A DNA stretch of 37,207 nucleotides from a virus. The first letter of the stretch is position 1, and every line of letters begins with the position of its first letter. The stretch covers positions 1 through 37,207 of IMG/VR virus record IMGVR_UViG_3300020468_000022. The stretch is one strand, 5' to 3'. Below are positions 1 to 37,207 of this stretch, piece by piece. Both the position numbers and the translations under genes were made by a program. The notes beneath the pieces were generated by a model. It saw only the letters and a list, made by a program, of their open reading frames with translations. It searched no databases and was not told the DNA's origin.

Positions 1-261
1 GCTCAAAGCCAAGACCTGGTACATTTAAAGAAAACTTTAGAACATGTATCTAACAAGGCCAACTGGCGTATAGTTGAGCTAGCCAATGGATTCTACCAAT
101 GCGAGCATAAGCCGCTAAATGGCGACGAGGATGCTAAATGGGTAGATACCACCCGTAGGGAAACCATAGAGGGCGCAGAGCGTGCAATCGATGCTTCTAT
201 AGATCATTATAAAAAGAAGCTCCGTGCATTTGAAGGCCCTAAAGTAGTAAAAACATTTTAA
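1..261 (+). CDS. Conserved hypothetical protein, 5'-truncated
   Basis: The reading frame is open from the first base of the window and ends at TAA 259-261, giving 86 residues of a C-terminus. The visible part is hydrophilic and probably mostly helical, with a Lys/Arg-rich stretch and the ending GPKVVKTF. I see no catalytic motif, signal peptide or membrane segment. It lies directly upstream of a row of small phage proteins on the same strand and is probably co-transcribed with them. I do not recognise a function. That it is coding is supported by the uninterrupted frame and by normal phage-like composition; the true start lies outside the window. Confidence 0.7.
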   Translation, partial: AQSQDLVHLKKTLEHVSNKANWRIVELANGFYQCEHKPLNGDEDAKWVDTTRRETIEGAERAIDASIDHYKKKLRAFEGPKVVKTF

Positions 262-270
262 AAATTAATT

Positions 271-411
271 ATGGCACCATTGAAAAGATCTACGCCTTTT
301 ATGAAAAAGGATCGTTGTTATTATAAAGTAAAGCGTACGTATAAGGTATTCCCTTCTGCGTATGCTTCTGGTGCTATTGCGAAATGCAGAAAAAAAAGTG
401 CTAGGGGATGA
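271..411 (+). CDS. Small basic phage protein with PSAYASG motif
   Basis: A 46-residue Lys/Arg-rich protein. Its core reads KVFPSAYASGAIAKCRKK, a pattern seen in very short proteins of uncultured marine phages and in some DUF5872-like viral proteins. The ATG follows an AAATTAATT leader like that of many genes here, and the TGA overlaps the next ATG in an ATGA junction, implying translational coupling. Two cysteines are present (CYYK and KCRK), but too few for a clear zinc site. The role is unknown; nucleic-acid binding is an inference from charge only. Family recognition is from memory of the motif. Confidence 0.7.
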   Translation: MAPLKRSTPFMKKDRCYYKVKRTYKVFPSAYASGAIAKCRKKSARG

Positions 412-821
412 ACATGCCTAAAAACGGAGTAGCAAAGGAAATTCGCCATTATATTGGTAGTTTATTTATTTTCTTATTTGTAATTGCAGTAATCGTCGCG
501 CTTATACAATACCCTGTATTGGACGGCAACAAAGAAGTAGTTATGATGCTCATCGGTACTATATCCGCATCTATAGGAATAGTAGTATCCACAATCACTG
601 GATCCAAGCCAGATGACATTAACGCGCTCAAAGCGGACATCGAAAGAAAGCAGCTTTCAATTGACCATCTAACAAAATCAAAAGATGACCTAGAAAAAAT
701 GGTTATCGATCTCCAAAGAGAGATGTTAAAGAATCAAGATGACATTATGGATAAAGTTATCTTAAGAGCTGCTCTTGACTATGACGATAGAGCTGCAGCC
801 AAAGACTTACTAAAAGAATAA
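408..821 (+). CDS. Two-helix membrane protein with coiled-coil tail; holin-like candidate
   Basis: A 137-residue protein. Two hydrophobic segments are visible at about residues 17-35 (FIFLFVIAVIVALI) and 44-66 (MMLIGTISASIGIVVSTI). They are followed by a charged, heptad-like region of about residues 70-137, predicted as coiled coil, with the acidic/basic ending DDRAAAKDLLKE. Size and layout resemble small phage membrane proteins sometimes annotated as holins, but a separate and more convincing lysis cassette lies at 15889-16801. This could instead be a membrane anchor, superinfection-exclusion or spanin-like protein. The start is fixed by the ATGA overlap with the preceding gene. Confidence 0.75.
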   Translation: MNMPKNGVAKEIRHYIGSLFIFLFVIAVIVALIQYPVLDGNKEVVMMLIGTISASIGIVVSTITGSKPDDINALKADIERKQLSIDHLTKSKDDLEKMVIDLQREMLKNQDDIMDKVILRAALDYDDRAAAKDLLKE

Positions 822-822
822 A

Positions 823-1095
823 ATGCCAGTAAGAAAAACGAAGAAAGGAGCAAACCTTAAACGTTGGTTTAAAGAAAAGTGGACCGATGAAAAAGGCAAC
901 CCTTGTGGTTCTGCAAAACGGAAGGGCGTAAAGAAATGCAGACCTTCCAGACGTATATCTGGTAAAACAGTTAAAACCTGGGGTGAGATGTCTGCATCTG
1001 AAAAACGTAAAGCGGTAGCTGAAAAGAAACGTGTAGGTATGGGTAAGCGTACGTCTCAAATAAGAAGAAAGAAAACAAAACGTAAAAAAAAGTAA
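823..1095 (+). CDS. Small highly basic protein, DUF5872-like
   Basis: A 90-residue protein, very rich in Lys and Arg, with the tail RRKKTKRKKK. The N-terminal half contains ANLKRWFKEKW followed by NPCGSAKRKGVKKCRPSRR and then KTWGEM. This Cys-x-Ser/Lys-rich and CRPS pattern matches what I remember as the DUF5872 family of viral and phage proteins. There is no transmembrane segment. It starts one base after the stop of the membrane-protein gene and is part of a run of six tiny genes before GroEL. Binding to nucleic acid or packaged DNA is plausible from the charge but is not shown by the sequence. Confidence 0.75.
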   Translation: MPVRKTKKGANLKRWFKEKWTDEKGNPCGSAKRKGVKKCRPSRRISGKTVKTWGEMSASEKRKAVAEKKRVGMGKRTSQIRRKKTKRKKK

Positions 1096-1097
1096 TC

Positions 1098-1241
1098 ATG
1101 GGAATGAAAGGACCAAAAGCGTATCCTAACGCTATCAAAGCAATTTTAGGAAGAAAAGAAAAAGGTGTAAAAACCAGCCGTAAAGGTATGGGTACAACTC
1201 CATATAAACAATTAATGACTCCAAAACCAAAATCATACTAA
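1098..1241 (+). CDS. Small basic hypothetical protein
   Basis: A 47-residue frame starting at ATG 1098 and ending at TAA 1239-1241. The protein is Lys/Gly-rich with a central GRKEKGVKTSRKGMGTTPYK stretch and no cysteines or hydrophobic helix. It fits exactly between its neighbours (2 bases after the previous stop, 1 base before the next ATG), which is strong support for a genuine gene despite its length. The Gly-Met-Gly-Thr-Thr-Pro-Tyr stretch looks like a conserved short motif of marine phage small proteins, but I cannot name a family with certainty. The role is unknown. Confidence 0.6.
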   Translation: MGMKGPKAYPNAIKAILGRKEKGVKTSRKGMGTTPYKQLMTPKPKSY

Positions 1242-1242
1242 G

Positions 1243-1509
1243 ATGCCTGGAAAAGATAGATCACCCGACGAAGTTTTCTCACAATCTATGGAAGCTAGGT
1301 TAACAGGTGGCTTTCCTCGTGCTACGCCTAGATATAATGACGCAGCTAAGTCGGGATTATTTAAAGTTATACCTGAGGATTCAAATGTTAACGATTTTCC
1401 TGCGGATGTACAAAAAAACATGGGCTTTACAGAAGATGCAAAAGGTAATCCAATTAGGCGCCATATGAAATTTTGCGGAGGTGGATCTAAACCTTATAAA
1501 AAGAAGTAA
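1243..1509 (+). CDS. Conserved small phage protein, unknown function
   Basis: An 88-residue protein, less basic than its neighbours. It contains EARLTGGFPRATPRYNDAA, then a segment with VIPEDSNVNDFPADVQKNMG, and ends in a Cys-Gly-Gly-Gly-Ser-Lys-Pro-Tyr-Lys-Lys-Lys tail. The mixture of polar loops and the RYNDAAKSGLFKVIPED block suggests a defined small fold or an assembly peptide. The stop overlaps the next start as TAATG. I recognise it only as typical of this kind of phage gene cluster and assign no function. Confidence 0.65.
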   Translation: MPGKDRSPDEVFSQSMEARLTGGFPRATPRYNDAAKSGLFKVIPEDSNVNDFPADVQKNMGFTEDAKGNPIRRHMKFCGGGSKPYKKK

Positions 1510-1748
1510 TGCCTCAAAAATTAAGTCCTAAGGCTAGGAAAGCAAAACTAGCCCGTGACCTTAAAGCAGCTAAAACCCCTCGCCGTACAAGGATGAAAGC
1601 GGAGAACCAAAGAAAAAGAAGGGCTGCTATAAAAAGAGGTAGAATAATAGTAGGACTTGATTACGACCATACTGCTAAAAAATTTGTTTCTATTAAAAAG
1701 AACAGGGGCGGCTATGGTAAAGGAACTAAGAAAAATAACACAAAATGA
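1509..1748 (+). CDS. Small histone-like basic protein
   Basis: A 79-residue protein dominated by Lys, Arg and Ala in the first 45 residues (for example KARKAKLARDLKAAKTPRR and MKAENQRKRRAAIKRGR), followed by a short Gly/Lys-rich tail ending in KKNNTK. The N-terminal part should be an amphipathic or fully charged helix, like those of DNA- or RNA-binding proteins. The start overlaps the previous stop (TAATG) and the TGA overlaps the next ATG (ATGA), so it sits in a translationally coupled chain. Nucleic-acid binding is an inference from composition. Confidence 0.65.
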   Translation: MPQKLSPKARKAKLARDLKAAKTPRRTRMKAENQRKRRAAIKRGRIIVGLDYDHTAKKFVSIKKNRGGYGKGTKKNNTK

Positions 1749-2092
1749 GTAAAACTTTTATGCACAAGCATGCGACTTGCACTTGTGGTATGAGTCCTCT
1801 TACTAGACGTAAATCTAATGCACCTTCAAGGAGGAAGTCATTAGGCTATTACGGTAAAGTAAAAAAGGGCAAAGGCTCCGGTAAATCAGCCGGGGGCGGT
1901 ATGACCGCAAAAGGCGTTGCTAAATATAGAAGAGATAACCCAGGCTCTAAATTAAAGACTGCGGTTACAACACCTCCTTCTAAATTAAAAAGAGGTAGTA
2001 AAGCTTGGAAAAGAAGAAAATCTTTTTGTGCTAGATCTCGTAGCTGGAAATCTGAAAGGGGGAAAGCTGCAAGACGTAAATGGAATTGCTAA
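1745..2092 (+). CDS. Small Cys/Arg/Lys-rich protein, DUF6321-like
   Basis: A 115-residue protein. The C-terminal half carries GGGMTAKGVAKYRRDNPGSK, then LKTAVTTPPSKLKRGSKAWK, then RRKSFCARS and the ending RKWNC. This string of motifs is what I recall as the DUF6321 family of short phage proteins. The N-terminus has CTCGM, so four cysteines in all could form a metal site or disulfides. Net charge is strongly positive. It is the last of the coupled small-protein chain; a 28-base A/T-rich gap follows before groEL. The function of the family is unknown to me. Confidence 0.7.
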   Translation: MSKTFMHKHATCTCGMSPLTRRKSNAPSRRKSLGYYGKVKKGKGSGKSAGGGMTAKGVAKYRRDNPGSKLKTAVTTPPSKLKRGSKAWKRRKSFCARSRSWKSERGKAARRKWNC

Positions 2093-2120
2093 AATAAATA
2101 ATTAAATTAAATCTAATCGA

Positions 2121-3716
2121 ATGGCTGTACAATTTGGTAGTCCAAATATTGTAAAAAATTTAAGCTTTGGCAAAGATGCTAAAGATAAACTTATTAGAGG
2201 CATAGACAAACTATCAGAAGCAGTAGCTACAACGCTAGGTGCTTCCGGTAGAACAGTCGTGCTAGAAGATGACTTTGGTAACCCCCACGTAACTAAAGAT
2301 GGGGTTACAGTTGCTAACTATATAAATCTAGATGATCCTATAGAAAACCTTGGTGTAAATATGCTAAGGCAGGCATCTAGACAAACAGCAACTAAAGCGG
2401 GCGACGGTACTACTACTTCTACTGTACTGGCCCAGAGTATTATTAAAAATTATTTTGAATTAAAGGGAGATGAGCATTCATTCCGTGATATAAGGAACGG
2501 TATGAATAAATTTGTAAAACATGTCGTGAATTTCCTAGATAAGAAAGCTTTGCCTGTAGATAATAAAAGACTGAACCAAGTGTCGACTATATCGTGTAAT
2601 AATGACGAGTCACTTGGCAATTTTATTGCCCAGGCTTTTGAAGCGGCTGGCGACAATGGTGTCGTAACAATGGAGTCATCTCCAACTAATGAAACGTATA
2701 TTGAAACTGTAGACGGTACTCATATTAAGTCTATAAGTAAAAGTATACATTTTTATACCAATAAAGAGAAGGAAGTCTCGGAGTTAGAAAAGCCATTAAT
2801 ATTTTTATGTGCTTCTGAAATTAAAAACATCCGACGAATTCAAACGCTATTGGAGTATGCGATTAAGCAAAACAAATCGCTACTGCTCATTGCCCCGTGC
2901 GACAACCAGATCATTTCTGCTTTAGCAATGAATCACGTAAAGGGCAATATACGTTGCAATATTATCGATCCCCCGTCTTTCGGTTTAAAACGAAAAGACA
3001 TACTGGATGATATTGCCCTTCTTACGGGTGCTACTGTATTAGATGAAAATTTAGGAGATTCGCTTGACAATATCACCCCTGAAGTGCTTGGATCAGCCAA
3101 AAAGGCTATCATAGATACAGATGGTACTACTATAGCAATAGAAGAAACATCTGAAGAAGTAGACAAACGGGTCAAATACCTAGAAGAACAATTAGCAGAC
3201 GAAAAACACCACGTAATGCGCCCGCACTTAGAAAGCAGGTTAGCGATATTAAACGGAGGTGTCTCTATAGTTTATGTAGGGGGCGATACCGAAGTAGAAG
3301 TTTCAGAAAAGAAAGATCGCGTTGATGACGCAATACACGCTGTTCGAGCTGCTAAAAAAGAAGGCATACTACCCGGTGGTGGTACAGCCTTATTATTTGC
3401 GGCTGTTTGCGATTGGCAAGAAACATTAAATGCTGGTGAGTATTCTGGATTTGAAATATTAAAAGCGGCACTAGCTTCACCTTATATAAGAATACTTTCA
3501 AATGCAGGGTTTAAACCCGAAGATATAAAAGTTTCTAAATGGGGTAGAGGTGTAGATGTAACAAAAGGGGTTAATGTTGATATGATTAAAAAGGGTATAA
3601 TAGATCCTTTACTTGTTACAAAATCAGCACTTGTTAATGCTGTTTCTGTTGCTACAACTATATTGTCAACCGATTGTGTAATTTCAAACATCAGGGATTA
3701 TGAAGGCAATAGGTAA
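2121..3716 (+). CDS. groEL: Phage-encoded chaperonin GroEL
   Basis: A 531-residue group I chaperonin subunit, close to the usual 540-550. It should assemble into rings that fold proteins in the cytoplasm using ATP. ATP-site features are intact: GASGRTVVLEDDFGNP in the N-terminal equatorial part, VTKDG with D60 (equivalent to E. coli D52), AGDGTTTSTV with D95 (equivalent to D87), RVDDAIHAVRAAKKEG with D403 (equivalent to D398), and LPGGGTAL. The apical domain spans roughly residues 190-375 and diverges most. The C-terminal Gly-Gly-Met tail of bacterial GroEL is absent; the protein ends DYEGNR. GroES follows, overlapping by 17 bases. Likely clients are capsid or tail proteins (inference). Chaperonins are known in other marine phages. 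Confidence 0.93.
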   Translation: MAVQFGSPNIVKNLSFGKDAKDKLIRGIDKLSEAVATTLGASGRTVVLEDDFGNPHVTKDGVTVANYINLDDPIENLGVNMLRQASRQTATKAGDGTTTSTVLAQSIIKNYFELKGDEHSFRDIRNGMNKFVKHVVNFLDKKALPVDNKRLNQVSTISCNNDESLGNFIAQAFEAAGDNGVVTMESSPTNETYIETVDGTHIKSISKSIHFYTNKEKEVSELEKPLIFLCASEIKNIRRIQTLLEYAIKQNKSLLLIAPCDNQIISALAMNHVKGNIRCNIIDPPSFGLKRKDILDDIALLTGATVLDENLGDSLDNITPEVLGSAKKAIIDTDGTTIAIEETSEEVDKRVKYLEEQLADEKHHVMRPHLESRLAILNGGVSIVYVGGDTEVEVSEKKDRVDDAIHAVRAAKKEGILPGGGTALLFAAVCDWQETLNAGEYSGFEILKAALASPYIRILSNAGFKPEDIKVSKWGRGVDVTKGVNVDMIKKGIIDPLLVTKSALVNAVSVATTILSTDCVISNIRDYEGNR

Positions 3717-3960
3717 GTATATAATTATAGAAGAACTAAAAGAAGATATAAAAAAGACCGAAGGAGGTCTTATGCTTGCGGAAAGCCATAGAGAAGATAT
3801 ACGTTACAGAAAAGGTAGAGTTACGTCTACAGGTACTAATGTAAATGGTATTGAAGAAGGTGATTATATATGGTATGACAGACATGCAGGCAATAATTTA
3901 GAAATAGACAATACTATTTTTAAAGTTATAGAAGAAAGAGATGTAATTATAGTTTTATAA
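3700..3960 (+). CDS. groES: Co-chaperonin GroES
   Basis: An 86-residue GroES-type protein (E. coli GroES has 97). The N-terminal strand GKYIIIEELKED is followed by a glycine-rich mobile-loop region KKTEGGLMLAESHRED that would contact the GroEL apical domain, then the beta-barrel core with GRVTSTGTNVNGIEEGDYIW and the closing strand ERDVIIVL. The gene begins inside the 3' end of groEL and its TAA overlaps the ATG of the next gene, so the two chaperonin genes should be translated as a coupled pair. The order groEL then groES is the reverse of the usual bacterial groES-groEL operon. Confidence 0.88.
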   Translation: MKAIGKYIIIEELKEDIKKTEGGLMLAESHREDIRYRKGRVTSTGTNVNGIEEGDYIWYDRHAGNNLEIDNTIFKVIEERDVIIVL

Positions 3961-4415
3961 TGAATCGCGAAGATTTTGTAGAAAGAGGAGAAGTTAAAGT
4001 TGATTTTCTTAAATACTATAGGCTTGTTTCAAGATGGGCTTGTAAAGAAAACAATATATCAATTTCAGACCTAGAATTACTATTTTATTTAGATCCTATT
4101 AAATACTTTACAATACAAGATTTTAAAGACGGTACGTTTTATTATAACTGGGATAAAATGCGGTTTTATAGATTACAATCGCAAGAGTGGTTAACTAAGG
4201 TACATAAGGGCAATGGAAGGCTCGGCGACCACAATAAGTATACAGTTAGTTCTAAAGGGCAAAGATTAATAGCTCGTATATATAGAATTTTAATAGGAAA
4301 AGAAAAATTACCTGAGTCAGCTCGTAGAAGTAAGATTATGCGAAAAGAAACATATATAGATAAAGTTTATGCTCAGGCAATAAATAAATTTAACAAAAGT
4401 AATTTAGATGGCTAG
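3960..4415 (+). CDS. Winged-helix-like putative DNA-binding protein
   Basis: A 151-residue protein. The segment from about residue 35 to 105 looks like a winged helix-turn-helix: helices around ISDLELLFYLDP and TIQDFKDG, a helix with WDKMRFYRLQSQEWLTKV, a short positively charged wing (HKGNGRLGDHNKYTVSSKG), then a helix QRLIARIYRILI. The layout is reminiscent of MarR-type proteins in phages. The C-terminus is basic and helical. It is coupled to groES by TAATG and overlaps the following fiber gene by 8 bases. It may regulate late genes or act in the virion; neither is shown. The fold assignment is moderate, the function uncertain. Confidence 0.7.
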   Translation: MNREDFVERGEVKVDFLKYYRLVSRWACKENNISISDLELLFYLDPIKYFTIQDFKDGTFYYNWDKMRFYRLQSQEWLTKVHKGNGRLGDHNKYTVSSKGQRLIARIYRILIGKEKLPESARRSKIMRKETYIDKVYAQAINKFNKSNLDG

Positions 4416-7400
4416 AATATCATCTTATGATCAAGATTCATCGCTAAACGCAGCAGATAAGTTATTAGGCACAGATTCTGCTACGGGCTCTACTAAAAAC
4501 TTTACAATTGATTCAGTATTGGGCCTTGTAAATGACGGGGGACTAGTACAAGCATTCGATGGGTCTACCTTTCAATTTACAGACTATGTAGCGCCTGGGT
4601 CTACCCCTCAAGGTATACTAAACCTCAACGAAGGAACTGCTACAACTACAGCGTTTAGTGCTATAAACCAAATTTTCATAAGTGTTAAAGATACTTCAGG
4701 TTTATCTTTAGCGGAGTATTTAGATAATACAGCTAATGATTTTATAAAAATTAGTAAAAAAGATAACCTGAATAACTTTGGTATATTTGAAGTTACTGCA
4801 ATACAAACCACAGGAAGCGGTCAGTATAGAAAATTAACTGTTACACCAAGAGGCACTAATGGTAATTTAACTGCAGGAGTAAAATATTTTGTTGCAAACT
4901 ATTCTGCACTTTACGATCAAGACTTTTCAGATGATGCGATTACAGAATTTGGGGATGTAGCAAATACTTTTTTTACCGGCTCTACAGCCTCGCAGCTAAC
5001 AGCCGCAGGCTCTGGGTCTATTATAACAACAGCAGAAAGAACAAGTCTGACAAACTTTACAAACAATGGTCTTATACACGGAGATGTTGTAAACAACTTA
5101 GTTACAAATACAACAGATGCACCGCTTTCCGCAAATCAAGGATTAGTACTAAAAGGTTTAATAGACGGAATAAATACCTTACTTACAAGCGACGACACAA
5201 ATCTTGACACAATACAAGAGGTTGTTGACTTTATAAAAACCAATAAGAGTACATTAGATAGTTTAGGTATTAGCAATATATCTGGCTTACAAGCAGCCCT
5301 TGACGCTAAAGAGCCTTCTGTAACGGGCAAAGGTTTATCAGCAAATGACTTTACAGACGCTTTACTCACTAAATTAAATGGCATCGCAGCAAATGCTGAA
5401 GTTAATATAGCTCATGATTATACTACACTATCAAATAAGCCAACTGATGTAACAAATTTAGGAATACATGATGTTACGGAATTACAAGATGTAACAAGCA
5501 CAGGTTCCGGCGCTATAATCAGTAGTGCAGAAAGAAATTTAATAACGTCTACTCACGCTACTTTTATAGGTTTTTCTACCGCTGAAAGAGCTAAGCTCGC
5601 AGGTATTGATGTTAATACAAGTACTAATGTTATAACCGACGGTACTGATAGCATAACAATACCAACAAACACAAATACAACATATGATCTTTCTGTTCAT
5701 GATAGCGGCGACGACGCAATAATTCGTTTATCTGGAAGTAATTCAACAACAGATAATGTAACCCTTGAAGCAGGTAGTAATATTACACTTACCCCTAATT
5801 CAGGTACATTAACTATAGCGGCTAGTTTAACCACAGCTGCTGTAGCAAACGGAAGTACTAGTTTGGTAACAGGTGATCACGTATTTGATTATGCAGACCC
5901 TAAGTTTGCAAGAAAAGACCAAGCAGAGGTATTTGCTAATAATGTAACTATAGCAGGTGATTTAATTGTCTCTGGTACTACTACTACAATTAACACTGCT
6001 AACCTAACTATTGAGGATAATATAATGATTCTTAATAGTGGGCAAACAGGTACGCCTGCTGCTTCTTTAAGATCAGGTATTGAAATAGAAAGAGGTGATT
6101 CAACTAACGTAAAATTACAATTTAACGAAAACACTGATAAATGGGAGTTTACAAATGATGGCTCAACATTTTATCAGTTCCCAATAACTATAGGTGATTT
6201 AGCTTCAGCTAAGTTAGAGTTAGATCACGATTTAATAATAGATTCTAAAATAGTAACAAAGCATAGTAATACTGTAAAAACTATGGTTGTTACTGTTGTA
6301 ACCAAAACTGCAGCACACCCTGCGCATGGTACAGGAAGTACATTAGGATATTCTATAGATGGTATAGAATCGCCTGAGTTAACTTTTGCTGTAGGAAATA
6401 CTTATAAGTTTGATCAGTCAGATTCAAGTAACGGAACTCATCCATTACTTTTTTATTATAATGAAGACAAAACAGGAGGAACATACTCATCAGGGGTAAC
6501 TACAAATGGAACTCCAGGTCAAAGTGGTGCGTATACACAAATTATTCCTACAGAATCAACACCAACCTCATTGTATTACCAATGCTCGGCTCACGCTAAT
6601 ATGGGTTGGAAATCTGTATTTAATACAAGAAACCTAACAGGGTTTACTACAGATAATTTAACGGAAGGATCATCTAATTTATATTTTACAAATGCAAGAG
6701 CAGATGGCAGAATAGCTGCCGCTTCAATAGATGCATTGTCTGATGTAGATATTACAACAAGTGCTCCGTCTTCAGGGCAAGCTCTTGTGTGGGATGGTAG
6801 TAAATTTGAACCAGGCGCAGTTGGTAGTACACTAACTGTTAAAGACGAAAGCACAACTCTTAGTACTTCTGCTACTACATTAAAGTTTGCGGGAACAGGC
6901 GTTACAGCTTCTGGAACAGGTGCAGAAAAAACAATCACAATACCAGGCGGAACTTCCGGTATAACAATACAAGAAGAAGGTAGTTCATTATCTACACTAG
7001 GTACAACTTTAAACTTTACAGGAGATGCTGTTACGGCCTCTGGAAGTGGTGCTGTTAAAACTATTAATATAGCAGGCAGTGGCGGCAGCGGCGGTACTGT
7101 TACTATAGAAAAAAATGTATATACAGGTGATGGTTCAGATGTTACGTTTAATACAACATCGGCTATTGCTAATGAAAACAATGTCCAAGTATATATAGAC
7201 GGTGTTTATCAATCTAAAGATAATTATACAACAAGCGGTAGTACTGTAACAATGTCTACCGCTCCCGGTAATAGCGCATCTGTAGAGCTTATACACATGG
7301 TATCTACTTCAGGAGTTATTGCAAGAGATAGTTTTACTGGTAACGGTTCAACTACGGCATATGTACTTTCTATGAGCATTTCAGATGAAAATGCTACACA

Positions 7401-8934
7401 AGTATATTTAGACGGTGTATATCAAAGTAAAAATAATTATTCAACTTCTGGCAGTACATTAACGTTCTCCACCGCACCACCGAACGGTACTGCTATAGAG
7501 GTTGTTCATATAAAAGCAGTTAATGCTTCGTCTTTAAATCAAAATAATTTTACAGGTAATGGATCTACAACAGCATTTACATTATCACAAAGTATTGACG
7601 ACGAAGCTAAAACCTTTGTATTTATACAAGGTGTTTATCAAGAAAAATCAACCTATAGTATATCAGGTACAACATTAACTTTTAGTACAGCACCACAAAA
7701 TGGTTATACTATTGAGGTTATGGCCTTTAGTACTATATCAGTTGGTAATCAAGGCGTAACTTCTCTTAATGGTTTAACTGGAGCAGTAACATTAGGAACG
7801 GGAACAGAATGGCAATCAGCTATCAAGACATCTAATTTTACAGCAACCGTGGGTGAAGGCTATTTTGTTGATACCACATCAGGGATTGTAACCGTTAGCC
7901 TACCTGCAGGAAGTGTAGGAGATGAAATACATTTTACAGATTACGCAACCACCTTTGATACTAATCAAATTACATTTGATGCTAATGGCAGTCAAAAAAT
8001 ATTAGGGACCACAGATAATCATAAATGTATTACAGAAAGCGCTACTGTAAGGTTAATATATCAAGATGATACTAAAGGCTGGACTGCTGATAATATTATA
8101 ACAGTAGTGGATTTAGGTATTGATTTTTTAGTTGTCGCAGGTGGGGGTGGCACAGGAACTAATACTTTCTCCGGCGTTTATTACTATCACGGTGGTGGTG
8201 GTGGTGGAGGTTTTAGATCTTCAACAGACGGAAGAGGCGGAGGTGAGGATTCTGATACAAAATTACAAATAGTTTTAGCAACTGATTATACCGTAACTGT
8301 AGGCGCAGGCGGAGCAGCTGGTGGTTACAACTCAGTAGGAGGCACAGGTGCTGATTCTGTTTTTTCTACTATAACCTCCAAAGGAGGGGGTGGCGGTGCT
8401 TCATACGCTGTTAATTCTGGTAACGGTGTAACTGGAGGCTCTGGTGGTGGTGCCAGCGGGGCTGGTAGTAATAACGCAACGGGAGGTGCGCCTTTATTAG
8501 CCCCAGGTAATATTTTACACGGATATAGAGGCGGTAATTCAGCCAGTGGGTCTTCAAGTGGGTCTGCTGGTGGTGGTGGTGCAGGAGGCCAAGGGGTCGA
8601 CCAAACTGGTAACACTACCGGGACAAATGGAGGTCCTGCAAAAGTTGCAACTATTGCAGGTTCTAATGTATATTATGCCGCTGGTGGTGGTGGTGATAGA
8701 GGATGGGGTGGAAGTCCTGGTTCTGCTGGTACAAATGCAGCTGGTGGCGCTAATTCTGGAGACGGAAGAACTGGCGGTGGTGGTACAGGTGAGTCCGGCG
8801 TAGTAATATTAAAATACCCGACCGCTTTAACAATTACAGTAGGATCTGGTTTAACGAGTTCTACTGCTAATCTAGGAACTACACATAAAGTAACAACATT
8901 TACAGCAGGGACTGGAGATATACATTTTGATTAA
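4408..8934 (+). CDS. Large tail fiber / adhesin with cupredoxin-like module and Gly-rich tip
   Basis: A 1508-residue structural protein. The N-terminus (MARISSYDQDSS) resembles the virion-attachment end of marine phage fibers. Residues about 510-600 hold a VSGTTTTINTANLTIEDN block typical of phage fiber shafts. Residues about 625-745 look like a cupredoxin fold with possible copper ligands H678, C726, H729 and M732 (motif CSAHANM). Residues 905-1107 contain three tandem repeats, each with an F/Y-TG-(N/D)-GS start and a D/Q-GVYQ core. A beta domain at about 1120-1235 precedes a C-terminal glycine-rich domain (about 1237-1508) like phage Gly-rich tip domains. It heads the fiber cluster and probably binds the host surface. 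Its start overlaps the upstream gene, so translation is probably coupled. Confidence 0.88.
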   Translation: MARISSYDQDSSLNAADKLLGTDSATGSTKNFTIDSVLGLVNDGGLVQAFDGSTFQFTDYVAPGSTPQGILNLNEGTATTTAFSAINQIFISVKDTSGLSLAEYLDNTANDFIKISKKDNLNNFGIFEVTAIQTTGSGQYRKLTVTPRGTNGNLTAGVKYFVANYSALYDQDFSDDAITEFGDVANTFFTGSTASQLTAAGSGSIITTAERTSLTNFTNNGLIHGDVVNNLVTNTTDAPLSANQGLVLKGLIDGINTLLTSDDTNLDTIQEVVDFIKTNKSTLDSLGISNISGLQAALDAKEPSVTGKGLSANDFTDALLTKLNGIAANAEVNIAHDYTTLSNKPTDVTNLGIHDVTELQDVTSTGSGAIISSAERNLITSTHATFIGFSTAERAKLAGIDVNTSTNVITDGTDSITIPTNTNTTYDLSVHDSGDDAIIRLSGSNSTTDNVTLEAGSNITLTPNSGTLTIAASLTTAAVANGSTSLVTGDHVFDYADPKFARKDQAEVFANNVTIAGDLIVSGTTTTINTANLTIEDNIMILNSGQTGTPAASLRSGIEIERGDSTNVKLQFNENTDKWEFTNDGSTFYQFPITIGDLASAKLELDHDLIIDSKIVTKHSNTVKTMVVTVVTKTAAHPAHGTGSTLGYSIDGIESPELTFAVGNTYKFDQSDSSNGTHPLLFYYNEDKTGGTYSSGVTTNGTPGQSGAYTQIIPTESTPTSLYYQCSAHANMGWKSVFNTRNLTGFTTDNLTEGSSNLYFTNARADGRIAAASIDALSDVDITTSAPSSGQALVWDGSKFEPGAVGSTLTVKDESTTLSTSATTLKFAGTGVTASGTGAEKTITIPGGTSGITIQEEGSSLSTLGTTLNFTGDAVTASGSGAVKTINIAGSGGSGGTVTIEKNVYTGDGSDVTFNTTSAIANENNVQVYIDGVYQSKDNYTTSGSTVTMSTAPGNSASVELIHMVSTSGVIARDSFTGNGSTTAYVLSMSISDENATQVYLDGVYQSKNNYSTSGSTLTFSTAPPNGTAIEVVHIKAVNASSLNQNNFTGNGSTTAFTLSQSIDDEAKTFVFIQGVYQEKSTYSISGTTLTFSTAPQNGYTIEVMAFSTISVGNQGVTSLNGLTGAVTLGTGTEWQSAIKTSNFTATVGEGYFVDTTSGIVTVSLPAGSVGDEIHFTDYATTFDTNQITFDANGSQKILGTTDNHKCITESATVRLIYQDDTKGWTADNIITVVDLGIDFLVVAGGGGTGTNTFSGVYYYHGGGGGGGFRSSTDGRGGGEDSDTKLQIVLATDYTVTVGAGGAAGGYNSVGGTGADSVFSTITSKGGGGGASYAVNSGNGVTGGSGGGASGAGSNNATGGAPLLAPGNILHGYRGGNSASGSSSGSAGGGGAGGQGVDQTGNTTGTNGGPAKVATIAGSNVYYAAGGGGDRGWGGSPGSAGTNAAGGANSGDGRTGGGGTGESGVVILKYPTALTITVGSGLTSSTANLGTTHKVTTFTAGTGDIHFD
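7120..7728 (+). repeat. Three tandem fiber repeats within the large fiber gene
   Basis: Three diverged copies of a roughly 60-residue unit start near 7120, 7333 and 7549, separated by short linkers. Each begins with TG-(D/N)-GS, has a middle (D/Q)GVYQ(S/E)K and ends with TAP followed by a hydrophobic strand. They are protein-level repeats; the DNA has diverged enough that they are not obvious direct nucleotide repeats. Such units probably trimerise as fiber shaft segments. Confidence 0.8.
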
Positions 8935-8945
8935 ATTTAACTAAT

Positions 8946-9314
8946 ATGGCACATTACGCTTTTTTAAATATGCAAAACGTCGTTACCGAAGTAATAACAG
9001 GTAAAGACGAAACAGAGGGCCCTACGAACTGGGAGATACATTATGGCAACATACGCGAACAAGTTTGTAAAAGAACTTCTTATAATACAGTTGCAGGGGA
9101 GCATAAACTAGGTGGGACACCATTTAGAAAAAACTATGCAGGTATTGGTTATACTTATGACGTTGCAAGGGATGCTTTTATACCTCCTCAGCCTTATGCT
9201 AGTTGGACATTAAACAATGATAAGTGTATATGGGAACCCCCGGTAGAACAGCCATCGGATGGTAAACGATATACATGGAATGAAGACACGAAGTCTTGGG
9301 ACGAAATAACTTAA
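8946..9314 (+). CDS. Conserved marine phage fiber-associated protein
   Basis: A 122-residue protein beginning MAHYAFLNMQNVV. It carries FRKNYAGIGYTYD, then DAFIPPQPYASW, then GKRYTWNEDTKSW, a motif series found in a widespread protein family of cyanophages and pelagiphages, usually encoded next to tail fiber genes and annotated as hypothetical. Aromatic residues recur through the C-terminal half. It is not membrane associated. Its place between two Gly-rich adhesin genes suggests a tail fiber accessory or assembly role, but that is inference. Family membership is from recall of the motif pattern, not a search. Confidence 0.8.
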   Translation: MAHYAFLNMQNVVTEVITGKDETEGPTNWEIHYGNIREQVCKRTSYNTVAGEHKLGGTPFRKNYAGIGYTYDVARDAFIPPQPYASWTLNNDKCIWEPPVEQPSDGKRYTWNEDTKSWDEIT

Positions 9315-9315
9315 T

Positions 9316-10269
9316 ATGGCACAAACTAAAGTAAAATATCCAGGATTAATAGACTTTGAAACTACAACTGTTGATTTTTTAGTTATAGCTGGAGGGGGAG
9401 GCGGTCCCACCGGACATCAAGCTGGAGGTGGTGGTGCTGGGGGCTACAGAGCATCCTACAATAACGAACCTTCAGGAGGAGGAGCAGGCTCTGAAAGCTC
9501 AATTGTTGTAAACAATGACGGTACTAACTACACTGTAACAGTTGGCGCAGGCGGAGCTGGCGGCCCAGCTTTAAATGCTATAACATCAGGTAGTTATCCT
9601 GGTAATGGTAGCAATTCGGTATTTGCAACTGTAACTTCTATAGGTGGAGGAGCGGGTGCATCTTATTGGAATGGTACTGGGCAGAATAACGATGGAGATG
9701 GTGGCAATAAAGGTAGAGATGGTGGTTCTGGTGGAGGTACTGGATTAAGACAAATGAACGCTTTAGCTGGAGGTAGCGGAACTACAAATCAAGGATATGC
9801 CGGAGGCGGTATCAATGGCAGTTATATTTCACCTTATTCAGGAGCTGGTGGTGGCGGAGCTGGTGCTGTAGGAGTAACTACAGGTGCTTCTGGAACACTT
9901 GGAAATGGTGGAAATGGAGTAAGTTCTACTATTACAGGTTCTGCTGTAACAAGAGCCGGTGGTGGTGGTGGTGGATGTTACGAGGGAAGCTCTCTAGCCG
10001 CTGGGGGAACAGGCGGCGGAGGTGCCGGTGGAAAACTTAATTCATCTACAGCAGCAACAGCGGGTTCTGTAAATACAGGGGGTGGTGCCGGCGGCGAAGG
10101 CATTAACAATACAGCTGGCAAAGCAGGTGGGTCAGGTGTTGTAATTTTAAGATACTCTAATACCCGAACAATAACTATAGGATCTGGTCTAACTGGAACA
10201 ACCGCCACGGTTGGGAGCGACAAAGTTACTACTTTTACTGCAGGGACTGGAACTATACAATTTGATTAA
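9316..10269 (+). CDS. Glycine-rich adhesin domain protein
   Basis: A 317-residue protein consisting almost wholly of a Gly-rich domain. It begins after a short N-terminus with DFLVIAGGGG and includes many GGGGAGG-type runs interrupted by Ser, Asn, Ala and Tyr, and it ends with TTFTAGTGTIQFD. This resembles the Gly-rich receptor-binding domains of phage tail proteins. The same domain with nearly the same ending forms the C-terminus of the 1508-residue fiber upstream, so the two are paralogous. The start ATG is 2 bases after the preceding stop. It may be a separate tip protein that co-assembles with the fibers. Confidence 0.82.
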   Translation: MAQTKVKYPGLIDFETTTVDFLVIAGGGGGPTGHQAGGGGAGGYRASYNNEPSGGGAGSESSIVVNNDGTNYTVTVGAGGAGGPALNAITSGSYPGNGSNSVFATVTSIGGGAGASYWNGTGQNNDGDGGNKGRDGGSGGGTGLRQMNALAGGSGTTNQGYAGGGINGSYISPYSGAGGGGAGAVGVTTGASGTLGNGGNGVSSTITGSAVTRAGGGGGGCYEGSSLAAGGTGGGGAGGKLNSSTAATAGSVNTGGGAGGEGINNTAGKAGGSGVVILRYSNTRTITIGSGLTGTTATVGSDKVTTFTAGTGTIQFD

Positions 10270-10271
10270 TT

Positions 10272-10619
10272 ATGGCAATAACAAAAGTAACAAGCAACGT
10301 ATTATCAGACGATTCGGTCTCTTATGACAAACTAGGCGTAGAATTTACAGCATCTTCTGCATTGTCTGGAACAGCGATAGATTGGGATGTAGCTCAAGTG
10401 TTTACAAAAACACTTAGTGGTGCTACAACATTTACATATACTAATGATGAAATAGGTATGGTAAAAGATCTTGTATTAACTGGTGACTATGCAATTACAT
10501 GGCCTTCAGGAACTAAAATAATAACAGGTACATATGACGGTTCTGTTGCAAACTTAATACAAGTTGTCAAAACAGCAGCCGGTCAATACTGGTTATCAAT
10601 TTCAAAAGAAGCAACATAA
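10272..10619 (+). CDS. Small fiber-associated beta protein
   Basis: A 115-residue protein starting MAITKVTSNVLSDDSV, a pattern seen at the start of many marine phage fiber proteins. The rest is beta-rich and polar (for example TKTLSGATTFTYTNDEIG and YDGSVANLIQVVKT). There is no membrane segment or cysteine. It lies 2 bases after the Gly-rich protein and its stop overlaps the following ATG (TAATG). It is probably a short accessory fiber or tip-linker module; its exact role is unknown. Confidence 0.68.
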   Translation: MAITKVTSNVLSDDSVSYDKLGVEFTASSALSGTAIDWDVAQVFTKTLSGATTFTYTNDEIGMVKDLVLTGDYAITWPSGTKIITGTYDGSVANLIQVVKTAAGQYWLSISKEAT

Positions 10620-11155
10620 TGATAGCAATAGAAAGATCAGGAACAATACAAACCTTTACTAGACTTCCAAATGAATGGAATGACGATAAAGGGTATCATA
10701 TAAATTTTAGGAAAATTACAAATAAAGAAGACTACGGTTTTTACGACGTTGTAACCCCCTCTTATGATCCCGTTACGCAATCTCTTTCACAGATTTTTTG
10801 GGATGCTGATAATAAAGTATTTACATATACTGTAAACAATACTGATTTTGATGCTACATATACAGTTGAAGTAGAAGATGAAGAAGGCAATAAAACAGAA
10901 GAAACAAGGTCTGTATATGATAAAGATAAATTAAAAGCAGATATTATTTCTAGTGTTAAAAGAGATGCTAATAATTTATTATCTCCAACTGATTGGTATG
11001 CTAGTAGAAAATCTGAATTAAGCACAGCTATACCTGATTCTGTATTAGCGTCTAGAAAATCTATTAGAGATAAAGTTAATATAATAGAAACACAAGTTAA
11101 TGCTTTAGACAACGTTGAAAGTATACTAAAATTTACATATACTCTTACTGAATAA
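10619..11155 (+). CDS. Phage structural protein with tail-chaperone-like C-terminus
   Basis: A 178-residue protein. The first 100 residues are mostly beta with many acidic and aromatic residues. The rest is helical and includes LLSPTDWYASRKSE followed by RKSIRDKVNIIE, which resembles the C-terminal region of the Phage_tail_APC-like proteins encoded next to tail fibers (an LLxxTDW block then a helix with conserved Arg). It may therefore help fold or assemble the fibers. The stop codon ends immediately before the ATG of the next gene. The family link is suggestive only. Confidence 0.65.
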   Translation: MIAIERSGTIQTFTRLPNEWNDDKGYHINFRKITNKEDYGFYDVVTPSYDPVTQSLSQIFWDADNKVFTYTVNNTDFDATYTVEVEDEEGNKTEETRSVYDKDKLKADIISSVKRDANNLLSPTDWYASRKSELSTAIPDSVLASRKSIRDKVNIIETQVNALDNVESILKFTYTLTE

Positions 11156-14100
11156 ATGTTAGGTAAAAAACTTATTAATCCAGGCGCTGTTGCCTGTACT
11201 ACAGACACTGCCCAAATATTAGATGGAGATACAACGCAATCTACAGCTCTATATAGATTTGAAGACAACGCTAACGACACTGCATCTGGCACTGGTAAAT
11301 TTGGTAAAGGAGCAAGATTTACATCAGCACTTACTACAAGAGTAGATCTATCATCAAATGCAGCATTTGCTAAATCAAATGATTTTTCTTTATCTATGTG
11401 GTTTTACATTGATACAATGGCTTCTGGTGATAATCAAACGATTCTTGCTTATAATACTAGCCTTACTCCTAGGTATTTCATTATGTTTAATAACGGCAAT
11501 ATTGGGAATATTAGATTTTATGGGGGTGGGTCTACTAACCGTTATTCAGCAAATAATTTATTTTCTGCCGGATCATGGTATCATTTAGCTGTATCTAAAT
11601 CATCTACAGCAGGTCTTGTGGTATATTTAAATGGTACTGCTGTTATAACTCAAACAGGAGAAACTGCTGCTTATACAAACGGAAGTCAAGCTAATAGTAA
11701 AAATTGTATAGGTGCTTATTACGCGGCAAATAGTCATCTTTATCAATTTAAAGGTAAAATAGATCAATTTCGAGTATTCAATAAGCCAATAACTCAAGCG
11801 GAAGTAAATACTCTTTATACCGAAACATCTTCTACTGTTAATACATTACAAATTTTAGGCGACACAAGCTGTATTGCAACATATACTTTTGAAGGAAACG
11901 CAGATGATTTATCTAATAATTATGATGGAACCGCTACATCAGATGTAACATATGATTATAGCGGTACTGCATCTAATGTAACTTATGTTGCAGGCAAGTT
12001 TGATAAAGCTGCTGTATTTAACGGGAGTAGTAGTAAGATAGTATTGCCAAACTCATCATTAGGAATAACCGATGCCTCTAATTTCAGCTTCAGTTGTTGG
12101 TTTAATACTAATTCATCAACGCAAGACAACCAAGGTATTCTTTGGGCAAACGGAAGTAATACGGGCGTAAGATTTGGTGTAGGTATAAATTCAACAAGTC
12201 AGGGTGGAGACACTTCTGTTTATTTTGGAGTAGGTACATCTTCTTTTACTTATATAAATTCAGGTACATCAGCCTTTACTGCAAACACTTGGGTTCACGT
12301 TGTTGGTGTAAAATCTTCAACAACAGGAATGAGCCTTTATGTCAATAATGTTTTAAAAGCAACTAATACAGGAGCAACAGGGGCTGCGTCTACAACTTCA
12401 ACAGGAGACAATAGAATAGGGGGCTATAAAACTACCGCAGAAAGCAGTTGGTTTAATGGTAAAATAGACCAAGTAAGAATATTTGATAAAGCGTTAAGTC
12501 CCGGCGAAGTAAATAGTCTTTATAATGAAACTACAACTACTGTAGCACTAACTACTATAAGCAACCCATCTACTATTGCATATTATAAAATGGCTGATGC
12601 TTCAGATGAAACTGGCTCTTATAATGGAACAGCTTCAACTGTAAATTTTAATGTTCAAGGTAAATATGGTTTTGCTGCAGAATTTAATGGTAGCAGCAGC
12701 TATATGTCTTTTCCAGCCCCTTATTCTCATACCTCAAATGAAGATAATATAACTGTTTCTTGGTGGATGAATGGAGATACTGCTTTTTCAAATGGTAGCT
12801 TTTGGGGTATTTTAGGTGGAGAAATAGCTAACTCTTCTGGTAACGCGGGAACTATTAATATAAATGCGTATGGAAAAGGAACTAACCAAGTATATATTTC
12901 ACTTACAAGAATATGGGGTAATAGTGCAAGATACCACGCATCTAGTTCTACTTCAAGTAGCGATTGGGTTACAATGATACCCGGTCAATGGTATCATAAT
13001 GTGCTAACTTACGATCCTGCTACAAATTCTTCTAAATACTATGTAGACGGTACTTTAATATATAATATTACATTTACAACATATACAACAAGTGGGAATT
13101 ATACTAACAGTACTTTAGCTTGGGGAAAATATCGAAATGGAGCGCATTATTTTAATGGTAAAATAGATCAAGCAAGATTTTTTAATAAAGTAATTAGTGC
13201 GGATGAAGTTACAAAACTTTATAATGAAATACAATGTGCTGACACTATAACTACCCCTGAGGACTATTTTAATACGGTATTATATACAGGTAATGCAACA
13301 GCACGATCTATAGGAGTGGGGTTTCAACCAGATTTTACATGGATAAAAGATAGAACTACAAACTACTCTCATGTATTACTAGATTCCGTTCGTGGAGTTA
13401 ACTCGGAACTAAATTCTAATGATGACTCTGCAGTGTACACTGAAACTAATGGATTAACTGCTTTTACTTCTACGGGATTTAATTTAGGAAATTTAGAATA
13501 TAGTTATAATAAAAATAATGATAATTATGTATCTTGGAACTGGAAAGCAAGTAGCTTAATAAATAAATCAGCTTCTTTTAATGGGAGTAGTTCTGTTATA
13601 ACAATAAATAGTTCTTTTGATTTTAGTTCAAGTTTTTCAATTTCAATGTGGTTCAACGCCGACGCTTTACCCTCTAGTACTTATGTGCCATTGTTTTTTA
13701 CAGATGGGTATGGAGGGTCTAACTCAGATTATGGAGTTGCTTTATATTTGTACGGTAATACTATAAAGCCCTGGATAGACAGGCAGGCAACATATACTAA
13801 CATTTTTACCGCAGGAACGTTGTATACAGGCACTTGGTATCATGTAGTACTAAATAGAGACTATAATTCTAAGTGGGAATTATTTTTAAATGGTTCTTCG
13901 CTGGGCACTTATACAAGCGCTGGTTTAACTGATAACTACACTCCTAGTTCTTTTAGCACAATAGGGAAGCATGCTAATAGCGCTATGTGGTTTGACGGAA
14001 GAATAGATCAAACGCGTATTTTTAATAAGGCACTAAGTTCTTCAGAAGTTACAACACTTTACAACGAAACATCTTCTACAATCAACACTCTACAAGTGCT

Positions 14101-15880
14101 AAGTGATACTAGTTGTATTGCTGCATACCCTTTAGGGATTGATGCTAATGACTTAGACACATCAACACCTCAAAATGGAACTGCAAGTAATGTAGTTTTT
14201 GATAATCCAGGGCATTTAACTAGGAATAATAACGGAACAATAGAAAGTACAGTTAGTGCATCACCAGAATCTGGGTTTAGTATTGTTACATATAGCCCTA
14301 ATAATACAGTTGGTATGTCTATAGGGCATGGTTTGAGTCAGGCCCCTTCTCTCGTAATTACCAAAAGATTAGATACTTCTCAAGATTGGGGAGTTTATAC
14401 TAATGTATCTACGGGTAATACTACAACTAACTGGCTGTCTTTAAATGATACTGATGCTTATGGGTCTGGTAATTTTATGACTTTAAAATCCACTACTTTA
14501 GAACTTCCTGCAACAGGTGCATTTTGGGGTAACGGCGGAAATCAAGTAGCATACTGTTTTGCAAATGTAGACGGTTACCAGCATATAGGGTCTTATGTCG
14601 GGACCGCGGGTACCGGACCATTTGTTTATACAGGATTTGAACCCGCTTGGCTCATGATAAAAGAAGTATCAAATACTGGTAATTGGTGTATATATGATAA
14701 TAAAAGAGATACGGTCAATCCTAATAACGTAGTATTAGCGGCTAATTCAAGTAATGCAGAAAGCTCTTATTCAAGCGGTTATAATGTTAATTTTCACACT
14801 AATGGTTTTGAAATTGCCGAAAATACTTCCAATGATTTAAATACATCTGGTAGCACCTACATTTTCATGGCTATAGCTGCTAACCCAGATACTACAGCAC
14901 CTACTGAAGCTAATAGTTTTAAAACAGCATTATATACAGGAAATAATGGTACTAAATCTATAACAGGTGTTGGCTTTAAACCGGATTTTACTTGGATAAA
15001 AGCAAGAACAGACACAAGGTCACACACTTTAATAGATAGCGTTCGAGGTGCTACAAGAATAATACAGTCAGAAAGCACAGCTGCTGAATGGGATGGTTCG
15101 TCTTATATAGCATCTTTAGATTCAGATGGTTTTACAGTTAAAAGTAACGCCGCTTTTATTAATAGTTCATCTCAAAATTACGTCTCATGGAATTGGAAAG
15201 GCTTAGACCACGATAGAAATTTAGCTGCTATAAATACAGACGGTAGTATCCCAAGTATAGTCAGTGCAAATCCTGCTGCTGGGTTTAGTATTGTTTCGTT
15301 GGATAAACCAAATACCAATACCGATACATACGGACACGGATTATCATCTGTACCTGAAATGATAATTTTAAAAAGAACTGCAAGTTCTGATGATTGGCAC
15401 GTTTATCATAAAGATTTAGGTAATACAGTAAGAATAAGTTTAAATTCAAGTGCTGCAAAAGTAACAGGCACAGGTGTATGGGGATCTACTACACCAACTG
15501 CAAGTTTATTTACATTACAAAATCAAACTGGTGGAGCACATATTGCTTATTGTTTTCACAGCGTTGCAGGTTATAGTAAGATAGGAATTTATCAGGGGAA
15601 CAGCTCTACAACTGGGCCATTAGTTTCTGTTGGCTTTGAGCCAAGTTTTATAATGGTAAAAGGAACCACATCAGGTTATGCAAGCCATTGGGTAATAATA
15701 GATTCGATTAGAGATACTGATACAGTAAAAGATAAAAGAGTATTGGCAAACTTAACTAATGCAGAATCAGATGATGCTAACTGGGCGGTTGAATTTAATT
15801 CTGACGGCTTTCAACCAAAATCTACTTTTTCTGGTTTTAATCATTCATCAGGTACTTATTTATATATGGCATTTAAATAA
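11156..15880 (+). CDS. Giant LamG-module adhesin
   Basis: A 1574-residue mosaic surface protein. Four concanavalin A/LamG-like jelly-roll modules occur at about residues 30-223, 237-458, 474-690 and 805-970. Each ends with G(K/R)IDQ followed by the pattern LYxE. A different module type, with GVGFQPDFTWIKDR or GVGFKPDFTWIKAR, occurs at about 702-800 and 1257-1350, and related GFSIV modules with a GHGL motif at about 1030-1238 and 1360-1574 (similar to DUF7483-type domains). These modules probably bind carbohydrate on the host. Internal duplications are evident. Its stop is 9 bases upstream of the holin start, so it ends the fiber cluster. Confidence 0.87.
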   Translation: MLGKKLINPGAVACTTDTAQILDGDTTQSTALYRFEDNANDTASGTGKFGKGARFTSALTTRVDLSSNAAFAKSNDFSLSMWFYIDTMASGDNQTILAYNTSLTPRYFIMFNNGNIGNIRFYGGGSTNRYSANNLFSAGSWYHLAVSKSSTAGLVVYLNGTAVITQTGETAAYTNGSQANSKNCIGAYYAANSHLYQFKGKIDQFRVFNKPITQAEVNTLYTETSSTVNTLQILGDTSCIATYTFEGNADDLSNNYDGTATSDVTYDYSGTASNVTYVAGKFDKAAVFNGSSSKIVLPNSSLGITDASNFSFSCWFNTNSSTQDNQGILWANGSNTGVRFGVGINSTSQGGDTSVYFGVGTSSFTYINSGTSAFTANTWVHVVGVKSSTTGMSLYVNNVLKATNTGATGAASTTSTGDNRIGGYKTTAESSWFNGKIDQVRIFDKALSPGEVNSLYNETTTTVALTTISNPSTIAYYKMADASDETGSYNGTASTVNFNVQGKYGFAAEFNGSSSYMSFPAPYSHTSNEDNITVSWWMNGDTAFSNGSFWGILGGEIANSSGNAGTININAYGKGTNQVYISLTRIWGNSARYHASSSTSSSDWVTMIPGQWYHNVLTYDPATNSSKYYVDGTLIYNITFTTYTTSGNYTNSTLAWGKYRNGAHYFNGKIDQARFFNKVISADEVTKLYNEIQCADTITTPEDYFNTVLYTGNATARSIGVGFQPDFTWIKDRTTNYSHVLLDSVRGVNSELNSNDDSAVYTETNGLTAFTSTGFNLGNLEYSYNKNNDNYVSWNWKASSLINKSASFNGSSSVITINSSFDFSSSFSISMWFNADALPSSTYVPLFFTDGYGGSNSDYGVALYLYGNTIKPWIDRQATYTNIFTAGTLYTGTWYHVVLNRDYNSKWELFLNGSSLGTYTSAGLTDNYTPSSFSTIGKHANSAMWFDGRIDQTRIFNKALSSSEVTTLYNETSSTINTLQVLSDTSCIAAYPLGIDANDLDTSTPQNGTASNVVFDNPGHLTRNNNGTIESTVSASPESGFSIVTYSPNNTVGMSIGHGLSQAPSLVITKRLDTSQDWGVYTNVSTGNTTTNWLSLNDTDAYGSGNFMTLKSTTLELPATGAFWGNGGNQVAYCFANVDGYQHIGSYVGTAGTGPFVYTGFEPAWLMIKEVSNTGNWCIYDNKRDTVNPNNVVLAANSSNAESSYSSGYNVNFHTNGFEIAENTSNDLNTSGSTYIFMAIAANPDTTAPTEANSFKTALYTGNNGTKSITGVGFKPDFTWIKARTDTRSHTLIDSVRGATRIIQSESTAAEWDGSSYIASLDSDGFTVKSNAAFINSSSQNYVSWNWKGLDHDRNLAAINTDGSIPSIVSANPAAGFSIVSLDKPNTNTDTYGHGLSSVPEMIILKRTASSDDWHVYHKDLGNTVRISLNSSAAKVTGTGVWGSTTPTASLFTLQNQTGGAHIAYCFHSVAGYSKIGIYQGNSSTTGPLVSVGFEPSFIMVKGTTSGYASHWVIIDSIRDTDTVKDKRVLANLTNAESDDANWAVEFNSDGFQPKSTFSGFNHSSGTYLYMAFK
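11240..14065 (+). repeat. Four LamG-like modules interrupted by one GVGF-type module
   Basis: Protein-level repeats at roughly 11240-11823, 11865-12530, 12575-13220 and 13570-14065. Shared marks are FNGSSS near the start (modules 2-4), a W-Y/V-H strand in the middle, and G(K/R)IDQ near the end. Between modules 3 and 4 lies a GVGF/WIK-type module. Boundaries are approximate. Confidence 0.8.
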
Positions 15881-15888
15881 AATTAAAT

Positions 15889-16305
15889 ATGGCAAAAAAA
15901 CGTTTTAAAGATACCGGCGTTGGGAAATTCTTATTAGAAAAAATTCCTAACGTCGTTGGCGCAATAGCAGGCGATACACCTGTAGGTTCTGTAATACAAG
16001 CTATTATAGGTGGCTCTGATATGTCAGAAGGAGATAAAAAAATTGCACTTAAAAAATTAGATATTGAAAGAGCTGAAATAGATGGCACAACAAGACGCTG
16101 GGTTGCAGATGCAACTTCGGGTTCATGGCTTGCGGCAAATGTTCGTCCTTTAACTTTAGTTTTTTTAACGGTAAGTTACGTAGCCGGCTGGTATATGGGC
16201 TACCCTTTAGATTCAATAACTGGTCTTCTTACTATTGTAATTGGCGGTTATTTCGGATCGCGTGGAGTTGAAAAAGTATTTGGAAATAGCAAACATCAAA
16301 AATGA
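15889..16305 (+). CDS. Holin, 3TM/GTA_holin-like
   Basis: A 138-residue protein with an N-terminal soluble part (KRFKDTGVGKFLLEKIPNVV, then a Gly-rich loop) and two clear membrane helices, at about residues 90-107 (TLVFLTVSYVAGWYMG) and 110-130 (ITGLLTIVIGGYFGSRGVEKV). The RPLTLVFLTV to GGYFGSRGVEKV pattern matches the GTA_holin_3TM family. Holins assemble in the inner membrane and open it at lysis. It starts the cassette containing the peptidase at 16457, and its TGA overlaps the ATG of the small membrane protein. The start follows a typical AAATTAAAT leader. Confidence 0.85.
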   Translation: MAKKRFKDTGVGKFLLEKIPNVVGAIAGDTPVGSVIQAIIGGSDMSEGDKKIALKKLDIERAEIDGTTRRWVADATSGSWLAANVRPLTLVFLTVSYVAGWYMGYPLDSITGLLTIVIGGYFGSRGVEKVFGNSKHQK

Positions 16306-16460
16306 ACGACTTAAAAATTTATGGCATAAACGTCGGAGCAGTGGCATTCTCAGTAATGCCCAACATTAACCCCATGTTGCAAACTGTAGTATTAATAATG
16401 ACAATACTGTATACAGGGATGAATATTTATATAAAATTAAAAGATAGAAATAAAAAATGA
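16302..16460 (+). CDS. Tiny membrane protein in lysis cassette
   Basis: A 52-residue frame, ATG 16302-16304 to TGA 16458-16460. It shares ATGA with the holin stop upstream and ATGA with the start of the peptidase downstream, so it fits exactly between two genes. Residues about 26-45 form a hydrophobic helix (LQTVVLIMTILYTGMNIYIK) after a Pro/Asn-rich segment; the tail is basic (KDRNKK). This is the size of an antiholin, a small second holin, or a spanin component, but no lipobox or typical spanin motif is visible. The precise overlaps are the main evidence that it is a real gene. Confidence 0.68.
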   Translation: MNDLKIYGINVGAVAFSVMPNINPMLQTVVLIMTILYTGMNIYIKLKDRNKK

Positions 16461-16801
16461 AATACTTTAGTGAATCTGAATTTAATAAATTTGAAATGAT
16501 GGATGAAAAACTTCTTGAAATGCTTGACAAGCTAAGAGAAGTATATGGTAATCCTATAAAGTTAACATCAACATATAGAAGCCCAGATCATCCTATTGAA
16601 GCAGCTAAAAAACAACCTGGTGAGCATGCTTATGGAGCTGCTGTAGATATAGAAAGCGTAGGCGGTAGTAAAACATTTAGATTGGTTAAAGCTGCTATGG
16701 AAGTTGGTTTTACTAGAATAGGTGTTAGTCGTAAAAAAGGTTTTATACATTTAGGTATAGGTTATCCGGATGCGCCTGATACAACTTTATGGACATACTA
16801 A
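16457..16801 (+). CDS. Peptidoglycan peptidase (M15 family endolysin)
   Basis: A 114-residue single-domain zinc peptidase. The M15 signature is complete: a TSTYRSPDHP loop, then GEHAYGAAVDI giving zinc ligands H57 and D64, then FIHLGIG giving H98. The order and spacing fit Peptidase_M15_3 (D-Ala-D-Ala carboxypeptidase or endopeptidase-like lysins). It would cut peptide cross-links in the cell wall at the end of infection. No signal peptide is visible, so release depends on the holin encoded two genes upstream. ATG overlaps the upstream stop. The small size is typical for phage M15 enzymes. Confidence 0.9.
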   Translation: MKYFSESEFNKFEMMDEKLLEMLDKLREVYGNPIKLTSTYRSPDHPIEAAKKQPGEHAYGAAVDIESVGGSKTFRLVKAAMEVGFTRIGVSRKKGFIHLGIGYPDAPDTTLWTY

Positions 16802-16811
16802 AATAAATTGA

Positions 16812-17030
16812 ATGAAATTAATTAGAAAAATATCAATTGGTCAAGACTATAAAAATGAAGCAATGCATTATTCGGTTGGTCAAGAAGTTTACGGTGGGCA
16901 CACAATATGCGATATTATAGAAAAAACAGAAGGCTACTCAATTTATATTGAAAAAGACGGAGCACAGTTACCGTGGAAACAATTTAATAAGAACATGGCT
17001 GTTTCAATTGAATACAATTTAGATTATTAA
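16812..17030 (+). CDS. Small conserved phage protein
   Basis: A 72-residue protein starting MKLIRKISIGQDYKNEAMHY and containing VGQEVYGGHTICDI and a final VSIEYNLDY. The mix of alternating hydrophobic strands and a Gly-rich turn suggests a small beta protein. I recall very similar short proteins between lysin and terminase genes in uncultured marine phage genomes, always without known function. Its TAA overlaps the ATG of the next gene (TAATG). No catalytic residues stand out. Confidence 0.72.
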   Translation: MKLIRKISIGQDYKNEAMHYSVGQEVYGGHTICDIIEKTEGYSIYIEKDGAQLPWKQFNKNMAVSIEYNLDY

Positions 17031-17608
17031 TGAGATCTTTATACAATTATATTATATTTACAAAAGAACGTTATAATAATAAAAAAGACTTAGAGGGAAA
17101 AGAACTTATACTAAACACTGAAATTACAGAAAGAGATTTTCATTTTGTAAATAGAATTGCAAAAGTAATTAGTGTGCCTATTAATATAAAAACTCCTATA
17201 CAACCGGGAGATGATGTTATTATTCATCATAATGTTTTTAGAAGATGGTTTGACGTTCGCGGCAATGAAAGAAATTCAGGTTCTTTTATAACAGACAATA
17301 CATATACAGTTTATCACGATCAAATATTTGGTTACAAACAAAATGGTAAATGGAAATCTTTACCAGATTTTTGTTTTGTAGCGCCTATAGAACAAGATTC
17401 TAAATGGAGCGTTTTAAGCGAAAAAGAATTAGTTGGAGAGCTTGTGTATAGCAACAACTATTTAAAGTCCTTAGGTGTATCCGTAGGGGACATAGTTGGC
17501 TTTACACCTGCTTCTGAATACGAATTTAATATTGAGGGTAAAAAATTATATAGAATTAAATCAAATGACGTAAATATTAAATATGGACAGACGCAAGAAA
17601 ATAATTGA
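17030..17608 (+). CDS. Tandem GroES-like co-chaperonin candidate
   Basis: A 192-residue protein that reads as two GroES-like halves. The first has MRSLYNYIIF, then AKVISVPINI and IQPGDDVIIHHNVF (resembling the GroES core before the roof). The second has ELVGELVYSNN, LGVSVGDIVGFTPAS, then EGKKLYRIKSNDVNI, which matches the GroES C-terminal pattern in which a GD turn is followed by the final strands. It is longer than GroES, like phage co-chaperonins of the gp31 type. It lies far from groEL/groES, just upstream of the packaging genes. This may allow a second partner for GroEL or host GroEL for capsid folding (inference). Confidence 0.62.
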   Translation: MRSLYNYIIFTKERYNNKKDLEGKELILNTEITERDFHFVNRIAKVISVPINIKTPIQPGDDVIIHHNVFRRWFDVRGNERNSGSFITDNTYTVYHDQIFGYKQNGKWKSLPDFCFVAPIEQDSKWSVLSEKELVGELVYSNNYLKSLGVSVGDIVGFTPASEYEFNIEGKKLYRIKSNDVNIKYGQTQENN

Positions 17609-17831
17609 AGCGGCTGAAATGGCTTTAATTGAGTTAGATAAAGTAATACGCCAAAAAATTGATTTAGCCGAGCTTGATCCTGAAAAAGCAAAAATTGCAG
17701 CACAAGCAAAATGGGCAGCAATAGAAGATTCTTTTAAAATTATAGATAGAATAGAACAAGTAGATAATACTAAAAAAGAAACAGAAAAAGATTCTATTAA
17801 ATTTTTAGGTGTTGAAAATCGAGTTAAATAA
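17583..17831 (+). CDS. Small terminase subunit candidate
   Basis: An 82-residue, mostly helical, charged protein (for example AAEMALIELDKVIRQ and AKIAAQAKWAAIEDSFKIID). It overlaps the co-chaperonin gene by 26 bases and its TAA overlaps the ATG of the terminase large subunit. Small helical proteins at this position often serve as terminase small subunits that recognise the packaging site. There is no obvious helix-turn-helix motif and the protein is short, so the assignment rests mainly on position. Its ATG has an AATATTAAAT leader matching other starts here. Confidence 0.5.
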   Translation: MDRRKKIIEAAEMALIELDKVIRQKIDLAELDPEKAKIAAQAKWAAIEDSFKIIDRIEQVDNTKKETEKDSIKFLGVENRVK

Positions 17832-20065
17832 TGTATAAACAAATATTATATAATGTAAGCTTAAAGCATCTTAGTTCTAAAAAAGTTAAAAATAATAATA
17901 GATACAAAAAATATAAATACGGATATAACGAAGATCTTGATTGTGTTATAATCGGTAAAGATGGAACTATTGGTGAAATATACGAGATTCAAGGTCTTAG
18001 AATAGGTTTACCCTTAGCTCCTAAAAAAATAGATGGTAATGAACTTAACAAAAGTTCACAGGTGTTTAGAAGAAGACAAAAACCTTCTTCATTAAAAAAA
18101 ATAAGATCAGTCCATGAATTTAAAACGTTACCAGAAGATATTAAAGAAGAGTACTACGATTATATTGATGCTGAGTTTAATAGGCGTAATGATGGCTACT
18201 GGTTCATGTGCAACGGGTCCCCGTGTTATCTTACAGGATCGCATTATATGTACCTTAACTGGACAAAAATCGATATTGGCGCTCCAGACTTTAGACAATC
18301 AAACAAATTATTCTTTTATTTCTGGGAAGCTTGCAAAGCAGACGAAAGATGTTATGGAATGTGCTACCTCAAAAATAGACGGTCTGGGTTTAGCTTCATG
18401 GCATCATCAGAAACTGTTAACTTGGCTACAGCATCAAGAGATTCAAGATTTGGTATATTATCCAAATCAGGAGCAGATGCTAAAAAAATGTTTACCGACA
18501 AAGTAGTTCCAATATCATCAAACTATCCATTCTTTTTTAAACCAATACAAGATGGAATGGATAAACCTAAAACAGAATTATCTTATAGAGTACCCGCTTC
18601 TAAACTTACTAGAAATAGTTTTAAAGTAAAAACTGAAGAATCAGAAGAAGGTTTGGATACTACTATAGACTGGAAAAATACAGGTGATAACTCTTATGAC
18701 GGTGAAAAGCTAAAACTGTTAGTTCATGATGAGTCTGGTAAATGGGATAAACCTGATAATATTTTAAACAATTGGAGAGTTACAAAAACTTGTTTAAGAC
18801 TAGGGGCACGAGTTGTTGGTAAATGTTTAATGGGATCAACTTCAAACTCACTTGATAAAGGAGGCGAAAACTTTAAAAAACTTTATGATGACTCAGATCT
18901 TACAAAAACAAAGCGAAATCGCAATGGGCAGACTGCTAGTGGATTATATGCTATGTTCATACCTATGGAATGGAATTACGAGGGATTCATCGATAAGTAT
19001 GGATTTCCTGTCTTCGATACTCCAGAGGAACCTGCTAAAGGAATCGATGGGGGAACTATCTACAATGGAGTTATCGAGCATTGGGAGAATGAAGCAGATG
19101 GACTTAAAAACAATCCTGACGCTTTAAACGAATTTTATAGGCAATTTCCAAAAACAGAGCAGCACGCTTTCAGAGATGAAACAAAAGAGTCTATATTTAA
19201 TTTAACAAAAATATACGAACAAATAGATTATAATGAAGAGCTAATGCTAAAAGGCTATATAAACAAAGGCTCTTTTCAGTGGAAAAATGGTGTTCAAGAT
19301 ACAACAGTAGAATGGCATCCTAATCCGCATGGTAGATTTAAACTATCTTGGATACCTCCTGTTTCAATGCAAAACGTTATTGAAATAAAAAATGGGATTA
19401 AATATCCTGGTAATCCTGACTTTGGTTCTTTTGGTTGTGATAGCTATGATATCAGCGGAACAGTTGATGGAGGTGGATCTAATGGTGCTCTGCATGGTTT
19501 AACTTCTTTTAATATGCATGAAGATGTCCCTAGCACACATTTCTTTTTAGAATATGTTGCAAGGCCTCAAACGGCTGAAATATTTTTTGAAGATGTTTTA
19601 ATGGCAATTGTTTTTTATGGCATGCCTATTTTAGCGGAAAACAATAAACCAAGATTATTATATTATTTAAAAAGAAGAGGGTATAGAGGATACTCTATGA
19701 ACCGTCCAGATAAATTATTTAATAAGTTATCAATTACAGAAAAAGAATTAGGTGGTATACCTAATAGTTCTGAAGATATAAAGCAGGCACACGCTTCAGC
19801 TATAGAGTCCTATATAGAAACATATGTAGGCAGGCTTGAAAGCGGAGATCACGGTAATATGTATCTTCAAAGAACATTACAGGACTGGTCAAAATTCAAT
19901 ATTAATAATAGAACAAAATATGATGCTTCCATTAGCAGTGGCTTAGCAATTATGGCTTGTCAAAGACATTTATATGCACCAAGAAGTGCTAGAGAAAAAA
20001 AGAAAATAGATTTTGGATTTTCTAAATATAATAATTCAGGATTAAAAAGTAAAATAATACAATAA
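17831..20065 (+). CDS. terL: Terminase large subunit
   Basis: A 744-residue DNA-packaging motor protein that should cut concatemers and translocate DNA into the head. The ATPase part shows an unusual Walker A-like segment KNRRSGFS (residues 181-188), a Walker B at LLVHDE with D300-E301, and an MGSTSN segment after it typical of motif III. The nuclease part has GCDSYDISG around D537-D540. The MFTDKVVPI and RPQTAEIFFEDV motifs are what I remember in terminases of uncultured marine and crAss-like phages. It is coupled to the small upstream gene and is followed 3 bases later by portal. Confidence 0.92.
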   Translation: MYKQILYNVSLKHLSSKKVKNNNRYKKYKYGYNEDLDCVIIGKDGTIGEIYEIQGLRIGLPLAPKKIDGNELNKSSQVFRRRQKPSSLKKIRSVHEFKTLPEDIKEEYYDYIDAEFNRRNDGYWFMCNGSPCYLTGSHYMYLNWTKIDIGAPDFRQSNKLFFYFWEACKADERCYGMCYLKNRRSGFSFMASSETVNLATASRDSRFGILSKSGADAKKMFTDKVVPISSNYPFFFKPIQDGMDKPKTELSYRVPASKLTRNSFKVKTEESEEGLDTTIDWKNTGDNSYDGEKLKLLVHDESGKWDKPDNILNNWRVTKTCLRLGARVVGKCLMGSTSNSLDKGGENFKKLYDDSDLTKTKRNRNGQTASGLYAMFIPMEWNYEGFIDKYGFPVFDTPEEPAKGIDGGTIYNGVIEHWENEADGLKNNPDALNEFYRQFPKTEQHAFRDETKESIFNLTKIYEQIDYNEELMLKGYINKGSFQWKNGVQDTTVEWHPNPHGRFKLSWIPPVSMQNVIEIKNGIKYPGNPDFGSFGCDSYDISGTVDGGGSNGALHGLTSFNMHEDVPSTHFFLEYVARPQTAEIFFEDVLMAIVFYGMPILAENNKPRLLYYLKRRGYRGYSMNRPDKLFNKLSITEKELGGIPNSSEDIKQAHASAIESYIETYVGRLESGDHGNMYLQRTLQDWSKFNINNRTKYDASISSGLAIMACQRHLYAPRSAREKKKIDFGFSKYNNSGLKSKIIQ

Positions 20066-20068
20066 AAA

Positions 20069-22429
20069 ATGGCAGAAGCTACAGGACAAATTACCCAATT
20101 TCCCAGCCAATCCGTAAGTGACGCGAAAAAAGCTAGCGAAGATTATGGAATGGAAGTGGCTAGAGGTATTCAGAACGAGTGGTTCAGAAAAAACTCTGGA
20201 ACGGGTAGATTTTTACAAAACCAACGTGAGTATCATAGATTAAAATTATATGCGCGCGGTGAGCAATCTGTTCAAAAATATAAAGATGAATTTTCTGTTA
20301 ATGGAGATTTATCATATTTGAATTTAGACTGGAAGCCCGTTCCTATAATACCAAAGTTTGTTGACATTGTTGTTAACGGCATGCAAGACAGATTGTTTAC
20401 TGTTAAAGCATTTGCTCAAGACCCAACTTCTGTTAAAGAAAGAACCAACTTTGTTGAAATGGTAATGGAGGATATGAATACTCAAGATCTAATTTCGACT
20501 ATAGATGAACAGCTAGGTGTAGATGTTAGAAACGTAAAAGAACAAGATTTACCGTCAAGTCCCGAAGAACTGGAACTTCATATGCAAATTGGTTATAAAC
20601 CATCAATTGAGTTAGCACATGAACAAGCTATTGATAATGTATTTAAAAGAAATAGTTATCCTGAAATAAAAAAGAGATTAGACTATGACCAAACTGTATT
20701 AGGTATTGCTGCTGCTAAACATACTTTTAACAATACAGACGGTATAAAATTAGAATACGTAGATCCTGCTAATTTAATATATTCATATACTGAAGATCCT
20801 AACTTTGACGACGTGTATTACTTCGGTGAAGTAAAGCAAGTAAAGTCTAATGAACTAAAAAAACAATTTCCAAATTTTTCTGATGAAGAGTTTGAACAAA
20901 TAATAAAACAATCGTCTAATTATAATAACTACGATTACGTAAACAATGATTCTAGTGATCAAACAGATAGTAATACTTTAACAGTATTGTATTTTAATTG
21001 GAAAACGTGGGAAAATAGTGTTTTTAAAATAAAAGAAACATCAAGCGGTGCAAAAAAAGCAATTAAAAAAGATGATACTTTTAATCCGCCCAAAGACCAA
21101 AGATCAAGATTTGAAAAAGTAGCACAAGCAAGAGAAGTAGTTTATGAGGGAGTTATGGTGCTGGGTGCTAATAAACTTCTTAAATGGCAAAAAGCATCTA
21201 ATATGGTTCGTCCTGATTCTAATGTTAATCAGGTAATGATGAATTATGTAGTAAGTGCACCTAGAATGTATAAAGGTAAAATTGAAAGTTTAGTAGGTAG
21301 AATGATAACCTATGCTGATTTAATTCAATTGACTCACTTAAAATTACAACAAGTAATACAAAGAATGACGCCTTCTGGCGTTTATGTTGATGCTGATGGG
21401 CTTGCAGAAGTTGATTTAGGTAATGGATCTAATTATAATCCTCAAGAAGCGCTAAATTTATATTTTCAAACAGGATCTATTATAGGTAGATCTATGACTG
21501 TTGACGGAGATATGAACAGTGGTAAAGTGCCAATTCAAGAGTTGCCCGGAGGTGGTGGACAACAAAGTCAATTGCTTATACAAGCATATAATTATTATAT
21601 GCAAATGCTTAGAGATGTAACTGGGTTAAATGAAGCAAGAGATGGCACAGACCCAGATCCTTATGCTTTAGTAGGTGTGCAAAAATTAGCGGCAGCAAAC
21701 TCTAACACTGCAACAAGACATATATTGCATAGCTCTTTGTATATAACAACTACATTAGCCGAGGCAATATCTATAAGGGTAAAAGATGTTTTAGAATTCC
21801 ACCCGCAAAGAGATGCAATGATTGGGGGTATTGGCAGGTTTAGCGTTGGTGCTTTAAAAGAAATGAGTACACTTCACCTGCATGACTTTGGCATATTCTT
21901 AGAACTAGATCCTGATGAAGATGAAAAACAACTTGTTGAAAACAATATACAAGCAGCATTATCAAGAGATCAAATATTCTTAGAAGATGTTATTGATATA
22001 AGACAAATAAAAAATATAAAGTTAGCAAATCAATTATTAAAATATAGAAGAACCAAAAAAGAAGCTACTGATCAAATGAAAGCAGAAAGAAACATTGCTG
22101 CTCAATCACAAGCTAATGCACAAGCTGCGCAAGCGGCTGAACTTGCTAAAGCGCAGGCTGAAAATATTAAAGTAGAATCTAAAGGTAAGTTAGCACAATT
22201 GCAATCACAATTAGAACTTGCTAAGTTAGAAAAAGAAGCTGCAACTAAAAGAGAACTTATGCAATATGAGTTTGATTTAAATGTTAAGCTAAAAGAAATG
22301 GAAATTGACGGTAAAAAACAATTAGATTTACAAAAAGCTCCAACAAACCCGGAGCCTAAAAAAGGGTTTGAGTCTTCTGGCAATGACGTATTAGGCGGAA
22401 TTGATTTAAGCAGATTTGAACCAAGATAA
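20069..22429 (+). CDS. Portal protein
   Basis: A 786-residue protein at the position expected for portal, between terminase and capsid. The portal core occupies roughly residues 30-620 (for example FVDIVVNGMQDRLFTVKAF, then VTGLNEARDGTDPDP around residue 524-538 where portals of this group carry a conserved LNE/RDG turn). From about residue 668 to 758 the protein is an Ala/Gln/Lys/Glu-rich coiled coil (AQAAQAAELAKAQAE). Twelve copies should form the DNA-entry ring at one capsid vertex and bind terminase and ring proteins. Long helical C-termini are typical of crAss-like portals. Confidence 0.88.
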   Translation: MAEATGQITQFPSQSVSDAKKASEDYGMEVARGIQNEWFRKNSGTGRFLQNQREYHRLKLYARGEQSVQKYKDEFSVNGDLSYLNLDWKPVPIIPKFVDIVVNGMQDRLFTVKAFAQDPTSVKERTNFVEMVMEDMNTQDLISTIDEQLGVDVRNVKEQDLPSSPEELELHMQIGYKPSIELAHEQAIDNVFKRNSYPEIKKRLDYDQTVLGIAAAKHTFNNTDGIKLEYVDPANLIYSYTEDPNFDDVYYFGEVKQVKSNELKKQFPNFSDEEFEQIIKQSSNYNNYDYVNNDSSDQTDSNTLTVLYFNWKTWENSVFKIKETSSGAKKAIKKDDTFNPPKDQRSRFEKVAQAREVVYEGVMVLGANKLLKWQKASNMVRPDSNVNQVMMNYVVSAPRMYKGKIESLVGRMITYADLIQLTHLKLQQVIQRMTPSGVYVDADGLAEVDLGNGSNYNPQEALNLYFQTGSIIGRSMTVDGDMNSGKVPIQELPGGGGQQSQLLIQAYNYYMQMLRDVTGLNEARDGTDPDPYALVGVQKLAAANSNTATRHILHSSLYITTTLAEAISIRVKDVLEFHPQRDAMIGGIGRFSVGALKEMSTLHLHDFGIFLELDPDEDEKQLVENNIQAALSRDQIFLEDVIDIRQIKNIKLANQLLKYRRTKKEATDQMKAERNIAAQSQANAQAAQAAELAKAQAENIKVESKGKLAQLQSQLELAKLEKEAATKRELMQYEFDLNVKLKEMEIDGKKQLDLQKAPTNPEPKKGFESSGNDVLGGIDLSRFEPR

Positions 22430-22459
22430 TTTTTACAAACTATTATATATTATTAAATT

Positions 22460-23677
22460 ATGGCAAAGTGGACAGTAAAAGGCACAGTTGATAACGAGCC
22501 TAAGTCAAAAAAAGAAACAGAACAAGCGGTTCTTAATAAAGCTGTTGAAAAAGGAGAAATAGATCCTCAATCAGCGGGTAAAGAATCAGATGAAACACCA
22601 AAAATTAATTTAGATGCCGTTCAGAAGCAAAGCACAGATGAGGTTCCTGTACGCGACGAACCCGGAACTAGCGAAGAAGTTCAAAAGGAAAACAAAGAAA
22701 AGAAAGTTGAAGAACCTACCGGAGAGGATAAACAGGAAGAGTCGCCGATCGAAATTATCAAAGAAGAGAAAATTGAGGAGGGGACTTCGCAGCCTAAAGT
22801 CGATACGAACGCGGCTAAAGTAAATGAAATACCGGAGCAAAAAGAAAAAGCTCCCGAACAAAAATTACCAGAAGATATTGATAAACTAGTTAAGTTTATG
22901 GATGATACTGGAGGGTCTCTTGAAGATTATGTTAATATGAATAGGGATGTTTCAACATTATCTGACGCAGAATTATTACGTCAATATTATTCACAAGCAA
23001 AACCTTGGGACTCAAAAGAAATTTCAGAATACATGGAAGATAATTTTACGTATGATGAAGAAACTGAAGAGCCCAAAGAAATTCGCGCAAAAAAACGCGC
23101 ATATAAAGAAGAACTTCATAATGCACGTAAGTTTTTTACAAGTCATAAAGAAAAGTATTATACGGATCTTAAGTTAAACCGTCAAAAAGAAATTCCTGAA
23201 GATTATGTAACTGCTTATAATGCATATAATGAATATCAACAAGGACAAGAGTCTAGTAAACAACTTAACCAGATTTTTTTAGAAAGAACAGATAACATTT
23301 TTAACGACGCTTTTAAAGGTTTTGATTTCCAAGTTGGAGACAATAAATACCGATATAAAGTAAATAATGTTAATGAAACAAAACGAATGCAATCTGATAT
23401 TTCTAACTTTATCAAACCATTTATGAATGATAAAGGTGAAATTGGCAATGTCGCAGGCTATCATAAAGCCTTATTCGCTGCAAGAAATGCGGATAGAATA
23501 GCACAACATTTTTATGAGCAAGGCCGTGCCGATGCTTTAACACAAAATGCTAAAGAAGCTAAAAACATTGATATGAGTCCTCGACAAGAAGGTGTCATAG
23601 AAACAAAAGCTGGCCAAAAATTTAAAGTTGTTTCAGGAGATTCTAGTTCAAAACTAAGAATTAAACTTAAACAATAA
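22460..23677 (+). CDS. Scaffold-like or head assembly protein with acidic linker
   Basis: A 405-residue protein between portal and major capsid, the usual place of a scaffold. Residues 1-135 are strikingly low complexity, rich in Glu, Lys, Pro, Ser and Asp, and probably disordered. From about 140 to 405 it is hydrophilic and helical, with aromatic and basic residues and the end SSSKLRIKLKQ. Codons in the part overlapped by the nested gene at 22614-22823 include an unusual number of G/C-ending codons (CGC, CCG, GCG, TCG, GGG), unlike the rest of the gene. No protease motif is visible. Function is inferred from position. Confidence 0.78.
   Translation: MAKWTVKGTVDNEPKSKKETEQAVLNKAVEKGEIDPQSAGKESDETPKINLDAVQKQSTDEVPVRDEPGTSEEVQKENKEKKVEEPTGEDKQEESPIEIIKEEKIEEGTSQPKVDTNAAKVNEIPEQKEKAPEQKLPEDIDKLVKFMDDTGGSLEDYVNMNRDVSTLSDAELLRQYYSQAKPWDSKEISEYMEDNFTYDEETEEPKEIRAKKRAYKEELHNARKFFTSHKEKYYTDLKLNRQKEIPEDYVTAYNAYNEYQQGQESSKQLNQIFLERTDNIFNDAFKGFDFQVGDNKYRYKVNNVNETKRMQSDISNFIKPFMNDKGEIGNVAGYHKALFAARNADRIAQHFYEQGRADALTQNAKEAKNIDMSPRQEGVIETKAGQKFKVVSGDSSSKLRIKLKQ
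22602..22613 (+). promoter_or_regulatory. AAATTAAT leader for nested gene
   Basis: The bases before ATG 22614 read AAATTAATTTAG. The AAATTAA(T) element recurs before many starts here (e.g. 271, 15889, 27659), and TAATTTAG also precedes ATG 4408. No Shine-Dalgarno sequence is seen. This context supports translation starting at 22614, although the same bases also encode the host reading frame. Confidence 0.45.
22614..22823 (+). CDS. Nested small basic phage protein, +1 frame (SKAQMRFLYA family)
   Basis: A 69-residue protein encoded wholly inside the scaffold-like gene in the +1 frame. Its start, MPFRSKAQMRFLYATNPELA, fits a recurring short phage protein pattern (MPFxSKAQxRFLxAxxPELAKK, ending LPE) that I recall as a free-standing gene in many phages. 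The remainder is very basic (for example RKSRRSKLSKKRKLRRG). G+C is about 45% (95 of 210 by hand) against about 31% in the next 120 bases, and the host frame here shows rare codons, as dual coding would produce. It is a candidate real overprinted gene; function unknown. Confidence 0.68.
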   Translation: MPFRSKAQMRFLYATNPELAKKFKRKTKKRKLKNLPERINRKSRRSKLSKKRKLRRGLRSLKSIRTRLK

Positions 23678-23688
23678 AAATTTAAAAA

Positions 23689-25143
23689 ATGTCATTAACA
23701 ACTGGAATAGAACATTTAACCCCTTCGCCTAGCAAAGGGCAATTGTTCCAAGGTAATTATATTACCGATTTTGATTTTACAAAACAATTTTTACCAGACG
23801 TATACGAAAAAGAAGCTGAGATTTATGGAAATAGATCTATCGGTTCATTTTTACGTATGGTGTCTGCGGAGATGCCTTCTGCCTCTGATGAAATCAGATG
23901 GGTAGAACAAGGTAGATTACATATTAGATACGACAATGTAGCTATTGGTTCTGTTGAAACAGGAGGTACAGCAGGCGTAACACCTTTTACTATAACTTTT
24001 GGCACTAATCCTGACGGCGCTTCTGCTGGTACTGCACAAGTACCTGCAATTAGAGTGGGTCAAACGATTATGGTCCAAGGGCAAACTGCTGCTGGTGCAG
24101 CTACAGGTCCTGTTTTAAAAGGAGTTGTTACAACTGCGGGTGCCAATTCAAGCTCTACTCAAGGTACTTTTAAAGCTATTTGTTATACTGCTGCTAATTT
24201 TACAGGCGTAACCGGTGCAGCTAGTTATAGTAAAGCCACTGTATTAGTATATGGTTCTGAATTTGCAAAAGGAACTGACGGTATGACAGGAGCTATTGAC
24301 TCTTCATATATGAGTTATACTAATAAGCCTATTATTTTAAAAGACAACTACAACATCAACGGTTCTGACACTGCTCAGATTGGTTGGATTGAAGTTACTT
24401 CTGAAAATGGTGCTTCTGGATACTTATGGTATTTGAAGTCTGAGCATGAAACAAGACAAAGATTTGAAGATTACTTAGAAATGTCTATGGTAGAGGCTGT
24501 TAAAAAAACAGCATCAACAGCAGGCTTTCCTACAAACGTAACTGGATCTGAAGGTCTATTTGCCGCTTTAGAAGGTAGAGGTAATGTATTTGCGGATCTT
24601 TCCTCTGATACAGATCTTTCTGACTTTGATATTATTTTAAAACAATTAGATAAAAACGGTGCGATTGAAGAAAATATGATTTATGGAAATCGTGCATTAT
24701 CTTTATCTATTGATGATGGATTAGCTTCTAAGAATTCTTATGGGTCTGGAGGTACTTCTTATGGAGTATTTAATAACTCAGAAGAAATGGCTTTAAATTT
24801 AGGATTTGCAGGTTTTAGAAGAGGTTCTTATGACTTTTATAAAACTGACTGGAAATACTTAAATGACTTTGCTACTAGAGGCGGATTCGGAGATATTGAA
24901 GGTGTTATTATACCGGCAGGTACATCAACTGTATATGATCAAGAATTAGGTCAAAATATTAAAAGACCATTCTTACACATCAGATATAGAGCATCTGAAA
25001 CTGATGATAGAAAAATGAAAACTTGGATCACTGGTTCTGTAGGTGGAGCTTATACTTCTACTACCGACGAAATGCGAGTTTCTATGCTATCTGAAAGATG
25101 TTTGATTACTCAAGGGGCAAACAACTTCTTCTTATTGAAATAG
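23689..25143 (+). CDS. Major capsid protein
   Basis: A 484-residue protein with the signatures of a crAss-like or marine phage capsid: YITDFDFTKQFLPDVYEKEA, then YGNRSIGSFLRMVSAEMP, then IRWVEQGRLHI. The arrangement suits an HK97-type fold with a beta-insert region (about residues 85-200, TGAASYS and similar Ala/Gly/Thr-rich loops). The C-terminal part contains DEMRVSMLSERCL. No maturation protease or cleavage site is evident to me. It ends in a hairpin terminator, fitting a highly expressed gene. Hundreds of copies build the head; the GroEL/ES genes may support its folding (inference). Confidence 0.88.
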   Translation: MSLTTGIEHLTPSPSKGQLFQGNYITDFDFTKQFLPDVYEKEAEIYGNRSIGSFLRMVSAEMPSASDEIRWVEQGRLHIRYDNVAIGSVETGGTAGVTPFTITFGTNPDGASAGTAQVPAIRVGQTIMVQGQTAAGAATGPVLKGVVTTAGANSSSTQGTFKAICYTAANFTGVTGAASYSKATVLVYGSEFAKGTDGMTGAIDSSYMSYTNKPIILKDNYNINGSDTAQIGWIEVTSENGASGYLWYLKSEHETRQRFEDYLEMSMVEAVKKTASTAGFPTNVTGSEGLFAALEGRGNVFADLSSDTDLSDFDIILKQLDKNGAIEENMIYGNRALSLSIDDGLASKNSYGSGGTSYGVFNNSEEMALNLGFAGFRRGSYDFYKTDWKYLNDFATRGGFGDIEGVIIPAGTSTVYDQELGQNIKRPFLHIRYRASETDDRKMKTWITGSVGGAYTSTTDEMRVSMLSERCLITQGANNFFLLK

Positions 25144-25158
25144 TAATTAATGTAGAGA

Positions 25159-25180
25159 TGGGGTATCTTAGGGTGCCCCA
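25159..25180 (+). terminator. Hairpin terminator downstream of capsid gene
   Basis: A stem of 9 pairs (5 Watson-Crick outer pairs beginning TGGGG/CCCCA, then two G-T wobble pairs among the inner four) closes a TTAG tetraloop. It is followed at 25183-25197 by a T-rich stretch, making a rho-independent-like terminator or an mRNA end-protecting hairpin directly after the capsid gene. Confidence 0.7.
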
Positions 25181-25209
25181 ACTTTACTTTTATCTTATTA
25201 AATTATATT

Positions 25210-25935
25210 ATGAAAAATTGGGAAATAAAAGACAGAACATACGTTTTAAAAAACGGTATGTCTCCGTTAACATACAAAATAAAAAGTAAAGGTATATTAT
25301 GGTTCGATGAGGGCAAGCAGCTTAATCGAGAAATAAGATATACTTCAAACCAAAAAAGTTTATTTAGAGACGAACAAGATGATTATGCGAGATTATCGCA
25401 TATTATTTTTGAAAACGGAGTATTATCCGTACCCCGTACTCAACCATTATTGCAACAGCTTTTATCTGTTTATCATCCACAAAAAAACGACCTATGGGAA
25501 GAACTAGATCCTGTACAGGATGCTGTAGATGATTTAGATGCTATAGAATATGAATTAAAAGCAATGAAGCTTGTTCAAGATTTAGATATTGAACATTTAG
25601 AAGCAATACTAAGAACTGAGGTTGGTTCAGATGTAACTAGTATGTCTTCAAAAGAAATAAAAAGAGACTGCTATCTGTTTGCTAAGAACGAACCTGAATT
25701 ATTTATAGAAGTTGCAGAAGATGAAGATATTAAACTTCGTAATTTGGCTAATCGTTGTGTTGAAGCTGGTATAGTAAAATTATCAGAAGATAATACAGTA
25801 TTTCAGTGGGCAACTAACGGTAAAAAAATAATGACTGTTCCTTTTGATGAACACCCTTATGGAGCGTTCGCACGATTCTTTAAAACAGATGATGGCGTAG
25901 ACGTTATGAAAGCTATTATGAAAAAGCTTTCGTAA
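25210..25935 (+). CDS. Conserved head-associated protein
   Basis: A 241-residue protein, first gene after the capsid hairpin. It begins MKNWEIKDRTYVLKNGMSPL, continues with GKQLNREIRYTSNQKSLFRD and VLSVPRTQPLLQQLLSVY, and has a Glu/Asp-rich helical middle and a C-terminal helical part with KLRNLANRCVEAGIVKL. Related proteins are encoded next to capsid genes in uncultured marine phages and are usually unannotated; they may be capsid decoration or head-completion proteins. The ATG is preceded by a TTAAATTATATT leader. There is no membrane segment. I assign no firm function. Confidence 0.75.
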   Translation: MKNWEIKDRTYVLKNGMSPLTYKIKSKGILWFDEGKQLNREIRYTSNQKSLFRDEQDDYARLSHIIFENGVLSVPRTQPLLQQLLSVYHPQKNDLWEELDPVQDAVDDLDAIEYELKAMKLVQDLDIEHLEAILRTEVGSDVTSMSSKEIKRDCYLFAKNEPELFIEVAEDEDIKLRNLANRCVEAGIVKLSEDNTVFQWATNGKKIMTVPFDEHPYGAFARFFKTDDGVDVMKAIMKKLS

Positions 25936-25942
25936 AACACTA

Positions 25943-25970
25943 GGTTATGATTATTCGTTTAGTCATAACC
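25943..25970 (+). other. Intergenic hairpin
   Basis: Eleven-pair stem (GGTTATGA on the 5' side with TCATAACC on the 3' side, extended inward by T-G, T-A and A-T pairs) with a 6-base loop. It is not followed by a T-run on the + strand, but downstream A-runs would give a T-run on the minus strand. It may be an mRNA processing or stability element, or a terminator for minus-strand transcription. Confidence 0.55.
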
Positions 25971-25991
25971 ATCTAAACAAAAATAAAAAAA

Positions 25992-26702
25992 ATGGTAAGT
26001 ATAGATAATGTTTATAAAACAGTTTTAAATATCCTTAATAAAGAAAACAGAGGTTATATTGTGCCTAGAGAGTTTAATACTTTGGCTCTACAAGCACAAA
26101 GTGAAATTTTTGAAGGGTATTTTTCTTCAAGAAACTATGCTATAACTAATGACTCGGATTACTCCGATATTAAAAAAAATATAGAGGAAAAAATTGCTTT
26201 GTTTGAAAACGAAGAAACAATAACGCCTACAAGTGGCGGTTTTACTAATCCTGCTGGCAATACTACCACTAGTCATTACGCTTACCCCACTAATTTTTAT
26301 AGACTAAGTAGCGTTGGAGCAAATAATATATCTGTGCAAGAAGTTACTAATAAAAAATTAAATTATATAAATAGATCGCCGCTTATGAAACCTACAACAA
26401 ATAATCCTTTATATGTTAGGCATGAAGGCGGTGTAGTAATACACCCTACAAGCGGTATTTCTAGTATATTAATAAATTATGTAAGGAAACCAGCTGACCC
26501 TCAGTGGGTTGGAGGTACTACAGCGGGACAGGTAGTTGCTAATACTTCAGCAGCCACTTATAAAGATTTTGAGCTGCATAGTTCTGAATTTCCTGAACTA
26601 GTAATTAAAATATTATCGTATGCAGGTGTTATTATAAGAGCAGCAGATATTGCACAAGTTGCAACAGCAAAAGAACAACAAATAATTCAATCTGAAAGAT
26701 AA
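25992..26702 (+). CDS. Ring / head-tail connector protein
   Basis: A 236-residue protein starting MVSIDNVYKTVLNILNKENR, a signature I associate with head-tail connector (ring) proteins in crAss-like and marine phages: the first 50 residues are helical with a NVYKT-VLNILNKE stretch followed by PREFNTLALQAQSEIFEGY. It is followed by a beta-rich middle and a C-terminal helical segment. Its stop overlaps the ATG of the next gene (TAATG). It would sit between portal and tail hub. Assignment is from remembered patterns and gene order. Confidence 0.72.
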   Translation: MVSIDNVYKTVLNILNKENRGYIVPREFNTLALQAQSEIFEGYFSSRNYAITNDSDYSDIKKNIEEKIALFENEETITPTSGGFTNPAGNTTTSHYAYPTNFYRLSSVGANNISVQEVTNKKLNYINRSPLMKPTTNNPLYVRHEGGVVIHPTSGISSILINYVRKPADPQWVGGTTAGQVVANTSAATYKDFELHSSEFPELVIKILSYAGVIIRAADIAQVATAKEQQIIQSER

Positions 26703-27652
26703 TGGCAGAAACAAGAAAACTTTATAACGAAAGAGGTTATTATGCTAAACATCAAGGAGATACTGGAAATATACCTTCAGACTTTTTAGGATTAGGATAT
26801 TATAGAAGAACAAGTTTAGAAGATATTATAAACAACTTTATTGTTGCTTATGTAGGCGAAGAAAAAGCTTTATCAAAAATACCAAGATATGAGGTTGATT
26901 TTTGGGCGCAAAGAGGGATGCAAGAATTTAGCTATGATGTATTACATAGTGAAAAAAGCATAGAAGCTGAATTAGGGCCAGCAAAAGCATTTCCTTTGCC
27001 ACAAGACTACGTGTCTTTAGTTCAGGTTTCTTTTGTAGGAGAAGACGGAATAAAAAAATGTTTATTAGCTAAAAAAAATACAGGTAATCCCGATGCACCC
27101 TTACAAGATGGTAATTTTGAATATACATTTGATAGTAATGGTGATTTGCAATTAGCAAGCTTGTCAGATACAATGACGCGCTTCCAGGATGAAAACAATC
27201 CTGCTAACACGTCACAAACCGCGGAAGAATATTATTATTCAAATTATAATAATGATAATTTTTCTTATTTTAATAAAAGGTTTGGCGGTAATCCAGAAGA
27301 TATGAGCGCTACTGGTTATTATGTTTTAAGTGAAAAAGACGGTTTAATTTACTTTGACGGATCTTTTTCAGCTTCTAATACTAATACAGTTGTTATTGAT
27401 TATATATCTGATGGTATAGCTGATAATGGAAATTTGGCTAATGTATTTATACCTAAGCTAGCAGAGGATGCTTTGTATGCTTACATGTTATATAACTTGG
27501 CTAAGGTTCGCCCAGCTGCCGCGCAGCTTGCTGCTTTATATAAAAAAGAAGCTAGTGCTAAGTTAAGAAATGCAAAAATAAGATTAAGTAATTATAACTT
27601 AAAAGAGCTTGCTCAAGTATTAAGAGGTAAAGCTAAATGGATTAAACACTAA
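26702..27652 (+). CDS. Ring / tail stabilization protein (P22 gp4-like)
   Basis: A 316-residue protein. Conserved blocks include PRYEVDFWAQRGMQEFSYDV, then AKAFPLPQDYVSLVQVSFV and the C-terminal LSNYNLKELAQVLRGKAKW. The pattern matches proteins of crAss-like phages assigned as tail stabilization or ring proteins, analogous to P22 gp4, which plug the portal and connect it to the tail. The middle region (about residues 160-240) contains a YYYSNYNNDNFSYFNKRFGG insertion with many Asn and Tyr. The next gene starts 6 bases later. Confidence 0.8.
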   Translation: MAETRKLYNERGYYAKHQGDTGNIPSDFLGLGYYRRTSLEDIINNFIVAYVGEEKALSKIPRYEVDFWAQRGMQEFSYDVLHSEKSIEAELGPAKAFPLPQDYVSLVQVSFVGEDGIKKCLLAKKNTGNPDAPLQDGNFEYTFDSNGDLQLASLSDTMTRFQDENNPANTSQTAEEYYYSNYNNDNFSYFNKRFGGNPEDMSATGYYVLSEKDGLIYFDGSFSASNTNTVVIDYISDGIADNGNLANVFIPKLAEDALYAYMLYNLAKVRPAAAQLAALYKKEASAKLRNAKIRLSNYNLKELAQVLRGKAKWIKH

Positions 27653-27658
27653 AATTAA

Positions 27659-28285
27659 ATGGCAGAAAGCAAAAGAACGTTTCAGGCTGCTCGGATGAAT
27701 AAAGATATTGAAGAAAAAATATTAAAACCGGGTGAATATAGAGACGCACTTAACGTTAGTGTAGATTTTTCAGAAGATGGAAATATTGGCGCTATTGAAA
27801 ATTTAAAAGGTAATGAACTTTTAGCTGGACAAGATATTTTAGGTTTGAGTTCATCCTCTAATCCTAATGCTAAGGTTATAGGAAGCATTGCACACCCTGA
27901 AGAAGAGAAAATATATTTTTTTGTTACAGGCGATAAAATGGACGGTATATTTGAATATGATTTAACAGCATCTTCAAATCAAACAAAACCTATTATATTA
28001 GATAGCTCTGTTTTATCTACTACTGTAAATAATACTTTATTATTTTCTGAAATTAATGCAGTTGCTGGAATTGCGCAGGACGGTACAATTTCTGTTGACG
28101 CAGATATACAAGTAGAGTCTTTAACGCCTAATTTTAGTGCTAATACAACAGGATCTAATATTACAAGAAAAGTAACGGTTAGAGGCGTTGTACCAAATGA
28201 ATTTCAAAATGGTGGCGACATGCTAGTAGGAACTGTTTCTGCAACTCAAGCTAGTATAACATCCCCTGAAGTTATAACACTTTAA
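27659..28285 (+). CDS. N-terminal piece of split P22 gp10-like tail hub
   Basis: A 208-residue protein. Residues about 1-115 carry RMNKDIEEKILKPGEYRDA and NIGAIENLKGNELLAG, then EEKIYFFVTGD and GIFEYDL, the N-terminal signature of the large tail hub/tubular (gp10-like) proteins of marine and crAss-like phages. The remainder (NNTLLFSEIN and beyond) is Ser/Thr/Val-rich and ends SPEVITL, as if running into an Ig-like domain. In related phages the gp10-like frame continues into the LITAINIVDDMLF block seen instead at 29689. TAA is followed by a 22-base gap and a new start. Confidence 0.78.
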   Translation: MAESKRTFQAARMNKDIEEKILKPGEYRDALNVSVDFSEDGNIGAIENLKGNELLAGQDILGLSSSSNPNAKVIGSIAHPEEEKIYFFVTGDKMDGIFEYDLTASSNQTKPIILDSSVLSTTVNNTLLFSEINAVAGIAQDGTISVDADIQVESLTPNFSANTTGSNITRKVTVRGVVPNEFQNGGDMLVGTVSATQASITSPEVITL

Positions 28286-28307
28286 ACTAATTATTAAAAA
28301 GTAAATT

Positions 28308-29438
28308 ATGCCTTTAACAATAGGTGAGACTACTGCAACAATATCGGCCTCCTTAACTAACGACAGTGTTAATGTAACGTCAGAAGGTTTTTATTATGGT
28401 TACAAAACGGCAAGCAATACCGCTTTAACCTTAAGTGAGTTAATCAATGGTGGTACGGGTATAACTAGATTTACTGTAACAAATTCTAATGTTAGAAATA
28501 AATTTATTAAAGATATAACTAGTTTGCCTAGTGGCAAGCTTGTTAGCTATGCTGGATTTGCTGTTAATTCCGTAGGAACGGGCAATGGTAATATAAGAAC
28601 ATTTACAACTAAAACCCCACCGCCTGTTAATAGAATAGATGGAACAGAATATGTTATTGTGCCCACTATACAAGATCAGACTTCTGGTAATGCTACCGAC
28701 GAACTTTCTCATAGACAAGTAGGGTATGGAAGTTTTTTTAAAACAAGTGGTGACTGTTATTTAACTATAACAGCCCCAGCTAATTCAGGGTTAAGAGCAG
28801 ATGCAGTAGACCTAAGTACTGTTGATGATAATATGGCAGGATTTTCTTCTACTCCTTCAGGATTAACTTTTACTAAAGCAAACGGGGCTGACGCTAATAC
28901 TAAAATAGCTTGCGTTTTTGTTAGTAATTTTGCCGCAAATACTAGTTACGAAATAACCGTAGGGGGCAGCGGGAGTCCCTATTCTCTTTCTGGTACAGTA
29001 TTACCTAAAACAATAAGAATAAATAATGGATCGCCTTCGGGAACTTTTTATACTTCTACTTTAAATTTAAATTTAACAGGAGTGCACGTTGCTAATGCTC
29101 ACATTAATTCTTATAAATATAACAAAGGCGTAACTTTTGCGCCAACTGCAACATTTATATTAGGGCCAGTGGCCGGAGACGAAATAGTAGACTGTATAAT
29201 ACCTTTAAATAATGCAACTACTGAAATAACTTCAACTTCTGCTTCTGCTTTTGCAAGTTCATTTAATCCAGCAAATATTTCTGTAACAGTTACTGGAAAA
29301 ACAGAAGGCGTTGATTTTGATTATTATGTTGAAGACACTTCTACAGCAATATTTGGGACCGTACCTGGAATCATATTTAGAGGAAAGCCACAACGGTTAG
29401 GGGCAACTCCAACTGTTAATATAACATATACTACGTAA
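28308..29438 (+). CDS. Ig/FN3-like structural protein inserted in hub gene cluster
   Basis: A 376-residue protein. Residues about 1-105 form an FN3-like unit: IGETTATISASLTND, then EGFYYGYKTA, then LTLSELINGG, then YAGFAVNSVGTGNGNIRTFT. The same sub-motif order (GF-x-Y/V then L/V-x-E/D-L/I-I-x-N-G) recurs in the 1421-residue gene downstream. Residues about 105-376 are further beta-rich, Asn/Thr/Ser-rich modules ending VNITYTT. An in-frame TAA lies just upstream of ATG 28308, so the start is well bounded. Its TAA overlaps the next ATG. Probably a surface module of the tail hub complex. Confidence 0.75.
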   Translation: MPLTIGETTATISASLTNDSVNVTSEGFYYGYKTASNTALTLSELINGGTGITRFTVTNSNVRNKFIKDITSLPSGKLVSYAGFAVNSVGTGNGNIRTFTTKTPPPVNRIDGTEYVIVPTIQDQTSGNATDELSHRQVGYGSFFKTSGDCYLTITAPANSGLRADAVDLSTVDDNMAGFSSTPSGLTFTKANGADANTKIACVFVSNFAANTSYEITVGGSGSPYSLSGTVLPKTIRINNGSPSGTFYTSTLNLNLTGVHVANAHINSYKYNKGVTFAPTATFILGPVAGDEIVDCIIPLNNATTEITSTSASAFASSFNPANISVTVTGKTEGVDFDYYVEDTSTAIFGTVPGIIFRGKPQRLGATPTVNITYTT

Positions 29439-29686
29439 TGACTAAAATAATTTTATATCCTGGAAATGAAATAAACTCAAAAACTGTTTTTGAAGCTCCC
29501 ACTAATATAATAATAGAAACAATAGATAATAAATATAATTTATCTTTAAACTTTAGCAAAGGGGACACTATTAATTCAGGCGAAAATATATATGTAGAAG
29601 ATAGCATATCTATTGAAAATTTAGAAATAGTAAATAACATTAGACAATCTGATGGATTTGTTACAGTAGAATATACAGAAATATAA
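29438..29686 (+). CDS. Small beta protein within the hub cluster
   Basis: An 82-residue beta-rich protein (ILYPGNEINSKTVFEAPTNI, KYNLSLNFSKGDTINSGEN). No membrane segment or cysteine. It is coupled to the previous gene by TAATG and ends 2 bases before the next ATG. It may be a separate small component or a split-off piece of the same ancestral hub gene. I recognise no family. Confidence 0.6.
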   Translation: MTKIILYPGNEINSKTVFEAPTNIIIETIDNKYNLSLNFSKGDTINSGENIYVEDSISIENLEIVNNIRQSDGFVTVEYTEI

Positions 29687-29688
29687 AT

Positions 29689-32600
29689 ATGGCAAGTAAT
29701 ATATTACAATTTGACCCAACGCGTTTGATTACGGCAATTAACATAGTAGATGATATGTTATTTTATTCAGACGGCGTTACAGAGCCTAAAAAAATTAATA
29801 TAAAAAAGTTTAGAGGAGGCAATACGACTGGAGAATTTGCAAATGTAAAAGTTGATCATTCTTCTGGCACAACTCATATATATGGAAGACCTTTTGAAGA
29901 AAGAGATATAACTGTAATAAAAGATCACGCTGGCATTTCTGCTAAAAAGCTTTCTACGACTGTTATAACAGAAAATTTTGGTATAGGAAGAGACGATTTA
30001 ACTGTTAATGAAATTACTGTAAAAGAGCTAGAAATAACAAGTGCAGAAACCGGTGTGAAAGAAGAGAACCCTGCTAAAGGGAAAGTAGAATTAAATTTTA
30101 ATTCTACATCACTAGATTTAGTTGAAATGGAGGGAAAAGCTATTTTTGGAGGCGGCTCCTTAGTAGATGGGGGCTTTATATATTCTCAAACTGACAGTAC
30201 TTTAGAAGATTTAATAAAAAATCAAGGTGTTACTTCTACTAAAATTACAGGAGATTATGTAATAGATGATGGAAGTGCTAGTTCTATATTTAAAATAGAG
30301 GGCGTAGATACAAACTCTCCAAATTATAGATCTTCATTAACTACAGGTAAACTTTGTGCCGTTGCTTTTATAAAGCTAAGAGGGCAAGATGAAATAATAT
30401 ATAGCCCGGTAAAAACAATAAATGTATTTAATCAAGTTGCTTCTTCAACAGCCCCTACGGGTTTAGTTACGCAACCAGAAAAAAAAATAAATCAAACAGA
30501 TTACGAATTTTCAGCTCGATATTTGAGCAATGGAGGTTCGCCTATAACCAGAGCAGGATTTTATGTAGCCGAAGGAAGACTAAATGATAATGATCCAGCT
30601 CCTACTGTACAAGAAATAATTGATAACGGACATAATTTTCCTGCAGAAAATAGAGATCCAAACCAAATATTTATTACAAAATCTCCTAAACCAAATCATT
30701 TTTATTATTATGTTCCTTATCTTGAAAATAAGAACGGTATTGTTTACGGTGACGCTTTAACTACTTCAAGCTCTGCAATTCAAAAGTTTAAATCTCAAAC
30801 AACTTTGCCGTTTACTGTATTTACCACAAGTCCTATTGACCCAGCTAACGCTAATACACTTGTTATTACAGGAAATACCTACGGTAACATTAGAAATAGA
30901 AAAATACTTCATCCAAAAGCAGAGGTTACAGAAGTTGGAATTTATTTTAGAAATTCTCCAGATTACATGCTACGTCAAGATGTTATTAAAGGTCCTTTTT
31001 CTGACAATTCTCCTACTTTTGGATCAAAAAACGCTTCAGGAACATTTAAAATAACTATTGTAAGCTCTGTAGGATCTTCTGCTAATTTAATGAATCCCAA
31101 CGCTTTTACAAGTTTTAATTTTGAAAAAGGAGGACAATTTACTTTAGATGTAGCTAGCTATTTACCTGGCAATTTAGCAGAAGGAGAACAGATTGCATGG
31201 GCTGCTTATATAAAACATACTGGGTTTGCTGGAAGTAATGAAACAATAGGTGGTCTTAATTTTTATAAAATTCCAGTAAATACTACTGATGATCCAGTGC
31301 TCGCAATAACTAGCTCAAAATGGCACACAAAGGCTAATTCAACATCTAATGAAGGAATTAAAGACATAGAAATTAATTATAATTTAGATCTTACTAAATT
31401 TGATGATACAAAAACATTAGAAGATATAGGCATTATAGTTTCAAAACCGTTTACTGCACAAGAGATAGCAAATAGTAAAGATGGAAAATGGGATACAGTT
31501 GACGAGGTCATAAATTCTTCTAATTCAACTAGTATACAAATTTCTAAAGATAGCCTTACATTTAGCCCTCATGCTGGAAGTAATAACAAGGGCCGATATG
31601 CAACTACAAACCCTATAGAAATACCAAGTTTAACTTATGACGAGTTTAACTATATGTCTAATAATAATGTAAAACCTTTAGGCGAAAATTGGTCAGCAGT
31701 AGGTTACGTAGTAATTGATATGGGGGGAGTCCTTGGCCTGCAAACACATTATACAGATGTATTTAATATAGACTCAGACGCTTCAAATATTGATGTAAAA
31801 GACAAAGTAATTAAAAATATTATAGGAGCTCCAATTGTTCTAAATAAAAATTCATTAGAACAAAGTGTTACAAATATTACAAGCAGTGGCGTTACATTAA
31901 ACGCGAGTATAAATAATACTGGTAAAGATATAGCCGAAATAGGATTTTATGTAAGCACTGTGAAACCGCCCGCGGCCGCAATTAGTGGTGATGCTATTAG
32001 TATTCCAAGATCTTTAGCAGATTCAAGGAATCCTGATTTAGACGCATGGATAGCGGGGGCAACAAAATACGCTTCTACAGATGTAAATACAACTACTGCT
32101 AATAATCATATAAATCAATCAACTAATAATTTTTTAGATTTTAAATCTGTTATAACAGGTTTAAACGCTAAAAGTAAATATTATTATGTGCCTTATGTAA
32201 AGCCCGTTCAAACAACAAATATCGGAGGAGATGTTTCTTATAATGGGTCTGAAACTTTAAACGATATAATTAATTCTAACCATTATGGGTCTTTACAAAG
32301 TTTTGACACTGCACAAAATATTACTAATTTTTTCCAAGCGCCAGCTGTTGTTGTACTCGATGTAGAGCTAATTTCAAAAATTGAAGCTGATGTTGATATA
32401 GAATTAACGTTTAGAAGTGATTCTGCAAACACTACAATAACAGATCTTGGCATTTTTGTTAAAAAAGCTTCTTTATTCCCACAGCCTTTTTCTAATCAAT
32501 CGGGTAATGCTTCTACAATGGCGAGCGCTACTAATAGAATTAGAGTAGATACTTCAGATTATTACGGCGTTAATACAGCTGGAATTAATCTTTCTATGGC

Positions 32601-33954
32601 GGAAACTATTTCCCATAGAACACACGGTAGAAGAAAAACCACGCATAGAACAGTAAAGAATATAGAACAGGTAGACTATTACGTTTCTGCTTTTGTTGAA
32701 TATAGTTATAACGGCAATTCTCATACTATTATTTCAGATTATAAATTAATAAATAATTCTATTAATGCTAATATTCCGGTTCCAGAAATTACATATTTTG
32801 ATATAATTCCTCCAGATACTTCTGGATTTATTTTAAATCCTGTAGCACCGGAAGAACAAGCCTCAGCTAGATCTAAAAATAGAGTTAAAGCAGAGTTTAC
32901 ATATGAAAGAAAGCCTATTCCGCAAATAATTGAATATGGTTTTTATTTTTTAGAAAACTCTAGTTTGTCAAAGCCTAGCTCACCAGACAATTTTTTAACT
33001 CAATATAATGATTCTAGCAACGCTTGGAATAAACATAATGTTAAAAATTATTCTCAATTATCCCCAGTTGGCAAAGATAGTTTAGGCACAAGCGGGTCTT
33101 ATACTAATTATTTACCATTTTTTGAAAATTTTCCTAGTGCCGTTGTAGGAAAAAGATTTTATATATTACCTTATTTTACATATAAATTTGATAATTCAGA
33201 TCCTATTAAAACACAGCTAGGAGATCAAGTGCAGGAATTTTATATGGAAGATCCAGCACCTGTTGTTGAAGCTATTATAGAAGCGGATAATGATGCAATA
33301 TATTGGAGCCCTCATGCCCCGCCGGGTGCTTTAGCGGGCATTTTTAAGAATGGATCTCCTGCAGGTGCGTTTGTACATGCCGATGTACGGAGGCGTGCTA
33401 TTGCTAATTTATATAGACCACCTTTTGTTCAAGTTAATATAACTTCTAATGTTGAGTGGCAATACAGAACAGTATCTACAAATTACGGCCGATCTTTTAT
33501 AATGGCTGGAACGCAAACTGGAAGTTTTTATGGCGCTGGTGGATATGATAACCGTTTATTATCTACTGACGTTGATGGTGGTGGTGATGTTTACAAGTAT
33601 GGTGGGAGTGGACCCGATCAGGCTACTTTAACTAGATCATCAAATGCCCTAAGAATATATCCCCCTAGAGCTGCTATTAACACAATAACCGGAGCAGCTG
33701 AATGGCCGGGCGGCTTTATAAATGATCAATTGCCTTGGAATGGATCTAAAAGTATTATAGAAGGGGGTTATAACATTTATATTTTACCTGCTTCTATAGA
33801 TTTAAAAAAGTTTGCACTTTCTACTAACCCAAGAAATTTTGCTAATTTCCCAACCGCGCTCTACGTTACACGAGGTATACTAGAGGCAAATGCTTTGCAA
33901 GTAATTGAAGTTAGATACGACACGTCAGGTATTTTAAGCTATCCTAATGATTAA
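29689..33954 (+). CDS. Middle piece of split tail hub with Ig/FN3-like repeat array
   Basis: A 1421-residue structural protein. The first ~80 residues (NILQFDPTRLITAINIVDDM, EPKKINIKKF, GRPFEERDITVIKDH) are the block that normally follows the N-terminal part in gp10-like hub proteins. From about residue 140 to 1188 there are about seven Ig/FN3-like units, with recurring GFIYS, GFYVAEG, IGFYVST or YGFYFLE strands and ending strands such as YYYVPY. The final ~230 residues are a separate Gly/Tyr-rich beta region. The long array replaces a much shorter stretch in typical hub proteins. It should sit at the tail tip or collar and may bind host receptors. Confidence 0.8.
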   Translation: MASNILQFDPTRLITAINIVDDMLFYSDGVTEPKKINIKKFRGGNTTGEFANVKVDHSSGTTHIYGRPFEERDITVIKDHAGISAKKLSTTVITENFGIGRDDLTVNEITVKELEITSAETGVKEENPAKGKVELNFNSTSLDLVEMEGKAIFGGGSLVDGGFIYSQTDSTLEDLIKNQGVTSTKITGDYVIDDGSASSIFKIEGVDTNSPNYRSSLTTGKLCAVAFIKLRGQDEIIYSPVKTINVFNQVASSTAPTGLVTQPEKKINQTDYEFSARYLSNGGSPITRAGFYVAEGRLNDNDPAPTVQEIIDNGHNFPAENRDPNQIFITKSPKPNHFYYYVPYLENKNGIVYGDALTTSSSAIQKFKSQTTLPFTVFTTSPIDPANANTLVITGNTYGNIRNRKILHPKAEVTEVGIYFRNSPDYMLRQDVIKGPFSDNSPTFGSKNASGTFKITIVSSVGSSANLMNPNAFTSFNFEKGGQFTLDVASYLPGNLAEGEQIAWAAYIKHTGFAGSNETIGGLNFYKIPVNTTDDPVLAITSSKWHTKANSTSNEGIKDIEINYNLDLTKFDDTKTLEDIGIIVSKPFTAQEIANSKDGKWDTVDEVINSSNSTSIQISKDSLTFSPHAGSNNKGRYATTNPIEIPSLTYDEFNYMSNNNVKPLGENWSAVGYVVIDMGGVLGLQTHYTDVFNIDSDASNIDVKDKVIKNIIGAPIVLNKNSLEQSVTNITSSGVTLNASINNTGKDIAEIGFYVSTVKPPAAAISGDAISIPRSLADSRNPDLDAWIAGATKYASTDVNTTTANNHINQSTNNFLDFKSVITGLNAKSKYYYVPYVKPVQTTNIGGDVSYNGSETLNDIINSNHYGSLQSFDTAQNITNFFQAPAVVVLDVELISKIEADVDIELTFRSDSANTTITDLGIFVKKASLFPQPFSNQSGNASTMASATNRIRVDTSDYYGVNTAGINLSMAETISHRTHGRRKTTHRTVKNIEQVDYYVSAFVEYSYNGNSHTIISDYKLINNSINANIPVPEITYFDIIPPDTSGFILNPVAPEEQASARSKNRVKAEFTYERKPIPQIIEYGFYFLENSSLSKPSSPDNFLTQYNDSSNAWNKHNVKNYSQLSPVGKDSLGTSGSYTNYLPFFENFPSAVVGKRFYILPYFTYKFDNSDPIKTQLGDQVQEFYMEDPAPVVEAIIEADNDAIYWSPHAPPGALAGIFKNGSPAGAFVHADVRRRAIANLYRPPFVQVNITSNVEWQYRTVSTNYGRSFIMAGTQTGSFYGAGGYDNRLLSTDVDGGGDVYKYGGSGPDQATLTRSSNALRIYPPRAAINTITGAAEWPGGFINDQLPWNGSKSIIEGGYNIYILPASIDLKKFALSTNPRNFANFPTALYVTRGILEANALQVIEVRYDTSGILSYPND

Positions 33955-33965
33955 CTAATAAAAAT

Positions 33966-36900
33966 ATGGCAGAAAAACAAAAGCCTTTTGAAAAAATATT
34001 TCCGTACATTAGCTACAGGTATAAATATGATGATGGAGAGTTTTCACCATATGCGCCTTTTACAGAAGTACAGTTTGTTTCAAAAAAACAAGATGAAACT
34101 GTATTAAATGATAGATATGAAAAAGGTTTTAATGTTTCTATGGTAAATGATTTAGAAAACATCATAATCAATGACATTCCTAAAGGCAGAGAAGACGTTG
34201 TATCTATTGATATTTTGTACACAGAGTCTATTTCAAGCACTGTTTACATATTAAAAACGATAGAAATAGATCCCGATAAAAGAGGTCAAGGTGTTTTAAG
34301 TGGTGTAATAATATCTAAAAGAGCTTTTGGTGCTGCTCTTCCAGATGCAGAACTAACTAGACAATTTGATTCTGTTCCAAGGTCTGCTAAATCTCAAGAG
34401 TTTACCGCTAATAGAATAATGTATGGTAATTATTTATCTAAATATAATCAAAATAAAAATGATTTAGGTGGTAAAGACTTTGAAATAGCTGTTAGTCTTT
34501 CAGGCCAATTAGATCCAGTTTCAGGTCCTTCTGTTAAAACAAATAGGACTTATGACGTAGGAGTATCTTATTTAGATAAATACGGTAGGCAAGGAGGGTT
34601 ATTAACTAAAGCTACAGGCAAAAATACAGATAATACTTCTTTAATAAAAACAGCTTTTTGTTATAAAAGCAGAATAAAATTAGCTGCGCAAATTGTTAGT
34701 GGGCCCCCTAAATGGGCTAGATATTATAAATATTACATTAAAGATGTTTCAAATGATTTTTTTAATTTAACTGCGTTTAATACGTATTTAGATGGAGAGC
34801 CTGGCGATACAGAAACAGCTAATGTATATTTGCAATTTGATTCTAAAGATAGAAATAAAGTAACTGAAGATTCTTTTTTAATGCCTAGAAGAGACGGGAT
34901 GTCTGGCACAGACAGCAAGGGCGTTGTGATAGAAGAACTTTCAAGATTGCCTGTATTAGATATTGAAAATGAAGCACCTGATATTGTTAAAGCGCAGGTA
35001 ATAGAGCGAAAAGCAATTAAAAAGTTTGTAATTCAAGACGATAATGCTATAAGCGTCTCCGGCTTCGGGACCCCTGATGGTACGACATACACTGATATAC
35101 TTGTAAATCCAAATGCGGCAAACACTCAAGATATATTTTTAAAGGATCATAGTGGTAATACTTGGGATATTAAGAATACCGTAGTTAACATTAACGCTTA
35201 TCTTGCATCACAAAGTATAACAGTTAGTTCCGGTTCCGTTACGCTGCAAGGCTTTGATACAAAACAAGGGGATCAAAATGTTCCGCAATTAGCTGACTTA
35301 ACAGGCGCTAGCGAAAAACTTTGCTTACAACTTGTGCACAATGATCATACTTCAGCTGGTGTAATAGAACAAGACACCAAAAAAGATAAATTTAAAACAA
35401 AAAAAATAGTAGTTGATTCTATAGAATACGGTCATCATGGAAGCCATAATGAAAGAAATGTGTTTAAATTTACGCTGTCTAACAGATTAGATGAAAACAA
35501 TATATTACTTTCGGACAAAGGTATAGATGTTGCTCCTCCCGCATCGCTTGCTATTTCAGGAATTAATGGCTGGTTTTTTAATAATGGTGATGGAACAACA
35601 AATGCTAATAGTACTTTTAGAGCCACATACAAAAGCCAACACGCTGATATAGATATTAAGTTTTTTAAATTAGGATTATCTGAAGCAGGCCAAAAAAAAT
35701 TAAAAGGTTCATTTTTTGTTAAAGTTCCTAGGAAAACGGGCATCGACTCTTTTGATCAGATACCTATAGAACAAACACAATTAGACGAAGAAGGTGATGT
35801 TGAAACAATAAGATTTTTAGATTTTGAAACAGAGCCAGGTGATGATTCAAATCTTAATTTATATTGGGAATCGTCAAAAGTTTTTTCTGTAGAAGGTGAT
35901 CATGGTACTGCTAATATTATTCCCTGGTCTAATTGTATAGCTACAATAGGTGGCACAAATAATAAAACTTATTTAGAATCGGTAAAAATACAAGATAAGT
36001 TTAATTCTACCTCTATGGTTAAAGGCATTAGGGTTAATACACCTGAAGCTAACTATGGAGAAGAACGCAGAAAAAACGGTTTAATATTTTCTGGATTATA
36101 TAACTCTAGAACTGGTGTAAATGAACTAAATAGGTTTAATTTAACAGATGGTATTACAAAAGATCTCGAACCTAACTACGGGGGCATTCAAAAACTTTTT
36201 GCGTTAGACACAAATTTATTAGCATTTTGTGAAGATAAAGTATTTAAGATATTAGCAGATAAAGATGCGTTGTTTAATGCAGATGATGGTGTTAATGTAA
36301 CTGCTACAAATCTAGTCTTAGGACAAGCGATGGGCTTTGGCGGTAACTACGGAATTAGCACCCATCCCGAGTCTTTTGCATATTTTAATAATAATATATT
36401 CTTTACAGATGCTAAACGTGGTGCTGTAATGCAATTAACGCCTTCTAACGGACAATTATTTCCTATTAGTAGAAATGGTATGAGTAACTTTTTTAGAGAC
36501 CGCTTAGGGGCTTTAAATACTTCTAATAAAATCATAGGTATATATAACGGTTATAAGAAAATGTATATATTATCTATACAAGGATATAATCCTAGCCATG
36601 CATCTATAGGTACGGAAACAATACCTAATGAAACAACAGAAATTACAGCGGGTTATAGTTTAGCTTCACAAGGCTGGACATCAAGATATAGTTATATACC
36701 TGAAACAGGTATAACTCTTAATAATAAATTTTATACTTTTAAAAATGGCAAAGTTTATTTGCATAATTCTAATACAGCTAATAGGAATAACTTTTATGGC
36801 ACTGCATATAATTCAGAAGTACAAGTAATATTTAACGATAATCCTACAGTTATTTCAGATTGGCTATCTTTAAATTACGAAGGCGGTGAAGGCTGGGAAG

Positions 36901-37207
36901 CTGTAGAAATAATAGGTGATCAAGATGGAACTTATAATATTACCAACGTTAGATTGCTTGATTCAGAAGAGTCTGGTTTCTTAGGCTGGTTCTTTAAAGA
37001 AGGTAAATACCACGGAGCTATTGTTGGTACACAACCGTTATATGCAATACAAGCCGGCCAAGCTAATTCATTAACAGACTTTGTATTACAAGCAACCGGA
37101 AGCACTGAAGACATTTCAGGAACTAAAGGGTTTTTTCAAAAAACTAGACTTAGAAATTCATCTACAACAGCAAAAGAATTATTTGCTGTAAGTTCGGAAT
37201 ATTATAT
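33966..37207 (+). CDS. C-terminal piece of split tail hub (P22 gp10-like), 3'-truncated by window
   Basis: The frame starts at ATG 33966 and is open to the window end (1080 complete codons). It begins YISYRYKYDDGEFSPYAPF, then has PRSAKSQEFTANRIMYGNY and RTYDVGVSYLDKYGRQGG, and later, around residues 700-850, SGLYNSRTGVN, CEDKVFKILADKDALFNADD and GQAMGFGGNYGISTHPESF with DAKRGAVMQLTP. This order is the C-terminal half of the gp10-like hub, including its propeller-like region. An inserted beta module lies at about residues 360-480. It follows the Ig-array gene by 11 bases with its own start. The true C-terminus is outside the window. Confidence 0.85.
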   Translation, partial: MAEKQKPFEKIFPYISYRYKYDDGEFSPYAPFTEVQFVSKKQDETVLNDRYEKGFNVSMVNDLENIIINDIPKGREDVVSIDILYTESISSTVYILKTIEIDPDKRGQGVLSGVIISKRAFGAALPDAELTRQFDSVPRSAKSQEFTANRIMYGNYLSKYNQNKNDLGGKDFEIAVSLSGQLDPVSGPSVKTNRTYDVGVSYLDKYGRQGGLLTKATGKNTDNTSLIKTAFCYKSRIKLAAQIVSGPPKWARYYKYYIKDVSNDFFNLTAFNTYLDGEPGDTETANVYLQFDSKDRNKVTEDSFLMPRRDGMSGTDSKGVVIEELSRLPVLDIENEAPDIVKAQVIERKAIKKFVIQDDNAISVSGFGTPDGTTYTDILVNPNAANTQDIFLKDHSGNTWDIKNTVVNINAYLASQSITVSSGSVTLQGFDTKQGDQNVPQLADLTGASEKLCLQLVHNDHTSAGVIEQDTKKDKFKTKKIVVDSIEYGHHGSHNERNVFKFTLSNRLDENNILLSDKGIDVAPPASLAISGINGWFFNNGDGTTNANSTFRATYKSQHADIDIKFFKLGLSEAGQKKLKGSFFVKVPRKTGIDSFDQIPIEQTQLDEEGDVETIRFLDFETEPGDDSNLNLYWESSKVFSVEGDHGTANIIPWSNCIATIGGTNNKTYLESVKIQDKFNSTSMVKGIRVNTPEANYGEERRKNGLIFSGLYNSRTGVNELNRFNLTDGITKDLEPNYGGIQKLFALDTNLLAFCEDKVFKILADKDALFNADDGVNVTATNLVLGQAMGFGGNYGISTHPESFAYFNNNIFFTDAKRGAVMQLTPSNGQLFPISRNGMSNFFRDRLGALNTSNKIIGIYNGYKKMYILSIQGYNPSHASIGTETIPNETTEITAGYSLASQGWTSRYSYIPETGITLNNKFYTFKNGKVYLHNSNTANRNNFYGTAYNSEVQVIFNDNPTVISDWLSLNYEGGEGWEAVEIIGDQDGTYNITNVRLLDSEESGFLGWFFKEGKYHGAIVGTQPLYAIQAGQANSLTDFVLQATGSTEDISGTKGFFQKTRLRNSSTTAKELFAVSSEYY

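Follow-up and report, generated by a model that had tools for sequence, protein, structure and literature searches.

A small basic gene of a widespread phage family overprinted in the +1 frame on the linker of a structural-block gene

We analysed a 37-kb virus record, IMGVR_UViG_3300020468_000022 (positions 1 to 37,207; 37,207 nt), which we refer to as the window, and focused on a 69-codon open reading frame (ORF) that lies out of frame within a gene of its structural block. As judged from sequence comparisons across relatives, which show purifying selection on the nested frame, this ORF is a genuine protein-coding gene overprinted on an acidic low-complexity linker. The explanation that best accounts for the data as a whole (an overprinted gene that has its own internal start and belongs to a widespread family) is in our judgment likely to be correct. 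A sequence-only reading of this DNA had reported the nested frame and had proposed as checks a search for stand-alone homologs, the conservation of the frame in relatives and the synonymous variation in each frame, and all of these came out in favour of a gene.

Results

A gene between the portal and capsid genes holds a small basic ORF in its +1 frame

The structural block of the window runs in the order terminase, portal, 405-aa gene and capsid-type protein, with the following features.

17831-20065: terminase gene, first gene of the structural block
20069..22429, + strand: portal protein gene (phrog_6547, E 1.7e-135)
22460..23677, + strand: host gene of 405 aa between the portal and capsid genes, whose acidic N-terminal linker houses the nested gene
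22594..22613, + strand: leader of the nested gene, A-rich and with no Shine-Dalgarno sequence; a TAG in the +1 frame abuts the nested ATG
22614..22823, + strand: nested gene for a small basic phage protein (MPFKSKAQ family, phrog_1375-like), 69 codons plus stop in the +1 frame of the host gene
23689..25143, + strand: gene for a capsid-type virion structural protein (phrog_13704, E 1.4e-93), the query for fetching relatives

Since the terminase of the window matches isolated phages of Flavobacterium, Cellulophaga, Maribacter and Tenacibaculum, the bacterial host of this virus probably belongs to the marine Bacteroidota. The terminase gene also contains two long + strand ORFs, at 18114-18506 (130 aa, ATG) and 18852-19127 (91 aa, TTG).

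The conserved core of the 405-aa host gene is its C-terminal part of about 285 aa. The sequence-only reading had called this gene scaffold-like, which is a purely positional label: the gene does lie between the portal and capsid genes, but it matched no family in Pfam or PHROGs. Its homolog in the Flavobacterium phage elemo carries the annotation "structural protein." The leader of the host gene (22440-22459 in the window) is nearly pure A/T and strongly conserved across 89 relatives, with about 4% G+C and an A at -3 in 100% of them, and may serve as a late promoter or as an element for initiation. We also considered TATTATTAAATTATG, found before the host gene, as a repeated promoter and rejected it because its 14 matches in the window, against 11.2 expected, are not an enrichment.

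Within the host gene, the nested ORF was found at exactly 22614..22823 (+ strand, ATG start, 69 aa, MPFRSKAQMRFLYATNPELAKKF...), entirely inside ORF 22460..23677 and in its +1 frame, as had been reported. Its other described features were borne out as well. From the geometry of the frames, nested codon position 2 coincides with the wobble position of the host frame (host position 3), while the nested wobble position is host position 1. The region is G+C-rich, at 45.2% compared to 35.7% upstream and 31.7% downstream in the host gene, and it is preceded by the leader AAAAATTAATTTAG. The nested protein has a net charge of +28, and the host residues beneath it have one of -10. That acidic Glu codons would read as Lys/Arg when shifted by +1 is correct in that the mirror is present, host GAA, CAA and AAA codons giving Lys/Arg when read one base later, but as a codon effect it is uninformative about origin.

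The ORF had also been assigned to a recognisable small phage protein family, and this holds, the family being of the phrog_1375 type, which PHROGs places in the function-unknown class. The window's protein matches phrog_1375 weakly (E 0.0038); stand-alone relatives, which align with it, do so at down to E 2.3e-7. No Pfam match above cut-offs was obtained for nested or stand-alone members. The family pattern reads MPFKSKAQxRFLYAxxPxxAKK..., followed by a Lys-rich tail. In 53 aligned members, nested and stand-alone, M1, P2, S5, Q8 and P17 are invariant and A20 is at least 90% conserved; more diverged nested members relax S5 and P17.

The nested frame recurs in relatives, always in +1

In a first set of 80 loci, fetched via the capsid protein among the matches listed, with a choice blind to the nested ORF, 48 have an MPFKSKAQ-type ORF, invariably in +1, in the gene that precedes the capsid gene, and two further loci (L025 and L032) have a diverged form, MPYSGSQLKACK. 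A second set of 120 distinct host genes combines the capsid-fetched loci with loci found through the nested protein itself and is biased towards carriers. There, the motif occurs in +1 at the same place in 89 genes, never in the other two forward frames, and the nested gene is missing from 31, frequencies that rest on matches listed in collections and are not population estimates. Many of the contigs are fragments, and absence of the nested gene from elsewhere in a genome could rarely be shown. No copy was detectable in Cellulophaga phage phi38:1 or Maribacter phage Panino. With no copy detected in these two phages and none in the 31 host homologs, the nested gene is dispensable on an evolutionary scale.

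Some loci are unusual. On a Crocinitomicaceae metagenome-assembled genome (MAG) contig (L191:5808-5876), a stop cuts the nested copy to 22 codons, which reflects decay or a sequencing error. Two contigs binned as Woesearchaeota MAG RS366 (L181 and L195) bear the phage block with the nested gene and are probably misbinned phage contigs.

The family is found as stand-alone genes and inside a second, giant gene

Stand-alone homologs are present in unrelated phages. In phage 023Pt_psg01, the family member is an annotated 39-aa gene (28335-28454) between portal and head genes, and short ORFs resembling it are present in phage C75C1, Streptomyces phage Fabian, Prochlorococcus phage P-RSP2 and Synechococcus phage S-CBS2. 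Stand-alone copies also lie on many viral and MAG contigs, several of them near terminase, portal, internal virion or head genes. At L140:6001-6939, a 312-aa acidic low-complexity protein begins, in frame, with the small basic domain.

The cultured Flavobacterium elemo phages (one record examined in detail) and ctfjg026 have a scaffold-gene homolog with no nested copy. Their copy of the nested protein is found, again in +1, within a giant gene of some 3,700-3,900 codons, which is annotated as structural in elemo; the nested ORF of elemo starts at 52512 in NC_055854. By tblastn, the nested protein is present in all 68 Flavobacterium elemo records, and the public records of elemo and ctfjg026 annotate nothing for their nested copies. 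The same +1 nesting in a giant gene is seen in L127, L165, L196 and the MAG contig L183; when the giants of L127 and L165 were compared, the sole similar stretch found was that beneath the nested gene. These comparisons show the family to be nested in +1 inside two unrelated virion genes.

Since stand-alone homologs occur in unrelated phages, an origin of the nested family in the host linker is improbable, and an older portable gene that became lodged there is the likelier reading. Its distribution, which is not restricted to carriers of the host gene, argues against a de novo overprinted gene. It is conceivable that the gene arose de novo in the host linker and then spread to other phages as a separate gene; the acidic linker also exists where there is no nested gene and would readily give a basic +1 protein. 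We consider this unlikely, given the stand-alone relatives in Prochlorococcus, Synechococcus and Streptomyces phages and on contigs from many bacterial MAGs, and given the second, unrelated giant gene, although the protein is too short for a rooted tree that would give the direction of descent. The sequence-only reading had suggested that one frame may have been built upon the other; the stand-alone spread speaks against this in the sense of birth from the linker and points to an older portable gene lodged there.

Amino-acid-level conservation over about 40 codons, together with the stand-alone copies, favours a function for the protein. This makes it very unlikely that the nested ORF works chiefly in cis, by tuning host-gene translation through its own and with a product of little importance, even though it starts inside the host gene, where its ribosomes would also terminate.

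The overlap coincides with reduced synonymous variation in the host gene

We compared rates of change in 38 independent pairs, for which the overlap covers 1775 codons. In the overlap, host positions 1, 2 and 3 change at.186,.092 and.115, compared to.154,.099 and.254 in the linker upstream,.194,.120 and.276 in the linker just downstream, and.112,.061 and.269 in the host core. The synonymous variation of the host frame is thus suppressed exactly where the nested frame lies. Position 1 changes more than position 3 in the overlap in 32 pairs, with four pairs showing the opposite (sign test 2e-6), while none of the 38 pairs does so in the core. Nine pairs without the nested gene give the usual pattern in the linker (.302,.234 and.456). 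Because the position 1 rate in the overlap about equals that of the rest of the linker, the data suggest that the host frame there is still under some constraint as well.

A chance test was performed with a hidden Markov model (HMM) built without the window's own clade. The real +1 frame scores 60.2 bits, whereas 5000 shuffles of the host gene among synonymous codons yield at most 36.0. Under synonymous shuffling, the chance of an equally long open +1 frame has a median of 0.22 over the 89 carriers, which makes openness by itself too weak as evidence for a gene.

We give hardly any credence to the idea that the nested frame is an untranslated by-product, in which a Glu-rich linker shifted by one base yields a Lys-rich open frame. 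Openness is indeed cheap, and in Maribacter phage Panino a long Lys-rich stretch is open in +1 but lacks such a start. However, as a full explanation the idea is already refuted by the confinement of the wobble flip to the overlap and by the low scores of the shuffles. Also against it are the existence of stand-alone homologs and the behaviour of a neighbouring 76-aa +1 ORF in the host gene (22947-23177), which lacks comparable constraint. We rejected this neighbour as an ordinary chance ORF: most of its changes are at host position 3 (0/0/4, 3/3/15 and 4/0/19 at host positions 1/2/3 for the window vs L002, L006 and L003, respectively), and there is a stop inside it in the close relative L006.

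The nested gene has an A-rich leader and upstream stops in its own frame

In all 89 carriers, an in-frame (+1) stop lies between the host ATG and the nested ATG, a median of 5 codons upstream of the latter. Nested leaders have A at -13, -12 and -11 in 88, 87 and 80% of cases, compared to 40, 54 and 46% at other linker sites of the same codon phase, as well as A at -6 in 84% and A at -3 in 72%, likewise above such sites; Shine-Dalgarno-like 4-mers occur in 1%. The window's own leader has a T at -3. Adenines at these leader positions stimulate initiation in Flavobacterium johnsoniae (PMC6847099). Because of the upstream stops and the A-rich leaders, independent internal initiation at the nested ATG, and not frameshifting, is the simplest reading. 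Expression by +1 frameshifting, as a fusion to the N-terminus of the host protein, would suit the placement of the nested frame (same strand, downstream of the host start and in +1), but it has virtually no chance of being correct in view of these stops and of family members outside the host-gene site, which begin at the same Met-Pro. With internal initiation, ribosomes would start independently at the nested AUG on late structural mRNA via an A-rich signal of the Bacteroidota type, and the basic protein would thereby be made alongside the portal, scaffold-like and capsid proteins.

The nested gene has probably been gained, lost or replaced repeatedly

On a tree of the host core (a quick tree, with some long branches and an unsure root), the presence of the nested gene needs 13 changes, at least 9 of which are forced by starred branches. 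Close relatives differ in the nested gene, as in L031/L044 vs L037, L041 vs L053, and L022/L035 vs L038/L039; in the pairs L031/L037, L041/L053 and L022/L038, the flanking DNA aligns well whereas the nested block does not. Another lineage, comprising L024 (2574-2768) and L204-L217, has a different protein, MAYQAKMPKKPGCGCPTMNCQCQ...SPYKMTESPLKKYGCSKK, which is Cys-rich with SPxK repeats and lies in +1 at the same site. This second overprint shows the wobble flip too: host positions 1, 2 and 3 change at.130,.055 and.072 in the overlap and at.059,.029 and.174 elsewhere, in five informative pairs that are partly related.

The host linker looks like a repeated docking site, and the distribution of the gene leads us to infer that it moves as a small cassette between phages. 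A broader proposal sees the low-complexity linkers of virion genes as sites where portable out-of-frame genes dock, with overprinting arising by acquisition of a ready-made gene and not by birth, and it strikes us as about evenly poised. For docking, a pre-existing small gene would have to enter in such a way that its -1 frame prolongs the host protein. The linkers of virion genes would be permissive to this: reading Lys codons from one base earlier yields Glu, Gln or Lys, except where that base is T. Across lineages, the nested gene would then undergo loss, replacement by unrelated cassettes and renewed acquisition.

The nested protein is predicted to be helical and is highly charged

The AlphaFold model of the nested protein is confident and mostly helical (mean pLDDT 88.5, pTM 0.55). 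Searched with this protein, Foldseek returned nothing below E 7 from the PDB; BFVD yielded only weak matches (best E 0.02), the top ones being uncharacterised phage proteins. There were weak matches to the N-termini of the virion structural PHROGs 25121 and 22033; among proteins of solved structure, matches to "Cake/Scone" proteins were discarded as the sum of many weak repeats of about 5 bits each. The net charge of the nested proteins ranges from +8 to +28. The high positive charge, the head-module setting and the weak virion N-terminus matches point towards a head- or DNA-associated role, to which we give somewhat less than even odds. Tentatively, the product might act in head assembly or in the virion by binding DNA or the acidic scaffold-like protein, and such binding would go through the helical N-terminus and the Lys-rich tail.

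Discussion

The usual explanation of overlapping genes is the birth of new proteins within old ones, and our findings suggest that gene acquisition into a tolerant linker is a route to such overlaps. They also suggest that unannotated proteins form a further layer in the virion modules of marine Bacteroidota phages. Since the giant-gene version is present in cultured Flavobacterium elemo phages, for which Flavobacterium sp. BAL314 provides a culture system, its expression and function are directly testable.

Same-strand overprinting is a known kind of arrangement, and overprinted viral genes such as the internal overlaps of PhiX174 have been reviewed (PMC8227390). The nested gene resembles these in being a complete +1 gene, in that both frames are selected and in lying on a low-complexity host stretch. 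Classical overprinted genes are read as de novo, phylogenetically restricted and mostly of small genomes (PMC8227390); in contrast, ours belongs to a widespread family and lies inside two unrelated host genes of tailed phages. The "gene 77" block of crAss-like phages has the order terminase, portal, putative structural gene and major capsid (PMC7886860), which is the order in the window; the words "overlapping" and "nested" are absent from the main text of that paper. With phrog_1375, the window's nested protein shares the same small phage protein core, but the giant-gene copies of elemo and ctfjg026 are unannotated in public records. In the open-access literature we found no description of the nested gene, nor any account of a gene from a widespread stand-alone family that lies nested, in one and the same relative frame, within two unrelated virion genes, with a second, different protein overprinted at one nesting site. 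In phage lambda, the Nu3 scaffold is nested in gene C and is read in the same frame as C. The gene that we report is similar to Nu3 in having an internal start nested within a head-assembly gene and differs from it in being out of frame with its host gene.
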